This document shows positions 1 through 64,000 of a stretch of DNA of 64,000 nucleotides, in pieces. Below the pieces are notes generated by a model. It was not told the origin of the DNA. It saw nothing but the letters and a program-made list of their open reading frames with translations, and did not search any database. The position numbers and the translations under genes are program-made. The stretch comes from Gemmatimonadaceae bacterium (GTDB taxonomy: Bacteria > Gemmatimonadota > Gemmatimonadetes > Gemmatimonadales > Gemmatimonadaceae): positions 186,001 to 250,000 of the forward strand of contig DASXUN010000021.1 of assembly GCA_036504815.1 (NCBI GenBank). The letters are read 5' to 3'. Each line of letters opens with the position of its first letter. Position 1 is the stretch's first letter.

Positions 1-1
1 G

Positions 2-733
2 CGCCGCGCGCTCGAGCGCCAGGTCAAGATCGACGTGCAGGTCATTCCCGGCACGCCGCTGGGACGGGTCGCCGACGCCGCGCGTGCCGCACTGGACTCC
101 ATCGTCCTCCCGCCGGGCTATCGCACCGTCTTCACGGGCGACGTGCAGAACATGGAAGAAACCAAGGGGTATGTCGCCGAGGCGATTATCCTGGCGGTCA
201 TCTTCATCTACATCATTCTGGCGTCACTCTTCGGCTCGTTCATCCAGCCGCTCGCCATCATGCTGGCGCTTCCCTTGAGCTTCCTCGGCGTCGCCATTGC
301 CCTGCTGGTGACCAGAGGGACGCTCAACGTGATGTCGATGATCGGCATCATCATGCTGATGGGCCTCGTGACCAAGAACGGCATTCTCCTGATCGACTTC
401 GTGAACCAGCGGCGCGATGCGGGTGAATCGCGGCTCGATGCCATCCTCGAGTCGGGCCGGATCCGCCTGCGTCCGATCATCATGACCACGGTGGCCATGA
501 TCTTCGGCATGTTCCCGCTGGCGTTCGCGCTCGGCGAGGGCGCCGAACAGCGCGCGCCGATGGCGCGCGCCGTGATTGGCGGCCTGATCACGTCCACGCT
601 TCTGACCTTGTTCGTCGTGCCAGCCATGTACACGGTCCTGGACGACGCCGCGGAGCGTTTCCGCGCACGCGGACGCGCACGGGCCGTGCATCGCCCGGTG
701 GCGGCCGAACCGGATACTGGGACCCCCGCTTGA
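2..733 (+). CDS. RND efflux permease, C-terminal part (cut by window edge)
   Basis: Inner-membrane proton-driven pump subunit of the AcrB/MexB (HAE) type. The reading frame is open from base 2 and 243 residues remain, roughly the last fifth to quarter of a ~1,040-residue protein. The end of the periplasmic pore domain comes first (FTGDVQNMEE), then a run of long hydrophobic helices, including the family motif TKNGILLIDF around residue 120-130 and PIIMTTVAMIFGMFPLA. It ends in an Arg/Ala-rich cytoplasmic tail. Only the 3' end is visible, so substrate class (drug or metal) and any adaptor or outer-membrane partner upstream cannot be told. Family assignment is firm. Confidence 0.9.
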   Translation, partial: RRALERQVKIDVQVIPGTPLGRVADAARAALDSIVLPPGYRTVFTGDVQNMEETKGYVAEAIILAVIFIYIILASLFGSFIQPLAIMLALPLSFLGVAIALLVTRGTLNVMSMIGIIMLMGLVTKNGILLIDFVNQRRDAGESRLDAILESGRIRLRPIIMTTVAMIFGMFPLAFALGEGAEQRAPMARAVIGGLITSTLLTLFVVPAMYTVLDDAAERFRARGRARAVHRPVAAEPDTGTPA

Positions 734-812
734 CGAGGATGCTCGCGGAGTGTATTCAGCGGTTGAGCGACGAACGCTTTTCTTTGACTGACTGAGCCAT
801 AGGGAGGCAGGC

Positions 813-1538
813 ATGCTGAGCGGCGATCTCAACGACAAGCACATGGCGGCGGACCGGGACGACGAGCCGGAGGATTCCGGCTACGGCGGCGGCATGAGCT
901 ATGACGACGAGGACGACGAGGACGGTGGCTGGGCGATCAACAAGGACCATTCCGATTCGCTCTGGGATAGCGCGGAGGAATCGGACGACGAGGACGAGGA
1001 GGAGCCGGGTGTGCTCCTTGACGCGGGAGAGGAAGAGGATGACGCCGACCTGTTCGGCGCCGGCCTTGGTGAACCCCGTCGGGCGTCCAAGCCGAAGCCG
1101 GCACCAAAGCCGGTGGCCCCGCCGGTCGTGGTTCCGGTGCCCGTACCGGTCGCGGCGGCCCCGGTTAAGCCCGTGGCCAAGCCCGTGGCCAAGCCCGTGG
1201 CCAAGCCCGCCGCCAAACCCGCAGCCAAGCCCGCGGCCAAGCCCGCGGCCAAGCCCGTGACCAAGCCCGCGGCGAAGAAGGCATCCAAGAAGGCCGCCAA
1301 GAAGGCCGCCCCGAAGAAGGCGGCCAAGAAGGTTGCCAAGAAGCCGGCCAAGAAGGCCGCGAAGGCCGCCCCGAAGAAGGCCGTGAAGAAGGTGGCCAAG
1401 AAACCGGCCAGGAAGCTGGCCAAGAAGACCGCGGCAAAGAAGCCGCTCAAGAAGGCAGCCCCCAAGAAGGCCGCCAAGAAACCGGTCAAGAAGGCCGCGC
1501 CGAAGAAGGCCGTCAAGAAGGCGAAGCAGAAGAAGTAG
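813..1538 (+). CDS. Histone H1-like Lys/Ala/Pro-rich protein with acidic N-terminus
   Basis: 241 residues with a strong AGGGAGG ribosome-binding site just before ATG. Residues 1-85 are acidic and low complexity (many D/E, for example SYDDEDDEDG). From about residue 90 the protein switches to proline/lysine/alanine repeats: KPVA and KPAA tetrads to about residue 150, then PKKAAKK-type blocks to the C-terminus. The tail is like eukaryotic H1 and the bacterial H1-like proteins (HctB, AlgP/AlgR3), which bind DNA or RNA non-specifically, so a nucleoid-associated role is inferred. The acidic head could mask the basic tail or recruit a partner. Repeat number in such genes usually varies between strains. 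No enzymatic domain is visible. Confidence 0.75.
   Translation: MLSGDLNDKHMAADRDDEPEDSGYGGGMSYDDEDDEDGGWAINKDHSDSLWDSAEESDDEDEEEPGVLLDAGEEEDDADLFGAGLGEPRRASKPKPAPKPVAPPVVVPVPVPVAAAPVKPVAKPVAKPVAKPAAKPAAKPAAKPAAKPVTKPAAKKASKKAAKKAAPKKAAKKVAKKPAKKAAKAAPKKAVKKVAKKPARKLAKKTAAKKPLKKAAPKKAAKKPVKKAAPKKAVKKAKQKK
1166..1275 (+). repeat. In-frame 12-bp tandem repeats (KPVA/KPAA codons)
   Basis: About nine tandem 12-bp units of the form AAGCCCGTGGCC or AAGCCCGCGGCC lie inside the H1-like gene. Each encodes Lys-Pro-Val-Ala or Lys-Pro-Ala-Ala, so slippage would change length by whole tetrads without breaking the frame. Confidence 0.8.
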
Positions 1539-1560
1539 CCGGCGTGTCCGGCCGTCGCTC

Positions 1561-1608
1561 ACGGCGGACGGTGGGTATCGCACATCCGTGCGTCCCACCG
1601 TCCGCCGT
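1561..1608. terminator. Strong hairpin after the H1-like gene
   Basis: A 15-bp perfect inverted repeat (ACGGCGGACGGTGGG against its complement at 1594-1608) encloses an inner GCAC/GTGC stem. It lies 23 bases after the stop codon. No T-run follows, so it may act as a Rho-assisted terminator or an mRNA 3' stabiliser rather than a canonical intrinsic terminator. Confidence 0.55.
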
Positions 1609-1679
1609 TCGTCGTTGGCGCCTTGCTGGCGCGACACTGGCTCGCCGGCGGACGTCGCGCGCGTTATTCTCTTGTCACG

Positions 1680-2225
1680 ATGGCTGACAACACAGTGGCA
1701 CTGCTGCGTGCGCATTCCCGGCACGCACCGTGGAATGCTCGAGGCCTCGCGGCGCATGCCACGGCGCTCGTCGATGCGGCCGGCATGCGCCCGACGAACG
1801 CGTCGGCGCGAGCCACGCCGAGCGCTCGTGCCGTGCGGTTCTACGTGGCCCACGGACTGTTGGATCACCCGATGGGTCGAGGCACCGCCGCCACCTATCA
1901 CTATCGCCATCTGTTGCAACTGCTGGCGATCAAGATTCGTCAGCGCGAAGGACAGACGCTCGACGCCATCAAGGCGGAACTGGCAGGCGCCACCGGTGAT
2001 GCCCTCGAGCGGCGCGTGGCGCAGTCGCTCGCTCCGGCGCTCGTCTCCGGCGCGGATCAGGCGGTTCAGCACGACGACGCGCCGGCGGCATCGTGGCGCC
2101 GTGTCGTCGTGGCGGATGGCATCGAACTGCATGTGCGTGAGGACAGCGCGGCCGCGCGCAGCGATTTCGTCGCCGCCATGCGTGAGTCCGTTCGCGCTGC
2201 CCTGGGCCGTGAAGACGTCCGCTGA
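1680..2225 (+). CDS. MerR-like winged-helix protein
   Basis: 181 residues from ATG 1680; an upstream in-frame start at 1623 would add 19 Arg-rich residues with no family support. Residues ~35-100 have the MerR layout: SARAVRFYVAHGLL, a short wing with RGTAATYHYRHLLQLLAI, then a helix with REGQTLDAIKAEL. The remainder is a small domain (~residues 115-181) with no cysteines or other visible effector site. It sits directly before the RepA-like initiator gene, with 37 bases between stop and start, suggesting one transcript and that it regulates or partners the initiator. Small MerR-like proteins are known partners of plasmid replication and partition genes; the link here is inference. Confidence 0.65.
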   Translation: MADNTVALLRAHSRHAPWNARGLAAHATALVDAAGMRPTNASARATPSARAVRFYVAHGLLDHPMGRGTAATYHYRHLLQLLAIKIRQREGQTLDAIKAELAGATGDALERRVAQSLAPALVSGADQAVQHDDAPAASWRRVVVADGIELHVREDSAAARSDFVAAMRESVRAALGREDVR

Positions 2226-2262
2226 TGTTGATGCTGCGCGGCCCGCGAACGCGTCCCGTCGC

Positions 2263-3105
2263 ATGAGCCATACGCCACGCCGTCGCATGCTGGCGCGCAC
2301 CGTCGTCCTGGATCGCGCGCTCGAGGCGTTGCCGCTCTTTCGTCTCAGCGATTCTGGCGAGGAAGTCGCGATTTCATACGTCGCCGAGGGTGGCGGCCGG
2401 TGGCGTGTGCTTCCCGCCCCTGGTGAACGGCTTCCGGGCACGTTCGACCAGGATGTCTACGTCGAGCTGCTGCGGCGTTATCACGAAGCGGAGGCGCCGG
2501 CCGACGGTATTTTGTCGTTTACGCTGCACGACTTTCTCCGTACCATGGGGCGGCGTGTGGACGGCCGGACGTACGAGCAGCTGCGCAGCGCACTCAATCG
2601 GTTGCAGCGCACCGCCCTGGAATCCACGGATGCCTGGTTCGACGCAGCGGCCGGCACGCGCTGGACCGGACAGTTCACCATTCTGAGCACGGTGTCGATC
2701 GACCGGCGGCGGCTGACGGATCGCGATCAGCTGGCGCTGTTCAACACCCTGACGAACAACGAACCGGGCGACGCACACGTGACCCTCGCGCCGCAAATCC
2801 GGTCCAACATCGCCTCGGGATACACCATCACGTTGGCGTCCGCGCGCTATAGCCAGCTGTCCTCGCCGGTGGCACGGCGCCTGTATCGCGTCTTGCAGGT
2901 GGCGCGCAGCGAGTCCGGAAGAAGTTGGGAGGTTGCCCTCGAGCGGCTCGCCGAGCAACTCCCGCTGGCCCAGCGTTATCCGTCGCACCTCCAGCGCGTG
3001 CTGCAACCGGCCCACGAGATGCTCTTGGCGGCTGGAGTGCTTCGCAGCGCGGTCATCGCCCCGCACGACAAGACCTGGGCCGTCTCCTATCAGCTCGCGG
3101 ACTGA
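2263..3105 (+). CDS. Plasmid-type replication initiator protein A (RepA/RPA-like)
   Basis: 280 residues from ATG 2263; a GTG at 2209 is possible but would overlap the MerR-like gene. The sequence has the features of the replication initiator protein A family: LPLFRLSD near the N-terminus, ILSFTLHDFLRTMG, RTYEQLRSALNRLQ, the ARYSQLSSPVARRLYRVL segment and a second winged-helix part with ALERLAEQLPLAQRYPSHLQRVLQPA. Such proteins normally bind plasmid iterons and open the origin. No iterons or other plasmid genes are visible within the window, so this is probably a chromosomal descendant of a plasmid initiator, perhaps now a DNA-binding regulator. Family call good, function uncertain. Confidence 0.65.
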   Translation: MSHTPRRRMLARTVVLDRALEALPLFRLSDSGEEVAISYVAEGGGRWRVLPAPGERLPGTFDQDVYVELLRRYHEAEAPADGILSFTLHDFLRTMGRRVDGRTYEQLRSALNRLQRTALESTDAWFDAAAGTRWTGQFTILSTVSIDRRRLTDRDQLALFNTLTNNEPGDAHVTLAPQIRSNIASGYTITLASARYSQLSSPVARRLYRVLQVARSESGRSWEVALERLAEQLPLAQRYPSHLQRVLQPAHEMLLAAGVLRSAVIAPHDKTWAVSYQLAD

Positions 3106-3248
3106 AGGGAACTCTTTGCCAGCCAACGGGTTCTGACATCCCAGCGGGCAGTTTCGCCAACGGTGCGGACCGGTGGGATGAGGAGAACTGCTAATTCCCC
3201 AGCCTTCCAGGCCCGATTAGCTTGAGATTCCCCCTTGAAAGGCTCGTA

Positions 3249-4847
3249 ATGACGCGTACCCGAAAGTCCCTGATCGCGCTTGTCGTCGTGGCAGCCCCCC
3301 TCTTGGCCGGCGGTTTCGTCATTCAGGAGCGGGCAACGCGCGATGGGGTGCGCCTGTTTGAGCAGGTGATGTCGGTCGTCGGCGACCGGTTCGTCGACTC
3401 CGTCAGCGCCGGCGTCCTGTACGAGAAAGCCGCGCGCGGACTCCTGCGCGAACTCAAGGATCCGTACACCGAGCTCTACACCCCCAAGCAGCTCGAGGCC
3501 TTCAACACGAACACCGGCGGCTTTTACGGTGGCGTGGGCATGCTCATCGAGGAGCAGGAAGGCAGCATCATCATCTCGAAGGTCTACCCGCATACCCCAG
3601 CCGAAGAGGCGGGCATCCATGAGGGAGACCGGATCATCCAGGTCGATACCGCCAGCACGCGTGGCTGGAAGCTTGACCAGGTCTCGTCGCGCCTGAAGGG
3701 TGAGCCGGGAACCAAGGTCACCGCCAAGTTCGCGCGGCCCGGATGGACGGAACCGATCAGCGCGACGTTTACGCGCCGTGTCATCCGCATTCCCGCCGTG
3801 CCATTCGCCATCATGCTGGACGGCAAGATCGGCTACATCCCCGTGCAGAACTTCAACGAGACGGCGTCTCCTGAGGTCGCCCAGCAGGTCATTCGCCTGC
3901 AGAACGAGGGGGCCAAGGGACTGGTGCTCGACCTGCGCGGCAACCCTGGCGGCTTCCTCGATCAGGCGCTCGAGATGTCCAACCTGTTCCTCGAGCGGGG
4001 CAAGGAAATTCTGAGTGTGCGCGACCGGCAGGGGGTTGCCGAACTTCACAAGGCGGAACGCGATCCGGTGGCCCTCAAGCTGCCGATGGTCATTCTCACC
4101 GATGCCTATACGGCCTCCGCCTCGGAGATCGTCGCGGGCGCCTTGCAGGACCACGATCGCGCGCTGATCGTCGGCACGACGTCCTTCGGCAAGGGTCTTG
4201 TGCAGTCGGTCTACCGCCTCGATGGCGGCTACGCGATCAAGCTCACGACCGGCAAGTGGTACACGCCGAGCGGCCGCTCCATCCAGAAGGAGCGCAAGCT
4301 GCTCGACGACGGCCAGTTCGTCGAGGTGCGCCCGGACAGCCTCGAGTCCGACTCGGTGCGCAAGTCGCGTCCGCGCTACAAGTCGGATGGCGGACGCGTC
4401 GTCTTCGGCGGCGGCGCCATCACGCCCGATGTCATCGTTCCGCCCGATACGCTGACCACCGCGGAACAGAAGGTCGCCCGTGTGCTCGGCTCCAAGGGAC
4501 AGGACACCTACATCACGCTGTACGACTTCGCGTTCGCGCGGAAATCGCAGGTCAAGCCGGATTTCGTCGTCACGCCGGCCATGCGCGACGAGTTCTACGA
4601 GAAGCTGCAGAAGAAGGGCGTCCTGGTTGACCGCAAGGACTGGGATGCGGCCCCGACGTACGTCGACCGATTGATCGACCTCAGGATCTCCCGCCTCGCC
4701 TTCGGTGATTCCACCGCCAAGCGGCGCGAAGTGAGTGACGACAATCAGTTGCTGAAGGCGCTGGAACTGCTCCGCAAGGGCCAGACGCAGCACGACCTTT
4801 TCACGCTGGCGTCGTCCATCCCCCAGACACTTCCCGGCAAGCGATGA
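3249..4847 (+). CDS. S41 C-terminal processing peptidase (CtpA/Prc type)
   Basis: 532-residue exported serine protease. Start ATG 3249 follows a GAAAGG ribosome-binding site and gives a clean signal or anchor (SLIALVVVAAPLLAGGFV); the in-frame ATG 3222 is less good. A PDZ domain covers about residues 90-180 (GVGMLIEEQEGSIIISKVYP, EEAGIHEGDRIIQVD). The catalytic core follows: LRGNPGGFLDQA, then nucleophile Ser290 in TASASEI and general base Lys315 in SFGKG, 25 residues apart as in Tsp. The protease would trim or degrade periplasmic proteins recognised by their C-termini. The next gene overlaps it by 4 nt (ATGA), so the two are translationally coupled. Confidence 0.93.
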   Translation: MTRTRKSLIALVVVAAPLLAGGFVIQERATRDGVRLFEQVMSVVGDRFVDSVSAGVLYEKAARGLLRELKDPYTELYTPKQLEAFNTNTGGFYGGVGMLIEEQEGSIIISKVYPHTPAEEAGIHEGDRIIQVDTASTRGWKLDQVSSRLKGEPGTKVTAKFARPGWTEPISATFTRRVIRIPAVPFAIMLDGKIGYIPVQNFNETASPEVAQQVIRLQNEGAKGLVLDLRGNPGGFLDQALEMSNLFLERGKEILSVRDRQGVAELHKAERDPVALKLPMVILTDAYTASASEIVAGALQDHDRALIVGTTSFGKGLVQSVYRLDGGYAIKLTTGKWYTPSGRSIQKERKLLDDGQFVEVRPDSLESDSVRKSRPRYKSDGGRVVFGGGAITPDVIVPPDTLTTAEQKVARVLGSKGQDTYITLYDFAFARKSQVKPDFVVTPAMRDEFYEKLQKKGVLVDRKDWDAAPTYVDRLIDLRISRLAFGDSTAKRREVSDDNQLLKALELLRKGQTQHDLFTLASSIPQTLPGKR

Positions 4848-5932
4848 GCTACCGCATCAGTTTCACCCTGTTCACCCTCTTCGCCGCCGCGGCGCTCGCC
4901 GCGGCGGTTCCACTGTCCGCCCAGCAGGTACGCTCCTACGCGCCGGAAAAGGGCGAGGTGCATCTCGCCAATCTCCGCCAGCTCACCAACGGCGGCGAGA
5001 ACGCCGAGGCGTACTGGAGCAAGGACAGCAAGTGGATCACGTTCCAGTCCACGCGCGATGGCCGGACATGCGACGAACAGTTTGTCATGAAAGCCGACGG
5101 CTCCGCCCTCAAGCGCATCAGCGACGGCCGCGGCAAGACGACCTGCGGATGGTTCTTCCCGGACGGCAAGCGGCTCTTCTTCGGATCCTCCACCGCGCAT
5201 GACTCGGCATGCCCACCGCGCCCCGATCCGTCCAAGGGCTACGTGTGGCCGCTCGACAAGTACGACATCTACACCGTCAACCGCGACGGCTCCAACTTCC
5301 GGCGCCTCACCAACTACAACGTCTACACCGCCGAGGGCGTCCTTTCGCCGGATGGCCGGAAGATCGTCTTCACGTCCCTCAAGGACGGCGACCTCGACAT
5401 CTACACCATGAATGTCGATGGCACCAACGTGAAGCGCCTCACCAGTACCGTGGGGTACGACGGCGGTCCGTGGTGGTCGCCGGATGGCAAGCGGATCGCC
5501 TATCGCGCGCACCATCCCAAGGACTCGGTGGAACTCAAGCAGTACAAGGACCTGCTCGCTCAGGGGCTGATTCGTCCGTCCAAGGTGGAGCTTTACGTGA
5601 TGAACGCCGACGGCAGCGACAACCGGCAGGTGACGGCGCTGGGCGGTGCGAACTTCGGTCCTTCGTGGACGCCCAATGGCAAGCAGATCATCTTCGCGTC
5701 CAATTTCTTTGCCCCGCGCTCGGGGAATTTCGAACTGTTCCTCGTTGACGCCGGCGCCGAGAAGGCCGGCGCCGACAAGCTCGAGCAGATCACGTTCAAT
5801 GAGACGTTCGACGGCTTCCCGATGTTCTCACCGGACGGCAAGAAGCTCATCTGGGCATCCAACCGCCACGACAACAAGCCAACGGAGACTAACATCTTCG
5901 TCGCCGATTGGATCAGGACGCCAAGGAAGTAG
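4844..5932 (+). CDS. Exported TolB-like PD40 beta-propeller protein
   Basis: 362 residues. A signal peptide (FTLFAAAALAAAVPLSAQQ) is followed by at least five PD40/TolB-type repeats, each with the pattern W/F-S-PDGK-I-F-S: AYWSKDSKWITFQSTRDG, LSPDGRKIVFTS, WWSPDGKRIAYRA, SWTPNGKQIIFASN and FSPDGKKLIWASNR. Such propellers bind peptides or proteins in the periplasm. No DPP-IV-type peptidase domain follows, so it is a propeller alone. The 4-nt overlap with the S41 protease suggests the two work on the same exported substrates, which is an inference. Confidence 0.85.
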   Translation: MSYRISFTLFTLFAAAALAAAVPLSAQQVRSYAPEKGEVHLANLRQLTNGGENAEAYWSKDSKWITFQSTRDGRTCDEQFVMKADGSALKRISDGRGKTTCGWFFPDGKRLFFGSSTAHDSACPPRPDPSKGYVWPLDKYDIYTVNRDGSNFRRLTNYNVYTAEGVLSPDGRKIVFTSLKDGDLDIYTMNVDGTNVKRLTSTVGYDGGPWWSPDGKRIAYRAHHPKDSVELKQYKDLLAQGLIRPSKVELYVMNADGSDNRQVTALGGANFGPSWTPNGKQIIFASNFFAPRSGNFELFLVDAGAEKAGADKLEQITFNETFDGFPMFSPDGKKLIWASNRHDNKPTETNIFVADWIRTPRK

Positions 5933-5950
5933 GCGCCTCCACTCCGGGCC

Positions 5951-6120
5951 TTTTTCACCACGGAGCCACGGAGAACTGCCTGAGGGCCACGGAGGAAGTG
6001 CAACTTCTTGGGTGAACAGCGCGCGCCACGCAATGCTCTGCGTGGCACGATGTCGTTACCCCAAGTTGTGGTAGTTCTCCGTGGCCCTCCGTGTTCCTCC
6101 GTGCCTCCGTGGTGAAGAAA
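5951..6120. repeat. Palindromic CACGGAG repeat, copy 1
   Basis: A 170-bp imperfect inverted repeat. The left end reads TTTTTCACCACGGAGCCACGG and the right end CCGTGCCTCCGTGGTGAAGA, its near complement. Inside are a second pair (GGGCCACGGAG / CTCCGTGGCCC) and a central hairpin (CGCGCCACGCA / TGCGTGGCACG). It lies between the propeller gene and the SPFH gene. The same layout recurs at 13925, 29953 and 58438. Confidence 0.9.
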
Positions 6121-6219
6121 TCCAGAAGGCGCTCATGGCTCGCCACGCCACCGGAATTGCAGTAGTATCGCTGGAGGCGCCCTTCCGCCTTCCGTCTCCC
6201 GTCTCCCGTCTGCCGTCCC

Positions 6220-7263
6220 ATGGAAATCTTCCTCGGGTTTGTCGCGTTCGTCGCGATCGCATTGTTCGTCAAGTCCTTCAAGATTGTTGGCCAGGCGGAA
6301 GTGCTGATCGTCGAGCGCCTCGGCCGGTTCAACCGCATCGCGCGCTCCGGCTTCAACATCCTCATTCCGTTCATCGAGTCGCCGCGCCACATCGACGTGC
6401 GCTATCTCACGAGCGACGTGAGCGGCGCCAAGCGGCTGGTGGCCGGGACCACGAGCCGGATTGACCTGCGTGAACAGGTCCTGAACTTCCCGAGCCAGCC
6501 GGTCATCACCAAGGACAACGTCACCATCGACATCGATGCGGTGCTCTACTACCGTATCTCGGATCCCCAGAAGGCGACGTACTCGGTGCAGAACCTCCCC
6601 TACGCCATCGAGACGCTGACCCGCACGACGCTGCGCAACATCGTCGGCGAGATGGAACTCGACCAGACGCTCACCAGCCGCGACCAGATCAACCGGCGCA
6701 TGCGCGAGGTCATCGAAGAGGCGTCGCTGGGATGGGGCGTTGACGTCACGCGCGTGGAACTGCAGACCATCGAACCGCCGCGCGACATTCAGCAGTCAAT
6801 GGAACTGCAGATGCGCGCCGAACGTGAGCGTCGGGCGGCCGTCACCAACGCCGAGGCCAGCAAGCGCGCCGTCATCCTCGAGGCGGAAGGATCGCGCGAA
6901 TCGCAGGTGCTGCGGGCCCAGGGTGAAATGGAAGCCGCCATCCTGCGCGCGAAGGGCCTGGCCGAAGCACGGCTGGCGATGGCCAGGGCCGAGGCCGAGG
7001 CCATCCGGGGCGTTGCGGCTTCGCTTCCACCGGGAGAGGCCGCCACGTACCTGCTCGGCCTTCGCTACGTCGATGCGCTGCCGCAGGTCACGCAGGGCAA
7101 GGGCACGACGATCTTCCTTCCCAGCGAAGCCGCCGGCGCCCTGGGGGCGATGGGCGCCCTGCGAAAGGTCATGGACGCCGCCGGCCAGAATGCGGCCGCT
7201 GGTGACGCGCCGCGTCCCACCGGTGCGCTTGGCTTTCCGCCGGGCGGCAGTTCCAAGGGCTAA
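6220..7263 (+). CDS. SPFH/Band 7 protein (stomatin/QmcA-like)
   Basis: 347 residues. One N-terminal membrane helix (EIFLGFVAFVAIALFVKSF) is followed by a Band 7 domain at about residues 20-190 (VERLGRFNRIARSGFNILIP, REQVLNFPSQPVITKDNV, DAVLYYRISDPQKATYSV). A helical, coiled-coil-prone segment rich in Ala/Glu/Arg (RAERERRAAVTNAEASKRA) follows, then a Gly/Ala-rich tail. Slipins and QmcA form large membrane-anchored cages that organise microdomains or restrain FtsH-like proteases. No NfeD partner is adjacent; the next gene is a small CxxC protein. ATG 6220 is placed by homology to the family N-terminus. Confidence 0.9.
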   Translation: MEIFLGFVAFVAIALFVKSFKIVGQAEVLIVERLGRFNRIARSGFNILIPFIESPRHIDVRYLTSDVSGAKRLVAGTTSRIDLREQVLNFPSQPVITKDNVTIDIDAVLYYRISDPQKATYSVQNLPYAIETLTRTTLRNIVGEMELDQTLTSRDQINRRMREVIEEASLGWGVDVTRVELQTIEPPRDIQQSMELQMRAERERRAAVTNAEASKRAVILEAEGSRESQVLRAQGEMEAAILRAKGLAEARLAMARAEAEAIRGVAASLPPGEAATYLLGLRYVDALPQVTQGKGTTIFLPSEAAGALGAMGALRKVMDAAGQNAAAGDAPRPTGALGFPPGGSSKG

Positions 7264-7271
7264 GTTAGGAT

Positions 7272-7496
7272 ATGCCGAAACCGATCACCAAAGAGCGCGC
7301 TGAGAAGGTCGCCAAGGCGCATGCGTGCGAGCACTGTGGGGAGTACAGCTACAAGAAGCTCACCATCAAGCCCGCCACGGCTTCGAATCGCAAGGAATTC
7401 GGGGAAGTGTGGCATTGCATCAAGATCTGCGGCGTCTGCGGCATGGAACAGGAAATGGGCATCGACGGCGAAGGTGAGATCGCGTACGTGAACTGA
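7272..7496 (+). CDS. Small protein with two Cys pairs (zinc-ribbon-like)
   Basis: 74 residues starting 8 bases after the SPFH stop, so probably co-transcribed. CEHC at about residue 19 and CGVC at about residue 55, with an extra HCIKIC just before the second pair, could form a four-Cys zinc site. The rest is short, charged and non-repetitive (KLTIKPATASNRKEFGEVW). I do not recognise a named family. The likely role is metal binding or nucleic-acid/protein contact. Confidence 0.6.
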   Translation: MPKPITKERAEKVAKAHACEHCGEYSYKKLTIKPATASNRKEFGEVWHCIKICGVCGMEQEMGIDGEGEIAYVN

Positions 7497-7501
7497 GCGA
7501 C

Positions 7502-7558
7502 CGCAAGAAACGGAATCCCGAGCGCAAGAAACGGAATTTCCAGCGCAAGAAACGGATT
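7502..7558 (+). repeat. Three tandem 21-bp units
   Basis: CGCAAGAAACGGAAT followed by six variable bases is repeated with period 21 at 7502, 7523 and 7544; the last unit ends in GGATT. It begins just after the stop codon at 7496 and precedes the terminator hairpin. Confidence 0.8.
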
Positions 7559-7587
7559 GGCCGCAGGCGGCAAATCAGCGAGACTAA

Positions 7588-7621
7588 GGGCACCGGCGCA
7601 TGGCGCGCCCGGTGCCCTTTT
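7588..7621 (+). terminator. Intrinsic terminator after the CxxC gene
   Basis: GGGCACCGG (7588-7596) pairs with CCGGTGCCC (7609-7617), and TTTT follows directly. It closes the SPFH/CxxC unit before the ogt gene. Confidence 0.75.
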
Positions 7622-7636
7622 GCACGGAGCAGCCCG

Positions 7637-8242
7637 ATGCCCACGTTCGCCCCCTCTCGTTCGCGTCATCCCAGCCCGCGTGCCGCCCGTTACGATCCGG
7701 TGCCACGGTCAGCGGCCGAAGACATTGCGTTCGGCCAGTTCGACTCGCCACTCGGCATCGTGCTGCTCGGGGTCACGGCGCGCGGCATTCGCTATCTCGC
7801 GCTCGGCGATTCGGCCGCGGCGCTTGAGCGCGAGATGCGCGCCGCCCTGCCCTGGGCGTCGTTCAGCCGCACGCTGTCCGTGCCGGACGAATGGCACGAG
7901 GAGATCACGCGGCGGCTGGCCGGCGCGGCGGCGCACACCCCCCTGCCGCTGCACACGAACGGCACGCCGTTCGAAGAATCCGTCTGGGCGGTGCTGCGTC
8001 GCATCCCGCGCGGCGAGCGGCGCACCTATCAGCAGCTCGCCGCCGAGATTGGCCGTCCCACGGCCGTGCGAGCGGTCGCCCAGGCGTGCGCGCACAACAA
8101 CGTCGCCGTGCTGATTCCGTGCCATCGCGTCGTGCGGGCGGATGGCACGCTCGGCGGCTACCGGTGGGGGGTTGATCGCAAGCAGACGCTGCTCGACGCG
8201 GAACGCACACCGGCTGAAACTTCCGCGTCCCGGGATACGTAG
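7637..8242 (+). CDS. ogt: Methylated-DNA-protein cysteine methyltransferase
   Basis: 201 residues. The suicide DNA-repair protein takes the alkyl group from O6-alkylguanine onto its own cysteine. The active site IPCHRVV (about residue 160) is followed by the GGYRWG loop; the DNA-binding helix-turn-helix is TYQQLAAEIGRPTAVRAVAQA. An N-terminal alpha/beta domain (FDSPLGIVLLGVTARGIRYLAL) is present. The first ~25 residues are Arg/Pro-rich and poorly conserved in style, so a later start is possible. No AraC-type Ada domain is present, so this is the stand-alone Ogt type, or the C-terminal half of an Ada-like protein. Confidence 0.93.
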   Translation: MPTFAPSRSRHPSPRAARYDPVPRSAAEDIAFGQFDSPLGIVLLGVTARGIRYLALGDSAAALEREMRAALPWASFSRTLSVPDEWHEEITRRLAGAAAHTPLPLHTNGTPFEESVWAVLRRIPRGERRTYQQLAAEIGRPTAVRAVAQACAHNNVAVLIPCHRVVRADGTLGGYRWGVDRKQTLLDAERTPAETSASRDT

Positions 8243-8277
8243 TAGTTCATCGAAGCGAGTTGCGTCGCCCAATCGCC

Positions 8278-8316
8278 CGCGCCCGGCCATCCACCCGATG
8301 CCGGGCGCGTGTTCTT
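8278..8316 (+). terminator. Intrinsic terminator-like hairpin after ogt
   Basis: Perfect 10-bp stem CGCGCCCGGC / GCCGGGCGCG with a 12-nt loop, followed by TGTTCTT, 36 bases after the ogt stop. Confidence 0.6.
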
Positions 8317-8411
8317 GCCCCTCGGCGCGTGGATTGGATGAGGCAACGGTCAGTGCCGCAGGATAGTATATATTTGCCCGCCGCCATCGACCGTCTGCCA
8401 TCACTCGCCCC

Positions 8412-9383
8412 GTGCTAGATCTCTCCAAGCTCCACCCCGGTGACCGCGTCCAACACGAGCTGTTGGTGCTCGATCGCGCCGACAAGGAGACCCGCGATGG
8501 CAAGCCGTTCGCGCGCCTGACGCTCGGCAACTCCACCGGACGCATCGAGACGGCGCCCGTCTGGTCCGAACAGCTCCCGTGGGTGGCCGGCGCCGAGAAG
8601 GGCAAGATCGTGCAGGCCATCGGCACGGTGGGTGAATATCAGGGCAAGCGCCAGCTCACGCTGACGGCGCCGCTGCGCGTCCTTCCGGCATCGGCCGCCA
8701 GTGCGGAGCAGTTTCTGCCGCGGGTCGCGCGCCGGACAGAGGAGCTCTGGGCGTGGATCGATCAGCAGCGTGCCACGCTCGCCTCCACGTCGCTGCGGAC
8801 GGTGCTTGACCTCTTCTTCGCCGATGATGTGTTTCGCCAGGAGTTCGAGCGCGCCCCCGGTTCGACCAGCGGGCATCACGCACAGGTCGGCGGACTGCTG
8901 CTGCACAGCATCGAAGTCGCCACGATTGCGCAGGGCATCGCCCGCACGATGCACGCCAACGTGGAACTCGTCACCGTGGCCGCGTTGCTGCACGACGTCG
9001 GCAAGGTGGAGTCATATCACGTCAGCCCCGCCGGCTTCGGCCACACCACGGCCGGGCACCTTCTGGGCCACATCGTGCTCGGCACGATGATGCTCGACCG
9101 GCGCCTGCGCACCCTGCCCCCGGGCACCATCACGCCCGACCAGGAACTCGAACTGCAGCACTTCATTCAGTCGCATCACGGATCGCTCGAGTTCGGCGCT
9201 GCCGTGCCACCGATGACGCTTGAAGCGGAAATCCTGCACTGGGCCGACCAGGCCTCGGCAAAGGCCGCCGATGTCACGGACACGCTGGCGAACGATGAGC
9301 ATTTCGGGGACGACGCGTTCACCCTCAAGCGGCCTTGGCCCGTACAGAAACGGCTCTGGCGCCGGCCGCACGGATGGGAGTAA
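8412..9383 (+). CDS. OB-fold/HD-domain 3'-5' exoribonuclease (YhaM family)
   Basis: 323 residues from GTG 8412. An OB-type nucleic-acid-binding domain occupies residues ~10-95 (VLDRADKETRDGKPFARLTL, IVQAIGTVGEYQGKRQLTL). An HD phosphohydrolase domain follows at ~155-310 with the metal ligands HHAQVGGLLLHS, ALLHDVGK, HLLGHIVLG and the closing WADQASAK. This order and length match Bacillus YhaM/Cbf1, which trims RNA and single-stranded DNA from the 3' end with Mn2+. The next gene begins inside its last codons, suggesting coupled translation. Confidence 0.88.
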   Translation: MLDLSKLHPGDRVQHELLVLDRADKETRDGKPFARLTLGNSTGRIETAPVWSEQLPWVAGAEKGKIVQAIGTVGEYQGKRQLTLTAPLRVLPASAASAEQFLPRVARRTEELWAWIDQQRATLASTSLRTVLDLFFADDVFRQEFERAPGSTSGHHAQVGGLLLHSIEVATIAQGIARTMHANVELVTVAALLHDVGKVESYHVSPAGFGHTTAGHLLGHIVLGTMMLDRRLRTLPPGTITPDQELELQHFIQSHHGSLEFGAAVPPMTLEAEILHWADQASAKAADVTDTLANDEHFGDDAFTLKRPWPVQKRLWRRPHGWE

Positions 9384-10588
9384 TCTCCCAGGGGTCCGAC
9401 GGAGACAGGCACCCGCAACGCTGGCGCATGCTGGCGTTGCTGTCGGTATCGCAGTTGCTCGGCATGTCGCTGTGGTTCGCCGGCAGCGCCGTGGCGCCGC
9501 AGTTGCAGCGGGCCTGGCAATTGGATGGCGCCGAGGTGGCGTGGCTCACCATTGCGGTGCAGCTGGGGTTTGTCGCGGGAACGGCGCTGTCGGCGCTGCT
9601 GAATCTCGCGGATGTCGTGCCCGCCCGCACGCTCTTTGCGGCGTCAGCGTTCAGCGGCGCCCTGTTCCACGCGGGCCTCGCCGTGGCTGATGGCCTGCCA
9701 TGGGCATTGACCTCGCGCTTTCTCGCCGGTGCCTGCCTCGCCGGAGTGTACCCGCCCGCGATGAAGATGACGAGCACCTGGTTCCGCGAGCGGCGCGGGC
9801 TCGCCGTCGGGACCATCGTCGGCGCGCTGACCGTCGGCAAGGCGGGGCCGTATCTCATTGGCGCCCTCCCCGGCACCACCGTCCCGGCGCTCGTTGCCAT
9901 GAGTTCGCTGAGCGCCGTGGCTGCTGCGTTATTGATCTGGTTCGGATACACCGACGGTCCCTATCACTTCCCGTCGCGCCCGTTCACCTGGACCCTTGCT
10001 CGCAGCGTGGTGCGCGAGGTCCGCTGGCGCCACGCCACCGGCGGATATCTCGGCCACATGACCGAGCTCTACGCGTACTGGACGTGGATTCCGGCCTTCG
10101 TCGCGGCCAGCATCGCCGGGAGTCCGCACACCGTGGCGCCTGCCGCCACGCGCATCTCGGCCGTCATCGGGTTTGTCATCATCGCCGTGGGAGGCGCGGG
10201 CTGCGTGTGGGGCGGCGCCGTGGCCGATCGCATTGGGCGCGCGCGACTCGTGACCATCGCCATGGCCGTCAGCGGTGCGGCCTGTGCGCTGATCGGCCTG
10301 CTGTTCGGTCACTCCTTGTGGCTGCTGACACCCGTCGCGCTGGTCTGGGGCTTCTTCATCATTGCCGACAGCGCGCAATTCAGCGTGCTCGTCACCGAGA
10401 GCGTCCCGGCGCATGCCGTCGGTACCGCACTCACGTTGCAGGTGTCGCTCGGGTTTCTGCTCACGACCATCACCATTCAGGTGGTGCCGATCATCGTGCG
10501 CATCCTCGGCTGGCCGTGGGCATTTGCCTTTCTCGCTGCCGGTCCGGCGCTTGGCATCTGGAGCATTCGACGGCTCCGCACCGACTGA
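9374..10588 (+). CDS. Major facilitator superfamily transporter
   Basis: 404 residues from ATG 9374, overlapping the upstream stop by 10 nt. About twelve membrane helices are visible: LLSVSQLLGMSLWFAGSAVA first, then AVQLGFVAGTALSALLNLAD, the substrate-path helix LAGACLAGVYPPAMKM, and a second half with GGAVADRIGRARLVTIAMAV, which carries the A-motif-like loop DRIGRAR. It looks like the group of MFS proteins annotated near nitrate/cyanate-type carriers. The substrate cannot be read from sequence. Pairing with YhaM is probably only positional. Confidence 0.85.
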   Translation: MGVISQGSDGDRHPQRWRMLALLSVSQLLGMSLWFAGSAVAPQLQRAWQLDGAEVAWLTIAVQLGFVAGTALSALLNLADVVPARTLFAASAFSGALFHAGLAVADGLPWALTSRFLAGACLAGVYPPAMKMTSTWFRERRGLAVGTIVGALTVGKAGPYLIGALPGTTVPALVAMSSLSAVAAALLIWFGYTDGPYHFPSRPFTWTLARSVVREVRWRHATGGYLGHMTELYAYWTWIPAFVAASIAGSPHTVAPAATRISAVIGFVIIAVGGAGCVWGGAVADRIGRARLVTIAMAVSGAACALIGLLFGHSLWLLTPVALVWGFFIIADSAQFSVLVTESVPAHAVGTALTLQVSLGFLLTTITIQVVPIIVRILGWPWAFAFLAAGPALGIWSIRRLRTD

Positions 10589-10614
10589 CTGGTTGCGCCT
10601 TTGCTCGGATGATT

Positions 10615-10660
10615 CCGGCGGAAACACGCGCATCAGCGCCGTCCGCCGGATAGCCGTTTT
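10615..10660 (+). terminator. Hairpin with T-run after MFS gene
   Basis: CCGGCGG (10615-10621) pairs with CCGCCGG (10643-10649). A GTTTT stretch follows at 10656-10660. The loop is long, about 21 nt, so this is only a moderate candidate. Confidence 0.4.
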
Positions 10661-10707
10661 AGTAGATTGAGAGTGGCCCCACCGGCATCATCCAACCCGA
10701 AGGCCCC

Positions 10708-12228
10708 ATGACCGTCATCAAGCAGGACGATTTCATCCAGAGCATACACGACGCTCTGCAGCACATCTCCTACTTCCATCCCGTCGATTACATCAAGGCG
10801 CTCGGCGAAGCCTACACGCTCGAGCAGGGACCCGCGGCCAAGGACGCGATCGCGCAGATCCTCACCAACTCGCGCATGTGCGCCGAAGGCCATCGCCCCA
10901 TCTGTCAGGACACGGGTGTCGTCGTGGTCTTCCTGAAGGTCGGCATGGACGTGAAGTGGGACGCCACCTTGAGCGTCACCGACATGGTCAACGAGGGGGT
11001 GCGCCGCGCGTACCTGCAGCCCGACAACGTGCTGCGCGCGTCCATTCTCGCCGATCCGGCGTTCACGCGAAAGAACACGCGCGACAACACGCCGGCCGTC
11101 GTGCACTACGAGATTGTCCCGGGCGACAAGGTTGAGGTGAAGGTCGCCGCCAAGGGTGGCGGCTCGGAGAACAAGTCCAAGTTCGCCATGCTCAACCCCA
11201 GCGATTCCATCGTCGATTGGGTGCTCAAGACCGTCCCGTTGATGGGCGCCGGCTGGTGTCCGCCCGGCATCCTCGGCATCGGCATTGGCGGCACCGCCGA
11301 GAAGGCGATGATCATGGCCAAGGAATCGTTGATGGATCACATCGACATGGCGCAGCTCAAGGCGCGCGGCCCGAAGACCAAGATCGAGGAACTGCGCATC
11401 GAGCTCTTCGACAAGGTCAACGCCCTTGGCATCGGGGCGCAGGGCCTGGGTGGCCTGTCCACCGTGCTCGACATCAAGATCTACGACTATCCCACGCACG
11501 CCGCGTCGCTTCCGATTGCGATGATCCCGAACTGCGCCGCCACGCGTCACATCAGCTTCACGCTCGACGGCTCCGGCGCGGCGCACCTGCCGGTGCCCAA
11601 GCTCAGCGACTGGCCGGACGTCACCTGGGCGCCCGATCTCAATGCCAAGTCGGTGAACCTCGACGCACTCACGCCCACCGAAGTTCAATCGTGGAAGACG
11701 GGCGACCGTCTGCTGCTCAACGGCAAGCTGCTCACCGGCCGTGATGCCGCCCACAAGAAGATCGCCGACCTCTTCGCCGCCGGCGCCCCGCTGCCCGAGG
11801 GCGTCGATTTCACCAATCGCGTGATCTACTACGTCGGCCCCGTTGATCCCGTGCGTGACGAAGTGGTCGGCCCGGCGGGTCCCACGACGTCGACCCGCAT
11901 GGACAAGTACACCGAGATGATGCTCGCCAAGACGGGACTCATCGGAATGGTCGGCAAGTCCGAGCGCGGTCCCGCCGGCATCGAGGCCATTCGCAAGCAC
12001 AAGGCCGCGTATCTCATGGCCGTCGGTGGCGCGGCCTATCTGGTCGCAAAAGCCATTCGCAAGTCGCGCGTCGTCGCGTTCAAGGAACTCGGCATGGAAG
12101 CGATCTACGAGTTCGAAGTGGAGAACATGCCGGTGACGGTGGCCGTGGATAGCGCAGGCAACAACGTCCACGAAAGCGGCCCGAGGGAATGGCAAGAGAA
12201 GATTCGCGCGTTGCCCGTGCTCGTGTAG
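10708..12228 (+). CDS. Fumarate hydratase class I (Fe-S dependent)
   Basis: 506 residues, one chain carrying both the N-terminal (alpha) and C-terminal (beta) hydro-lyase domains, as in E. coli FumA/FumB. It hydrates fumarate to malate in the citric acid cycle using an oxygen-sensitive [4Fe-4S] cluster. Cluster cysteines are visible at RMCAEGHRPICQDTG (about residue 55), GAGWCPPGILGIGIGGT (~190) and in PNCAATRHISF (~275). The beta half has VGPAGPTTSTRMDKY and GMVGKSERGP, which bind substrate. It has its own terminator and no operon partner. Confidence 0.93.
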   Translation: MTVIKQDDFIQSIHDALQHISYFHPVDYIKALGEAYTLEQGPAAKDAIAQILTNSRMCAEGHRPICQDTGVVVVFLKVGMDVKWDATLSVTDMVNEGVRRAYLQPDNVLRASILADPAFTRKNTRDNTPAVVHYEIVPGDKVEVKVAAKGGGSENKSKFAMLNPSDSIVDWVLKTVPLMGAGWCPPGILGIGIGGTAEKAMIMAKESLMDHIDMAQLKARGPKTKIEELRIELFDKVNALGIGAQGLGGLSTVLDIKIYDYPTHAASLPIAMIPNCAATRHISFTLDGSGAAHLPVPKLSDWPDVTWAPDLNAKSVNLDALTPTEVQSWKTGDRLLLNGKLLTGRDAAHKKIADLFAAGAPLPEGVDFTNRVIYYVGPVDPVRDEVVGPAGPTTSTRMDKYTEMMLAKTGLIGMVGKSERGPAGIEAIRKHKAAYLMAVGGAAYLVAKAIRKSRVVAFKELGMEAIYEFEVENMPVTVAVDSAGNNVHESGPREWQEKIRALPVLV

Positions 12229-12246
12229 CAGACCAGGGTGAGCAGC

Positions 12247-12284
12247 GAAGCGCCGGCTTTCGTCAGCCGGCGCTTCGTCTTTTC
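12247..12284 (+). terminator. Intrinsic terminator after fumarase
   Basis: A 12-bp perfect stem GAAGCGCCGGCT / AGCCGGCGCTTC with a 6-nt loop, followed by GTCTTTTC. Confidence 0.85.
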
Positions 12285-12541
12285 GGTCATCTTGTCCGAT
12301 ACGAGTCAGTTGCTCGGTATTCTGGAACGCTCGAACGCGCAGAGATCGATGGTCCGTTGACGAATTATCGATGACGACAGTCGCTTTCGCTTTAACCTAT
12401 TAGATATCAAAGACTTACATGTCAATCCTTCCGATCGCCACATTCTTTGAAGGGGGGCTTCCAGTGGTGGTTACATTTATCACATAGCTGGTGCAGGCCC
12501 CCCGCGCAGGCTGGCATTCCCGATTGTCCCTCGGAGTTGTA
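12285..12541. other. AT-richer spacer and possible leader before zinc-ribbon gene
   Basis: About 257 bases without a convincing gene. The first part is AT-richer than its surroundings (TTTAACCTATTAGATATCAAAG near 12400). A possible leader hairpin follows: GGGGGGC at 12452-12458 pairs with GCCCCCC at 12497-12503, with an inner CCAG/CTGG pair at 12461 and 12488. CGGAG at 12531-12535 serves as ribosome-binding site for ATG 12542. A promoter probably lies in the AT-rich part, but I cannot fix its boxes. Confidence 0.4.
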
Positions 12542-12751
12542 ATGCGTAAGCCCCGTCCGAACTCGTTCAACCCGGCGCAGGCGCTGAACCTCATCGCCAA
12601 CGACCGCAACGGCCACCCTCTTAGCTGCCCGTCGTGCTCAGGCGACATCGAGCGCGACCCGTCCCAGGTGCCTCCGCCTCCGCGGAGTCACGTCACCCTG
12701 AAGTGCACCAACTGCGGGCGCTTCGCCCGCTACATCGCCGGCGCGGCCTAA
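12542..12751 (+). CDS. Small zinc-ribbon protein
   Basis: 69 residues from ATG 12542; an upstream in-frame ATG at 12491 would cut into the possible leader hairpin. CPSC (about residue 29) and CTNC (~56) form a classical two-knuckle zinc ribbon. The N-terminus is basic (MRKPRPNSFNPAQALNLIA). The cold-shock gene follows in the same direction after 147 bases, so the protein may also act on nucleic acid. The family is not recognised. Confidence 0.6.
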   Translation: MRKPRPNSFNPAQALNLIANDRNGHPLSCPSCSGDIERDPSQVPPPPRSHVTLKCTNCGRFARYIAGAA

Positions 12752-12774
12752 GCCCCGGCAGCAGGAGACACACC

Positions 12775-12898
12775 AGACCAGTACCGTCCGCCGGGTCTCT
12801 CCATTACCAATACGCGGTCGCTGCAACGACCCCGCTCGGCATGGGCCGAGTGGGCGCCGCGTATCTTCGTTCGCCCCAGAGAGGGAGAGGTCGGTTTC
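12775..12898 (+). promoter_or_regulatory. Structured 5' leader of the first cold-shock gene
   Basis: Upstream of the csp ATG, AGACC (12775) can pair with GGTCT (12794). Downstream lies a three-stem arrangement: ATACGC (12810-12815) with GCGTAT (12859-12864) encloses GGTCG/CGACC (12816-12820 with 12827-12831) and CTCGGC/GCCGAG (12835-12840 with 12845-12850). The GAGAGGGAGAGG ribosome-binding region follows. E. coli cspA is controlled by a temperature-sensing leader, so a similar role is plausible, but the structure itself differs and is only a paper fold. Confidence 0.5.
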
Positions 12899-13105
12899 AT
12901 GTCACGCATTACGGGCACCGTGAAGTGGTTCAACGACGCGAAGGGCTTCGGCTTCATCTCGCGTGAAGGCGGGCCGGACGTTTTCGTCCACTACAGCGCC
13001 ATCTCCTCGAGCGGCTTCAAGTCGCTGGCGGAAGGAGACCAGGTGGAGTTTGAGATCGTGCAGGGCCAGAAGGGCCCGCAGGCGAACGAAGTCATCAAGC
13101 TCTAG
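12899..13105 (+). CDS. Cold-shock protein (CspA family)
   Basis: 68 residues, a single OB-fold cold-shock domain of normal length. RNP1 is KGFGFIS and RNP2 is VFVHYSAI; the protein binds single-stranded RNA/DNA and melts mRNA structure. The C-terminus ([20 protein letters not shown]) is typical. It has a strong terminator and a structured leader, and a paralogue lies at 30210-30422. Confidence 0.95.
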
Positions 13106-13125
13106 GCACCACGGTGCGACGCGAG

Positions 13126-13160
13126 AGGCCCCGGCGACAATGCCGGGGCCTTTCCCTTTT
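13126..13160 (+). terminator. Intrinsic terminator after csp
   Basis: AGGCCCCGGC (13126-13135) pairs with GCCGGGGCCT (13142-13151), followed by TTCCCTTTT. Confidence 0.85.
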
Positions 13161-13185
13161 CCTTCACCACGTGCAACTGTTCTCC

Positions 13186-13917
13186 ATGCGACGCCTTTTC
13201 CTCGCCGTGCTCGCGTGGTGCGCTGCGCTTCCGGCGTCGGCTCAGACGGACACGACGGCGGCCCACGCGACCTTCCGCATCACGCCGCTCCGGCCGGTGG
13301 AGACCCTGCGCGCCGAAGCACTGTCCCTCTCGCCGCCAGCCGGCCTTACCGGGGCGAAAGCCGCCGACCTGGTGGAGCTCGTCACCCTCGATTCGACGAT
13401 ACAGCTCGAGATTCGCTACGCGACCACGAACAACTTCATGGGCGCGGCCATGTACTCGCAGGCCCGTGCGTTCCTGCAGCGCCCGGCCGCCGAGGCGCTG
13501 GTGCGCGCCCACCGGGCGCTCGCTCGCGAAGGGTTCGGATTGCGCATCCACGATGCCTACCGCCCGTGGTACGTGACGTGGATGTTCTGGGAGGCCACCC
13601 CTGATTCGCAGCGAACGTTCGTGGCGAATCCCGCCACTGGCTCGCGACACAACCGCGGCGCGGCGGTGGACCTCACGCTGTACGACCGGAGGACCGGCCG
13701 TGCCGTGCGCATGCCCAGCGGATACGATGAGTTCACCGAGCGTGCGTACGCGGAGTATCCCGGTGGCACCGCGGCCGAACGGGAACGGCGCGCGCTCCTG
13801 CGCCGGTACATGGAAGCCGAGGGATTCGTCGTGAATCCCACCGAGTGGTGGCACTTCGACTACCGCGGCTGGCGGGATTATCCCGTGCTCAACACCCCGT
13901 TCGAGCGGATGCGGTAG
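13186..13917 (+). CDS. Exported D-Ala-D-Ala dipeptidase (VanX/DdpX family, M15)
   Basis: 243 residues from ATG 13186, giving the signal peptide RRLFLAVLAWCAALPASAQ; an ATG at 13114 lies in the csp terminator. The zinc site and catalytic motifs of M15D are present: SRHNRGAAVDLTL (about residue 153), with H and D ligands, and EWWHFDYRGW (~220), with catalytic Glu and third ligand His. IRYATTNNFMG and LRIHDAYRPW are also family hallmarks. It hydrolyses D-Ala-D-Ala in the periplasm for peptidoglycan recycling. No vanH, vanA or regulator neighbours are seen, so vancomycin resistance is not implied. Confidence 0.9.
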   Translation: MRRLFLAVLAWCAALPASAQTDTTAAHATFRITPLRPVETLRAEALSLSPPAGLTGAKAADLVELVTLDSTIQLEIRYATTNNFMGAAMYSQARAFLQRPAAEALVRAHRALAREGFGLRIHDAYRPWYVTWMFWEATPDSQRTFVANPATGSRHNRGAAVDLTLYDRRTGRAVRMPSGYDEFTERAYAEYPGGTAAERERRALLRRYMEAEGFVVNPTEWWHFDYRGWRDYPVLNTPFERMR

Positions 13918-13924
13918 CGCTGGT

Positions 13925-14096
13925 CTTCTTCACCACGGAGACACGGAGAACTACCAGAGGGCCACGGAGAACTGGCACAACCAGGATAACGACATCGCGC
14001 CACGCAATGCATCGCGTGGCGCGCGCTGTTATCCAAGGAAGTTGGTCTTCTCCGTGGCCCTCAGGCTGTGCTCCGTGTCTCCGTGGTGAAGAAGGC
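13925..14096. repeat. Palindromic CACGGAG repeat, copy 2
   Basis: Same architecture as copy 1: CTTCTTCACCACGGAGACACGG at the left end and CCGTGTCTCCGTGGTGAAGAAG at the right, with central CGCGCCACGCA / TCGCGTGGCGCG. It starts 7 bases after the dipeptidase stop and ends 5 bases before the 3' end of the convergent gene at 14102, so it fills the whole space between two converging genes. Confidence 0.9.
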
Positions 14097-14101
14097 CCGC
14101 G

Positions 14102-14422
14102 TCACGCCGACAGCGGCAGCTCCGTCTGCAGCGCCGACCGACGGCGGCGGCGCGGCGGGGTGGTCGCCGGCGTGACGATCGGCACGGCAACGCCCTGGCC
14201 CGACGGCAGGTCGTTCAGCAGCCGGGCCGTCTGGTCGCGGAAGCGCAGCGTGGCCAGCGGCACGGCATGCCGCCCGGCCTTCTGCGCCAGGAACCGGTGC
14301 ACCTCGCTCAGCGCATCCGCCGGCAGCAGGCGGACGAGCGGGTGTCCCTCCACGAGGTTGCGCAGCCGCGGCAGGTCGCGGCTCGCCATCGCGTCACACA
14401 GGGAGTCCAGGTACGTCAGCAT
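14102..14422 (-). CDS. Small hypothetical protein
   Basis: 106 residues. ATG 14422 is chosen because GGAGG precedes it by 6 bases; an ATG at 14452 lacks such a site. The N-terminal half looks helical (LTYLDSLCDAMASRDLPRLRNLVEGHPLV), followed by a mixed segment and a basic stretch RRRRR near the C-terminus. It lies downstream of the NrtR-like gene in the same direction after 111 bases. I do not recognise a family. Confidence 0.5.
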   Translation of the reverse strand: MLTYLDSLCDAMASRDLPRLRNLVEGHPLVRLLPADALSEVHRFLAQKAGRHAVPLATLRFRDQTARLLNDLPSGQGVAVPIVTPATTPPRRRRRSALQTELPLSA

Positions 14423-14533
14423 CGCGGCCTCCGTTTTGTTCCTTAGACACACTCTGCTACTAATACGTTTACCCGCGAGGGCCCGTTGAGTGCCACCGTT
14501 TTCGCGCCGACCGGTCCCGATGGTTGCGTCGCG

Positions 14534-15196
14534 CTACCGGCCCAGCAGGTCGAACCGCACGCTCCGGTGCCCGCCGCGATGCTTGCGCGGCGCGTAGCGG
14601 AAGAGCTGGGCGGGACGCCCGCGCCCCTCACTGCGCCACTCGTCCGTCGGGGCCACGAGATATGCCGCCTGCAGGGCCCGCCGGAAACTGGCCTTGTGCA
14701 GCCGGCGGCCCAGCAGCAGTTCGTACGCCTGCTGCAACTCGCTGAGGGTGAACGCGGCCGCCAGCAGGCGGAAGGCCACGGGCGCACTGTCCATGTGCAG
14801 GCGCAGCGTCTCCAGCGCCGCGGCGGCCATCGCCCGCTGGCGCGGCGCCACGGCGGGCAGCGACGGTACGGGATGCCACGCTGCATCGTCCGGGGCTTCG
14901 ACGGTCGGTCCGACCACGCCGATGTACGGCAGCGACAGGGCCGCGCCCGACGGATGGCGTTTCTCGGCGGTCGCCGCGCCCGGCGCCAGCCACGCGACCG
15001 GCAGGCCAAGGATGTCGTGCGCAAGCTCGCGGGCCGTTGACTCGGGTCCTTCGCCCTCAGCGCTCCAGACGTACGGCAGCACCGGGCTCCCGGCGGCCGT
15101 CTTCATCACCAGCACCTGCAGCGTGCCCCCGCGTGCGGAGCACAGCACGAGATCGACGGTGGCGGCGCCGCGACGGCGCGATTTCTTGGCGGACAT
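14534..15196 (-). CDS. NrtR-like regulator (degenerate Nudix plus winged helix)
   Basis: 220 residues from ATG 15196 (MSAKKSRRRGA). Residues ~10-130 have the Nudix fold, but the Nudix box reads GPESTARELAHDILGL, where the metal-binding EE pair is replaced by HD. A winged-helix part follows (AAAFTLSELQQAYELLLGRR, HKASFRRALQAAYL). This combination is that of NrtR, in which an inactive Nudix domain senses ADP-ribose and the winged helix represses NAD genes. No NAD gene is adjacent, so the regulon may be elsewhere. Confidence 0.65.
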   Translation of the reverse strand: MSAKKSRRRGAATVDLVLCSARGGTLQVLVMKTAAGSPVLPYVWSAEGEGPESTARELAHDILGLPVAWLAPGAATAEKRHPSGAALSLPYIGVVGPTVEAPDDAAWHPVPSLPAVAPRQRAMAAAALETLRLHMDSAPVAFRLLAAAFTLSELQQAYELLLGRRLHKASFRRALQAAYLVAPTDEWRSEGRGRPAQLFRYAPRKHRGGHRSVRFDLLGR

Positions 15197-15283
15197 GTCG
15201 CGGGCCAATAAGTAACATTGCGCGACTAATGTCAACAGGTGCCACGTTGGCGCGGTGGCCTGCCGTCCCAGCGGACGGAGTGG

Positions 15284-15562
15284 CTAGTACGTGATCTGCC
15301 CTTGCTTCGTCGTGTCGACGTCGTCCTGCCGCCCGGCCTTGAACAGGAACGCCTCCATGTTGCGCGTCAGGAATTGCCGGGCCTGCGGATCCATCACGTT
15401 CAGGCCGTAGTGGTTGATCAGCATCGTCTGCTGCTTCTTCCACAGCTCCCAGCAGTCCTGGCACGTCCCGTCCAGAATGCGCGCGCCCATGGCGCCGGGA
15501 AACGGCGGCCGCTCGAATCCTTCCTTCTGCTGGCCGCAGCGGGCACAGGTGATCATGGGCAT
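15284..15562 (-). CDS. Fe(II)-trafficking protein, YggX-like, with CxxC pairs
   Basis: 92 residues from ATG 15562, with GGAG 7 bases before it; longer frames upstream are Pro/Arg-rich and unsupported. The core KKQQTMLINHYGLNVMDPQA and RNMEAFLF match the YggX family, which protects Fe-S enzymes and handles ferrous iron. Unlike classical YggX, which keeps one N-terminal cysteine, this one has CARC (residues 5-8) and CQDC (~35), together a likely zinc or iron knuckle. It stands alone, upstream of the NrtR-like gene on the same strand. Confidence 0.75.
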   Translation of the reverse strand: MPMITCARCGQQKEGFERPPFPGAMGARILDGTCQDCWELWKKQQTMLINHYGLNVMDPQARQFLTRNMEAFLFKAGRQDDVDTTKQGQITY

Positions 15563-15731
15563 TGCGATTCTCCGGAAGCAGGATCGAGCGGGGGGCGGCG
15601 GACGAAACCGCCTGTCGGCGCTCCGTACTACCGGGGAATTTACCCGGGCGTCGACAGCATTGGAATCGGCGCCGGCGCACGCCGGGCGTCCGCGGGTACC
15701 ACGTCCGGCATCCGCCGACGAGATTTCGGGC

Positions 15732-16718
15732 GTGTCTCCCACCCATCACACCCCGAACGGATTCCGGAATCCGTCTCCCGACGGCCAATTGCGCGGACTC
15801 GGCGCCATGGTGCGCTGGGGGTGGGAACGCGCACGCCACGGCCGGCTGTTCACGGCGAGCGGTGGCACGCCGCCGGGACGGGTGACGCATGCCGTGCGCC
15901 AGCCGCGTGCTGACAGCGCGGAACTCGCCATGACGTGGGTCGGGCACTCCACCTTTCTCATTCAGGTGGGCGGCCTGAATGTCCTCACCGATCCCGTCTG
16001 GAGCGAACGCTGTTCACCGGTGCCGTGGGCGGGCCCGAAGCGACACGTGGCGCCGGGCATCGCGTTCCACGAACTGCCGCCCATTGACGTCGTGCTGCAA
16101 TCACACGATCACTACGACCACTTCGATGACCGGACGGTGCGGAGCATTGCCCGCAGCCATCCGACCGCCCAGTGGATTACGTCCCTCGGCGTCGCGCGCC
16201 GCCTCCGCGCGCGCGGCGTGGCCCGCGTGGTCGAGCTCGACTGGTGGCAGCAACACGCCGAGAGCGCCTGGCAGGTTACCGGTCTTCCGGCGCAGCATTT
16301 TTCCGGACGTTCGCCGTTCGACCGAAATCGTACGCTCTGGGGCGGCTTTGTGCTGCGCATCGGGCCTCGCGCCATCTACTTTGTCGGCGACAGCGGCTGG
16401 CACGACGGGTTCGCGGAGATCGGCCGGCGGTGCGGACCCTTCGACGCGATTCTCATGCCGATCGGCGCCTATGAACCGCGCTGGATCATGCAGCCCGTGC
16501 ACGTGAATCCCGAAGAGGCGGTCCGGGCGTACCTGGCGCTCCAGCAGGCCCACCCGGCGTCCGCGCCGACGATGGTAGGCATGCACTGGGGAACGTTCGT
16601 CCTCACGGACGAGCCGCTCGACGAACCGCCGCGTCGCGCGCGTGCCGCCTGGCAGGCGGCGGGGCTTCCGGCAGATCGCCTCTGGGTGATGTCACCGGGT
16701 GAGACCCGCGCGCAGTAG
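15732..16718 (+). CDS. MBL-fold hydrolase (NAPE-PLD/UlaG-like)
   Basis: 328 residues from GTG 15732, chosen because HHTPNGFRNP right after it is conserved at the start of this family; ATG 15807 would remove it. Metal ligands are HDHYDH (about residue 120), GDSGWHD (~218) and HWGTF (~288), with WVGHSTFLIQ and LTDPVWSERCSPV earlier. Related proteins are the zinc phospholipase D NAPE-PLD and bacterial lactonases, so the substrate is open. It is convergent with the hydrolase at 16734. Confidence 0.85.
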   Translation: MSPTHHTPNGFRNPSPDGQLRGLGAMVRWGWERARHGRLFTASGGTPPGRVTHAVRQPRADSAELAMTWVGHSTFLIQVGGLNVLTDPVWSERCSPVPWAGPKRHVAPGIAFHELPPIDVVLQSHDHYDHFDDRTVRSIARSHPTAQWITSLGVARRLRARGVARVVELDWWQQHAESAWQVTGLPAQHFSGRSPFDRNRTLWGGFVLRIGPRAIYFVGDSGWHDGFAEIGRRCGPFDAILMPIGAYEPRWIMQPVHVNPEEAVRAYLALQQAHPASAPTMVGMHWGTFVLTDEPLDEPPRRARAAWQAAGLPADRLWVMSPGETRAQ

Positions 16719-16733
16719 GAGCCGGCCAGGCTG

Positions 16734-17633
16734 CTAGTGCGCGGGGACTCGTGAATCGAGCCAGTGTACCGCTTCCGACGCCAATTCCTCGTGTCCGTAG
16801 TCTACGGTGATCACGTGGCCGTTGCCGGTGGTCCAGTGCAGGCGCTTGTCGCCCGACGCGAGCCGATCGAAGGCGCGCTGGGCCTGCTCGCGCGAAATGC
16901 GGTAGTCGTCTCCGGACTGTGCGATCCACACGGGCTGGTGCACATGCGGCAGCGCCGCTCGCGCCCGCCGCGCGACCCGCTGCACCTCGCGCATCAGGCG
17001 TGGCGGCGAGCAGCCATACGCAATCAGTGACGCGCGGGCCTGTGGATCGCGGATCGAACGCCCCGTGCCACCACCTCCCAGGTACTTGGCTCCGAGATTC
17101 ACCAGCGGCCACAGCGCCGCAATTGCCGCCAACCGCCAGCTCTGCACCAGGAATGGGGAGAAGAGCACGGCCGCGCGGACGGACGGCTCCTCGGCGGCGA
17201 GAATCATCGCGATCGCACCACCCATCGACAGTCCGCCCACGGCCACGCGCCGATGGCGCGCGAGCGCGTTGGCCAGCGTGTCGCGGGCCGTGGCGAGCCA
17301 CGCGTCGGCGTCCGTGGCGGCAAACGCGCGCAACGAGCGGCCGTGTCCGGGCAGCAGCGGCGCGTAGACGGACCACCCCGCCGCGTGCATCGCCGCGGCC
17401 GGCGATCGCATCGTCTGTGGCGAATCGTTGTACCCGTGCAGGAGGACGACCGCGCGGTCGGTGAACCCGTCCAGCACGAATCCTTCCGCGCCCGCGATGA
17501 TCCCCTCTGCCGTGCGCCGCCCGGCGAACCGTGCATCAAACCCCTGCTCGCGGTGACGTGCGCGCATCTCGCGCTGCGCCGCCACGAGCGCCGCGACGGT
17601 GACGAGGGCCGACGCCGGCGTGTAGAGTCCCAT
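16734..17633 (-). CDS. Alpha/beta hydrolase (carboxylesterase/lipase-like)
   Basis: 299 residues. HGYND supplies the oxyanion hole, GGLSMGGAIA carries the nucleophile Ser, SGDDYRIS the Asp and GNGHVITVDYGH the His of the triad. An N-terminal helix (LYTPASALVTVAALVAAQ) may be a membrane anchor or weak signal. It resembles monoacylglycerol lipase/carboxylesterase types; the substrate is unknown. Its ATG (17631-17633) directly follows the stop of the MoeB gene with no base between, so the two are translated from one mRNA. Confidence 0.85.
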   Translation of the reverse strand: MGLYTPASALVTVAALVAAQREMRARHREQGFDARFAGRRTAEGIIAGAEGFVLDGFTDRAVVLLHGYNDSPQTMRSPAAAMHAAGWSVYAPLLPGHGRSLRAFAATDADAWLATARDTLANALARHRRVAVGGLSMGGAIAMILAAEEPSVRAAVLFSPFLVQSWRLAAIAALWPLVNLGAKYLGGGGTGRSIRDPQARASLIAYGCSPPRLMREVQRVARRARAALPHVHQPVWIAQSGDDYRISREQAQRAFDRLASGDKRLHWTTGNGHVITVDYGHEELASEAVHWLDSRVPAH

Positions 17634-18779
17634 CTAGTAGCGTGGCACCGCCGAATCGACTTCGACGCTCCAGCGGTCGATGCCGCCGCTCAGGTTGAAG
17701 ACCCGATGCCATCCGTCAAGCCGCAGCATCGACACCGCGCGGGCGCTGCGCATGCCGTGGTGGCAGTAGACCACGACGTCCGTGTCGCGCGGCACGTCGT
17801 GCGCGCGGTGCGCGAGATCGCCAAGCGGGATCAGCGTGGCGCTCGTGATCTGGGCGGTCGCGTACTCCCACGGCTCGCGCACGTCGAGCAACCAGGGTGT
17901 CCAGCCGGCGCTCATCCGCGCCTTGAGTTCCGCTGGGGTCAGCTCGATGCTGTCACTGGTCATCGTCGTCAATTCGGCCGGTGAAGTTCCACAAAACACG
18001 TTGTAGTCATCGAGCAGTTGGCGCGTTCCCCGGTCGCCGCACATCGGGCAGTCGGCATCCCGCGCGAAGGCAACTTCATGCGTGCGCATCGTGAGCGCAT
18101 CGAAATGCAGCAGGCGGCCGATCAGGGGCGTGCCGATGCCGAGAAGGAGCTTGATGGCCTCCGCGGCCTGCATGCTCCCGATGATGCCGGGCAGCACCCC
18201 CAGCACACCGCCTTCGGCGCAGTTTGGCACCGTGCCCGGCGCCGGCGGCTCCGGGAAAAGGCAGCGATAGCACGGACCGCCGGGTGCGCCGAAGACCGAG
18301 ATCTGTCCCTCGAAGCGGTGCACGCTGCCGTACACGTTCGGCCGGCCGGTGATGATGCACGCGTCGTTGACGAGGTACCGAACGGCGAACTGATCGGTGC
18401 CATCTATCACCACGTCGTACGCGCCAATCACCGCGAGCGCATTCGCGGGCGTCAGTCGTTCGGCCACCGCCTCGAGGACGACGTGAGGATTGAGATCGTG
18501 CAGCCGCTGCCGTGCCGATTCGACCTTCGAGCGTCCGATGGCCGCGGTCCCGTGCAGGACCTGACGCTGCAGGTTGCTCTCGTCCACGCAGTCGTCGTCC
18601 ACGAGCCCAAGACGCCCCACGCCAGCGGCCGCGAGGTACAGGGCCGCCGGCGAACCAAGCCCGCCGAGTCCGACGATGAGCACCGACGACGCCCTGAGGC
18701 GTTCCTGCCCCGCTGCACCCACCTGCGGCAGGGCCAGGTGGCGCGCGTACCGGCGAAGTTCCTCAGGACTCAGGGACAT
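17634..18779 (-). CDS. moeB: MoeB/ThiF-type adenylyltransferase with C-terminal rhodanese domain
   Basis: 381 residues. The E1-like domain (1-~265) has the ATP loop VGLGGLGSPAALYLAAAGVG, DDCVDESNLQRQ, the zinc pairs CYRC and CPMC, and GVLGVLPGIIG. A rhodanese domain (~280-381) has the active-site loop CHHGMRSARA with its catalytic Cys. Such fusions adenylate and then thiolate the C-terminal glycine of MoaD/ThiS-type carriers, for molybdopterin, thiamine or tRNA thiolation. No sulfur-carrier gene is near, so the pathway cannot be fixed. Co-transcribed with the hydrolase downstream. Confidence 0.9.
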   Translation of the reverse strand: MSLSPEELRRYARHLALPQVGAAGQERLRASSVLIVGLGGLGSPAALYLAAAGVGRLGLVDDDCVDESNLQRQVLHGTAAIGRSKVESARQRLHDLNPHVVLEAVAERLTPANALAVIGAYDVVIDGTDQFAVRYLVNDACIITGRPNVYGSVHRFEGQISVFGAPGGPCYRCLFPEPPAPGTVPNCAEGGVLGVLPGIIGSMQAAEAIKLLLGIGTPLIGRLLHFDALTMRTHEVAFARDADCPMCGDRGTRQLLDDYNVFCGTSPAELTTMTSDSIELTPAELKARMSAGWTPWLLDVREPWEYATAQITSATLIPLGDLAHRAHDVPRDTDVVVYCHHGMRSARAVSMLRLDGWHRVFNLSGGIDRWSVEVDSAVPRY

Positions 18780-18822
18780 GGCACCAATCTACGTCAACTG
18801 CGTTCGCGGAAAGGACGCCGGC

Positions 18823-19752
18823 TCAGCCCTTCCTCTTGGCCGGCGCCACGAAACCATGCGCGAGTTGCCCGGCCAGCAGATCCTGCTCCTGCGTGGTCTT
18901 GTAGCGTTCGGCGCGGCCGTCTCCCGCGACGCTGCGCGCCTTCTGCCGCAACGCGTCCATTTCACCGGCATGGAAGGCGCGGAAGGCCGTCACCAGTCTC
19001 AGGTTCTTGCGCAGCACCGACGTGCTTTCCATGCCGCAAATGACTGAGCTGACCGGCAGCGACAAGCTGTAGCGCAATGCTTCCTCGGGCTTGATTCCCT
19101 TCACCTGCAGCAGCGCACCATCGGCCATCGGCTTGATCCCGATGACCGCCGCTCCGCTGCGAATCGTTTCCGGCAGCACCTGCTTCTCGAACGAACGGAA
19201 CGAGGCGTCAAGCGGATTCAGCGGCATGAGCACCGCGTCCCAGGTGAATCCGCGATGCAGCAGCTTGAGATGAATGTGGGGCGACTTGTGTCCGCCGAAC
19301 CCGATGAAGCGCACCTTGCCCTGTTCGCGCGCTTCCTGCATCGCGTCGAGACCGCCGTGATCGTAGATCCATTCCACGTCGTTGTCGTAGATGACCTCGT
19401 GGAACGTCCACAGATCCACGCGATCCGTCTTCAGCCGCCCCAGTGTCTCGTCGAGCTGGTGCATGGCCGTCTTGTAGTCGCGCAGGTGGGCGCAACACTG
19501 CGCCACCAGCGTTATGCGCTGGCGGTAGCCGTCCGCGAGCGCGAGTCCCAGCCAGCGTTCGGTGCGTCCGTCGCCATACTCGTGCGCCGTCTCGATCACG
19601 GTCACGCCCTTGTCGATGGCCTCGCGAACGACGCGCACGAACTCTTTCTGGCTCCCCTGACCCAGGCGATGCGTGCCAAGGCCGAGAATGGACGTGGGGT
19701 GGCCGCTGCGGCCGAGGGGACGTTGTTCGAGGAAGACGGGTGTCTTGGTCAT
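18823..19752 (-). CDS. Aldo/keto reductase
   Basis: 309 residues from ATG 19752 (MTKTPVFLEQRPLGRSG). The TIM-barrel AKR signatures are GLGTHRLGQ, ETAHEYGDGRTERWLG (catalytic Tyr in EYG), DRVDLWTFHEV and GFGGHK, then IGIKPMADG. The usual Lys and His are harder to place: the CCAH segment (~residue 86) may supply the His. It resembles the bacterial AKRs that act on small aldehydes with NADPH. A zinc- or iron-sulfur extension is absent. The Smr-like gene lies 28 bases upstream, in the same direction. Confidence 0.82.
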   Translation of the reverse strand: MTKTPVFLEQRPLGRSGHPTSILGLGTHRLGQGSQKEFVRVVREAIDKGVTVIETAHEYGDGRTERWLGLALADGYRQRITLVAQCCAHLRDYKTAMHQLDETLGRLKTDRVDLWTFHEVIYDNDVEWIYDHGGLDAMQEAREQGKVRFIGFGGHKSPHIHLKLLHRGFTWDAVLMPLNPLDASFRSFEKQVLPETIRSGAAVIGIKPMADGALLQVKGIKPEEALRYSLSLPVSSVICGMESTSVLRKNLRLVTAFRAFHAGEMDALRQKARSVAGDGRAERYKTTQEQDLLAGQLAHGFVAPAKRKG

Positions 19753-19780
19753 GCGCTCACTGGGGTGGGAGATCGGTGCG

Positions 19781-20416
19781 TCACTCGGCGTCATCCATCT
19801 CGTCCAGCGCTCGTTCCGCGGCGGCGCGGAGTCGCGCCTCGCGATGCGGGCCCGCGGAGACGCTGGCGGCAAGTATGGAGAATTGGCGCTGCATTTCATC
19901 CTGCACGAACGATTCGCCGTCGGGTGCGCCAAGCGCCGCCAACGATCGGATGGCCAGGCGACGCAGCACGCGTCGGGTGGACGCGGCGAGGCCCGCAAAC
20001 TCAGCGGGATCCAGCGGGGTCGGCGCGACCGGCGTACGGTGCCGGCGTGGGGCTTCGAGGAGCGTGCGAATCGATGCTGGTACGACCACGAATGAGCCCG
20101 GGGTGTGCTCCTTCCAGTCCGCAACCACGCCGCGCCGGCGCAGCTTCGCGAGGAGCGCCGCCACCGCCGGCCGCACGACCGGAACGCCATCGAGGCTTTG
20201 GTTTCCCCGCCCCGTGATGACGAGCACCTCACGGGCCCCGGTCACCTGCCGTTCGCGGAGGAATATCTCGGCCCGGCGGGCGGCTTCGACGCCCGTGGGC
20301 AGGCTCGAACGCAGGTCGAGGGTCTGCTCGCGACCAAACCGCAGCGCATCGAAGGCCGCGGCGACGGCCGGTCCTCCCGGCCGCCTGCTGACAGGTGCGC
20401 CGCTATTTCGCCGCAC
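19781..20416 (-). CDS. Smr-domain-like protein
   Basis: 211 residues. Residues ~30-110 resemble the Smr domain of MutS2: LDLRSSLPTGVEAARRAEIFL, then VLVITGRGNQSLDG, where HGKG is usual, and PAVAALLAKLRRRGVVADW. The C-terminal half is helical and Arg/Glu-rich. Smr domains nick or bind branched DNA or collided-ribosome mRNA; here the LDLH and HGxG histidines are replaced, so activity is doubtful. The start overlaps the phosphatase stop by 14 nt, indicating translational coupling. Confidence 0.6.
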   Translation of the reverse strand: MRRNSGAPVSRRPGGPAVAAAFDALRFGREQTLDLRSSLPTGVEAARRAEIFLRERQVTGAREVLVITGRGNQSLDGVPVVRPAVAALLAKLRRRGVVADWKEHTPGSFVVVPASIRTLLEAPRRHRTPVAPTPLDPAEFAGLAASTRRVLRRLAIRSLAALGAPDGESFVQDEMQRQFSILAASVSAGPHREARLRAAAERALDEMDDAE

Positions 20417-22004
20417 GCACCGCCTTCTTCAGCACCACGCCATCGATGGCCTCGGTCGGCGTGACACCAAGAATTGCCGCCAGGGTCGGTGCGAGGTCCA
20501 CCGTGCGCACCACATCGCGGTACGCGCCGGCGCGTACGCCGGCTCCCCAGAACACCACGGGAACCTGCGCGTCGGAGTCGTGCGGCATGCCGTGGGTCGC
20601 GTACGTCGTGGCTTCCCAGTAGCTGTACGGCGTCAGGGTGACCGCAAGGCGGACGGTACCACCGGGGGCGAACATGTGCAGCCAGCGCCGCGCAATCGTG
20701 TCCCTGGCCAGATCGGCCTTCGCCAGCTCTGTCAGGAAGTCAACGCGCATCACGCCGGGCACCTGTCGCAGGGCCGCGGCGAACGTATGCGTCGTGGAAT
20801 CGACGTTCACCTTTGCACTGTCGAATGACGACGCGTTGTATACCGAAAATACTCCGTCCTCGAATGACCAGGCTGCATCATTCACCCCCGCCGCGCGAAG
20901 CGACGGGCGGAGGGCGGTCACCAGCGGGTCGAGATTCACGCGCTTCGCATCCTGGTTGGGATAGCGCCCCGAATGCACCTCAGGGTACGGCGTCACGCCA
21001 TGGTCGCCCGTGAGGGCAATCACGATGCGCTTCTCGTTGCGCAGCACGAAGAGAGAATCGAGGAATTTGCCGAGGTATCGATCCAGCCGGACAATCTGGT
21101 CGTGTATCTCCCGGGAATCCGGCCCGTACTTGTGTCCGACCGCATCGGTGGTGGACAGCGAGATGGCCAGCAGGTCCGTACGGCCGTTTTCGGCGCCGAG
21201 TTGCCGCTCCTGCAGTCCGCGCAGCGCCAGGGCGAGCGTGAGCGAATCCATCACTGGATAGTTCGCCAGAATCTTGGCGACACCGGCGGTGTCGGTTGGG
21301 TATGGATGCGGGAAAAGGAAATCGGAGCCTTGGGATTCCTCCCACACCGTATCCGGTTCTGCATACCGGTTGGCCGGCAGGAGAAGGTCCCATGTCTTCC
21401 CGGCGTAGGCGGCATACCCCCGTTCGGCGTTGAACCGCTGCACCCAGGCCGGCAGCGAATCCGCGTAGTAGGTGCTCGTCGTGAAGATCCCGGCGCTGCC
21501 GCTCCACCAGTACACGTCACCCTTCGCCCGCCCGATGGGCAGGATGGCCCCTCGGTCCTTGCGCGACACTGAGAGGAACCGCATCGCGGGGTCCGCGACG
21601 CGCATCCAGTCGGTCAGGGTGGTTCCCTTGAAACGGAATGGTGAGGCGCCGGTCTCGGTGGCCCCACCCAGCAGGGGCGAGAGACTGGTGTTTACTCCCT
21701 GCGCGTTCGCGGCGATTCCGGTGTGCACTGGGAACCGTCCCGACATCACGGTGGAGTGCCCGGGCGCTGTCTCGGTGACGGCGTGATCCTGGAAGCCGTT
21801 TTCGAAGAAGGCCCCGCCCTGCACCAGCCGCTTCAACCCGCCGGTCAGGTCGGGTTTGAAGCGCGCGTAGTAGTCACCACGCATCTGATCGACGGTGATG
21901 AACACCACCAGTGTCGGCTTGGTACCGGCTGTTACCTTCTGCGCCAGCACCGGGGTCGCAACGACCGCCGAAAGTCCGGCGGCGATGAGGAATCGAGAAA
22001 GCAA
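20403..22004 (-). CDS. Exported PafA-like alkaline phosphatase
   Basis: 533 residues with signal peptide FLIAAGLSAVVATPVLAQ. It belongs to the alkaline phosphatase superfamily with two zinc ions: VDQMRGDY (metal Asp), nucleophile Thr in TETAPGHSTVMSG (about residue 80), Asn in TGIAANAQG, and SRKDRGAILP (~148), whose Lys-x-Arg pair marks the phosphate-monoesterase PafA group. Later metal ligands lie in TTDAVGHKYGPDS and LTGDHGVTPYPEVHSG. It would release phosphate from periplasmic phosphomonoesters. It shares an operon with the Smr-like gene. Confidence 0.88.
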   Translation of the reverse strand: MLSRFLIAAGLSAVVATPVLAQKVTAGTKPTLVVFITVDQMRGDYYARFKPDLTGGLKRLVQGGAFFENGFQDHAVTETAPGHSTVMSGRFPVHTGIAANAQGVNTSLSPLLGGATETGASPFRFKGTTLTDWMRVADPAMRFLSVSRKDRGAILPIGRAKGDVYWWSGSAGIFTTSTYYADSLPAWVQRFNAERGYAAYAGKTWDLLLPANRYAEPDTVWEESQGSDFLFPHPYPTDTAGVAKILANYPVMDSLTLALALRGLQERQLGAENGRTDLLAISLSTTDAVGHKYGPDSREIHDQIVRLDRYLGKFLDSLFVLRNEKRIVIALTGDHGVTPYPEVHSGRYPNQDAKRVNLDPLVTALRPSLRAAGVNDAAWSFEDGVFSVYNASSFDSAKVNVDSTTHTFAAALRQVPGVMRVDFLTELAKADLARDTIARRWLHMFAPGGTVRLAVTLTPYSYWEATTYATHGMPHDSDAQVPVVFWGAGVRAGAYRDVVRTVDLAPTLAAILGVTPTEAIDGVVLKKAVRAAK

Positions 22005-22151
22005 AGTTGGGCCTTCCAGGGAGATAAAACGAGGGTGGCAAAGGATGGACAGTCGGACGCCCTGCCGCCAGAGGGGGAACGCCCGAGGGCGACCCCTGGT
22101 TGCTTACCCCACCCCTCCTGTCACAAGTTCACCCGGCAGCCCGTAGACAAG

Positions 22152-23192
22152 ATGCCCCCATCCCTCCGAGGTTCCGTGAACAGCTCCGGCAAGAAGGTCC
22201 CGGTCTGGGACAACATCCTGCTCCGCACGACGTTGTACTACCTCGTGCTCGGCGTCGCCGCCTACTGGATGGACGGGATTTCGGTGGGCGGCATCGGGTC
22301 GCAGGCCGGAATCGAGACGTTCAACGCACTGACCTCCAAGAAGGACCTCGTCACCGCATCGGGAGACTCCGGTCCCGCGGCCATTCACGCCGTGTTCGCG
22401 ATGCTGTCCGCCTTCCTCTTCGCCCTGCCCGTCGCCTGGGTGTATGTGCTCACCCGACAGAAGAAGGGGTACTCGCAGTCGGTCGTGCAGGCACTCATGG
22501 TGCTGCCCGTGGTGATCGCGGGCATCGTGGTCCTGGTGAAGTACTCGCTGATTCTGGCGTTTGCCCTTGGCGGCATCGTCGCGGCGGTGCGCTTCCGGAC
22601 GACGCTCGAGGACACCAAGGACGCCGCCGCCATCTTCTGCGTCACCGGCATCGGCCTGGCTTCCGCCGTCGATCCGGGAATCGCGGCGGTCCTGTCCGTC
22701 GGCTTCAACCTGCTTACCGTCGGCCTCTGGGCGACGGAGTTTGGCCGCTCGCCCGCCTCGCTCGAGGGCAGGCGCGCGCAGAAACAGCTCGAGCGCGCAC
22801 TCAGCATGGCCAGCCGGACGGGGACTTTCGTGGCCAAGATGGACGATGAGGTGCTGAAATCCCTCGCCCCAGAGCAGTTGGAGGCGCTGGCGGATCGCGC
22901 CTGGAAGCGCAAGAAGAAGATCGCCTCCGAAGCCGCCGACACGCCCCATCGCGAGTTTTCCTTTCTGCTGCGCGTCCCCTGCACCGATCCCGACGTGACG
23001 CGCCCCCTCATCGAGCCGGAGTTCGGCAGTCTGTTCAAGGACTGGAAATACATGGGCGCCGAGCGTGCCGATGACGGGTGTCGCATTGCGGAATACGGCG
23101 TGGAGCTGGCCGAGACGGTCACCCGCGGGGTGATCTTCGACGTTCTTCGTGCCGTGCCCGGCGCTGGGGTCAGTCGCGTGGAGCTACGATGA
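22152..23192 (+). CDS. DUF4956-type membrane protein
   Basis: 346 residues from ATG 22152; GTG 22176 is equally likely because CGAGG precedes it. Four membrane helices are visible (LLRTTLYYLVLGVAAYWM, AVFAMLSAFLFALPVAWVYV, LMVLPVVIAGIVVLVKYS, FCVTGIGLASAV..VLSVGFNLLTVG). The conserved DUF4956 loop is ALGGIVAAVRFRTTLEDTKD. A cytosolic C-terminal domain of about 150 residues follows. In other bacteria DUF4956 genes sit with VTC-type polyphosphate polymerase and CotH-kinase genes; here the next gene, overlapping by 4 nt, is CotH-like, so the pair is probably functional. No VTC gene is seen. Confidence 0.75.
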   Translation: MPPSLRGSVNSSGKKVPVWDNILLRTTLYYLVLGVAAYWMDGISVGGIGSQAGIETFNALTSKKDLVTASGDSGPAAIHAVFAMLSAFLFALPVAWVYVLTRQKKGYSQSVVQALMVLPVVIAGIVVLVKYSLILAFALGGIVAAVRFRTTLEDTKDAAAIFCVTGIGLASAVDPGIAAVLSVGFNLLTVGLWATEFGRSPASLEGRRAQKQLERALSMASRTGTFVAKMDDEVLKSLAPEQLEALADRAWKRKKKIASEAADTPHREFSFLLRVPCTDPDVTRPLIEPEFGSLFKDWKYMGAERADDGCRIAEYGVELAETVTRGVIFDVLRAVPGAGVSRVELR

Positions 23193-24235
23193 CCCGCCGT
23201 CCGCGTGCGCACGTCGCGCTGGCCGCTTCGCTCCTGACGGTCTTCGCCGGCACCCCCGTCATCGCTGGTGCCCAGGGCCTCTTCCGGCGCGCTCAGCCAC
23301 TCGAAGTCACGATCACGACCGGCTTGCCGAAACTCGTCAATGATCGCGATTCGACGGAACGAGTGCTGCACCCCGCGGAACTGGTCTACAAGGATTCCAG
23401 CGGCAATCCGGTCAAGGTGGCCGTCACCCTGCGCACGCGCGGTCACTATCGCCGGCAGTTCCGCAACTGCGACTTCCCGCCCCTGCGCGTCGAGGTGGCC
23501 AAGGAAGCCGCCCGGAAGACGATCTTCGACGGCAACCGCAAGCTCAAGCTGGCCACCAGCTGCCGGCCCGCCAACGCCGATTACGAGCAGTACATCCTGC
23601 AGGAAGCGGCGGTCTTCCGCATGTACACGACGCTCACGCCGTGGAGCTATCGGGTGCGCCTCGCCAGGGTCACTTATCTGGACGCTGACGGCAAGGCCAA
23701 GCCGATCACCAGCTGGGGGTTCTTCGTCGAGGACGATGGCGATCTCGCCCAGCGGCGGAATGCCAAGAAGTTCGACAGCAAGGGCGCGCTCTTCGACGAT
23801 CTCGAGTCCGAGAAGTGGGGCTACACCCAGCTTTTCGAGTACATGATCGGCAACACCGACTTCTCGGTGAGCGGACTGCACAACATCACGCTGCTCCGGG
23901 ATTCGATCGGCACCGTGCACGCCGTGCCGTACGATTTCGACTGGTCAGGCGCCGTGAATACCCGGTATTCCTTCCCCGACAAGTCGCTGCCCATACGTAT
24001 GGTGACCGAACGCCTCTGGCGCGGCGACTGCCGTCCCGTCGAACTGCTGACCCCGACCATCGATCACTTCAAGGAACGCCGGGCGGCGCTTGACTCGGCC
24101 TATTCGACGATCGATGCGATGACACCGGTCGTGCGCGAACGCATGCGAAAGTACTTCGCCGAGTTCTGGTCGCTGATGGACAACCCCAAACGGGCAGCTG
24201 CCGAGTTCAAGCGAACCTGTTCCGCCGGGAACTGA
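23189..24235 (+). CDS. Exported CotH-kinase-like protein
   Basis: 348 residues with signal peptide (HVALAASLLTVFAGTPVIAGAQ). The layout follows the CotH atypical kinase fold: TLRTRGHYRRQF, RKLKLATSCRP (a Lys-rich strand), WGFFVEDDGDLAQR (like the CotH GVYLLVE strand), FEYMIGNTDFSV with a conserved Asn-x-Asp, and VPYDFDWSG (like the metal-binding DxDxS). CotH proteins phosphorylate secreted proteins. Overlap with the DUF4956 gene (ATGA) supports joint function. Assignment rests on motif order only; it could equally be a family of its own. Confidence 0.55.
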   Translation: MTRRPRAHVALAASLLTVFAGTPVIAGAQGLFRRAQPLEVTITTGLPKLVNDRDSTERVLHPAELVYKDSSGNPVKVAVTLRTRGHYRRQFRNCDFPPLRVEVAKEAARKTIFDGNRKLKLATSCRPANADYEQYILQEAAVFRMYTTLTPWSYRVRLARVTYLDADGKAKPITSWGFFVEDDGDLAQRRNAKKFDSKGALFDDLESEKWGYTQLFEYMIGNTDFSVSGLHNITLLRDSIGTVHAVPYDFDWSGAVNTRYSFPDKSLPIRMVTERLWRGDCRPVELLTPTIDHFKERRAALDSAYSTIDAMTPVVRERMRKYFAEFWSLMDNPKRAAAEFKRTCSAGN

Positions 24236-24247
24236 GGCGCAGGACGT

Positions 24248-24275
24248 TCCGGCCTTCGTCAGCACGGAGGCCGGA
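24248..24275. terminator. Hairpin between convergent genes
   Basis: TCCGGCCT / AGGCCGGA, 8 bp with a 12-nt loop, lies between the CotH-like gene and argD, which converge here. There is no T-run on either side. Confidence 0.35.
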
Positions 24276-24293
24276 GCGACCCTGCCGCGCCCG

Positions 24294-25472
24294 CTACGCG
24301 ATGGCCTGTTCCAGCAGCTGGATGCCGCGTTCGAGATCGGCGCGCTGCATGACCAGCGGCGGCAGCAGGCGAATGGTGTGCTCCCCGGCGGAGCAGACGA
24401 GCAGCCCGAGATCCAGGGCGCGCGCCACGATGTCCTTGGCGGGGTCCGTGACATCAATGCCCCACATGTAGCCGACGCCGCGCACCGAGCGCACCTTGGA
24501 CGAGCGTTCGGCCAGGGCACGCAGCGCGTTCCCCAGCCATGCGCCGTTCTCCGAGACATGCCGTAGCATCGCCGGGTCGTGCAGGCGGTCGAAGACGTGC
24601 AGGGCGACAGTCGTCACGAAGGGGCCGCCGCCGAACGTCGTGCCGTGATCACCCGGCTGCATGGCGTCGGCCACTGCCTGCGTCATGAGAATCGCCCCCA
24701 TGGGCAGCCCGCCGGCCATTGGCTTGGCCGTGGTGAGAATGTCGGGGGTGATGCCAATCTGCTCGTACGCCCAGAACGTGCCGGTGCGGCCGTAGCCGCA
24801 CTGGATCTCGTCCACGATCAGGAGCACGTTGCGCTCCTTCGTGAGTGCGCGCAGGCCGCGCAGAAACTCGTGGTCGAGGACGCGCACGCCGCCCTCACCC
24901 TGCACCGGCTCCACGATCACGGCGGCCACCGTCTCGGCGTTCAGCACGCTCTCGAGTTCACCGAGGTCGCGCTCCGCAATGGAGATGCCGCCGGCCAGCG
25001 GACGGAACGGCATGCGGTACTGCGGCCGGTCCGTCGCGGCCAGCGTGCCAAACAACCGCCCATGAAACGCGCCGCGCAGCGCGATGATCTCGTGCTTTGC
25101 CGGCGACTGCGCGCGCGCCCACCGGCGCGCCACCTTGAATGCGCCTTCGTTGGCCTCCGCACCGGAGTTGCAGTAGAACACTCTATCCGCGAAGGAACTC
25201 TCGACCAGCTTCCCCGACAGACGTTCGCCGGCGGACGTGCGGTAGAGGTTGGAGACATGCACGAAACCGCACTCGGCGGCCTCGCGCATCGCCTGCTCGA
25301 GGCCGGCGTCGGCATACCCCAGCGCGTTCACGGCGATGCCGGCCACGAAGTCGAGATAGGCCTTGCCGTCGGCGTCGAACAACTCGACGCCTGCACCGCG
25401 TACCAGTTCCATCGGCGCGCGGCGATACGTCCCCAGGATGGCATCGGTGGCCGGAGCGGTTGCAGGAGTCAT
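24294..25472 (-). CDS. argD: Acetylornithine aminotransferase
   Basis: 392 residues from ATG 25472. PLP-dependent class III aminotransferase converting N-acetylglutamate semialdehyde to N-acetylornithine (also N-succinyl-diaminopimelate in some bacteria). Motifs: [70 protein letters not shown] and [14 protein letters not shown], with the PLP lysine in AKPMAGG. It is the third gene of argCBD, 28 bases after argB. Acetyl-ornithine activity fits the cluster. Confidence 0.93.
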
Positions 25473-25500
25473 GGCGTGGACCTCGGGCTCGTGGGGGACG

Positions 25501-26250
25501 TTAGGACAGAAGAAGACGCGTGCCGGCAGACGCGTCGGTGATGGCACGCAGGTCGCCGATGCGCACCTGACGAACCCCGCCGCGCAGCGCGAGCGCGCCG
25601 GCTTCGAGCTTGGCGGCCATGCCGCCCTTTGCCACGCCGCCCGCGATCAGCGCCTGGGCGGCAGCGCCGTCGAGTTCGGCGATGGTAGCGCCGGTGTCCG
25701 TCAGGACGCCGGGAACGTCGGCCACCAGCAGCAGTTCATCCGCGCCGAGCGCCGCGGCAATGGACGCCGCGGCGTCATCGCCGTTGACGTTCAGTCCGCC
25801 ACCTTGCGGATCGTCCGCGTCACGGCCGAGTGGCGACACCACGGGAATGAACCCGCCGCTCCAGAGATGTGTCAGCAGGGCCGGATGTGCGGTCATGGCG
25901 CCGCCGACGCGCCCGAAACCGGGATCGGTGATGTGCGCCTGCAGCAAGCCCGCGTCTTCGCCCGAGACGCCAACCGCGCGCACGCCGGCGCTGAGCAGCT
26001 GGGCGACGAGCCGCTTGTTCGTCGCCCCCGACAGCACCATGCGCACGAGTTCCAGGTCTTCGGCGCTCGTCACACGCCGGCCACCCCGGAACTGCGGCTC
26101 CACGCCGAGCCGGCGTTGCAGCGACGACACCTCATCGCCGCCGCCATGCACGATCACGAGCGATTCGCCGCGCCCGGCAGCGCCGGCCAGTTGCACGATC
26201 AGCTGCGGGTCGCCCTGCGCGCGCCCGCCGATCTTCACGACGCGCCTCAC
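25501..26250 (-). CDS. argB: Acetylglutamate kinase
   Basis: 249 residues from GTG 26250. The GTG overlaps the argC stop (GTGA), and the sequence begins RRVVKIGGRAQGD. Amino-acid kinase fold: VIVHGGGDEVSSL (phosphate loop), GLNVNGDDAAASIAAALGADELLLVADVPGVL and GVAKGGMAAKLEAGALAL, which carry the acetylglutamate- and ATP-binding residues. It phosphorylates N-acetylglutamate, the second step of arginine synthesis. Feedback inhibition by arginine is common, but the N-terminal helix that mediates it in hexameric forms is not visible here. Confidence 0.93.
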   Translation of the reverse strand: MRRVVKIGGRAQGDPQLIVQLAGAAGRGESLVIVHGGGDEVSSLQRRLGVEPQFRGGRRVTSAEDLELVRMVLSGATNKRLVAQLLSAGVRAVGVSGEDAGLLQAHITDPGFGRVGGAMTAHPALLTHLWSGGFIPVVSPLGRDADDPQGGGLNVNGDDAAASIAAALGADELLLVADVPGVLTDTGATIAELDGAAAQALIAGGVAKGGMAAKLEAGALALRGGVRQVRIGDLRAITDASAGTRLLLS

Positions 26251-27209
26251 GCCGGAAGCCCCAGGGCTTCTTCGAGCCCGAGCATCAGGTTCGCATTCTG
26301 CATCGCCTGGCCGGCTGCCCCCTTCATGAGGTTGTCGATCGCCGACAGGACCAGCAGCGTCGGCTGCCGCACGTGGGCCAGCGGATGCACCGTGATGCGC
26401 ACCACGTTGCGGTGCGCGACGTGCCGTGTTTCCGGTGGCGTCTTCACGATCTCGATGAATCGCTCGTTGTGGAAACGGCGCTGCCACAGCGCCAGGGGGT
26501 CATCGAGCGGCGCGGTCAGCGGAACGGTCATCGTCGCCAGGATGCCGCGCGCCGTGGGCAGCAGGTGCGGCGTGAAGATCAGGTCCGCAACCACGCCTTC
26601 CTCTGCGACGAACGCCCGCATCTCGTTCAGGTGTCGGTGCGTGTTGCCGACGCCATACGCCCGGAAACTCTCGGTGACTTCACCAAACAGCAGGTCCGCG
26701 CGCGGTGTCAGCCCGGCGCCGGTCACGCCGCTCGCCGCGCTGACGCTGATGGTGGCCCCCGCGGCGATGCGCCCTTCCTCGAGCAGGGGAAGCAAGCCCA
26801 TCAGGATGCTCGTCGGATAACAGCCGGGATTCGCGACGAGTTCGGCGCCGCGCACTTCGTCGCGTCGCGCCTCCGTCAGGCCGTATACGACGTCCGCATC
26901 GGTGTTGCCGATGCGAAGGTCGGCGGAGAGATCGATCGCGCGCGCACCGACATCACGCACCCGCTGCACCCATTCTGCACTCGTGCCGTGCGGCAGGGCG
27001 CTGAAGACCAGCGCCGCGCTGGTGAGGGGGACATCGTCGGGCGCCACAAACGTGACGCTGCCGCCACCCGGTAACTCGGCGGTTTCACCACGCCGACCGT
27101 TGGCGGTGGCGAAGACGAGTTCAAGGCGCGGATGCCGTTGCACCAACGCACAGAGTTCGCGTCCAGCGTATCCGCTGGCGCCGAGGACGCCTACTGGAAT
27201 CTTATGCAC
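26247..27209 (-). CDS. argC: N-acetyl-gamma-glutamyl-phosphate reductase
   Basis: 320 residues from GTG 27209; no ATG is available. VGVLGASGYAGRELCAL binds NADP, VANPGCYPTSILMGLLPL holds the catalytic Cys, and HRHLNEMRAF lies beside the active-site His. It reduces N-acetylglutamyl phosphate to the semialdehyde. It is the first gene of argCBD; the start codon lies within a few bases of the expected transcription start, so its mRNA may be leaderless (inference). Confidence 0.94.
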   Translation of the reverse strand: MHKIPVGVLGASGYAGRELCALVQRHPRLELVFATANGRRGETAELPGGGSVTFVAPDDVPLTSAALVFSALPHGTSAEWVQRVRDVGARAIDLSADLRIGNTDADVVYGLTEARRDEVRGAELVANPGCYPTSILMGLLPLLEEGRIAAGATISVSAASGVTGAGLTPRADLLFGEVTESFRAYGVGNTHRHLNEMRAFVAEEGVVADLIFTPHLLPTARGILATMTVPLTAPLDDPLALWQRRFHNERFIEIVKTPPETRHVAHRNVVRITVHPLAHVRQPTLLVLSAIDNLMKGAAGQAMQNANLMLGLEEALGLPA

Positions 27210-27210
27210 G

Positions 27211-27244
27211 TTTTATGCATAATATTGCGAGGCTGCGTTGTCAA
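27211..27244 (-). promoter_or_regulatory. argCBD promoter overlapped by ArgR-box-like palindrome
   Basis: On the minus strand, TTGACA (27244 down to 27239) and TATGCA (27221 down to 27216) are spaced 17 nt. The palindrome ATGCATAATATTGC (27215-27228) overlaps the -10 box and resembles the ArgR operator half-sites. ArgR, encoded divergently 57 bases away, would block argC when arginine is plentiful. Confidence 0.5.
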
Positions 27245-27300
27245 CCGTCTTACGGCCACTCTTCGCCCGTGCTAATCTCCCGCAGCCAACAGAGGATTTC

Positions 27301-27762
27301 GTGACAGCCGCCAAACGCGAACGTCAGGACGCCATTCTCGAACTCGTCTCCACGCGTGCCATCGGCAGCCAGGAGGAACTTCGCCAACTCCTGCTCGAGG
27401 GTGGATGGGACGTTACGCAATCTACGCTTTCGCGCGACATGCGCGACCTGCGAATCGCCCGCGTTCCCACCCCGACCGGCGTGCGCTACACGGCGGGGGA
27501 GCGCGCGGGAGGAGAAGAGGGGCGTGCCACGCTCTCCGGCCTGCTACCGCAGCTCTTCCAGCATATGGAGTTCACGCGCGAACTCATTGTCGTGAAAACG
27601 CACACGGCCGGCGCGCAACCCATCGCCGAAGCCATTGACGCCGAAGGCAACCCCGACATCTTGGGTACGATCGCCGGCGAGAATACGGTGTTGCTGATCT
27701 GCCGCACGGAGGCGGCACGTGAGCGGGTCGCCAAGCGGTTGCTCGCACTGGCCACGCGCTGA
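27301..27762 (+). CDS. argR: Arginine repressor
   Basis: 153 residues from GTG 27301. The N-terminal winged helix is AIGSQEELRQLLLEGGWDVTQSTLSRDMRDLRI, and the C-terminal arginine-binding/oligomerisation part contains GTIAGENTVLLICRT. The hexamer with arginine binds ARG boxes in the shared region before argC and probably before argH. It transcribes away from argC and towards argH. Confidence 0.92.
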   Translation: MTAAKRERQDAILELVSTRAIGSQEELRQLLLEGGWDVTQSTLSRDMRDLRIARVPTPTGVRYTAGERAGGEEGRATLSGLLPQLFQHMEFTRELIVVKTHTAGAQPIAEAIDAEGNPDILGTIAGENTVLLICRTEAARERVAKRLLALATR

Positions 27763-27807
27763 TGCTGTCCGCGCGGGAACACGTGCCTGGGTGACATTGA
27801 TTCAGAA

Positions 27808-27822
27808 CGCATAAATATGTAG
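27808..27822. promoter_or_regulatory. ArgR-box-like palindrome before argH
   Basis: GCATAAATATGT (27809-27820) is a near-palindrome like the site before argC, 53 bases upstream of argH ATG. It is AT-rich in otherwise GC-rich DNA. Confidence 0.4.
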
Positions 27823-27872
27823 TTTCTCATCTGGTTGGCTTGTTACGACCCTCTCTAGACTCACCACTTGCC

Positions 27873-29270
27873 ATGGCCGATTCGCATTCCGGCAGCTCTA
27901 CGTCTCACAAGCTCTGGGGAGGCCGCTTCGCCGGTGGTCCCGCTCCTGAGCTCGACGCCGTCAATCGGTCCATTGACGTCGATTTTCGGCTCTGGCCGTT
28001 CGACATCCAGCTGTCAAAGGCGTGGGCCGCAGCGCTCGCGGGCGCCGGCGTGCTCTCCGCTGACGAAGCGCTCGAGCTTCGACGCGGCCTTGATGTCGTC
28101 GCCCAGCAGCTCGAGCACGGTGCCCAGCCGCAGGCAGCAGACGAAGACGTGCACACGCTCATTGACCGCCTGTTGCACGACGCCGTCGGAAACGTTGCCT
28201 CGCGCCTGCATACCGGTCGATCGCGCAACGATCAGGTGGCTACGGCGACGCGCCTATGGACGCGCGCGGCGTGTGCGCGACTCGATCTCCTGTTGCGGGA
28301 CCTTCAGCAGGCGATGGTCACGCAGGCCGCGGCGCTCGAGCGCGACATCATGCCGGCCTATACGCACCTGCAGCGGGCACAGCCCGTCAGTGGTGCGCAC
28401 TGGATGCTCTCGCATTTCTGGCCGATTGCCCGTGATCGCCGTCGCCTCGCCGCCGCCGCGGAATCAACCGCGATGTTGCCGCTGGGGTCTGGCGCCATCG
28501 CCGGCTCGGCCTTCCCGGTAGATCGCGTCGCGATCCAGAACGATCTGGGATTTCATGCAATCTCGCCCAACAGCATTGACGCGGTGGGTGATCGCGACTT
28601 CATCGCCGAAGTGCTGTTCACTCTCGCCCTGCTCGGCGCGCACCTCTCTCGGCTCGCCGAGGACCTGATCCTGTTCGGTTCCAGCGAGTTCGGTTTCGTG
28701 CGGTACGGCGATGCGTTCAGCACCGGATCGTCCATGATGCCGCAGAAGCGCAACCCTGATGCGCTCGAACTCGCACGGGGGAGCGGCGCCCGGATGCTGG
28801 GCGATCTTGTCGCCCTCCTCGGCACCATTAAAGGCTTGCCGAGTGGCTACAACAAGGACCTGCAGGAGGACAAGCGGTCGTTGTTCGACGCGGTCGATGG
28901 GATGTGCCTGCTCTTGCCCGCAGTCACCGGGTCTCTGGCCTCCCTCACCTTCAATCGCGAACGCATGCGGGCGGCCGTGACCAGCTCCATGATGGCCACT
29001 GACCTTGCCGACTACCTGGTTCGCAAGCGTGTCACCTTCCGTGAGGCCCACGGTGCCGTCGGGCGCCTCGTTCGCGAGGCGGAAGAAAAAGGTGTCGAAA
29101 TGACGGAACTGCCGTTTGCTTCCTTCAAGGCAGCAAGCGCCGCTTTCGACGAAGATGTGCTGAACGAGCTTCTTCCGGAGGCCTCCCTGAAGCATCGGAA
29201 TGTGGAGGGCGGAACTGGTCCCGATGCGGTCACCCATCAAATTGCCATCGCAAGAGACTCGCTGAAGTAG
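27873..29270 (+). CDS. argH: Argininosuccinate lyase
   Basis: 465 residues from ATG 27873. It splits argininosuccinate into arginine and fumarate, the last step of arginine synthesis. Superfamily signatures: LHTGRSRNDQVATATR, the GSSMMPQKRNPDALEL loop with the catalytic serine region, and THLQRAQPVSGAHW. An N-terminal stretch (MADSHSGSSTSHKLWGGRF) precedes the core. It follows argR; argJ/argF/argG are not in the window. Confidence 0.95.
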   Translation: MADSHSGSSTSHKLWGGRFAGGPAPELDAVNRSIDVDFRLWPFDIQLSKAWAAALAGAGVLSADEALELRRGLDVVAQQLEHGAQPQAADEDVHTLIDRLLHDAVGNVASRLHTGRSRNDQVATATRLWTRAACARLDLLLRDLQQAMVTQAAALERDIMPAYTHLQRAQPVSGAHWMLSHFWPIARDRRRLAAAAESTAMLPLGSGAIAGSAFPVDRVAIQNDLGFHAISPNSIDAVGDRDFIAEVLFTLALLGAHLSRLAEDLILFGSSEFGFVRYGDAFSTGSSMMPQKRNPDALELARGSGARMLGDLVALLGTIKGLPSGYNKDLQEDKRSLFDAVDGMCLLLPAVTGSLASLTFNRERMRAAVTSSMMATDLADYLVRKRVTFREAHGAVGRLVREAEEKGVEMTELPFASFKAASAAFDEDVLNELLPEASLKHRNVEGGTGPDAVTHQIAIARDSLK

Positions 29271-29325
29271 TTTGGGTACCGCGCAACATCTTTCCTCGTT
29301 GCGGCATCGCTGGGTTCTATCTAGG

Positions 29326-29370
29326 CGGACGCGAACAGACCGAAGCTACCGGTCCTGTCGCGTCCGTTTG
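29326..29370 (+). terminator. Hairpin after argH
   Basis: CGGACGCG (29326-29333) pairs with CGCGTCCG (29359-29366); an inner ACAG/CTGT and ACCG/CGGT pair extend the stem with small bulges. TTTGG follows. Confidence 0.6.
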
Positions 29371-29468
29371 GCTTACTTGGGTAGTAAGAGCGTTCAGGAA
29401 CAATCCAGATCGGATGTTCCTTTCGTGTCAATTGTCCATTTGTTTGTATTGAGTCGTTTAACCGTTTC

Positions 29469-29526
29469 TTGACAAGCTGTTAGGTACGACTATATATAGT
29501 TCTCATTGCGGAGTTTTGTTTATAAT
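29469..29526 (+). promoter_or_regulatory. AT-rich tandem promoters for the orphan gene
   Basis: TTGACA (29469-29474) and TATATA (29491-29496) are spaced 16 nt, and a perfect TATAAT lies at 29521-29526 with a weaker TTCTCA about 17-18 nt upstream. This is one of the AT-richest stretches in the window. Transcripts from the second site would start about 10 bases before ATG 29544. Confidence 0.5.
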
Positions 29527-29543
29527 CATTGACGAGAATTTTT

Positions 29544-29924
29544 ATGCGCGCCGTTACAAGTGGAACCGCGGCCTTCGCGCTCGGTGTGGCCAAGAAGGAT
29601 CTCGACAACATCCTCTCTCGTTATCCCGTTCGGGGGATGGATCGTGGCAGGCAGGGGGTTCCACGCCGGCTTTCGTTCGCCAGCATTGAGCAGGTGGCCG
29701 TAGCCATCGACCTGACGCGCGTCTATGCGATTCCAACGCCCACCGCCTTGCTGCTGGCGGAAGAGGCCCTGAGCTCGAGAGAGGGCATCATCACCTCACC
29801 GGGTGGCCATCTGGCCATTCACGTTGATATCGAACGGATCCGCCGAGATTTGCAGGCCAAATTGACCGATGCCATCGAGAACGTCATTCCGCCCCGCCGT
29901 GGCCGGCCACCCGTGCGAGACTAG
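29544..29924 (+). CDS. Orphan protein with MerR-like DNA-binding layout
   Basis: 126 residues from ATG 29544; an in-frame TTG at 29529 is an alternative. The N-terminal half reads like a winged helix: TAAFALGVAKKDLDNILSRY, then RRLSFASIEQVAVAIDL and TALLLAEEAL, as in the helix-wing-helix of MerR proteins. The C-terminal part (IHVDIERIRRDLQAKLTDAI) is helical and ends RRGRPP, which resembles an AT-hook-like GRP. No close family is recognised. Its AT-rich promoter region and lack of partner suggest recent acquisition or an autonomous regulator. A palindromic repeat follows it. Confidence 0.5.
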   Translation: MRAVTSGTAAFALGVAKKDLDNILSRYPVRGMDRGRQGVPRRLSFASIEQVAVAIDLTRVYAIPTPTALLLAEEALSSREGIITSPGGHLAIHVDIERIRRDLQAKLTDAIENVIPPRRGRPPVRD

Positions 29925-29952
29925 TCGATACCTTGGGCGCTTATTCCTAGGG

Positions 29953-30125
29953 TTTCTTCACTACGGAGGCACGGAGAACCGGCTGAGGGCCACGGAGAAC
30001 TACAATTCCTTGGGGTTACAACGCGTGCCGTCCAGGACATTGCGTGGCGCGATGTCGTTACCCCAAGCACTTGGAAGTTCTCCGTGGCCCTCAAGTAGTC
30101 CTCCGTGCCTCCGTGGTGAAGAAGG
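29953..30125. repeat. Palindromic CACGGAG repeat, copy 3
   Basis: TTTCTTCACTACGGAGGCACGG at the left end, CCGTGCCTCCGTGGTGAAGAA at the right, with GGGCCACGGAGAA / TTCTCCGTGGCCC in the middle arms. The centre here has CATTGCGTGGCGCGATG. It lies between the orphan gene and the convergent cold-shock gene. Confidence 0.9.
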
Positions 30126-30144
30126 CCTGAGATAGCCCCCAAAG

Positions 30145-30180
30145 TCGGAAAAGAAGAAGGGCCCCGGTTTCCCGGGGCCC
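30145..30180 (-). terminator. Intrinsic terminator of second csp gene
   Basis: Read on the minus strand, GGGCCCCGG pairs with CCGGGGCCC (30159-30167 with 30172-30180) around a 4-nt loop, followed by TTCTTCTTTT. It lies 29 bases after the csp stop. Confidence 0.85.
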
Positions 30181-30209
30181 TTCTGGACGGACGAACGGCA
30201 GAGTGAAGC

Positions 30210-30422
30210 TCAGCCGCCGACCTTGGTCACGTTCTCCGCGGCCGGGCCCTTCGCGCCCTGGACGATTTCGAACTCCACCGCATCGCCTTCGGCGAGCGAC
30301 TTGAAGCCCGAACCCTGAATGGCGCTGTAGTGCACGAAGCAGTCCTTGGTCCCGTTGTCAGGCGTAATAAAACCAAAGCCCTTCGCATCATTGAACCACT
30401 TCACCTTACCGGTCGTACGCAT
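30210..30422 (-). CDS. Cold-shock protein (CspA family), second copy
   Basis: 70 residues from ATG 30422, with AGGAGCAGGGA just before it. RNP1 is KGFGFIT and RNP2 is CFVHYSAI; the insert NGTKD before RNP2 is one residue longer than in the paralogue at 12899. The protein is an RNA chaperone. It has its own leader hairpins and terminator. Confidence 0.95.
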
Positions 30423-30553
30423 TCCCTGCTCCTGTTTTTCTTGATCGCTCGCTCGGGCCTGTCCCGAGTCAAAGACGATCGTAACTGTCACGGGTCCACT
30501 GGAGCCCCCCGCGCTGGGCTGGCACGAAAAAAAGACCCGGACGAACCAGGTCT
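30423..30553 (-). promoter_or_regulatory. Leader of second csp gene with internal terminator
   Basis: On the minus strand AGACCTGG / CCGGGTCT (30553 down to 30533, one G-T pair) is followed by seven T (30533-30527): a textbook intrinsic terminator 105 bases before the ATG. Downstream GATCG/CGATC encloses CTCGGG/CCCGAG (30468 down to 30452), close to the ribosome-binding site. The layout suggests an attenuator or a transcript ending just upstream; which one is untested. Confidence 0.5.
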
Positions 30554-30675
30554 CCAGATCGCATCCCCTTCAACGTACGGATTCCTGGCAAATTAGCAAG
30601 GGCACCCCGGGTCGCCGGGTTGCTGGGAGGCTGACTTCCTCGGAACTTAGGCACCTACCCTCTGGCCCGAGTCCC

Positions 30676-33333
30676 GTGCTTCACGCCCTGAGCGCCCTGT
30701 TCCTCGCCCTCCCCTTCCCTTCCCAGCCCGATTCGATGCTCGTCGGACGCGGGATCTCGCGCAACCTCGCCACGGTCAGGGCGCAGACGATCTCTGACGT
30801 CCGCTATGACCTCGTGCTGGACGTCACGGCGCGGGACAGTGCGCCGGGTCAGGTAGCGATTCGGTTTCACCGCACGGGAACTCGAGCCGTCATCCTGGAC
30901 TTTCGTGGGCGTCGCCTGGGATCTGTCGTGGCCAACGGTGCGTCCATCCCAGAGCCGCTTTACAACGGCGCGCACCTCACGCTGCCGCCGTCAGTGCTGA
31001 GGCCCGGAGAGAACACGGTACAACTGTCCTTCGTGGCCGATATCGCTCCGACCGGCGCCTCAATTATCCGCTCCACCGATCGCACCGACGGCAACGACTA
31101 TCTGTACACCCTGCTCGTTCCGGCCGACGCCAATCAGCTATTTCCGTGTTTTGACCAGCCCGACCTCAAGGCCCGCGTCACCTTCGCGCTGCGCGCGCCG
31201 GCCAACTGGACCGTCATCGCCAACGGACGGCAGACCGGCACCGAGGTCGATGGCACTGTCGGCACACACCGTTTTGCCGAAACGAAGCCGCTCAGCACGT
31301 ACCTGATCGCCTTCGCGGCTGGGCCATGGCGTGGCCTCTCGTCCACCGCCAACGGACGCACGGTGAGTGTCTACGTGCGCGCCTCGCGCGCCAAGGAAGC
31401 CGACCTCGATACGCTGGTCGCGCTCAACCGCCGGGCGCTCGAGTGGATGGAGGGTTACTTCAACCGCCCATATCCGTTCGACAAGTTCGACTTCGTGCTG
31501 GCGCCAGCCTTTCCGTTCGGCGGCATGGAGCATCCGGGGGCGATCTTCTACAACGAAGACCGGTTCATCTTCCGCGAGCGGCCCACGCTGCCGCGCCGGC
31601 TCGGTCGATACTCAACCATCCTTCACGAAGTGGCGCACCAGTGGTTCGGCGACCTGGTGACGATGAAGTGGTTCGACGACCTCTGGCTCAAGGAAGGATT
31701 CGCCACCTACATGGCGGCGAAGGCCCTGAACGAGCTGGAGCCCTCCAGCCAGGCGTGGAAAACATTCTACCTGGGCAACAAGCCGGCCGCGTACGGCGTG
31801 GACCAGACCACAGGGACGACGCCGCTCTGGCAATCGCTGGCCAATCTGGACCAAGCCAAGAGCAACTACGGCGCCATTGTCTACAACAAGGCACCATCGG
31901 TGCTCAAGCAGCTCAACTTTCAGGTCGGTGACGACGCCTTCCGGCGCGGCGTGCAGCAGTTCCTGACCAGGCACGCGTACGCGAATGCCACCTGGCAGGA
32001 CTTGCTGGGCTCGATTGGGCAGGCCTCGCACCGCGACCTCTCCGCGTGGGGCAAGCAGTGGATGCTGCGTCCGGGGATGCCGGAAGTTGAGACGAAGCTG
32101 ACGCTGAGGAACGGGCGCATCGAAACAGTGCAACTGGTGCAGCGTCCGGTGCAGCCGAGCGTGTCGGGGCAGGGAAGTTGGCCGCTGAAGGTGCGGGTCC
32201 AACTCGCCTACCCGGAGACTCTCTTGTGTGCTGACTGTCCCCCGTCAACACCGCCGAAATCAGCAGGGGCGATCACGGGTGAAATGCTCACCGTTGAGCT
32301 CACTGGCCGCACAACGACGGTGGCCCGCGCTGCAGGCAAGCCGGCCCCCAGGTTCGTCTTCCCGAACGCCGGAGATTTTGGGTATCAGCTGGTGCATCTC
32401 GACACCGCAAGCCGCCGCGCGTTGCTGAGTGGCGACCTGGCCCAGGTTGCTGACCCGCTCCTCCGCGCCATGCTCTGGGGCACGCTCTGGGACGAAGTCC
32501 GCGCCGCGAGGTTGCACCCGGCACGGTTCGTCGCGCTCGTCGTGCGTGACCTGCCCGGGGAGGACGACGAACAGATCGTCCCCAGCCAGTTGGGCCGGCT
32601 GAGTCGTGCCATGAATGCCTACCTCGTCGACGCTGCGCGCGACTCCCTGCAGGGCGTGGTCGAGCGTTTCCTCTGGAGCGGGGCAGGGGACGTCGCGCGC
32701 CCGTACGGCATTCGGCGCGCCTACCTCGACGCCTTCATCAGCGTCTCACGCACCCCGTCGGCCCTGTCGCGCCTGCGCGACGTGCTTGCCGCCGATTCCG
32801 CCGCCGGCGACGTAGTCCGCGACCCGCTGCGCTGGGAGGTCGTGACGCACCTGATGGTGCTTGGCACCGAGGACGCTACTGCGCGTCTTGCCGAGCAGGC
32901 GCGGCGGGACAGCACACCGGACGGTCGTCGTCGCGCCTTCACCGTTGGCGCCGCGCGCGGCGATGCCTCGGTCAAGGCCGACTACTTCCGGCGCTACTTC
33001 GCCGACTCCGCGCTCAACGAAGAATGGGCCAGTGGATCGCTCGGCGCCTTCAATGCGACGGACCATCAGGCGCTCACACGCCGCTTCCTGCGTCCAGCGC
33101 TCGACTCGCTGCCCTTCATTCAGGCCAACCGTCGTATCTTCTTCCTCGGCTCGTGGCTGGGAGCTTTCCTCAATGGCCAGACGGAGCCGGCGGCCTTGGA
33201 CGTTGTGCAGCAGTTCCTGCGTGAGCATCCCAGGCTGCCGCTCGACCTGCGACAGAAGGTGCTGCAGAACGCAGACGAGCTGGCGCGGACCGTGCGCATT
33301 CGGGCGGAGTTCGGCCGCAAACTCGAGCAGTAG
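30676..33333 (+). CDS. M1 family zinc aminopeptidase
   Basis: 885 residues from GTG 30676 with a signal-like N-terminus (LHALSALFLALPFPSQP). The zinc site is HEVAHQWFGD (His317, His321) with Glu340 in WLKEGFATY, giving HExxH-18-E. The substrate exopeptidase loop usually written GAMEN is GGMEH (282-286) here. The PCFDQPDLKA and EGYF segments are also M1 hallmarks. A large helical C-terminal domain follows (~450-885) with PGMPEVETKL strand region. It would trim N-terminal residues in the periplasm. Confidence 0.9.
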   Translation: MLHALSALFLALPFPSQPDSMLVGRGISRNLATVRAQTISDVRYDLVLDVTARDSAPGQVAIRFHRTGTRAVILDFRGRRLGSVVANGASIPEPLYNGAHLTLPPSVLRPGENTVQLSFVADIAPTGASIIRSTDRTDGNDYLYTLLVPADANQLFPCFDQPDLKARVTFALRAPANWTVIANGRQTGTEVDGTVGTHRFAETKPLSTYLIAFAAGPWRGLSSTANGRTVSVYVRASRAKEADLDTLVALNRRALEWMEGYFNRPYPFDKFDFVLAPAFPFGGMEHPGAIFYNEDRFIFRERPTLPRRLGRYSTILHEVAHQWFGDLVTMKWFDDLWLKEGFATYMAAKALNELEPSSQAWKTFYLGNKPAAYGVDQTTGTTPLWQSLANLDQAKSNYGAIVYNKAPSVLKQLNFQVGDDAFRRGVQQFLTRHAYANATWQDLLGSIGQASHRDLSAWGKQWMLRPGMPEVETKLTLRNGRIETVQLVQRPVQPSVSGQGSWPLKVRVQLAYPETLLCADCPPSTPPKSAGAITGEMLTVELTGRTTTVARAAGKPAPRFVFPNAGDFGYQLVHLDTASRRALLSGDLAQVADPLLRAMLWGTLWDEVRAARLHPARFVALVVRDLPGEDDEQIVPSQLGRLSRAMNAYLVDAARDSLQGVVERFLWSGAGDVARPYGIRRAYLDAFISVSRTPSALSRLRDVLAADSAAGDVVRDPLRWEVVTHLMVLGTEDATARLAEQARRDSTPDGRRRAFTVGAARGDASVKADYFRRYFADSALNEEWASGSLGAFNATDHQALTRRFLRPALDSLPFIQANRRIFFLGSWLGAFLNGQTEPAALDVVQQFLREHPRLPLDLRQKVLQNADELARTVRIRAEFGRKLEQ

Positions 33334-33362
33334 CGCGCTGAAGGTGAAACGCGCCGAGGTCT

Positions 33363-34133
33363 TCAGGGCTTCGGCGCGGGGATGACGCTGAAGAGCCGCG
33401 GGTCAACCCATCCGCGGTCCACGCCGACGCGAACCGGACGCCAGCCGTTCTGCGGAGGGCCAAGACGCACCCGCTGCGCCGAATCGACCATGCGCAGTAC
33501 GTCGCTCTCGCGCGTCGGGGCCGATCGCACGCGAACCCACGTCGTGGCCACCGCCGCTTCCCACCGACCCGTGTCCGGGACCGCGACGCTCGGCGGGGGC
33601 GCTGGCTTGACGGCAGGTGAGGGGGTGGTCGTGGTCGCTGGCGAGACGTTCGGGGGCAACGTTGCGGCTGTCCTCACGGCGTTCGTCACCGTTGGTGCTT
33701 CGACGCCAGCGGATGTGGGGATCGCGGTGTTCGTGGCAGGGAGCGGGGAGGGCAGGGTGTCGGTCACCGTTCGTCGCGCCACGGCGGTATCGCCGGGCAA
33801 TACGGTGTCAATCGCAGTGGCGGACGATCCCGTCGACGCCGTTCCCTCGACACGACGCGAGATTGCGTATCCCACCGCCATGAGCGCGGCGATGGCCACG
33901 CTCGCCAGCACGAGGCCGCGCACGAGACGCCGCCCGGACGGGGCGGTCGACATGAGACAGTTTGGACACACTCCGATGGCGACCGGTCGCTGCACTCCGC
34001 AGTTGGGGCAGTTGACCGTCGGCACACGCTCACCGTTGACCTCGTAGGAAACGAACGGCGCCTGGCACCGCGGACAGCGGGTGGCTCCGACCAGCGCTTT
34101 CGCGCCGCAGACGCTGCAGTTCGTGTACGGCAT
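33363..34133 (-). CDS. Zinc-ribbon, membrane and SH3b-like protein
   Basis: 256 residues from ATG 34133. Two zinc ribbons at the N-terminus (CSVC-CPRC, then CPNC-CPNC, residues ~5-70), then one membrane helix (GLVLASVAIAALMAVGYAIS), a Ser/Thr/Pro/Ala-rich linker of ~90 residues, and a C-terminal SH3b-type fold (TTWVRVRSAPTRESDVLRMV, GWRPVRVGVDRGWVDPRLF). The ribbon is cytoplasmic and the SH3b domain periplasmic if N-in. SH3b domains often bind cell-wall peptides. It is preceded by a single-pass protein gene 4 bases away. Confidence 0.6.
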   Translation of the reverse strand: MPYTNCSVCGAKALVGATRCPRCQAPFVSYEVNGERVPTVNCPNCGVQRPVAIGVCPNCLMSTAPSGRRLVRGLVLASVAIAALMAVGYAISRRVEGTASTGSSATAIDTVLPGDTAVARRTVTDTLPSPLPATNTAIPTSAGVEAPTVTNAVRTAATLPPNVSPATTTTPSPAVKPAPPPSVAVPDTGRWEAAVATTWVRVRSAPTRESDVLRMVDSAQRVRLGPPQNGWRPVRVGVDRGWVDPRLFSVIPAPKP

Positions 34134-34137
34134 CGCG

Positions 34138-34575
34138 CTATTTCGTCCCTCGCACGCCGTCCACGAAGTACGCGGTCTCGCCAAAGCAGCTCGTCGGGAC
34201 GCCGCGGTGCTCCTTGTAAAAAAGGGTCACCTGGCTGCCCGATGTCTTTTCGATCTCCTGCGCGACGGAGTCGCCACGTACCGAGAATTTGAAGATCTGC
34301 GGCGCGGTGCCGGGCACGGTGGTCATCGCCAGCTCGCCTTCCCATGTCTTGCACAGCCAGCCCTTGTTCGAAAGCTTCTGCACATAGCCGGTCCGCGTCC
34401 CTTCGGAGTACGTGTAGGACATCGTGACGGCCACCCACAGGGCCATGCCGACAACCGGCACCAGCACGATGGTCAGCAGGGTCAGTTTCCCCCAGTGCCG
34501 TCGCAGGAGTCCGGGGCGGGGAGGGGGAGGCGCTTCGGGCGCCGGGGCGTTCGGGGACGGGGAGGGGTCGGACAT
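34138..34575 (-). CDS. Single-pass membrane protein, unknown
   Basis: 145 residues from ATG 34575. A Pro/Ala-rich N-terminus is followed by one helix ([20 protein letters not shown]), then a compact domain with [32 protein letters not shown] and [14 protein letters not shown]. The pattern [16 protein letters not shown] is shared by proteins often labelled as hypothetical in Bacteroidota and relatives, as far as I recall. It is co-transcribed with the zinc-ribbon/SH3b gene. Confidence 0.55.
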
Positions 34576-34655
34576 GTGGCGGAATTCCTCTGCAGAGATC
34601 CTTGGTGCATTATCGCGCTCCGGACCGCCTACGTCCACCGCGCGTTAGTTTTCCT

Positions 34656-35894
<1,239 letters not shown>

Positions 35895-35908
35895 GTCACC
35901 AGCGACCG

Positions 35909-36535
35909 TTACCCGCCGGACTGTCCCGCGCCGATGTCCGAGTACTTCTCCAGCGCATCCGCCACGCCGCCCAGCTCGGCGAGAATTTCGCCGGAGAAAT
36001 TGAGCGACTTCAGCCGGTCGTACACCGCACGATACCAGCGGATGGTTCCTTCCTTGCCGGCGCTGAATCGACCCCAGACGGATTCGGGATCGATGGTTCG
36101 GCGCAGGTCGGCGAGCACTGAACTCGCGTTGTGAATCTTGTCGGCCGCACAGACCCATCGCGCCGTCTCATTGGCCTGCGCCAGACGGGCAAGGTAGTCG
36201 GCGTTTCGCTCTTCCTTGTCCATCTCGTTGCCGTCGTCGTCCACATTGCGATGCGTGACCATCAGCACCGTGTTCAGGATGTCGGGCCCGAACTTCTCGC
36301 CGATGCGTTCCTCGAGCATGTCGCGCGGCCAATTCTCCCGCACGCAATCTTCGATGACGTCGTGCAGGATGCCGGCGATCACCGTTTCATCCGGCTGTCC
36401 GTATCGCGCGAGAATGATCGCCACGTTCGCGGGATGCGTGACGTACGGCAACCGCGTGCCTTTGCGGACCTGACGGTCATGGTGCTTGGCCGCGAAGGCC
36501 AGCGCGTGATTGATGCGGTCGGAGTAGCCGGTCAT
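35909..36535 (-). CDS. MESH1-like HD hydrolase ((p)ppGpp phosphohydrolase family)
   Basis: 208 residues from ATG 36535. It corresponds to the HD domain of RelA/SpoT without synthetase, TGS or ACT: LPYVTHPANVAIIL (metal His), AGILHDVIED (HD plus ED), NADYLARLAQANETARWV, and VCAADKIHNASSVL (C-terminal metal Asp). Stand-alone small alarmone hydrolases remove 3'-pyrophosphate from ppGpp. A loop KKEERNADY near residue 130 is longer than in SpoT. Convergent with ispG. Confidence 0.75.
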   Translation of the reverse strand: MTGYSDRINHALAFAAKHHDRQVRKGTRLPYVTHPANVAIILARYGQPDETVIAGILHDVIEDCVRENWPRDMLEERIGEKFGPDILNTVLMVTHRNVDDDGNEMDKEERNADYLARLAQANETARWVCAADKIHNASSVLADLRRTIDPESVWGRFSAGKEGTIRWYRAVYDRLKSLNFSGEILAELGGVADALEKYSDIGAGQSGG

Positions 36536-36877
36536 GTCGGTTGGACGGCCTGGGCGTGAGCGATCCGTAAGATACCGCGGCGGGCTAAGCCCTGCACGAC
36601 AACTGGTGGTCACTCCGGTGCGCATACGTCGACACCGCGCGCGACGTGGTCAGTCCCCCTCCTGAACGCGGGAGAACGCGCGACAGAGGATCAGACAGGG
36701 TGGCCACTCTATTGGCCGCCGAGTCCATGGATCTCAGGGACGAATGCCAAGCGTGCATCGCCGACTCGGCAGCGGTCGTCAGCGCGACTCGTCGACGTAG
36801 CTGACGAAGATACTCAAATAGGCGCTTCAGGTACTTACAAGCCATTATCGCGCCACAATACAGATATCATGACGCCA
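36536..36877. other. Spacer without recognisable gene
   Basis: 342 bases between the HD hydrolase start and the Wzc-like stop. Only a weak minus-strand frame (36585-36845) is open; its translation is Arg/Ser-rich with no motif. An AT-rich piece (36840-36880) adjoins the Wzc-like stop. I see no hairpin, repeat or RNA gene; a promoter for the HD hydrolase (minus strand) is presumed. Confidence 0.35.
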
Positions 36878-38500
36878 TCATTGTCTAATGATCACCAGCC
36901 CGAGAATCATCGCCTTGCGTTTCTTCAGGTCGAGGAGCATCGCCTTCAAAGCCTGCAACCGAGTCTTCGCTACCCGGACGACGACGACAATCGGTGGAGG
37001 AACTTCGACGGCCGCAACTGATTCGAGCGAGCCCATCGTCGGAGCCACCAGCACTGCGATGTCGTACTCCGCCAGGAACTCTGAGAAATCACGGCGCGAC
37101 GAAGCGTGGGCAACCGACGCAACGGTATCGCTGCGCTGCATGCCGGCAGGAATGACGTCCATGACCAGGCCCTCGCTGGCGCCGATGGGTCGCGCCACCT
37201 CCCGCCAGAGCCGCACGCCAGCGATCGCCTCGGTAAAACCTGGCTCATCGCGCCAGCCAAAGTATGCGGCGGTGGATGGTCGGCCAGGGGCCAAGTCGAC
37301 GACCACTGTCGCATGCTCATCAGCTGCTGCACAGACGGCAAGCCGTCCCGCGGCTGCGGCCGTGACGACGGCATCGTCGCCCGTCACGGCCACGACGCGA
37401 TGCCGCGTACCGCTTGCCGTGAGAGACAGGAAGAGCATGCGAAACGGTTCGACACCGGTGCCGGGTTGCAGCCTCGCTCGGCCAGCTTTGGGAATGCGAA
37501 ATGCTTTCGCGGACGCGAGCACGGGCAGCCCGGTCAGTCGCTCTGCTTCACGGGCGTGGGCCACCGTCGGGTGCCGAGCCTCGCCGACAACAGCAAGCGT
37601 GAACACGAGCACTACGGCCATCAGCAAGGCGCTCAGTGCGGCCGCGAAGGGCGATGCACCCAGAATGCGACTGGCACGCCATTGCGCCACCGAATCGGCT
37701 TGCTCCCGCGCTACGCGATACTGCGTGCGCGCATCACCCAATGCGGATTCGGCCTCGGCGAGTCTCTGAACGGCGCTGTCTCGAAGCGCCAGTATTCTCG
37801 TCGAGTCCACGGCGAGGGTGTCCGGTCCGTGATCGACGGTTGGCGTTTCTATCGCATCGATGCGCCGCAGGAGAGACACTTTCTTCGCGAGCCCGATCGC
37901 CTGAAGCTCCGCACCGATGGAATTGGCCCGCTGACTGAGCCGAGCAAACTCGCTTTGCGGCGCCGCGGCCGGATCGAGCGACCGCCGCGCCCGTTCCAGC
38001 AGGTCGAGCGTATCCATCAGGAGATGCACGGTGCCCAGCTCGCGCAGCGCCGGCGAACTCGCCAGCGCACGATACGACGCCGTCAGCGGAGCCTTGGCTG
38101 CTCGCTCAAGAAGCGCGTCCAGCTGCGCCAGCATCGTTTGCAGCGAATCTCGTTGCCGAGCGGCGGACGCTGACAGGCTGGAGGTCGCGGTACTCGAGTC
38201 CGCCTCGCGTTGCTGTTCGCGAAGCGCTGAGTCGTATTGCACGAGCCGCGCACGCGCGTGCTCGACGTCTGCCAGCAGCCTGAGCGTATCCACGGCCCGC
38301 ACTTGTTCACGCACCATCGCCTGTTCGACGCGAGCTGCCCGTCTCGCCAGTGGTCCCCGCGCGGCGTAGACGGCCGCGAACACCACCGCGAAGGCCGCCA
38401 GGGCAACGGGCACCAGGGGACGAAGGCGTCGCGTGGCAAGGAGGGCGCGAGCCGCCAGCCATTCGGCTCGTTCGGACGAGGAGGCGACGACGTGAGGCAT
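36878..38500 (-). CDS. Wzc-like (BY-kinase family) protein with degenerate nucleotide site
   Basis: 540 residues. Membrane helix 24-47, a periplasmic region with coiled coil (~55-275; QREADSSTATSSL and KKVSLLRRIDAIE), helix 2 (~283-306), and a cytosolic alpha/beta domain. The overall plan matches Wzc/BY-kinases that set polysaccharide chain length. However the Walker A site reads VTGDDAVVTAAAA (~372-384) without GKT/S, the Walker A' line reads VVVDLAPGRPS, and the Walker B aspartate is replaced in YDIAVLVAPT (~479-488). So it looks like a pseudokinase. No capsule or exopolysaccharide gene is nearby. Confidence 0.6.
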   Translation of the reverse strand: MPHVVASSSERAEWLAARALLATRRLRPLVPVALAAFAVVFAAVYAARGPLARRAARVEQAMVREQVRAVDTLRLLADVEHARARLVQYDSALREQQREADSSTATSSLSASAARQRDSLQTMLAQLDALLERAAKAPLTASYRALASSPALRELGTVHLLMDTLDLLERARRSLDPAAAPQSEFARLSQRANSIGAELQAIGLAKKVSLLRRIDAIETPTVDHGPDTLAVDSTRILALRDSAVQRLAEAESALGDARTQYRVAREQADSVAQWRASRILGASPFAAALSALLMAVVLVFTLAVVGEARHPTVAHAREAERLTGLPVLASAKAFRIPKAGRARLQPGTGVEPFRMLFLSLTASGTRHRVVAVTGDDAVVTAAAAGRLAVCAAADEHATVVVDLAPGRPSTAAYFGWRDEPGFTEAIAGVRLWREVARPIGASEGLVMDVIPAGMQRSDTVASVAHASSRRDFSEFLAEYDIAVLVAPTMGSLESVAAVEVPPPIVVVVRVAKTRLQALKAMLLDLKKRKAMILGLVIIRQ

Positions 38501-38518
38501 CGCCGCAAGATACGAAGA

Positions 38519-38550
38519 GACGGGCGGGTCCGGAGTCGGACCCGCCCGTC
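38519..38550 (-). terminator. Perfect 14-bp hairpin downstream of the plastocyanin-like gene
   Basis: GACGGGCGGGTCCG / CGGACCCGCCCGTC with a 4-nt loop. Read on the minus strand it follows the plastocyanin-like stop by 38 bases and is followed by TCTTCG. It lies only 18 bases before the Wzc-like start, so it could also sit in that leader. Confidence 0.55.
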
Positions 38551-38588
38551 GTTCGTTCAGCTACCATGCGGCGCGAGGCCGCAGCCGG

Positions 38589-39071
38589 TTACTGGACCGT
38601 GACCGTTCCCTTCATGCCCATCGCGAGGTGCGGCGTGCAGTTGAACGGATAGGTTCCCGCCTTGATGTTGGCGAACGAGATGGTCACCGACTCGTTCGGG
38701 TTCATCAGCATCTTGCTCGAAAGCTCGGCCATCTTGTCGGCGCCCATGTTGGCGTCGAGCTGCGGCTTCACGTCGGCCGGAATGTCGGCCGCGTTGAACG
38801 CCACGTTGTGCGGGCCACCCGAGACGAACGTGAACTTGATGCCGTCGCCAGCCTTGACGGTGATGTCCTTGGGCTCAAAGCGATAACCCTTCTCGTCACC
38901 GAACATCTTCACTTCGTGCGTCGTGCCCGTGATCGCGGCGGCCGTGCCGGTGGCTGCCACAGCCGGGGCGGCCGCGGGGGTCGCCGCGTCCGTCGCCGGA
39001 GCCTTCTCACCGCCGCCGCACGCGCCAAGAACAATGGCACTCGCCACGAGCGCCGAACCGATGAACCGCAT
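38589..39071 (-). CDS. Plastocyanin/azurin-like blue copper lipoprotein
   Basis: 160 residues. Lipobox VLGAC (Cys18) anchors it after an Ala/Pro-rich spacer. The copper site is GGPHNV (His) with NCTPHLAMGM (Cys, His, Met), the cupredoxin ligand set. The fold has KDITVKAGDGIKFTFVSGG and ESVTISFANIKAGTYPFNC. It probably shuttles electrons in the periplasm. The gene stands alone, divergent from the his leader. Confidence 0.9.
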   Translation of the reverse strand: MRFIGSALVASAIVLGACGGGEKAPATDAATPAAAPAVAATGTAAAITGTTHEVKMFGDEKGYRFEPKDITVKAGDGIKFTFVSGGPHNVAFNAADIPADVKPQLDANMGADKMAELSSKMLMNPNESVTISFANIKAGTYPFNCTPHLAMGMKGTVTVQ

Positions 39072-39275
39072 GTCGTGCCTCCGAAAATCTTGCAGGATGT
39101 TAGGTCAATAAGGGGGCATCCCCTAGCCTTGGAAATCTAGGGAATTGCGGGGGGCAATTGAAGGGTTCAAGCCCTCCGCAGCGCCTCATCTAACACACGG
39201 CCGTGGGACGGAGTTCCCTACCCGACGCATTGCCGTGGCCGGCCGGACCGTTTGGAGTGCACAGAACCGGTGAAT

Positions 39276-39304
39276 TTGACTCCGGTTACACGACCGACTA
39301 GGAT
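39276..39304 (+). promoter_or_regulatory. Candidate his operon promoter
   Basis: TTGACT (39276-39281) and TAGGAT (39299-39304), spaced 17 nt. Transcription would begin near 39311, at most two or three bases before the leader peptide ATG, so the leader peptide may be translated from a leaderless mRNA. Confidence 0.5.
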
Positions 39305-39312
39305 TCGACCTC

Positions 39313-39387
39313 ATGATGATGCGCCGCCACCACCACGTGCACCACCACGGCCAGACGGGCCGGGGGCGCACGTGCACGTGCGGCTGA
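39313..39387 (+). CDS. hisL: his operon leader peptide
   Basis: 24 codons: three Met, two Arg, then HHHVHHH, then GQTGRGRTCTCG and TGA. Six histidine codons in a run of seven are the signature of a his attenuator. When charged His-tRNA is scarce, ribosomes stall here. CACGTGCAC in the His codons (39335-39343) is complementary to GTGCACGTG (39372-39380), giving the pause hairpin. Three ATG codons in a row make the start ambiguous. Too short for usual gene calling, but the motif plus terminator plus hisG is convincing. Confidence 0.85.
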   Translation: MMMRRHHHVHHHGQTGRGRTCTCG

Positions 39388-39431
39388 GCATCTGGATGGC
39401 GTAACCACGCCGCCGATTCGCCAGAATCCCC

Positions 39432-39465
39432 GAGCCCGTCGGAATACCGACGGGCTCTTTCGTTT
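39432..39465 (+). terminator. his attenuator terminator
   Basis: GAGCCCGTCGG (39432-39442) pairs perfectly with CCGACGGGCTC (39447-39457) around AATA, followed by TTTCGTTT. Its left arm contains GCCCGTC, which can instead pair with GACGGGC (39354-39360) just after the His codons, the expected antiterminator. Confidence 0.85.
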
Positions 39466-39510
39466 ATCCCCTCCCGTGCACCACACCGTGCCCCTGCCCG
39501 TGACCCCACT

Positions 39511-40371
39511 ATGCTGCGAATAGCCATTCCCAACAAAGGCCGGTTGAACCTCGACGCCCGCTCGCTGCTTGCCGACGCCGGACTGGAGGTGCGCTCGTCT
39601 TCCGAGCGCGCCCTGGTTGCGTCCCTCGGCGGGGAGTTCGAGGCCATCTTCGTGCGCGCCCAGGACATTCCCGAGTTCGTGGCCGACGGCGCGGCCGACG
39701 CCGGAATTACCGGCTGGGATCTGACATCGGAGTCGGGGCGAGCGCTCGATTCGCGACTTGACCTCGAGTTCGGCCGCTGTCGCCTGGTCCTCGCGGTACG
39801 CGACGAGTCTCCCATCAGGTCGGTGGATGACATCGCCGACGGCACGCGGATCGCCACCGTCTTTCCACGCCTGACACAGGAGTTCATGTCGCGTGCCGGG
39901 AAACGGGTGGATCTGGTTCCGGTTTCGGGAGCGGTGGAGATCTCGCCCCACCTTGGCATCGCCGACATCATCGTCGACCTCACTTCCACCGGATCGACGC
40001 TTCGTGTCAACAACCTGCGTGAAGTCGTCACGGTGCTCGAGTCGACCGCGCGCCTTGTCGTCGCCCGTACGCCGCGCGATCCCGCTCGCAGCCAGGCGCT
40101 CGACGAGCTGACGGCCTCCCTCGCGTCGGTGCTCGCGGCCCGCGACCGGCGATATGTGATGGCCAATGTGCCGCGGGCGCGGCTCGAAGAGGTGAAGCGC
40201 ATTCTCCCCGGCATCAGCGGACCGACGGTCATCGACGTGATGAATGGCGGATCGATGGTTGCCGTGCACGCGGTAGCGCCCGCCGCCAGCATCTATCGCA
40301 CCATCAATCAGCTCAAGGCGGTGGGTGGCGAGGGGATTCTCGTGACCCGCATCGAGAGGCTCATGGCATGA
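39511..40371 (+). CDS. hisG: ATP phosphoribosyltransferase (long form)
   Basis: 286 residues from ATG 39511. It commits PRPP and ATP to histidine synthesis. RIAIPNKGRLNLDA is the N-terminus, FVRAQDIPEFVADGAADAGITGWD and DLTSTGSTLRVNNLR are the active-site strands. Residues ~210-286 form the ACT-like regulatory domain (MANVPRARLEEVKRILPG, SIYRTINQLKAVGGEGI) that binds histidine for feedback. This long form does not need HisZ. It overlaps hisD by 4 nt. Confidence 0.95.
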   Translation: MLRIAIPNKGRLNLDARSLLADAGLEVRSSSERALVASLGGEFEAIFVRAQDIPEFVADGAADAGITGWDLTSESGRALDSRLDLEFGRCRLVLAVRDESPIRSVDDIADGTRIATVFPRLTQEFMSRAGKRVDLVPVSGAVEISPHLGIADIIVDLTSTGSTLRVNNLREVVTVLESTARLVVARTPRDPARSQALDELTASLASVLAARDRRYVMANVPRARLEEVKRILPGISGPTVIDVMNGGSMVAVHAVAPAASIYRTINQLKAVGGEGILVTRIERLMA

Positions 40372-41675
40372 CCGCTCCGTCCATCGCCGTTCGAGGTACC
40401 ATCGCCGCACTCGACGCCGAGGCGCGGGCCGTCCTGTTCGATCGCACCAGCGCCGGCGATCCGATGGTGCGCGAGCGCACGCGCCGCATCATCGAACGCG
40501 TGCGCGCCGAGGGCGATGCCGCGTTGCGGCAGCTGGCCAGCGAGTTCGATGGCGCGACACTCGAGACACTTGAAGTCCCGCGTGCCGCATGGCGCCAAGC
40601 CCTCCGCGCGCTGGCGCCGGACCTGCGTCGTTCGCTGGAGCACGCCGCCGAGAATATCCGGCAGGTGCACGATGCCTTTCGTCCCGTGGCGAGTGAGACG
40701 GTCACGGCCGATGGCGCCGTCATCGGCCGGCGCCCCGATCCGCTGGCGCGTGTCGGCGTGTATGCCCCTGGCGGTCGCGCGGCGTATCCAAGTTCCCTGC
40801 TCATGGGCGTCGTCCCGGCGCGCGTTGCCGGGGTGGGTGAGGTCCTCGTCTGTTCACCGCCGGGCGCCAACGGTTTGCCGAGCCAGGTGGTGATGGCCGC
40901 GGCCGAACTCGCCGGGGCTGACCGTCTGTTCGCTGTGGGCGGGGCCGGCGCCATTGCTGCCATGGCGTACGGCACGGCGTCCATTCCCTGCGTCGATCGC
41001 ATCGTGGGGCCCGGCAATGCGTACGTGGCCGAAGCCAAGGCGCAGGTGGCAAGCGTCACCGCCATCGATTCGCCGGCGGGCCCCAGCGAACTGCTCGTAA
41101 TCGCCGATGCCTCGGCGTCACCCGAGGTGGTGACGCGAGAACTCCTGGCGCAGGCGGAGCACGACCCCATGGCCGCCGTCGCGCTGGTGTCGACGTCCGA
41201 CGCGCTACTCGACGCCGTCGAGCGCCTGCTCTCCGGGTGGACTTCGCGCGAACCGCGTTCGGCCGTCATTTCGGCGGCCCTGGCGTCACGCGGCGCCCTC
41301 CTGCTGGCGGCATCGATTGACGAAGCGGTCGCCTTCGCCAATCGCTGGGCGCCGGAGCACTTGCTGATCGCGACGCAAGACGCCGAGGCATTGCTGGGCT
41401 CCGTGCGCAATGCGGGAACCGTCTTCGTGGGCGAGACGGCGTCGGTGGCGTTCGGCGATTACATGAGTGGCGCCAATCACGTCCTGCCGACGGGTGGACT
41501 GAGCCGCGCCTACTCGGGCTTGTCGACCATCGATTTCTATCGGTGGACTACCTGGCAGCGCATTGACCGTGCGACGGCGGCGCGCCTGGCCGCCGACGTT
41601 GGCGCGTTCGCCGATGCCGAGGGATTGCCGGCACACGCCGCGTCGGCGCGCCAATGGCAGGAGATCGCTCGATGA
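40368..41675 (+). CDS. hisD: Histidinol dehydrogenase
   Basis: 435 residues. The zinc enzyme oxidises histidinol to histidine in two NAD steps. GVYAPGGRAAYPSSLLMGVVPARVAGV, PGNAYVAEAKAQV, IDSPAGPSELLVIAD and GANHVLPTGG are family signatures; catalytic Glu/His lie in WAPEHLLIAT. Last biochemical step but second gene, a common order (hisGDC). It overlaps hisG and hisC by 4 nt each. Confidence 0.96.
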   Translation: MTAPSIAVRGTIAALDAEARAVLFDRTSAGDPMVRERTRRIIERVRAEGDAALRQLASEFDGATLETLEVPRAAWRQALRALAPDLRRSLEHAAENIRQVHDAFRPVASETVTADGAVIGRRPDPLARVGVYAPGGRAAYPSSLLMGVVPARVAGVGEVLVCSPPGANGLPSQVVMAAAELAGADRLFAVGGAGAIAAMAYGTASIPCVDRIVGPGNAYVAEAKAQVASVTAIDSPAGPSELLVIADASASPEVVTRELLAQAEHDPMAAVALVSTSDALLDAVERLLSGWTSREPRSAVISAALASRGALLLAASIDEAVAFANRWAPEHLLIATQDAEALLGSVRNAGTVFVGETASVAFGDYMSGANHVLPTGGLSRAYSGLSTIDFYRWTTWQRIDRATAARLAADVGAFADAEGLPAHAASARQWQEIAR

Positions 41676-42724
41676 ACGCAAATGCTGTGGGCCGGCAGTC
41701 GCTCGAGGGCGTGCCGGTGTACGCCCCCGACGCCACCACCTGCGCCATCGACCTGCGCGACAACGCGAACCTCTGGGGAGCGCCGCCGCGTGCGCTGGCC
41801 GCCATTCGCACCGTTGATGCCGCGACGCTCAGTTTGTATCCGTCCGTCGCCGCTGGTTCACTCACCGGCGTGATCGCTGCGCGCATCGGGGTACAGCCCA
41901 CCGAGATCGCCGCCGGCTGTGGCTCGGATGATCTCATTGACGCCGTCTTTCGCGCCGTTGCCGAGCCGGGGGCGATTCTCGCGCATCCGGCGCCGTCGTT
42001 TTCGATGGTGCCCATCTTCGCGCGCCTCAACAGCCTGCAACCGGTGGCGGTGCCGCTGACACGCGATGGTGCCGCGGACGCCGACGCAATGCTCGCCACC
42101 CGGGCTCGCGTCATCTACCTCTGCTCACCGAACAACCCGACCGGGACGGTGACGCCGGCAGCGGTGGTTCGGCGAATCGTGCATGAAAGCGACGCCATCG
42201 TGATACTCGACGGCGCGTATGCGGAGTTTGCTCCTGAGTTCGAGGATTTCCTCCAGGAGGCGCCGTCGCTCGGCCGTTTGCTCGTCCTGCGTACCTTCTC
42301 CAAGGCGTGGGGACTGGCCGGCCTGCGGGTGGGGTACGCGGTGGGTAGTGCCGGCCTCGTTGCCGCGGTGCGCAAATCGACCGGGCCCTATAAGGTGAAT
42401 GCCCTGGCCGAACGGGCCGCAACGCTCGCGCTGACCGAGGACGCGGACTGGATGCGAGCACGGGCCTCCGATGCGGTGGCCGTGCGCGAACAGGTAACGC
42501 AAGCGCTGCAGGCCATGGGGCTGTCGCCACTGGACTCACGCGGCAATTTCGTCTGCGTGCCGGTGCGCGACGCGCGTGCGCTGGCGGCGCGGCTCGCGGA
42601 TCGTGGTGTGGCGGTGCGCGCATTCACGGCACTCCCGGTCTTTGGTGACGCGATCCGTGTCGGGATGGGTCCCCTGCCCATCATGGAGCAGTTTCTTGAT
42701 GCCCTGCGCGGGGCGTTGGCATGA
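41672..42724 (+). CDS. hisC: Histidinol-phosphate aminotransferase
   Basis: 350 residues from ATG 41672, which overlaps the hisD stop. PLP enzyme that transaminates imidazole acetol phosphate. IDLRDNANLWGAPPRAL, GCGSDDLIDAVFRA, LCSPNNPTGTVTP, LDGAYAEFAPEF and the PLP lysine loop RTFSKAWGLAGLRVGYAV are all present. The N-terminus is slightly long, but ATG 41672 is the coupled start. Confidence 0.94.
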   Translation: MNANAVGRQSLEGVPVYAPDATTCAIDLRDNANLWGAPPRALAAIRTVDAATLSLYPSVAAGSLTGVIAARIGVQPTEIAAGCGSDDLIDAVFRAVAEPGAILAHPAPSFSMVPIFARLNSLQPVAVPLTRDGAADADAMLATRARVIYLCSPNNPTGTVTPAAVVRRIVHESDAIVILDGAYAEFAPEFEDFLQEAPSLGRLLVLRTFSKAWGLAGLRVGYAVGSAGLVAAVRKSTGPYKVNALAERAATLALTEDADWMRARASDAVAVREQVTQALQAMGLSPLDSRGNFVCVPVRDARALAARLADRGVAVRAFTALPVFGDAIRVGMGPLPIMEQFLDALRGALA

Positions 42725-43320
42725 CGATCACGGTCTTCGACTATGGCGCGGGCAACCTGCACTCCCTGGTGAAAGTGCTGTCCGGAAGCGGGCACCCGGT
42801 GGAACTCCAGACGGACATCACGCGCGCCATCACCACGGATCTCCTGGTGCTGCCGGGCGTGGGCGCCTTTCCCGCCGCCGCGGCTGGGCTTGCCGCGGCA
42901 CGGCAACCGCTGCGTGACGCGCTGCGCGCCGGCTTGCCATGCCTCGGTATCTGCCTCGGCATGCAGTTGCTGTTCGACGCCAGCGAAGAGGGGCCCGGGG
43001 CTGGCATCGGCCTCTTTGCGGGGCAGGTGACGCGCCTCACCGCCGCGCGAGTTCCACAGATTGGATGGAACACCCTGGATGACGTGACCGATGGGGCATT
43101 CGTCCGGGCGTCGCTTCACACTGCGTATTACGCCAACTCCTTCGTATGCCGGCCAGTGGACCGGTCGTGCGTCGTGGCGTGGAGTACGCACGAGGGCGAT
43201 CGTTTCCCCGCGGCGGTGCGCGCGGCGCGTACGCTGGGGGTGCAGTTTCATCCGGAGAAGAGTTCGACCGCCGGGGTTTCGTTTGTCCGGCAGTTCATTT
43301 CCGACGTCCTTCCAGGCTGA
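42721..43320 (+). CDS. hisH: Imidazole glycerol phosphate synthase, glutaminase subunit
   Basis: 199 residues. VFDYGAGNLHSLVKVL at the start, LPGVGAFPAA, the nucleophile Cys in LGICLGMQLLFD, and HPEKSS with the triad His and Glu. It channels ammonia into HisF. It overlaps hisC by 4 nt and precedes hisA. Confidence 0.95.
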   Translation: MTITVFDYGAGNLHSLVKVLSGSGHPVELQTDITRAITTDLLVLPGVGAFPAAAAGLAAARQPLRDALRAGLPCLGICLGMQLLFDASEEGPGAGIGLFAGQVTRLTAARVPQIGWNTLDDVTDGAFVRASLHTAYYANSFVCRPVDRSCVVAWSTHEGDRFPAAVRAARTLGVQFHPEKSSTAGVSFVRQFISDVLPG

Positions 43321-43325
43321 CATCC

Positions 43326-44039
43326 ATGCTCGCCATTCCTGCCATCGATCTTCGTGAAGGCCACGTGGTGCAGCTCGTGGGCGGCGAGTACGATCGCGAG
43401 GAGGTTCGGCTCGACGATCCGGTGCGCATCGCCCGGCAGTGGGCGCTCGCCGGCTTCACGCGCCTGCACCTGGTGGATCTCGACGCCGCCACCGGGCGTG
43501 GCGCCAACCGCGACCTGATCACGCAGGTGCTCGCCGAGGACGCCGCCGCCTGCCAGGTTGGTGGCGGTGTGCGCACGGAGGCGGATGTGCGATCGCTCCT
43601 CGACGCCGGCGCGGCCGCGGTGGTGCTTGGCACGCGAGCCATTGAGGATCCGGACTGGCTGGAACGCATGGCGACGGCCAACCCCGGCCGGTGCCTGCTC
43701 GCGGCGGACGTGCGCGATCGCAAGGTGGTCACCCGTGGCTGGTCGCGGACGCTGGCGCGTGACGTGCTGTCCGTGGTGGACGACGTGGCTTCGCTTCCGC
43801 TCGCCGGATTGCTCGTGACCGCGGTGCATCGGGAGGGGTTGATGCAGGGCACCGATCTCCCCTTGATGGAAGACGTCGTGGACGCCTCGCCATTTCCGGT
43901 CTTCGCCTCGGGCGGCATCGGCACCCTGTCCGACCTGCGCGCGCTCGAAGACCGCGGGGTGGCCGCGGCGGTCATCGGCATGGCGCTGTATACCGGAGCA
44001 ATCGACCCGCGCCTTGTCGCGGAGGAGTTCGCGCAATGA
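43326..44039 (+). CDS. hisA: ProFAR isomerase
   Basis: 237 residues from ATG 43326, 5 bases after hisH. TIM barrel: IPAIDLREGHVVQLVGGEYD (general base Asp), LVDLDAATG, GGGVRTEADV, TRGWSRT, and the C-terminal phosphate site ASGGIGTLSDLRAL. The second catalytic Asp, usually in VTDIDRDG, is here in TAVHREGLM, where Asp appears to be replaced by His; TAVHREG also occurs in some HisA. It isomerises the ring-opened sugar of ProFAR. Confidence 0.9.
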   Translation: MLAIPAIDLREGHVVQLVGGEYDREEVRLDDPVRIARQWALAGFTRLHLVDLDAATGRGANRDLITQVLAEDAAACQVGGGVRTEADVRSLLDAGAAAVVLGTRAIEDPDWLERMATANPGRCLLAADVRDRKVVTRGWSRTLARDVLSVVDDVASLPLAGLLVTAVHREGLMQGTDLPLMEDVVDASPFPVFASGGIGTLSDLRALEDRGVAAAVIGMALYTGAIDPRLVAEEFAQ

Positions 44040-44572
44040 TCGCCGTGGAACGCAAGACGTCGGAAACGACGATTCGGGTCGAGATGGCCATCGGCACCGG
44101 TCGTGCGAGCGTGCGTACCGGTGTGCCGTTTCTCGACCATATGATGACGGCGCTCGCGCGGTACTCCGGACTCGACCTGACCATTGACGCGACGGGCGAT
44201 CTCCGGCACCACCTCATCGAGGACGTCGCCCTGACGGTGGGCGAGGCGCTGCGCCGCGTCCTGCCGGCGACATGCGCGCGCTACGGCGAGCGAACGGTCC
44301 CGATGGATGAGGCGCTCGTGCAGGCCGTGCTCGATGCCGGCGGACGGCCGTACTATCGCGGCCCCATTCCCAGTTCGCTGTACGAACACTGGATGCGCTC
44401 CTTTTGCGACGCGGCCAAGGTGACCCTGCACCTTCGCGTGCTGCGCGGTCGCGACCGCCACCACGTTGTCGAGGCGGCGTTCAAGGCGCTCGGGTTTGCA
44501 CTCCGTCAGGCGCTCGTCGACACCGGCGTGGTCTTCAGCACCAAGGGCGCCGTCTCGCTCGAGGGGGCCTGA
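44036..44572 (+). CDS. hisB: Imidazoleglycerol-phosphate dehydratase
   Basis: 178 residues, the monofunctional form without a phosphatase domain; the phosphatase is the separate hisN. VPFLDHMMTALARYSGLDL and the manganese site RHHLIEDVALTVGEAL, then DRHHVVEAAFKALGFAL near the C-terminus. Overlaps hisA by 4 nt and touches hisF. Confidence 0.95.
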   Translation: MIAVERKTSETTIRVEMAIGTGRASVRTGVPFLDHMMTALARYSGLDLTIDATGDLRHHLIEDVALTVGEALRRVLPATCARYGERTVPMDEALVQAVLDAGGRPYYRGPIPSSLYEHWMRSFCDAAKVTLHLRVLRGRDRHHVVEAAFKALGFALRQALVDTGVVFSTKGAVSLEGA

Positions 44573-45333
44573 TGCTGACGCGTCGCGTGATCGCCTGTCT
44601 CGATGTCCGGTCGGGGCGCGTGGTGAAGGGCATGCAGTTTGTGGGGCTGCGTGACGTGGGCGATCCCGTGGCACTTGCCACGCGCTACGAGGCGGAGGGA
44701 GCGGACGAGATCGTCTACCTCGACATCGCGGCCAGCGCCGAAGAGCGCACGACCCTGCTCGACCTCGCCCGCCGTACGGCCGAGCGCCTCTTTATTCCGC
44801 TGACCATCGGCGGCGGCATTCGCACCGTCGACGACATCGCCGCTGCCCTGCGCGCCGGCGCGGACAAGGTCGGTCTCAACTCGGCCGCCGTTCGTCGTCC
44901 GGAGGTGCTGAGCGAAGGGGCAAGCCGCTTTGGCGCGCAGTGCATCGTCGCGAGCATTGACGCCCAATGGGAAGACGGCCGGTTTCGCGTCTACACGCAC
45001 GGGGGCCGCACGCCAACCGACCGCGAAGCGGTGGCGTGGGCCGTCGAGTGCGCCGATCGCGGCGCCGGGGAAATCCTGCTGACGTCCATTGATCGTGACG
45101 GGTCGCGCGATGGCTATCACCTCGAGCTCACTCGCGCGGTGGCCGACGCCGTGACCGTCCCGGTGATCGCCAGCGGCGGGGCAGGGTCTGCGGCGCACGT
45201 CTGCGACGCCCTCATCCGCGGGCGTGCCGACGCCGCGCTCGTGGCCGGCATCCTCCACGACGGCCAGGTCACGGTGACCGCCCTCAAGCACGCGATGCGT
45301 GCCGCCGGCCTGGCCGTGCGGGAGGCGGCATGA
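44572..45333 (+). CDS. hisF: Imidazole glycerol phosphate synthase, cyclase subunit
   Basis: 253 residues from ATG 44572, sharing one base with the hisB stop. TIM barrel: [20 protein letters not shown] (catalytic Asp), [48 protein letters not shown] (second catalytic Asp) and [10 protein letters not shown]. It makes IGP and AICAR with HisH. Confidence 0.96.
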
Positions 45334-46115
45334 GGCCGTCACCGGCCGTGCTCATGGAGGCCGCGCTCGAGGTTGCGCGCCTCGCCTCATTAGTAGCACT
45401 TCGGTACTATAAGCAGGACCTCGTCGTCGAAGCCAAGGGGGATGGGTCGCCCGTGACGCTGGCCGATCGCGCCGCGGAACAGCTGGCGCGCGAGTGGATT
45501 CACGCGCGCTTTCCCGCCGATGGCGTGCTGGGAGAGGAATTTGGGGAAACGCCGGGGGCCAGCGGCCGCCGCTGGGTGCTCGACCCGATTGACGGCACCA
45601 AGAGCTTCGTGCGGGGGGTCCCGTTTTGGGGAACGTGCGTTGCGGTGTGCGAAGGCAATGACGTGCTGGCCGGCGCCGCCGCCTATGCGGCGGTCGAGGA
45701 GCACATCGCCGCGGCGCCGGGCGAAGGGTGCTGGCACAATGGCGCCCGTTGCCGCGTGAGCACCGTCGATGACCTCGCGGCGGCCACGGTGCTCGTGACC
45801 GACGCGCGCAATTTCCCCTCCGCGGATCGGCGGGCCGGCTGGGAACTGCTGTCGAACCAGGCCGCGGTAAGCCGCGGTTGGGGTGACTGCTACGGGTACC
45901 TGCTGGTCGCCACGGGCCGGGCCGACGTGATGGTGGATCCGGTTCTCAATCCGTGGGACGCCCCGCCGTTCCTGCCGATCATCGAGGAAGCCGGCGGCGT
46001 CTTCACGGGTTGGAATGGCCAGCGTGATGCGTTTGCCGGTGATGCGATTGCCACGAATGGCGCGTTGGCCGAGTCTGCCCGCGCCCTACTTTGGAGCACG
46101 AATGCCCCTCGCTGA
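45330..46115 (+). CDS. hisN: Histidinol-phosphatase, inositol-monophosphatase type
   Basis: 261 residues. Lithium-sensitive phosphatase fold: GEEFGE (metal Glu), WVLDPIDGTKSFVRGVPFWGT (metal Asp pair), and the C-terminal VLNPWDAPPFLPIIEEAGG. Its position between hisF and hisIE supports histidinol phosphate as substrate, the phosphatase step missing from hisB. Overlaps hisF by 4 nt. Confidence 0.9.
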   Translation: MRPSPAVLMEAALEVARLASLVALRYYKQDLVVEAKGDGSPVTLADRAAEQLAREWIHARFPADGVLGEEFGETPGASGRRWVLDPIDGTKSFVRGVPFWGTCVAVCEGNDVLAGAAAYAAVEEHIAAAPGEGCWHNGARCRVSTVDDLAAATVLVTDARNFPSADRRAGWELLSNQAAVSRGWGDCYGYLLVATGRADVMVDPVLNPWDAPPFLPIIEEAGGVFTGWNGQRDAFAGDAIATNGALAESARALLWSTNAPR

Positions 46116-46707
46116 TCAGCTCGACTTCACCAAGAACGGCGGCGTCGTCACGGTCGTCGCACAGGACGCCGTGACGGGTGCCGTCCTGATGGTTGCGCAG
46201 GCCGATCGCGAGGCGATCGAGCGCACGGAGGCCACCGGCGAAATGCACTACCGCTCGCGGTCGCGGGGCCTGTGGCACAAGGGCGCAACGAGCGGGAACG
46301 TCCAGCGGGTGGTTTCGCTTGAGCCAGATTGCGACGCGGACGCGGTGCTTGCGCGAGTCACGCCGGCCGGGCCGTCGTGCCACAACGGCACCGTCTCATG
46401 CTTTGCATCCACCGGGACTGCGGGTGATGTCGTGGCCGCCGTGGATGCCACGATCCAGTCGCGTGCGATGTCGCGGGCCGATGGCGGCGAGAGGCCCACC
46501 TATACGCAGCGACTGCTGGCCGACCGGAATCTCCGCCTCAAGAAGATCGGCGAAGAGGCGGCGGAATTCGTGACCGCGTGCGCGGATGGTGAGCCGGGAC
46601 GCGCCACCGAGGAGGCGGCGGACCTGTTCTACCACACCCTGGTCGCGCTGCGGGCGGTTGGGGTCGGACTCGACGACGTGCGCGCCGCGTTGGCGGCGCG
46701 CCGCTAG
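46102..46707 (+). CDS. hisI: Bifunctional PR-AMP cyclohydrolase / PR-ATP pyrophosphatase
   Basis: 201 residues from ATG 46102, inside the last codons of hisN. The cyclohydrolase domain (1-~110) has EATGEMHYRSRSRGLWHKG, LEPDCDADAV and GPSCHNGTVSCF with its zinc cysteines. The pyrophosphatase domain (~125-201) has LLADRNLRLKKIGEEAAEF and EEAADLFYHTLVAL. It completes the pathway. Its TAG stop overlaps the convergent M16 stop in the palindrome CTAG. Confidence 0.95.
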   Translation: MPLADQLDFTKNGGVVTVVAQDAVTGAVLMVAQADREAIERTEATGEMHYRSRSRGLWHKGATSGNVQRVVSLEPDCDADAVLARVTPAGPSCHNGTVSCFASTGTAGDVVAAVDATIQSRAMSRADGGERPTYTQRLLADRNLRLKKIGEEAAEFVTACADGEPGRATEEAADLFYHTLVALRAVGVGLDDVRAALAARR

Positions 46708-48050
46708 AACGACTCGGCCAATTGGCGCGTGATGCGCGCCGGATCGCCGACGTACACCCACTGGATGTTCCGCAGGTAGCGGCGCGCTACCCGGCGCACA
46801 TCATCGCCCGTGACGGCGCGCAAGTCAGCCATGAAGCGGCCGGCGGCGCGCCAGTCACCATTGTAGAGTTGGGCGCGCGCGAGGAAATCCGCCTGCGCGC
46901 TGCTGGTCTCGTTGTCGAGGAAGAACTCGGTGAGGAACTGCTGGATCAGCGGGGCCAGTGATTGTGTGGGAATCCTCACGTCCTGCAGCAGGCGAATCTG
47001 GCTGCGCATGATCTTGAGCGCGGAATCCGGCAGCGTGGTGGTGACGAACAGCTTCCCCGAAATGAGCGCCCGGTCGCGGAAATCGGCCGCCGCCGTATAG
47101 GTAAGGTTGTTCCGGGAGCGGATCTCGCTGAAGAACTGGCCCGACAGCACCGCCGATGCCACGCGAAGGGCGGCCGCGTCCCGGTCGTTGGCCGGTGGCC
47201 CGCGATAGATGCCGCTCACGTAGTTCGTGGGAAGCGCGCGCGGCACCACGGTCAGCGATGACGGCCGCTCCGGCAGCGTGTCGGGCAGCGTCCACGCGTA
47301 GTGTCCTGCCGGCAGCTTGCCGAGGGAACTCGACACCATGCGCTCAACCTGGGCCCGCGGCACATTGCCGACGACCACCAGCAGGAACCGCGACTTCACG
47401 AGTCCCTGCTGCCGCCAGCGCAGCAGCGCCTCGCGCGTGATGGCCGTCATGGTCGCGGCACTACCGGCGGGCGCCAGCGCGTACGGATGGCCGCGGAACG
47501 CGACGCTGTCCGCCACACGTGCGAGGAGGGCGTCGGGACTTTCGTTCAGCTGACGCAGCGCGCTGAGCATCTGGTTGCGCACGAAATCGATTTCCGCGGG
47601 TTCGAGGCGCGGATGGAGGAGGCGGTCGGTGAAGATGGTCCAGACCGAGTCGAGTTCTTCCGTCGTGGTGCGCATGCCGAACAACGTCCAGTCATCGCTC
47701 GCGTCGAGGGCAATGGCGCTTCCCGTGCGCGCCATGGCGCGGCGCAGCACATCCTTGGGGTAGCGCTCGGTGCCCTGTTCGCTGATTGCCAGGTACATCG
47801 GCTCGAGTCCGGCCGTCTCGGGCGTGGCGTTTCGCACGCCTCCCAGCAGGTAGAGGTTCACCACGACCAGGTTCGCCGCGCCGGCTCGGTGGATCACCGG
47901 GATGCCGTCGATGGTGTAGCTCGTCGTCGAGGTGTCGATATGCGCCGGCACCACGGGCGCATGACGCGAGGCCGATGGCAGCGTCGGGTTGATGCGCTGG
48001 GCGAGCGCTGGCATGGTCCAGCAGGCGAGAAGCAGCACGGCGGTGCGCAT
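46704..48050 (-). CDS. M16 family protein, non-catalytic subunit
   Basis: 448 residues from ATG 48050 with signal peptide (RTAVLLLACWTMPALAQ). Two M16 half-domains are visible, with PVIHRAGAANLVVVNLYLLGG at the start. The HxxEH motif is missing: the equivalent segment reads AGLEPMYLAISEQGTERYP. A Gly-rich end (YNGDWRAAGRFM) is typical. It is the inactive partner of the next gene, as in mitochondrial MPP-alpha. Its ATG overlaps the partner stop by one base (TGATG). Confidence 0.88.
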   Translation of the reverse strand: MRTAVLLLACWTMPALAQRINPTLPSASRHAPVVPAHIDTSTTSYTIDGIPVIHRAGAANLVVVNLYLLGGVRNATPETAGLEPMYLAISEQGTERYPKDVLRRAMARTGSAIALDASDDWTLFGMRTTTEELDSVWTIFTDRLLHPRLEPAEIDFVRNQMLSALRQLNESPDALLARVADSVAFRGHPYALAPAGSAATMTAITREALLRWRQQGLVKSRFLLVVVGNVPRAQVERMVSSSLGKLPAGHYAWTLPDTLPERPSSLTVVPRALPTNYVSGIYRGPPANDRDAAALRVASAVLSGQFFSEIRSRNNLTYTAAADFRDRALISGKLFVTTTLPDSALKIMRSQIRLLQDVRIPTQSLAPLIQQFLTEFFLDNETSSAQADFLARAQLYNGDWRAAGRFMADLRAVTGDDVRRVARRYLRNIQWVYVGDPARITRQLAESF

Positions 48051-49531
48051 CAGCGGCCCCCTTCCGGTGTTGACGGCCGTTTGGCAGCGCCGGCAGGAAC
48101 CGCCCGCGGCGGTGTGGTGCCCCATCGCGCCAGTTCGTCCTCCGTCAGCTTCAGCTGCGCGCGCCCCTCAGGCGAGATCAGCACGCCCACAATATGCGGG
48201 CGGTCGATGATGTACTTGCGGGCATAGTCCTGCAGCTGCGAAGGCGAGCGCCGCGCCATCTCGTCCACGTATTTCATGTAGTACTCGAGTCCGGATACGC
48301 TCCACCAGAAGCCGATGGTGTGGGCAAAGGCCGAGGCCTTCTCCCGTTCGAAGGCGCTGGACACGGCGCGTTGCGCCTTCGCCGCGTCCATTTCTTCCGT
48401 GCTGAAGTAGCCCGGCTTCAGCACCTCTCGCAGTTCGGCATCGAGCGTCTTGAGCGCGGTGCGCAACCGGTCGGGGCTCGTCTGCCCGCTCACCGTGATG
48501 GGGCCGACGTTGTTCAGCGTGTAGTAGTTCACGATCACGCCTTCCCACAGTCCGCTGTCCACCAGCCGTTTCTGGAAACGAGACCCCGGGGCATTCAGTA
48601 GATCGCTGAAGACGTCCGCGACGAACGTCGCGTCTTCGTCCTTGCGTACACTGGGGCCATGCCACTGGATCTGCACCGTCGCCGCATTGACGGCGTCCTC
48701 GTGCACCAAGCCGACGTTTCGCTGGAGCGGCGGGATGGGCGGAATAGGCGCGGCCACAAAGGGGTCCGGGCCGCGCTTCCAGCCGCCGAAGATCCGCTCC
48801 GCCTGCGCAAACACCGCAGCGGCATCCACATCACCGGCGATGATGAGCAGGGAGTTGTTGGGGATGTAGTACAGGTCCTTGATGGCCCGCATCTTCGCCG
48901 GCGTCGTCGCGCGAATGACGTCACGGTCGCCGATGGTGTTCTTTCGGCTGAACTGCGTCGTCCAGAGTCGCTTGCCCATCTCCTGATCGAACCGGAAGAA
49001 CGGGGTGGACTCCTGCTGGTCGTACTCGCCGATGACCACTTCGCGCTCTCGCGTCAGTTCATCCGGCAGGAACTTGGGTGTCAGCACCGCAGCGGCCAGA
49101 AAATCCATGCCGGCCGCCAGGGAGTCTGCAGAGACCGTGAGGTAGTAGTTCACCAGTTCTTCGCGCGTGGAGGCATTGAACACCGCCCCCATCTCGGAGG
49201 CCCGATTGATCGTCTCATCGGGATCCGGATATCGGTCGTTCGCCTTGAAGAACATGTGCTCGTAGAGGTGCGCCAGTCCGGCAAATTCCGGCGTCTGCGT
49301 GAAGGCCCCGTTGCGGACCACGAGCTCGAGGGTGACCAGGGGGACGCCCTGATTCTCCACGACCACCACCTCCAGGCCATTCGGAAGCACTGTGCGCCGA
49401 ATGATCTTCTCGAGATCGGCGCGCTGCGCGAGGACGGTTGGAGCCGTCGCAAGCGTCAGCGTGACGGCCAGCGCAAGAAGTCGTATTCCGCTGGCGGCTC
49501 GCGTGAACCGCCGTATGATTCGTGATCGCAT
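48050..49531 (-). CDS. M16 zinc metallopeptidase, catalytic subunit
   Basis: 493 residues with signal peptide (LLALAVTLTLATAPTVLAQ). The inverted zinc motif is HLYEH (His88, Glu91, His92), with the downstream Glu of EREVVIGEYDQQ near residue 169. Later FTPKFLPDEL and the second half-domain are present. Such two-gene periplasmic or outer-membrane M16 pairs degrade or process peptides. Only 4 bases separate its start codon from murB on the opposite strand. Confidence 0.9.
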   Translation of the reverse strand: MRSRIIRRFTRAASGIRLLALAVTLTLATAPTVLAQRADLEKIIRRTVLPNGLEVVVVENQGVPLVTLELVVRNGAFTQTPEFAGLAHLYEHMFFKANDRYPDPDETINRASEMGAVFNASTREELVNYYLTVSADSLAAGMDFLAAAVLTPKFLPDELTREREVVIGEYDQQESTPFFRFDQEMGKRLWTTQFSRKNTIGDRDVIRATTPAKMRAIKDLYYIPNNSLLIIAGDVDAAAVFAQAERIFGGWKRGPDPFVAAPIPPIPPLQRNVGLVHEDAVNAATVQIQWHGPSVRKDEDATFVADVFSDLLNAPGSRFQKRLVDSGLWEGVIVNYYTLNNVGPITVSGQTSPDRLRTALKTLDAELREVLKPGYFSTEEMDAAKAQRAVSSAFEREKASAFAHTIGFWWSVSGLEYYMKYVDEMARRSPSQLQDYARKYIIDRPHIVGVLISPEGRAQLKLTEDELARWGTTPPRAVPAGAAKRPSTPEGGR

Positions 49532-49535
49532 CTTT

Positions 49536-50495
49536 ATGCCCGAGAAAAGCTTGCCTGCCCCCGGCGTGCTCGCCGATCAACTCGCGTCCACCCTGGGGCG
49601 CGAGGCCCTTCGCCTCTCCGTTCCGCTTGCTCCGTACACCACGTTTCGCATCGGTGGTCCAGCGGACGTCTTGTACGATGCCACGTCGGCGGGCGCGCTC
49701 GCTACTGCCGTGGCCGCGGCACGGGCAGCCGGCATTCCGTGGTTTGTCCTCGGCCTGGGCGCCAACATCCTCGTCGGCGACCGGGGATTCCGCGGACTCG
49801 TCATTCGCAACGTCGCGCGGCATGTGGAGTTCCGCGCGGATGGCGTGGTGCTGGCCGAGTCCGGAACGGTGGTCGCTGACCTCATTGCCGCCGCGGTAGA
49901 ATGCGGCCTGTCGGGTCTGGAGCACTACGCGGGCATTCCAAGCACCGTCGGCGGTGCGGTTTGGCAGAACCTGCATTTCCTGTCGCCGGCTCCGGCGCGG
50001 GAACGCACGGTGTTCATCGCTGAAGTGCTGCGGGAGGTTGATCTTCTCGATCCGTCTGGTGCGCGCCAGACAGTCCCCCGCGATGCCATGGGGTTCGGCT
50101 ACGACGTCAGCCTCCTGCACCAACCAGGACACGTGGCGCTCTCCGCCACCTTCCAGTTGGCGCCGGCCGACCCCGCGATGATGCGGCAGGTGATGGAGGA
50201 GAATCTCGCCTGGCGGGGTGCTCGTCATCCGCGTCTCGACGTCTACCCGAGCGCTGGCAGTGTCTTCAAGAAGATCGAGGGCGTCGGCGCCGGGCGGCTG
50301 ATCGACCAGTGTGGCCTGAAGGGATTCTCGATCGGCGCGGCGCAGATCTCCCCGCTTCACGCCAATTTTCTGGTCAACACCGGCGGCGCGACCGCGGCCG
50401 ATGTGCGCGCCCTCATCGCGCATGCCCAGGCGGCGGTGGCCGCAAAATTCGGCCAGCAGCTGGAGCCGGAAATCGGTTTCGTCGGGGAGTTCTGA
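49536..50495 (+). CDS. murB: UDP-N-acetylenolpyruvoylglucosamine reductase
   Basis: 319 residues from ATG 49536; ATG 49515 or GTG 49566 are alternatives. The FAD enzyme makes UDP-MurNAc for peptidoglycan. PYTTFRIGGPADVLYDA and VLGLGANILVGDRGF bind FAD, GLEHYAGIPSTVGGAVWQN is the core, SAGSVFKK has the active-site Ser and LEPEIGFVGEF the final Glu. No mur or fts genes are adjacent. Confidence 0.94.
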   Translation: MPEKSLPAPGVLADQLASTLGREALRLSVPLAPYTTFRIGGPADVLYDATSAGALATAVAAARAAGIPWFVLGLGANILVGDRGFRGLVIRNVARHVEFRADGVVLAESGTVVADLIAAAVECGLSGLEHYAGIPSTVGGAVWQNLHFLSPAPARERTVFIAEVLREVDLLDPSGARQTVPRDAMGFGYDVSLLHQPGHVALSATFQLAPADPAMMRQVMEENLAWRGARHPRLDVYPSAGSVFKKIEGVGAGRLIDQCGLKGFSIGAAQISPLHANFLVNTGGATAADVRALIAHAQAAVAAKFGQQLEPEIGFVGEF

Positions 50496-50559
50496 CCAGC
50501 GTTGTTCGGTGCCGGGCTGGGTTCAGCGTGGTGAAAAAACCCTGCGCGCCAAGCCCGTA

Positions 50560-52779
50560 TTAGAGATGCCCGCCAAGCGTGACGAGAAACCGCCATTTCT
50601 CGCTGTGGTCCACGGGTCGCGCCACCAGCAGGCCGACGGCGCCGCCGAAGAACCGAATGCCTCCGGTCAGCGTGGCGCGGATCCCGTCGCTTGCCTGTGA
50701 GACCGGCCGCCAGAGTACGAGTTTCGTGGGATCGATCACCCCGAGTTCATTCACCGCGATTTGCGCGGCTGCGGTCGTGATCTCCACCCACCCCGCTTGA
50801 ATGCCGGCCGTAAGCGCCGGGGACGGACTCGGCAGCCACAACCGGCGCGTGAGGCGCAGCGGGACACTCATCACGTTCAGGCGATACATGACGACCCCGC
50901 GAAGCAGGGCGGCTCGGTCGCCGGCAAACTCCTTGAATCCGTAACCCGGCAAGGCCTCCGAACTCCCTAGCTCGAACAGCTGCTGCGGCGGCATCACGCG
51001 ACCGAAGAGCTGTCCGGCCTCCGCGCGCGCGGCCACGGTCACGCGCCCGCTATTCCAGCGCATCGCGCCACGCAGTTCGACGCGTTGGTAGTCAAGGTCG
51101 CCGTCGCCGCGCTCGTAGTACGCGCGGGCACCATAACCCATGCGCATCAGTTCGCCGTTCACGTCGGGACGCCAGTCGATGGTGAAGGCGGTGCGCGCAT
51201 AGCGCCCCTCGAGCACGGCACGGTTCTCCCGGAACGGATGCCGTCCGAGGAGCGCCCGATGCATCGTCATGCGGGCCGTGCGATCATCCACCACGCCGGC
51301 GTCGATCCGCGCCAGACTCCCGAACTTGTCGCGGAATAGCCGCGCCGCCGAGAGCATGACGGAACGGCGATCGACGTAATCGTAGTTGTCGTAGCCGAAG
51401 ATGGCGTTGGTCGCGTTGCCGGAATCGAATGCCACGCGAAAGTCATTCGTGATGTCGAGCGAGCGCCCGGCACGCACGCCGTATCGCATCCTGGCTCGGC
51501 TGTATTCCAGAATCGCCCGTCCGCGCGCCGTTCGCTCACTCCATGCGTAGCCCGCAATGGCACGGACGGTCAGCCCTGGCGCTTGTTCGCGAAACTGCCG
51601 GGTGATGCCAAGACCCGTCCAGATCCCCTCGATGCGGTTGACATGGACCACATCATGCACGCGTTCCGGACGCACGGTGGTCCGCGGCGGTCCCGTCGCC
51701 CGCCAGAGATCGGGCGCGACGTCGTCGAAATCCGTGGCGGCGACGGCGGAGCTGGCCTCGCCGATTTCATCCCGCCACCCGTTGAAGGCCTGCATGGAGT
51801 CGGCGGGGGCAAAGGTCAGCCGATGCTCCCGAATGCCCAAGGTATCGGCTGATCCAACGCGGCGGCGCGTCGCGACCGTACTATCCGGCGCCGCGATTTC
51901 GTAGTTCCGAAAACGCGACACGATGCGGAAGATGGCGCGGGCATCACCGATGAAGGGCGCCGCCGCCTGCGCCTCGAACCGCTGGTACGACGGCAGCCAG
52001 TAATTCTGGTCTATTTCGCTGTTCACCAACTCGACGAACGCGATGCCCTGCAGGCGGGATGCCCGCAGCAGTCCGGCGCGCGGCATCGATGCACCGACGC
52101 GGGCAAAGTAGCCGCGCATCCGCACGATGTGCTTGCGTCCGGCGTCGAGGTCGAGTTCCCCGGTGAAGATCACGGTTTCCTCGGAAACATCCGCGCGCGG
52201 CTCGACCTCGACCCGCACGATCGGAATCTCGCGCTCGTTGAACCGCAGCACCATCACGGTGTCGCCGCCGCGATAGCGATACACGCGCGCATGATCCTCG
52301 GCCAGCGGATGCACGGCAAGGACCGTCGAGCGTTCCGTGTTCCGGCGGCCGACGCGCGGACGGCGGGACGTGCTGTCGCGTCCGAAGAGCAAGGCCAGCC
52401 GGTTGCCATAGAGCGACGGCACCGCCCACGCGTTGCGAAGGAACCCGATGCCGGCAAATTGGACTCCCACCGACTGCGAGCGGTAGCCAATCACGTGTTG
52501 CTCGAACGCGCCCGTGCGATCCCAGATGAGTTCACTGGCAACCTGCTCGACCGAGAACGACAGCTCACCCTTGTCCGGCCGCTTGCTGCCGATGGCGATC
52601 TCACTCTCGACCTGCGCCGTGTAGGAGCCCAGGGTTGGCGGCACGTGCCGGTTGGCGCGCACGGCCTCGGCGATGATCGCCTGCAGCTTCGCCGATTCGT
52701 ACGTTGCCGTATCACGCACCGATGCCGGCGGCGGCCCCTGAATCACCATGGCCGCGAGGGCTGCGAGGGCGAAACTCAT
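50560..52779 (-). CDS. Outer-membrane beta-barrel protein (DUF5686-like)
   Basis: 739 residues with a short signal (SFALAALAAMVIQGPPPA). Residues ~45-300 hold an Ig/propeller-like periplasmic part (SYTAQVESEIAIGSKRPDKG, YWLPSYQRFEAQAAAPFIG); the C-terminal ~400 residues alternate short amphipathic strands with D/G turns (YGVRAGRSLDITNDF, GYGARAYYERGDGDLDYQ), ending with FVTLGGHL, an outer-membrane barrel end. DUF5686 proteins occur in Bacteroidota as surface antigen-like barrels, often with a carboxypeptidase-regulatory domain; here that domain is not clear. It is not a TonB receptor. Role unknown. Confidence 0.65.
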   Translation of the reverse strand: MSFALAALAAMVIQGPPPASVRDTATYESAKLQAIIAEAVRANRHVPPTLGSYTAQVESEIAIGSKRPDKGELSFSVEQVASELIWDRTGAFEQHVIGYRSQSVGVQFAGIGFLRNAWAVPSLYGNRLALLFGRDSTSRRPRVGRRNTERSTVLAVHPLAEDHARVYRYRGGDTVMVLRFNEREIPIVRVEVEPRADVSEETVIFTGELDLDAGRKHIVRMRGYFARVGASMPRAGLLRASRLQGIAFVELVNSEIDQNYWLPSYQRFEAQAAAPFIGDARAIFRIVSRFRNYEIAAPDSTVATRRRVGSADTLGIREHRLTFAPADSMQAFNGWRDEIGEASSAVAATDFDDVAPDLWRATGPPRTTVRPERVHDVVHVNRIEGIWTGLGITRQFREQAPGLTVRAIAGYAWSERTARGRAILEYSRARMRYGVRAGRSLDITNDFRVAFDSGNATNAIFGYDNYDYVDRRSVMLSAARLFRDKFGSLARIDAGVVDDRTARMTMHRALLGRHPFRENRAVLEGRYARTAFTIDWRPDVNGELMRMGYGARAYYERGDGDLDYQRVELRGAMRWNSGRVTVAARAEAGQLFGRVMPPQQLFELGSSEALPGYGFKEFAGDRAALLRGVVMYRLNVMSVPLRLTRRLWLPSPSPALTAGIQAGWVEITTAAAQIAVNELGVIDPTKLVLWRPVSQASDGIRATLTGGIRFFGGAVGLLVARPVDHSEKWRFLVTLGGHL

Positions 52780-52806
52780 CGAACAGGCATCCCCTGAGGC
52801 GCCGCG

Positions 52807-53709
52807 TCAGCGCGTCGCTGAATATCGCGACCGCGCCGTCAACTTCTTCGTTTCCGGGCCGCCGCGACCCTTGTAGACGGTATCCCGCAGCCAGCCCAAT
52901 TCCGGTTCCAACTGTTGCTCGGCCAGTTCTTTCTGCCAGGCCTTGGCTCGCTCCGGTGTGCCGTTGTCCCACTGGTACCCGCGTCCCTTCAGGAGATCCT
53001 TGGTCTCGAACGGCGAGTTGACCGCACGCACCAGAATCGTATGCCGGCGGCTTGATTCAATCAGGTGACGCATCGGCAGCGATCCATCATCGGCAAATGG
53101 CGTCGCGAGCACGTGGATGGCCGCCAGGCAGTCATCTTCCGCACGGTGCGCGCGGAAGTACAGGCCGGCGTGCTCCATAAGGAGCCATCCCAGCTTCACC
53201 GAGCCAAGGCCGTGCGTTTCCCACGGCACGTCATTGATGGAGCAGGCCCATGGTTTGTCCGCGAAGAACGGGAACCGCGCCTCGAGGAACGGCCGGTCGA
53301 ACCGGGCGTTGTGGGCAATGACCAGCTGGGCCTGATCGGCGAGCGCCTGCACCGCGCCGGCATCAATCCGCGCGCCAGCCACCATCTGGTCGGTGATGCG
53401 CGTCAGGCGCACGATTTCGGGGGGAATCGGCCGTCCGGGATCCTCGAGCGACACGAACGGCGTTCCCACGCTGCTGATGCGCCCGCTCTTCGTGCCGAAG
53501 GTGAACGGGACGCCCGCAAATTCGATGATGCGGTCGTTCACCCACTGCATGCCGGTCGTCTCCACATCCACGAAGAGCGCCGTTCGCGCCTCGTCGCCTT
53601 CCTCGAGCGCTCCGTATGACGCGCATGGCATGAAGCGACGCAGCACCTTGAACTCGCCGGACATGTCGAGTTGCCGGGCCAGCGCTTCGTAGTCGGGGCG
53701 GTGCGTCAC
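52807..53709 (-). CDS. 3'-5' exonuclease (DnaQ-like, DEDDh)
   Basis: 300 residues. The DEDDh core: FVDVETTG (Asp, Glu), AHNARFDRPFLE (Asp), and HRAEDDCLAA (His, Asp). A C-terminal extension of ~100 residues (TILVRAVNSPFETKDLLKGR, QWDNGTPERAKAWQKEL) has the D-x-K and WDN strands seen in the BRCT-like extension of some exonucleases. It could be a proofreading subunit, RNase T-like trimming enzyme or repair exonuclease. Stand-alone, following the outer-membrane gene. Confidence 0.85.
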   Translation of the reverse strand: MTHRPDYEALARQLDMSGEFKVLRRFMPCASYGALEEGDEARTALFVDVETTGMQWVNDRIIEFAGVPFTFGTKSGRISSVGTPFVSLEDPGRPIPPEIVRLTRITDQMVAGARIDAGAVQALADQAQLVIAHNARFDRPFLEARFPFFADKPWACSINDVPWETHGLGSVKLGWLLMEHAGLYFRAHRAEDDCLAAIHVLATPFADDGSLPMRHLIESSRRHTILVRAVNSPFETKDLLKGRGYQWDNGTPERAKAWQKELAEQQLEPELGWLRDTVYKGRGGPETKKLTARSRYSATR

Positions 53710-53739
53710 GAGTGTCTGGGAAGGAGGGTCGATGGCTGC

Positions 53740-55020
53740 TTAGAACGGCGTTTCGAGGCTCGTGCTCTGTGGTGTGAAGAGTTCCGCGCCCTCGTCGAGG
53801 ATATGCATGTCGTCCTCGAGGCGCACCCCGAACTCGCCGGGAATGTAGATCCCGGGTTCATCACTGAACGTCATGTGCGGCACCAGCGGCAGTGAGTTCC
53901 CCTTGACGAGGTACGGCCATTCATGCCCGTCCATGCCAAGTCCGTGCCCCACGCGATGACTGAAGTACTTGTACCCCGGACCGTATCCTGCATCGACGAT
54001 CACCTGGCGGGCGGCGGCATCCACGTCTCCGCAGGCCAGCCCCGGACGCGCCGTCTTCACGGCCGTTGTCTGGGCGCGATGCACGATCTCGAAAACGTCC
54101 TTCATCTTCTGTGTCGGCTTGCCGAGTACGAAGGTTCGGCTGAGATCGGAGCTGTAGCCTTCGACCTTGCAGCCGCCGTCTATCAGCAGGATTGAACCCT
54201 CGCGAATCACCTGGGGTGTCGCTGAGCCGTGCGGCAATGCCGAGTATTGGCCCACTTGAACGCCCGCCCCGCCGTCGAACCCAAGCTTGGTGTGGGCGCG
54301 GGCAACCAGGGCCGCGAACTCCCCCTGTGTCATTCCCTCACGCAGCGATTTCCAGGCAGCGGCATAGGCGGTCAGGGTCACCTGCGCCGCCAGACGCATC
54401 AGTGCGATCTCGTGTGCGTCCTTGACCGAACGGCAGCCAGCCGACACTGGCGTGGCACTGACAAGAGACATTTGCGGCAGTGCGTGCGCGGCACCGTCGG
54501 AGAACTGCCAGCGAACCGTTTCTTCCACACCGAGCACGCCCGTGGCGATCCCGCGGGCGCGAAGCCCTTTCGCCACCAGCGCGTACGGAGATTCGTCTTC
54601 CTCCCACGCCAGCACCTCGGTGCTGGAACCGAGCGGCCCCGTACGCGCCTGCTCGAGCGCCCGTTCCTCTTCGAATTTCGGCGTGACGAGAAAGGCATTC
54701 CCCTGCACCGGAATGATCACCGCGAGCAGGCGCTCGGAGATTCCCCAGCGCATGCCCGTGAAGTAGTCCATCGAGGTACCGCCGGTCAGCATCACGGCGT
54801 CGAGCTTGTTGGCGCGCATCAGCTGCCGGGCGCGTTCCAGGCGCTGTTGCCGTTCCGCGACGGTGATGGGTGAGGCTTGGCCGCGCATCGACTTCAGCGC
54901 CGCGATCGCTGGCGGATCATCGGTGAGCGGTGCGGCCATCGCCTCCGCCCGCGAGCTTGCGAGTACCGTCGTGGCGGCCGCCGTAGCGGAGAGACTGAAG
55001 AAATCGCGGCGGGATGTCAT
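53740..55020 (-). CDS. M24 family peptidase (Xaa-Pro type) with Tat signal
   Basis: 426 residues from ATG 55020. The start TSRRDFFSLSATAAATTVLA is a Tat signal, so it is exported folded. An N-terminal creatinase-like domain (~40-190: QLMRANKLDAVMLTGGTSMDY) precedes the pita-bread domain with DGGCKVEGYSSDLSRTF (two metal Asp), HRVGHGLGMDGHEWP (His), DEPGIY and RLEDDM (Glu). It would cleave Xaa-Pro dipeptides or N-terminal residues in the periplasm. A Tat signal implies metal loading before export. Confidence 0.9.
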   Translation of the reverse strand: MTSRRDFFSLSATAAATTVLASSRAEAMAAPLTDDPPAIAALKSMRGQASPITVAERQQRLERARQLMRANKLDAVMLTGGTSMDYFTGMRWGISERLLAVIIPVQGNAFLVTPKFEEERALEQARTGPLGSSTEVLAWEEDESPYALVAKGLRARGIATGVLGVEETVRWQFSDGAAHALPQMSLVSATPVSAGCRSVKDAHEIALMRLAAQVTLTAYAAAWKSLREGMTQGEFAALVARAHTKLGFDGGAGVQVGQYSALPHGSATPQVIREGSILLIDGGCKVEGYSSDLSRTFVLGKPTQKMKDVFEIVHRAQTTAVKTARPGLACGDVDAAARQVIVDAGYGPGYKYFSHRVGHGLGMDGHEWPYLVKGNSLPLVPHMTFSDEPGIYIPGEFGVRLEDDMHILDEGAELFTPQSTSLETPF

Positions 55021-55270
55021 CACGGGCTCCGAAGCGAGGGAATCCGAAGAATCTCTCGCGCGGCATGCCCGTGCGGAAGACGTCGCCGGCGATGTAACGG
55101 CGCCCGCGGGTGCCGCGCACGTGTGCCGGCGGCGCGCTTGTTGCAGGGCTCGATGCGTGCAGGGTTTCTTCCCACGCCTTTGCCTCACACCCTGTAGGAC
55201 GGGCGCCTATTTCTTTTTCCCGGCGTCCACTGCATGCTGGATCTGCGCCCACTACGGGGAGGTGGTTCCA

Positions 55271-55762
55271 ATGCCGTCAGTGCGCAGGAGACCGGCCCGA
55301 GCCAAGCGGTCTTCTACGACGTCCGAGCCAGCAACGCATCGTCATTCCGGTTCGGTTCGACAACGCCTCATCACGCGAGTCCTCGCTGGCCTCGCGCCCT
55401 ATGTGCCGGAGGGCACACTTCAGGTCGACGATTCGGGAATGATCGTGGTTGGTGTGGATGGCGTTCCCCTGGCAGTTCAGGTGGAAGAGGAGCCGCCCGT
55501 TGTAAGGGTCCTTGGGACCGTGGTCGCTGATGTGCCGTTCAGCGAGGATCTCTGCGCGTGGCTCAACGAAGTCAACGCGAACCGTTTACGCATCGGCTAT
55601 GCGTATTGGAGGGATAACGAGGTCCGGTACGCCATCGAGCAGATCGCTGCTCCGTTCCTGTTGGAGCACCTGCTCGATGCCCTCGCGGCAGCATCAGGCA
55701 TGATCCCAGCCTTGGCCCGAGAAGCAGCTCTCTGGTTTCCTGAGCCGGTTGTGGTTGCATGA
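55271..55762 (+). CDS. Small acidic-core protein, possible YbjN/type III chaperone-like fold
   Basis: 163 residues from ATG 55271, with GGGGAGGTG just upstream. After a basic N-terminus (PSVRRRPARAKRSSTT), the body alternates strands and helices: GTLQVDDSGMIVVGVDGVPL, PPVVRVLGTVVADV, SEDLCAWLNEVNANRLRIGY, AYWRDNEVRYAIEQI and a last long helix LLEHLLDALAAASGMIP. This order is like the YbjN/SycE chaperone-like fold. No secretion genes are near. Function is unknown. Confidence 0.55.
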   Translation: MPSVRRRPARAKRSSTTSEPATHRHSGSVRQRLITRVLAGLAPYVPEGTLQVDDSGMIVVGVDGVPLAVQVEEEPPVVRVLGTVVADVPFSEDLCAWLNEVNANRLRIGYAYWRDNEVRYAIEQIAAPFLLEHLLDALAAASGMIPALAREAALWFPEPVVVA

Positions 55763-55790
55763 GACAACTGACGCACACGTAGTGAAGCGT

Positions 55791-55831
55791 ACGGGGTGCC
55801 GGCCTGATCAACCGACACCCCGTTGGCTTTT
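55791..55831 (+). terminator. Intrinsic terminator before tag
   Basis: ACGGGGTG (55791-55798) pairs with CACCCCGT (55816-55823); TGGCTTTT follows. It ends the gene at 55271. Confidence 0.65.
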
Positions 55832-55981
55832 CTCGTCCGTCGATCAGCGATCGGTGCGAAGCACGGCGCGCGCCGGCGGACGGCCGTTGGCCGATTGATG
55901 CAGTCCCCACGGAATCCGTCCAGCGACACCAGCAGGACAGCGATCATGTGACACGGTGGCCCGAAATGTTACTTTCTGGCC

Positions 55982-56608
55982 ATGACAACTCGCCCTGGAC
56001 ATGTCGCCAGCCCCGATGGGCTCACACGCTGCTTCTGGTGCGCCGCCGATCCACTTTACGTGCGCTATCACGACACGGAATGGGGATTCCCCGTCCACGA
56101 TGACCGTCGGTTGTTCGAGAAGATCACGCTCGAGGGCTTCCAGAGCGGCCTCAGTTGGCTGACCATCCTGCGCAAGCGGGAGAACTTTCGTGCGGCGTTT
56201 GATCACTTCGACATCGAGAAGGTGGCGCGCTATACGCCACGAAAAGTCGAGCGTCTGCTCCAGGACGCCGGCATCGTGCGGCATCGCGGCAAGATTGAGA
56301 GCACCATCAACAACGCACGGCGGTGCGCTGATCTCATTGATGCCGACGGAAGCCTGGCGCAATTCGTCTGGCGTTTTGAGCCTGATCCGAAGTCGCGGCC
56401 CCGCAAATTGACCTGGGAGGTGCTCAGCACCATGGCGACAACGCCGGAATCGGTGGCGCTCTCCAAGGCGCTCAAGCAGCGTCGATGGACCTTCGTTGGC
56501 CCCACCACCATGTACGCGTTCATGCAGGCGATGGGTCTGGTGAACGACCATCTGCATGGCTGTGACGTGCGCGCCGCGGCGGAGGCAGCGCGCAAACGGC
56601 GGCGCTAA
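55982..56608 (+). CDS. tag: DNA-3-methyladenine glycosylase I
   Basis: 208 residues from ATG 55982. HhH-GPD-like fold with a zinc snap. RCFWCAADPLYVRYHDTEWG carries Cys and His ligands; the second pair is VNDHLHGCDVR. LFEKITLEGFQSGLSW and the catalytic region with the conserved Glu (WEVLSTM) are present. It removes 3-methyladenine from DNA. It is convergent with the DEAD-box gene. Confidence 0.93.
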   Translation: MTTRPGHVASPDGLTRCFWCAADPLYVRYHDTEWGFPVHDDRRLFEKITLEGFQSGLSWLTILRKRENFRAAFDHFDIEKVARYTPRKVERLLQDAGIVRHRGKIESTINNARRCADLIDADGSLAQFVWRFEPDPKSRPRKLTWEVLSTMATTPESVALSKALKQRRWTFVGPTTMYAFMQAMGLVNDHLHGCDVRAAAEAARKRRR

Positions 56609-56672
56609 CGGTTCGCTCCGGACATATCGCCGGTCTGGCGCCTCGACCGCTTTTCCGCAGCGTGGTGACGCA

Positions 56673-58358
56673 CTACGCCTGATCGCGGCGTACCCGCACC
56701 TTCTTTCCCTTGATGGTGCTCGCCGAGAGCTTGGCGATGATGTAGCTCGCTTTCTCCTCGGGCACTTCAACTATCGAATGCCGGTCGCCGATCTGCACGG
56801 CGCCGATCTGGGCGATCGGGATGTTGGCCTCGCCGGCAATCGCGCCGACGATGTCGCCGGGGCGGATCTTCAGCTTGCGACCGGCGCCGATGTACAGCTT
56901 GGCCACCGCCCCGCCGCCCACCTTGCCGGCATGATCACGCCGTGACTGGCGTGCCGGACGCGGCATGTGCGCGTCACGGTCTCCCCCGCGCGGAACGACG
57001 CTCGGAATTTCCACCGGTTCCTGGTCGCTTTCACTCTTGCGCGCGACCATGCGAATGGCCGCCGCGGCAATGTCCATCACGTCATGCTCTTCAGCCAGCT
57101 GCTCGACGATCGGCCGGTAGCGATCAACATCCTCGTTGGTGAGGATCGCCACCACCTGATCCCGCAACTGCTCGAGCTTCCGGGTGCGCAAGTCGGCCAC
57201 CGAAGGCACGGTCCCGATGTCGATCTTCTGTCCCGTGGCACCCTCGATGTTGCGCAGCATCCGGTGCTCGCGCGGCTCGGCCAGCGTGATGGCCACCCCT
57301 TCGCGCCCCGCACGCCCGGTGCGTCCGATGCGATGCACGTAGCTCTCCGACTCCCACGGCACGTCGTAGTTGACCACGTGGGTCACGTGCTTCACGTCGA
57401 GGCCGCGGGCGGCGACATCCGTGGCGATCAACAGGTCGCTTCCCCTCGCCCGGAACCGCTTCATCACGCGATCGCGCTGATCCTGACTGAGGCCGCCGTG
57501 CAGGGCCTCGGCGCGATATCCATGCGCCACCAGGGTCTCGGTGAGTTGATCTACCTCGGTGCGCGTCCGGCAGAACACCATGGCGCTCTCGGGCGCCTCC
57601 ACATCGAGCACCCGGGCCAGCGCCGCCATCTTGTGCGCGCGCGGCACCAGATAGGCGACCTGGCGAACCTTCGCTACCTCTCCCGGGGCCGTCGCGGGCC
57701 GCTCGATCCGGATGATCTCCGGGTCACGCAAGTGCGCCTTGGCGATGGCCGAGATGCGCGCCGGCAGCGTCGCGCTGAACAGTGCCGTTTGCCGCTCCGC
57801 CGGCAACTCGCTCAAGATCGCCTCGAGATCCTCGGCAAACCCCATGTCGAGCATTTCATCGGCTTCATCCAGCACGACACACCGCACATGATCCAGGTGC
57901 AGTGTCTTGCGGCGAATGTGATCGAGGGCGCGTCCCGGGGTCGCGATGACCACGTCAACACCGCGCTTGAGTGAACGCACCTGCTGTTCCATGGGCGCGC
58001 CACCGTACAATGAAATCACGGCGGCGCCAAACGGTTTGCCGTACCGATGAATCGCCTCCGCCACTTGCATGGCAAGTTCACGGGTCGGCACGAGCACCAG
58101 CGCGGCAAGCCGCGCGCGGGGCGGAGCGTCGGTCGTGATCCGGTGCAGGAGCGGCAGGGCAAAGGCCGCGGTCTTGCCCGTCCCGGTTGCGGCCATCGCC
58201 AGCACGTCGCGGCCTTGCAGCAGGACGGGAATCGTGGCGCGTTGCACTGGCGTTGGCTCTTCATAGCCCAGCGCCGTCAGCGCGTCGAGCAGCCGTGGAT
58301 CAAGGCCGAGCGAGGCAAAGCCCGCATCGGAGGTGCTGCTCGTCGTCTTCTTGGTCAT
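56673..58358 (-). CDS. DEAD-box RNA helicase (CsdA/DbpA-like)
   Basis: 561 residues from ATG 58358. Q motif FASLGL and TPVQRATIP; Walker A ATGTGKT; PTRELA; DEADEML; SAT; HRIGRTGR. Residues ~470-560 form a DbpA/CsdA-type RNA-binding domain (LYIGAGRKLKIRPGDIVGAI, IPIAQIGAVQIGDRHSIVEV). Such helicases act in ribosome assembly and RNA decay at low temperature. A repeat copy lies upstream of its start. Confidence 0.95.
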   Translation of the reverse strand: MTKKTTSSTSDAGFASLGLDPRLLDALTALGYEEPTPVQRATIPVLLQGRDVLAMAATGTGKTAAFALPLLHRITTDAPPRARLAALVLVPTRELAMQVAEAIHRYGKPFGAAVISLYGGAPMEQQVRSLKRGVDVVIATPGRALDHIRRKTLHLDHVRCVVLDEADEMLDMGFAEDLEAILSELPAERQTALFSATLPARISAIAKAHLRDPEIIRIERPATAPGEVAKVRQVAYLVPRAHKMAALARVLDVEAPESAMVFCRTRTEVDQLTETLVAHGYRAEALHGGLSQDQRDRVMKRFRARGSDLLIATDVAARGLDVKHVTHVVNYDVPWESESYVHRIGRTGRAGREGVAITLAEPREHRMLRNIEGATGQKIDIGTVPSVADLRTRKLEQLRDQVVAILTNEDVDRYRPIVEQLAEEHDVMDIAAAAIRMVARKSESDQEPVEIPSVVPRGGDRDAHMPRPARQSRRDHAGKVGGGAVAKLYIGAGRKLKIRPGDIVGAIAGEANIPIAQIGAVQIGDRHSIVEVPEEKASYIIAKLSASTIKGKKVRVRRDQA

Positions 58359-58437
58359 GGTGAAATCTAGCCGCCCCTGGGCGTGGCTCCTAATTCCACG
58401 GCAGTCTGGCGAGATGGATCTGGACGCAAGGCGGGAC

Positions 58438-58607
58438 TTTTTCACCGCGGAGGCACGGAGAGCTGCCCGAGCGCCACGGAGGAACTACCGCAACTGGGGT
58501 AACGACCACGCGCCACGCAGGATAGTGCGTGGCGCGCGTCGTAACCCCAGGAAGTTGCAGTTTCTCCGTGGCCCTCAGGTTCCTCTCCGTGCCTCCGTGG
58601 TGAGAAA
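58438..58607. repeat. Palindromic CACGGAG repeat, copy 4
   Basis: TTTTTCACCGCGGAGGCACGG at the left end, CCGTGCCTCCGTGGTGAGAAAG at the right; the centre has CGCGCCACGCA / TGCGTGGCGCG. It lies between the 3' end of the small barrel gene and the helicase start, both on the minus strand. It is downstream of the barrel gene. Confidence 0.9.
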
Positions 58608-58628
58608 GCCCCGCTTTGGGCAGCGAAA

Positions 58629-59198
58629 TCAGTTGCCGCCGAAGAGGTAGAAGCTGGCCCCGACCGAGACACGCGAGCCAGTCGCTTCCACGCGGGACGC
58701 CGAGTAACCGCCGGTGTCATTGAACTTGCCGAACGTCCAGAGCAGGCCGCCGTCGATCGCCAGCTTGGGCGTCACCATGAACTGCGCGGTAAGTCCGGCG
58801 GTCGGGTTGGTCCCGCTGAAGTCGAAATCGCCCGTGGTGCCGTTGTAGATCTTCGAAGCGGCGGTGCGTCCCGTAATGCCGGCCGTCAGGTAGGTCTTCA
58901 GCGGGCCGGCGCCAATGAACCGCAGCCGTCCGAGCAGGTCCCACTGTCCGAGGTCGGTGTTACCTCCCGACGAACCCAGCGTGTTCTTGTCGTAGTTCAC
59001 GAGCACGCCGAGCGAGCTGCCCAGCGTCAATCCGGCATGAACGCCATAGCCGGACCCAAAGTCCAGATTCTGCGCCGCGTCCTTGTAGTTGAGCGAGGCA
59101 CCGGTCACCTGCGCACCGACGAACAGTCCGGTCTGTGCGTACGCCGGAACGGCGCCCAGCACGAGCAGTGAGGCGAGCATCAGCGTGAATCTCCGCAT
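58629..59198 (-). CDS. Small outer-membrane beta-barrel protein
   Basis: 189 residues from ATG 59198, with GGAGG before it. Signal RRFTLMLASLLVLGAVPAYAQ. About eight amphipathic strands (GLFVGAQVTGASLNY, YGVHAGLTLGSSLGVLVNYD, QWDLLGRLRFIGAG, LKTYLTAGITGR) and a Phe-containing C-terminal strand SVGASFYLF. The size resembles OmpX/OmpW-type barrels. No ligand site is visible. Confidence 0.75.
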   Translation of the reverse strand: MRRFTLMLASLLVLGAVPAYAQTGLFVGAQVTGASLNYKDAAQNLDFGSGYGVHAGLTLGSSLGVLVNYDKNTLGSSGGNTDLGQWDLLGRLRFIGAGPLKTYLTAGITGRTAASKIYNGTTGDFDFSGTNPTAGLTAQFMVTPKLAIDGGLLWTFGKFNDTGGYSASRVEATGSRVSVGASFYLFGGN

Positions 59199-59251
59199 GG
59201 ATCCTCCGTGAAAGTCGAGGGGAAGCCTGCAGGTCATCCGATGTCTACCCC

Positions 59252-59854
59252 TCAGGCCGCCCGATCGATCCCCACCACCACCCACTGGTGGCCGCGTGCC
59301 AGATACGGCGCCACGCGCTCAGGAGTCATCCCGAAGATGCCCACAGGCACGCCGGCATGGACGCACGCCGCTTCGATGGTTCGCACCGCCGCGTCGAACG
59401 CGGGAAGCTCGAACTGCTCGGGTATCCCGAGACTTCTCGTCAGGTCGTAGGGCCCGATGAGCACCCATTCGATGCCGGGAACGGCAACAATGCCGTCGAT
59501 GTTGCGCACGGCCTCCGCGCTCTCCGCTTGCACCACCACCTTGGCGGCTGGCCACTGCGAGGTGCGCACCAACCGCACCGACGTCTCGGCCTGCGCGACC
59601 GTGTCGACGTTTGGCACGATGACACCATAGGCCCCGTGCGCGAGCGCATGCTTGATGTGCTCCCCGTCGAGCGTGGGCACGCGGGCGTAGCAGGGCAGCC
59701 GGCCGCCGATCTCCCGCAGCATCGTGGCCATTTCGGCCAGTCCAACGCTCGCGTGTTCGCCGTCCAGCATGAGCCAGTCCAGCCCCGATGCGCAGATGGC
59801 GTCGAGGTGCGTGCGATCCGTGGTGCGGATGAGCGTTGCCGTGCGCGGATTCAT
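59252..59854 (-). CDS. HpcH/HpaI aldolase family protein
   Basis: 200 residues from ATG 59854. TIM barrel type of class II pyruvate aldolases: LDWLMLDGEHASVGLAEM (metal-binding Glu/Asp region), YARVPTLDG, VIVPNVDTV, WVLIGPYDLTRSLG. It is shorter than HpaI (~260), with the N-terminal arm reduced. It could cleave hydroxy-keto-acids of aromatic or sugar acid catabolism, but no such genes are near. Confidence 0.82.
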   Translation of the reverse strand: MNPRTATLIRTTDRTHLDAICASGLDWLMLDGEHASVGLAEMATMLREIGGRLPCYARVPTLDGEHIKHALAHGAYGVIVPNVDTVAQAETSVRLVRTSQWPAAKVVVQAESAEAVRNIDGIVAVPGIEWVLIGPYDLTRSLGIPEQFELPAFDAAVRTIEAACVHAGVPVGIFGMTPERVAPYLARGHQWVVVGIDRAA

Positions 59855-59923
59855 GGAACACCTGAGGCGAGTTTTCCCGTGTAATATGTGCTGTTCGTCC
59901 ACCGGTGAAGTAGTTTGATCACC

Positions 59924-60763
59924 ATGGATCGCGTCCGTGGACTGCGCCTTCTCTGGCTGACTTGTTGCGTGGGACTGGTGCTGTCGTGCGCCCGGCACTC
60001 GCGCGCACCACATCCGGATCTGGTGTTGCGGGTCATGACCTACAACATTCAGGCGGGCGGTGGCAGTCTCGAGAACATTGCCAACGTCATTCGCGCAGCC
60101 AATGCCGATCTCGTCGCCTTGCAGGAAGTTGACGTGCACTGGCACGCCCGCAGCGGCTTTGCGGATCAGGCGGCTGAACTTGCAGCCCGGCTCGGCATGA
60201 CCGCACGCTTCGCGCCGATCTATGTGCTTTCCGCCAGCGAGCCCGGCGTGCCGGCGCGCGAGTACGGCGTCGCCGTGCTGAGTCGTTATCCGGTGGTGGA
60301 GTTCACCAATCACGCGCTCACACGACTGTCCACACAGTCAGCGGGAGCGCCGCCAAGCCGGATGCCCGGATTCCTCGAAGCCGCTGTCGAGGTGCGCGGA
60401 GTCCGAATACGCGTCTTCAATACGCATCTCGATTATCGCGGCAATCCGTCCGTGCGACGGCAGCAGGTGATCGAGACACTGGCCGTCATCGGCACTGCGG
60501 AGATGCCCGTCCTGATGTTCGGCGACCTTAACGCCCCGCCGTCGGCTCCCGAACTGCAGCCGCTGTTCAGCCGTCTGCGCGATGCCTGGCCGGATTCACT
60601 TGGCGCCGGCTTTACGTACCCCGCCGTGAATCCCGTTCGTCGCATCGACTACGCGTTGGTGTCGAGTGCCTTTCGCGTGCTTGATGCTCGCGTGCTCGAT
60701 TCGCAAGCATCCGATCATCGGCCGCTGCTGGTGACGCTCCGTTTCCCCGTGTCTCCGTGGTGA
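59924..60763 (+). CDS. Endonuclease/exonuclease/phosphatase-fold lipoprotein
   Basis: 279 residues from ATG 59924. Lipobox LVLSC in the N-terminal helix, so it is outer- or inner-membrane anchored. EEP motifs: MTYNIQAGGG, LQEVD (metal Glu), HLDYRGN (His, Asp), FGDLNAPP, RIDYALVS and QASDHRPLL (His). This superfamily includes DNase I-like nucleases and sphingomyelinases; anchoring favours a secreted phosphodiesterase. Its last codons (FPVSPW) and TGA come from the half repeat described at 60746. Confidence 0.88.
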   Translation: MDRVRGLRLLWLTCCVGLVLSCARHSRAPHPDLVLRVMTYNIQAGGGSLENIANVIRAANADLVALQEVDVHWHARSGFADQAAELAARLGMTARFAPIYVLSASEPGVPAREYGVAVLSRYPVVEFTNHALTRLSTQSAGAPPSRMPGFLEAAVEVRGVRIRVFNTHLDYRGNPSVRRQQVIETLAVIGTAEMPVLMFGDLNAPPSAPELQPLFSRLRDAWPDSLGAGFTYPAVNPVRRIDYALVSSAFRVLDARVLDSQASDHRPLLVTLRFPVSPW

Positions 60764-60769
60764 AGAAGC
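60746..60769. repeat. Half copy of the palindromic repeat, overlapping the gene end
   Basis: CCCGTGTCTCCGTGGTGAAGAAG matches the right end of the full repeats (for example 14073-14095). No left arm is present. It contains the TGA of the upstream EEP gene, at 60761-60763. Confidence 0.8.
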
Positions 60770-60802
60770 CCATCCCACCAAGAACCTGCGGATGCAACAC
60801 CG

Positions 60803-61789
60803 CTACGCGGCGCGGCTGCTTTCTCCGCGCCCGCTCGCCAGCGCCCCGATCAGCAGAATTCCCGCCACGAGTCCGAGCATCCAGAAGTTCAGGTTCTCGC
60901 CCACCCACTGCACCAGCCACTTCGACGCCAGCATCTTGACGCCGACCAGGGCGAGAATGATCGAGAGCGACACCTTCAGGTACTTGAAGCGCTCGATCAA
61001 ACCCGCGAGACCGAAGTAGAGGGACCGCAGGCAGAGAATCGCGAAGACGTTCGATGTGAAGACGAGAAACGGATCGGCGGTGATGGCGAAGATCGCGGGT
61101 ATGCTGTCCACGGCGAAAATCAGATCGGTCGTTTCCACGAGGACCAGCGCGACCGCGAGCGGGGTCAGCCACAGGCGGCCGTTCAGCATCACGGTGAAAC
61201 GCTGGCCGTGGAACTCCTCGGTGATCGGGAAGTACCGTCGCACCTGACGCATGACCCACGTTTCGCCCGGCGCGTCCTCTTCGTCGGTCGTGAAGAGCAT
61301 GCGAATTCCGGTGTACACCAGGAACGCGCCGAACAGGTACAGGATCCAGTGGTAGCGCGCCACCAGCGCCGCACCCACACCGATCATCGCGCCGCGCATG
61401 GCGAGGGCGCCCAGAATGCCCCAGAAGAGCACGCGGTGCTGCAGGTGCGTCGCGATGCGCAGGTGCTGGAAGATCAGCGCGATCACGAAGACATTGTCCA
61501 TGCTCAGCGACAACTCGATCACGTAGCCGGTGAGAAATTTCACCGCCGCCAGACGGCCGTCGTTGACCTGCCGATCCACCGCATCCAAATGACTGCCGAG
61601 CCCAAGCCAGTGGTTGTGGTAGGCGACCCAGACGAAACCCGTGAAGCAGAGCGCCAGCACGACAACGCCGCTGGTGAACAGCAGCGCTTCCTTCATGCTC
61701 GGCGCGTGTGCCTTCTTGTTGAAGACGCCAAGATCAAGCGCCAGGAGGATGCCGACAAAGGCCAGAAAACCAATCCACGCCCAGATCAT
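60803..61789 (-). CDS. TerC-family integral membrane protein
   Basis: 328 residues from ATG 61789. Eight or nine membrane helices with the TerC signatures: LDLGVFNKKAHAPSMKEALL, LSLSMDNVFVIALIF, VETTDLIFAVDSIPAIFAIT with conserved acidic residues in the membrane, and a last helix FWMLGLVAGILLIGALAS. TerC proteins export metal ions or help fold membrane proteins during manganese or tellurite stress. The neighbours give no clue to the substrate. Confidence 0.9.
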   Translation of the reverse strand: MIWAWIGFLAFVGILLALDLGVFNKKAHAPSMKEALLFTSGVVVLALCFTGFVWVAYHNHWLGLGSHLDAVDRQVNDGRLAAVKFLTGYVIELSLSMDNVFVIALIFQHLRIATHLQHRVLFWGILGALAMRGAMIGVGAALVARYHWILYLFGAFLVYTGIRMLFTTDEEDAPGETWVMRQVRRYFPITEEFHGQRFTVMLNGRLWLTPLAVALVLVETTDLIFAVDSIPAIFAITADPFLVFTSNVFAILCLRSLYFGLAGLIERFKYLKVSLSIILALVGVKMLASKWLVQWVGENLNFWMLGLVAGILLIGALASGRGESSRAA

Positions 61790-61826
61790 GAGCGGCGCTC
61801 CGGTTCGCCGTGGGTGCTCTCGTGGC

Positions 61827-62186
61827 TCACGTCTTCTTCTCGGCGTTGATCCACTGCGTCCATTCAACGGTCGCTTCGCCGATCGTCACCTTCTGCTGCC
61901 ACCGCACCAGCGGCATCATCAACAGCAAGGGTTCCGCGATCAGCTTCTCAATCCACCGTGCGTCGTCGAGGCGCGCAACCCCAAGCCCCAGCTCGGCATA
62001 GCGCCTGCTCGACTTGTCGATCAGCGCGGTGACGCCGAATCGCTGCACCCACCGCTGGAGCTCACCCTTGCTGGCGGCCCGTTCCCTGAGATCCACGAAA
62101 TGCACCTTCACGCGCCGTTCGGCGAAGAATCGCTGTGCGGATCGTGTGTCCTTCGATTTGGCCGTGCCGAAGATCTGAACTTCCAT
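61827..62186 (-). CDS. ArsC/Spx-fold protein lacking the catalytic cysteine
   Basis: 119 residues from ATG 62186. The thioredoxin-like ArsC fold: VQIFGTAKSKDTRSAQRFF, VHFVDLRERAASKGELQRW, and the conserved Arg/Pro end LIAEPLLLMMPLVRW. Where ArsC or Spx have the catalytic Cys in the first loop, this has GTAKSKD; no cysteine occurs anywhere. So it is probably a Spx-like binding protein or an inactive relative. It follows the TerC gene on the opposite side without overlap. Confidence 0.7.
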   Translation of the reverse strand: MEVQIFGTAKSKDTRSAQRFFAERRVKVHFVDLRERAASKGELQRWVQRFGVTALIDKSSRRYAELGLGVARLDDARWIEKLIAEPLLLMMPLVRWQQKVTIGEATVEWTQWINAEKKT

Positions 62187-62307
62187 GGCCGCGAGGGAAT
62201 GGGCACGCCAGGGCGCGCGGACTCGGAGTCGAAACCAGTGTCTATAATAGTTGTGTGACACCCGGGGTGCGCATACTCTCCGTTCACGTCAATCTCCAGA
62301 ACGGTCC

Positions 62308-63285
62308 ATGCCCGAACTCAAGTCTTCCTTCCGCCCCGCGTGGTGGCTCCCTGGCCCTCATCTGCCAACCGTTTGGGGCAAGAAGGTCCGCAAGCAGATC
62401 CACGCCCATGAACGCCTTGAGCGCTGGACCACCCCTGACAACGACCACCTCTCGATCGCTCGGGCGGGTTCTGTTTCCCCCGGCCGGCCACATCTGCTGG
62501 TGCTGCACGGATTGGAGGGAACGATCAACTCGAATTACGCCCAGGGTCTCCTCGCCAAGGCACATTCGATTGGCTGGTCAGCCGACCTGATGTTGTTCCG
62601 CAGTTGCGATGGCGAGGTGAACGCCGCACGTCGCATGTACCATTCGGGCGAGACCTCCGATCTCGACTTTGTCGTTCAGACGCTCGTCACGAGGCATCCT
62701 GACATAAGCCTTCGCCTCGTTGGGGTCTCCCTCGGTGGTAATGTCCTGCTGAAATGGCTGGGTGAGCAGGGTGACTTGGTCGTCTCGAATGTGGCGCGGG
62801 CTGCAGCTGTTTCTGCGCCTTGTGACCTTGCGGCCGGGAGCCGACATCTGGAACAGGGCCTCGGCCAGAAGTACGTAGACCACTTCATGGCGACCCTGAA
62901 GGCAAAGACGCTGGCCAAACGCTCCCGTTACCCTGACCTATGCGACTGGGAGCAGCTCTCTGCCGCGAAGACTTTCTGGGAGTTCGACAACTATGTCACC
63001 GGTCCCGTTCACGGCTTTGCCGATGCGCTCGACTACTACTCGAGGTCTTCGTCGATTCACGTTCTCCGGTCCATCCGGCGACCAACTCTGCTGCTGAACG
63101 CGGAAGATGACCCGTTCCTGCCACCAGCGGTGTTGAATAGAGTTCGTAAACTGTTGCCAGAAAACGACTTTCTCCATGCAGAGTTCACGAAGTCTGGTGG
63201 TCATGTTGGCTGGATCGAAGGCCCGCCATGGTCTCCGCGGTACTTTATGGAAGAGCGAGTCATCGAATGGCTCAACAGTGAGTAA
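62308..63285 (+). CDS. YheT-family alpha/beta hydrolase
   Basis: 325 residues from ATG 62308. FRPAWWLPGPHLPTVW is the family N-terminal motif. LVLHGLEGT provides the oxyanion site; VGVSLGGNVLLKW holds the Ser, NAEDDPFLPP the Asp and SGGHVGWIEG the His. The human relatives ABHD1-3 hydrolyse lipids; the bacterial substrate is unknown. The AT-rich hairpin at 63285 follows. Confidence 0.92.
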   Translation: MPELKSSFRPAWWLPGPHLPTVWGKKVRKQIHAHERLERWTTPDNDHLSIARAGSVSPGRPHLLVLHGLEGTINSNYAQGLLAKAHSIGWSADLMLFRSCDGEVNAARRMYHSGETSDLDFVVQTLVTRHPDISLRLVGVSLGGNVLLKWLGEQGDLVVSNVARAAAVSAPCDLAAGSRHLEQGLGQKYVDHFMATLKAKTLAKRSRYPDLCDWEQLSAAKTFWEFDNYVTGPVHGFADALDYYSRSSSIHVLRSIRRPTLLLNAEDDPFLPPAVLNRVRKLLPENDFLHAEFTKSGGHVGWIEGPPWSPRYFMEERVIEWLNSE

Positions 63286-63308
63286 TATTATTTGGCTGTC
63301 AATAATAT
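63285..63308. terminator. AT-rich hairpin between convergent genes
   Basis: ATATTATT (63285-63292) pairs with AATAATAT (63301-63308) around TGGCTGTC, between YheT and the AstE-like gene. Its AT-rich stem is unusual in this genome; probably bidirectional. Confidence 0.4.
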
Positions 63309-63332
63309 CTCGTTCGTGAGATTATTTCCAGT

Positions 63333-64000
63333 CTACGGCTTCTTCCATGGATGTGGCGCTGGTAGCACCTCGGCAACCGTCAGCAAGGTCGATCCGGCCC
63401 AGGCGCTTGGGACACTCCGTATGAAAGTGACCAATCCTGCTTTCGGCGCCTTTATGTCGTCCACCTTGCGACCCCAGTAGTCCGAAGTAAAGCCAACAAT
63501 CTGCCCTGTTTTCACTTGGGCACCTCGGTCTACGGTTGCGGTCCACATCAGGTCGCGCTCAGCTCGAACCCTCGCATCCTCGCCAAGCCAGGTGAACTTC
63601 AGTGGATTGCGCTTTGACGGGGGAAGCATTCCGAGTTCTCCCATCACCCCCAGCATTCCGTTCACCAGCGCCTGAACATCTTCGGTATCGGTGCGCGCCC
63701 AGCGGCCAGCTTCCGCCACAACGGCCACCTTTCCCAACGACAGTGAGTAGCTGCTCGCGCTTCGGATGCTGGCTGGGTTGGAGACATCCAGATCCCGGAC
63801 GATGATGTGGTCGAGCCCCATCGCCTTGCACAGGGCCAGTGACGTGCTGTCCTGAACGACGTTCCCGGTTCTGGTCCAGTACGAGTAGGGACGCAGGTTC
63901 TCGTCGATATCGCCGTTGTGTAGGTCGATCACGACATCGGCCTTGGCGATCACATCCCGTGCGATGACGTCCAGCACCCTCTCGGTCTGCGATCCCTTGG
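63333..64000 (-). CDS. Succinylglutamate desuccinylase/aspartoacylase-like protein (5' cut)
   Basis: 222 residues remain; the gene runs off the right edge. GSQTERVLDVI then DVVIDLHNGDIDENLRPYSYW contains the metal-binding His of the M14-like family, and VVAEAGRWARTDTEDVQALVNG carries a conserved Glu. A C-terminal barrel-sandwich part (VDRGAQVKTGQIVGFTSD, IKAPKAGLVTFI) resembles the AstE/AspA end. Substrates of relatives are N-acyl amino acids. The zinc His-x-x-Glu lies upstream of the window. Confidence 0.82.
   Translation of the reverse strand, partial: KGSQTERVLDVIARDVIAKADVVIDLHNGDIDENLRPYSYWTRTGNVVQDSTSLALCKAMGLDHIIVRDLDVSNPASIRSASSYSLSLGKVAVVAEAGRWARTDTEDVQALVNGMLGVMGELGMLPPSKRNPLKFTWLGEDARVRAERDLMWTATVDRGAQVKTGQIVGFTSDYWGRKVDDIKAPKAGLVTFIRSVPSAWAGSTLLTVAEVLPAPHPWKKP

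Follow-up and report, generated by a model that had tools for sequence, protein, structure and literature searches.

What are the long imperfect palindromes that recur at gene ends in this Gemmatimonadaceae genome, and what might have placed them there? The window (the whole 64-kb stretch of DNA that was analysed, C21:186001-250000) carries four of them, each ~163 bp long, and a remnant of a fifth (Table 1). Their plan is nested: the outer arms enclose middle arms (GGGCCACGGAG/CTCCGTGGCCC), and these in turn a core (GCGCCACGC/GCGTGGCGC). The four copies and their nested plan had been described in the original prediction, which also placed every copy between genes on the 3' side of at least one of them, and two copies between converging genes; all of these points were confirmed. 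The motif TTCACCACGGAG, with up to one mismatch allowed, is matched 10 times in the window against 0.27 matches expected. Copy 1 lies ~21 bp past the stop of a plus-strand gene (4844-5932), copy 2 no more than ~12 bp from the stop of a plus-strand gene ending at 13917, and the right-hand neighbour of copy 3 is a cold-shock-like ORF on the minus strand (30210-30491). Cold-shock-protein genes adjoin two copies in this genome (L010:4463-4945 and window 29957-30491), one on the 5' side and one on the 3' side. Rfam covariance models yielded no gathering-threshold match in the window.

Table 1. Coordinates, strand and orientation of the palindrome copies in the 64-kb window (position 1 is the first base of the window).
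Feature	Coordinates	Strand	Orientation	Context
Copy 1	5954..6116	+	A	
Copy 1, outer arms	5954-5973 / 6097-6116			
Copy 1, middle arms	5984-5994 / 6077-6087			
Copy 1, core hairpin	~6022-6048			
Copy 2	13929..14090	-	B	between converging genes
Copy 3	29957..30120	+	A	between + gene 29529-29924 and converging ORF
Copy 4	58441..58604	-	B	3' end of - gene, stop at 58629
Half copy (fifth, remnant)	~60736..60768	-		right arm only (GCTCCGTTTCCCCGTGTCTCCGTGGTGAAGAAG)

The genome-wide collection of copies proposed in the original prediction was assembled from the 3.5-Mb genome (31 contigs) by DNA search and manual collation, and comprises 40 copies: 39 are full, and a contig end truncates the remaining one. 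The copies share 73-85% identity with the query copy, and the distance between their outer arm ends is tightly kept at ~161-172 bp. TTCACCACGGAG occurs 68 times in the whole genome; the same pattern read backwards is absent. The asymmetry of the core defines two orientations, A (22 copies) and B (18 copies), with no bias by gene strand or replichore evident among the copies of this genome. A derivation of the family from the remnant of a coding gene was rejected, the copies being intergenic and variable in length and frame, with no ORF kept through them.

Folding of one strand of the palindrome gives -107 kcal/mol (z -12.2), far beyond shuffled sequences. Whichever strand is read, a T-run (CTTTTT) precedes the hairpin on its 5' side and no U-run comes after it; with this layout, the element is not a canonical intrinsic terminator. 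Compensating changes between the arms had originally been taken as a hint of selection for pairing. Within the genome the case for this is weaker than originally put, as the arms are near-invariant among the 39 full copies and covariation is consequently weak (two-sided changes in only 3 of 45 pairs, covariation term -0.16), and the example singled out in copy 3 proved to be a one-sided C to T change forming a G-U wobble. Once the copies of the sister species G005 were added, two-sided changes were found in 8 pairs and 19 cells, against a shuffle mean of 5.9 cells; arm pairing is kept. The same pairing would, however, also result if template switching or conversion homogenised the arms, and selection on the RNA is therefore not proven by it. 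Local homogenisation within the genome was rejected, as distance and similarity of the copies showed no correlation (Mantel r 0.08, p 0.79).

In a gap analysis relying on genes called by a simple script, the median distance of the copies was 16 bp to the closest gene 3' end versus 68 bp to 5' ends, bearing out the anticipated enrichment at stop codons. Among 37 gaps, 16 were converging, 19 co-directional and 2 diverging; compared to background gaps, converging ones were modestly enriched (p 0.014) and diverging ones depleted (p 0.06). Such a placement speaks for an element retained chiefly because it serves the host as a bidirectional 3'-end structure, be it a terminator-like or an RNA-stabilising hairpin, as do the depth of the fold and the two-sided changes across species. 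At several sites where a congener lacks the element, the gap in that congener folds into a stable hairpin of ordinary type (z -2 to -4.8), and our own flanks, taken without the element, have no such hairpin, from which it follows that the palindrome stands where a 3'-end hairpin would otherwise be. The site orthologous to copy 4 in the congener G003 is likewise empty and holds a long hairpin instead. Yet no U-run follows the hairpin on either strand, the same genes do without the element in G003 and in another congener, G006, avoidance of promoters would also yield a 3' bias, and the enrichment of convergent gaps is modest. The originally suggested role as a bidirectional terminator or RNA-stability element is supported insofar as the palindrome takes the place of 3' hairpins, and weakened by its non-canonical layout. 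We regard maintenance mainly for the benefit of the host as unlikely, a terminator function being possible as a secondary role.

Comparison with relatives points to gain or loss of copies within the genus. Eleven syntenic copies of our genome (244-303 kb) have no counterpart at the corresponding position in G003 and/or G006, and these empty sites substantiate the original suggestion of an interspersed, non-autonomous element. No target duplication was readable at the empty sites, the flanks of which are too diverged for this purpose (only ~80% identical). The closest of the relatives compared, based on five genes, is G005 (support 0.92), which carries the palindrome family too. About 13 of the 26 G005 copies examined sit at sites occupied in our genome, where fewer than one would be expected by chance (a rough estimate assuming 1,500 eligible gaps); the remaining copies are at sites devoid of a copy in our genome, two of which were demonstrated to be empty. 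The two copies at a shared site resemble each other no more than randomly paired copies do, and often they are oppositely oriented. The arms are species-specific, with a spacing between outer CACGGAG units of 1 base in our genome versus 2 in G005, and in G005 they are region-specific as well: copies of the origin region have an arm type of their own, nearly all exact matches to which fall on one 32-kb contig, and TTCATCACAGAGACAC arms are found almost only on the dnaN contig. Shared sites with species-specific arms reflect concerted evolution or recurrent replacement. Several of the G-labelled comparison genomes are fragmented. Relative to our genome, G005 also harbors an inversion with element remnants at both breakpoints (C27:16140-16230 and 23120-23150; L195 and L256), which match element sites 265324 and 272428 of our genome.

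Two neighbouring copies in our genome enclose its single GxxExxY gene (PF13366; L010:9516-9908, minus strand), ~3 kb from dnaN, and no other short gene was found in such a position. The encoded protein scores 131-132 bits against curated cut-offs of 22 and 35 (TIGR04256 / PF13366), and the D..ExK signature of PD-(D/E)XK proteins is intact (D74, E84 and K86, residues that are invariant in A3), which suggests a nuclease-like protein of the PD-(D/E)XK fold with putative activity. The AlphaFold model of the protein was poor (pLDDT 52), too poor for a structure search, and a sequence search for a PDB relative found none, so that the assignment of nuclease activity relies on the Pfam family and the motif.

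The copies themselves are concentrated around the same region. Contig C21, which accounts for 20% of the genome, carries 28 of the 40 copies; 7 copies lie within 10 kb of dnaN and 12 of 40 within 30 kb (binomial p ~2e-12), and copy density peaks at dnaN/dnaA (350/Mb within 10 kb), falling to ~4/Mb on other contigs. The dnaN contig of G005 is dense in copies as well. This distribution would fit sites around the replication origin that serve to organise or segregate the chromosome, a role that we nevertheless deem highly improbable: the copies are absent from G003 and G006, only some of the origin sites are common to G005, the palindrome families of a further genome, G025, are spread over the genome, and local spread from the nearby GxxExxY gene explains the cluster equally well. 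Clustering on the origin and clustering on this gene are indistinguishable. Since most intergenic gaps near dnaN are occupied in our genome (7 of ~11), the two copies beside the GxxExxY gene are weak evidence of a partnership when taken alone.

The association of GxxExxY genes with palindromes was apparent well beyond this genome. CACCACGGAGNCACGGAG recurs in Acidobacteriota, Planctomycetota, Chloroflexota and other phyla, where the loci number at least 120; 853 kb of such motif loci contained six GxxExxY matches, all six within 150 bp of arms, and in Acidobacteriota and Alphaproteobacteria GxxExxY genes stand between the same CACGGAG arms. The bracket is close at L148, L058 and L142, and L079 has two nested brackets. 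At L126, an internal-deletion derivative or intermediate, the start and the end of a GxxExxY gene are kept between full arms. In plasmids, no DNA related to the L148 unit was found. Among relatives, where 27 of 60 genomes possess a GxxExxY gene, long inverted repeats, highly varied in sequence, bracket 16 of 59 unique GxxExxY genes versus none of 154 control ORFs (Fisher p 2e-10; 27 of 4000 random intervals), and a palindrome lies within 600 bp of 23 of 57 GxxExxY genes versus 24 of 282 in the comparison. Most GxxExxY genes are without a two-sided bracket, and G006 retains the origin-proximal orthologue without any palindrome. In G025, arm GGACTGAAGAAGGACTGAAG has 365 occurrences, against none in five relatives, and palindromes with this arm stand on both sides of one GxxExxY gene; a second paralogue is flanked by another arm family with 12 matches in the genome, 3 of them at the gene. 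Further outer arms (CTCCACGTACGTG) were seen outside the GGACTGAAG arrays of G025 palindromes (L214, L224). When 66 GxxExxY proteins were placed in a tree, the 13 associated with CACRGAG arms all fell into one half (13 of 28 versus 0 of 38), and leaving out the four loci chosen by motif gave 9 of 24 versus 0 of 38 (p ~6e-5 by our own arithmetic); arm type thus follows the protein clade across phyla. The polarity of G-richness in the arms was 32 versus 9 over all bracketed loci, a figure that is partly method-dependent.

A PF13366 search returned no match in G001 or G057, two genomes with 24 and 11 palindrome copies, respectively. The gene is thus not needed at present in these genomes, and its presence as a genome-level requirement is contradicted. 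These two genomes lend themselves to a different reading, in which mobile palindromes are moved by some other activity, such as a transposase that escaped detection, recombination or repair by the host, or template switching (which may also homogenise arms), with GxxExxY and four-helix genes living as passengers inside or between hairpins. Genes of the unrelated four-helix S23/IVP family (PF05635), present in 51 of 60 relatives, are bracketed by similar inverted arrays even more often, in 26 of 30 cases from our genome and relatives (L002-L008, L267-L296), the brackets consisting of tandem units, mostly of ~7 bp, that differ at each locus (GGAGTCA, GGTGTCA, AGAGTTG, TAGGTGT and GGGCGAC, among others). 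Passengers, however, should not pair with the arms as GxxExxY proteins do, with arm sequence tracking the protein clade across phyla and two paralogues in one genome (G025) each having a palindrome family of its own, and we hold this reading to be rather unlikely.

On balance, it seems somewhat probable that the palindromes are non-autonomous interspersed repeats of a broad class, the arm sequence of which is tied to the small GxxExxY gene; GxxExxY may also be what mobilises them. The composite unit would consist of a GxxExxY gene between two palindromes or arms, and solo palindromes would be gene-less derivatives arising through internal deletion or through recombination between flanking palindromes. 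The inverted arms might extrude on DNA as a hairpin or cruciform, at which the GxxExxY nuclease would cut or nick its cognate arms; repair would then copy the palindrome to new sites and rewrite the arms of resident copies. Selection would leave copies at gene 3' ends, where the palindrome hairpin could substitute for a lost 3'-end hairpin. In a broader and more tentative proposal, bacteria could harbour a hitherto unrecognised class of hairpin elements, with GxxExxY and, in parallel, free-standing four-helix S23/IVP proteins as its active partners. Each protein lineage would have an arm unit of its own to recognise; it would copy hairpins to the 3' ends of genes and rewrite the resident copies all over the genome, leading to concerted evolution.

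Among known repeats, the 127-bp ERIC palindromes of enterobacteria are similarly long, imperfect and intergenic, located near gene ends and without a gene of their own; their sequence is unrelated to that of the present element, and they have, to our knowledge, no known partner gene. A MITE of a DDE transposon would share its terminal inverted repeats with an autonomous element of the same genome; the arms of the present family bracket GxxExxY genes in other phyla, and in our genome the one short gene seen between two neighbouring copies is GxxExxY. REP/REPIN sequences and their RAYT (TnpA-REP) are extragenic palindromes present in tens to hundreds of copies, with a repeat-flanked partner gene and non-autonomous copies (PMC3116915, PMC2817692, PMC8266576). 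By analogy, it is to these that the palindromes seem closest in the way they work, considering the many extragenic copies (40), their genome-specific sequence with species-specific arms and their non-autonomy. Unlike the 20-40-bp REP, however, the element is ~163 bp long with arms made of arrays of 7-8-bp units, and its partner would be a PD-(D/E)XK-fold protein rather than a Y1_Tnp (HUH) transposase. The REP-type transposase entertained in the original prediction was not found: a search for Y1_Tnp (PF01797) gave no match in our genome and was positive in 5 of 14 control genomes, and membership in REP/RAYT was rejected on this ground. The palindromes are thus best read as REPIN/RAYT-like repeats with a different nuclease partner. 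In 23S rRNA intervening sequences, a small S23/IVP four-helix ORF lies inside a stem of terminal inverted repeats, and these sequences have been called selfish, with a role in mobility proposed (PMC4990558). The present elements resemble them in the small ORF within an inverted-repeat stem and in the inverted arrays around PF05635 genes, and differ in being intergenic rather than located in rRNA and, for the family of our genome, in pairing with GxxExxY.

A literature search for a link between GxxExxY and repeats, most subscription journals being outside its reach, returned incidental mentions of GxxExxY only, and nothing relevant was found on CACGGAG repeats. GxxExxY and four-helix proteins form common, uncharacterised families, for which the link to palindromes provides a concrete hypothesis of function; if true, it would add a non-HUH partner to REP-like repeats and explain the CACGGAG repeats seen across many bacterial phyla. 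Marking rearrangement breakpoints and replacing native 3'-end hairpins, the copies shape genome structure and perhaps transcription. Where our genome has the copy next to dnaA, G006 carries a different repeat (AACAGAGAAACAACAGAGAAG; C157, ~53750-53830), which resembles the array around a four-helix gene of our genome (L002).
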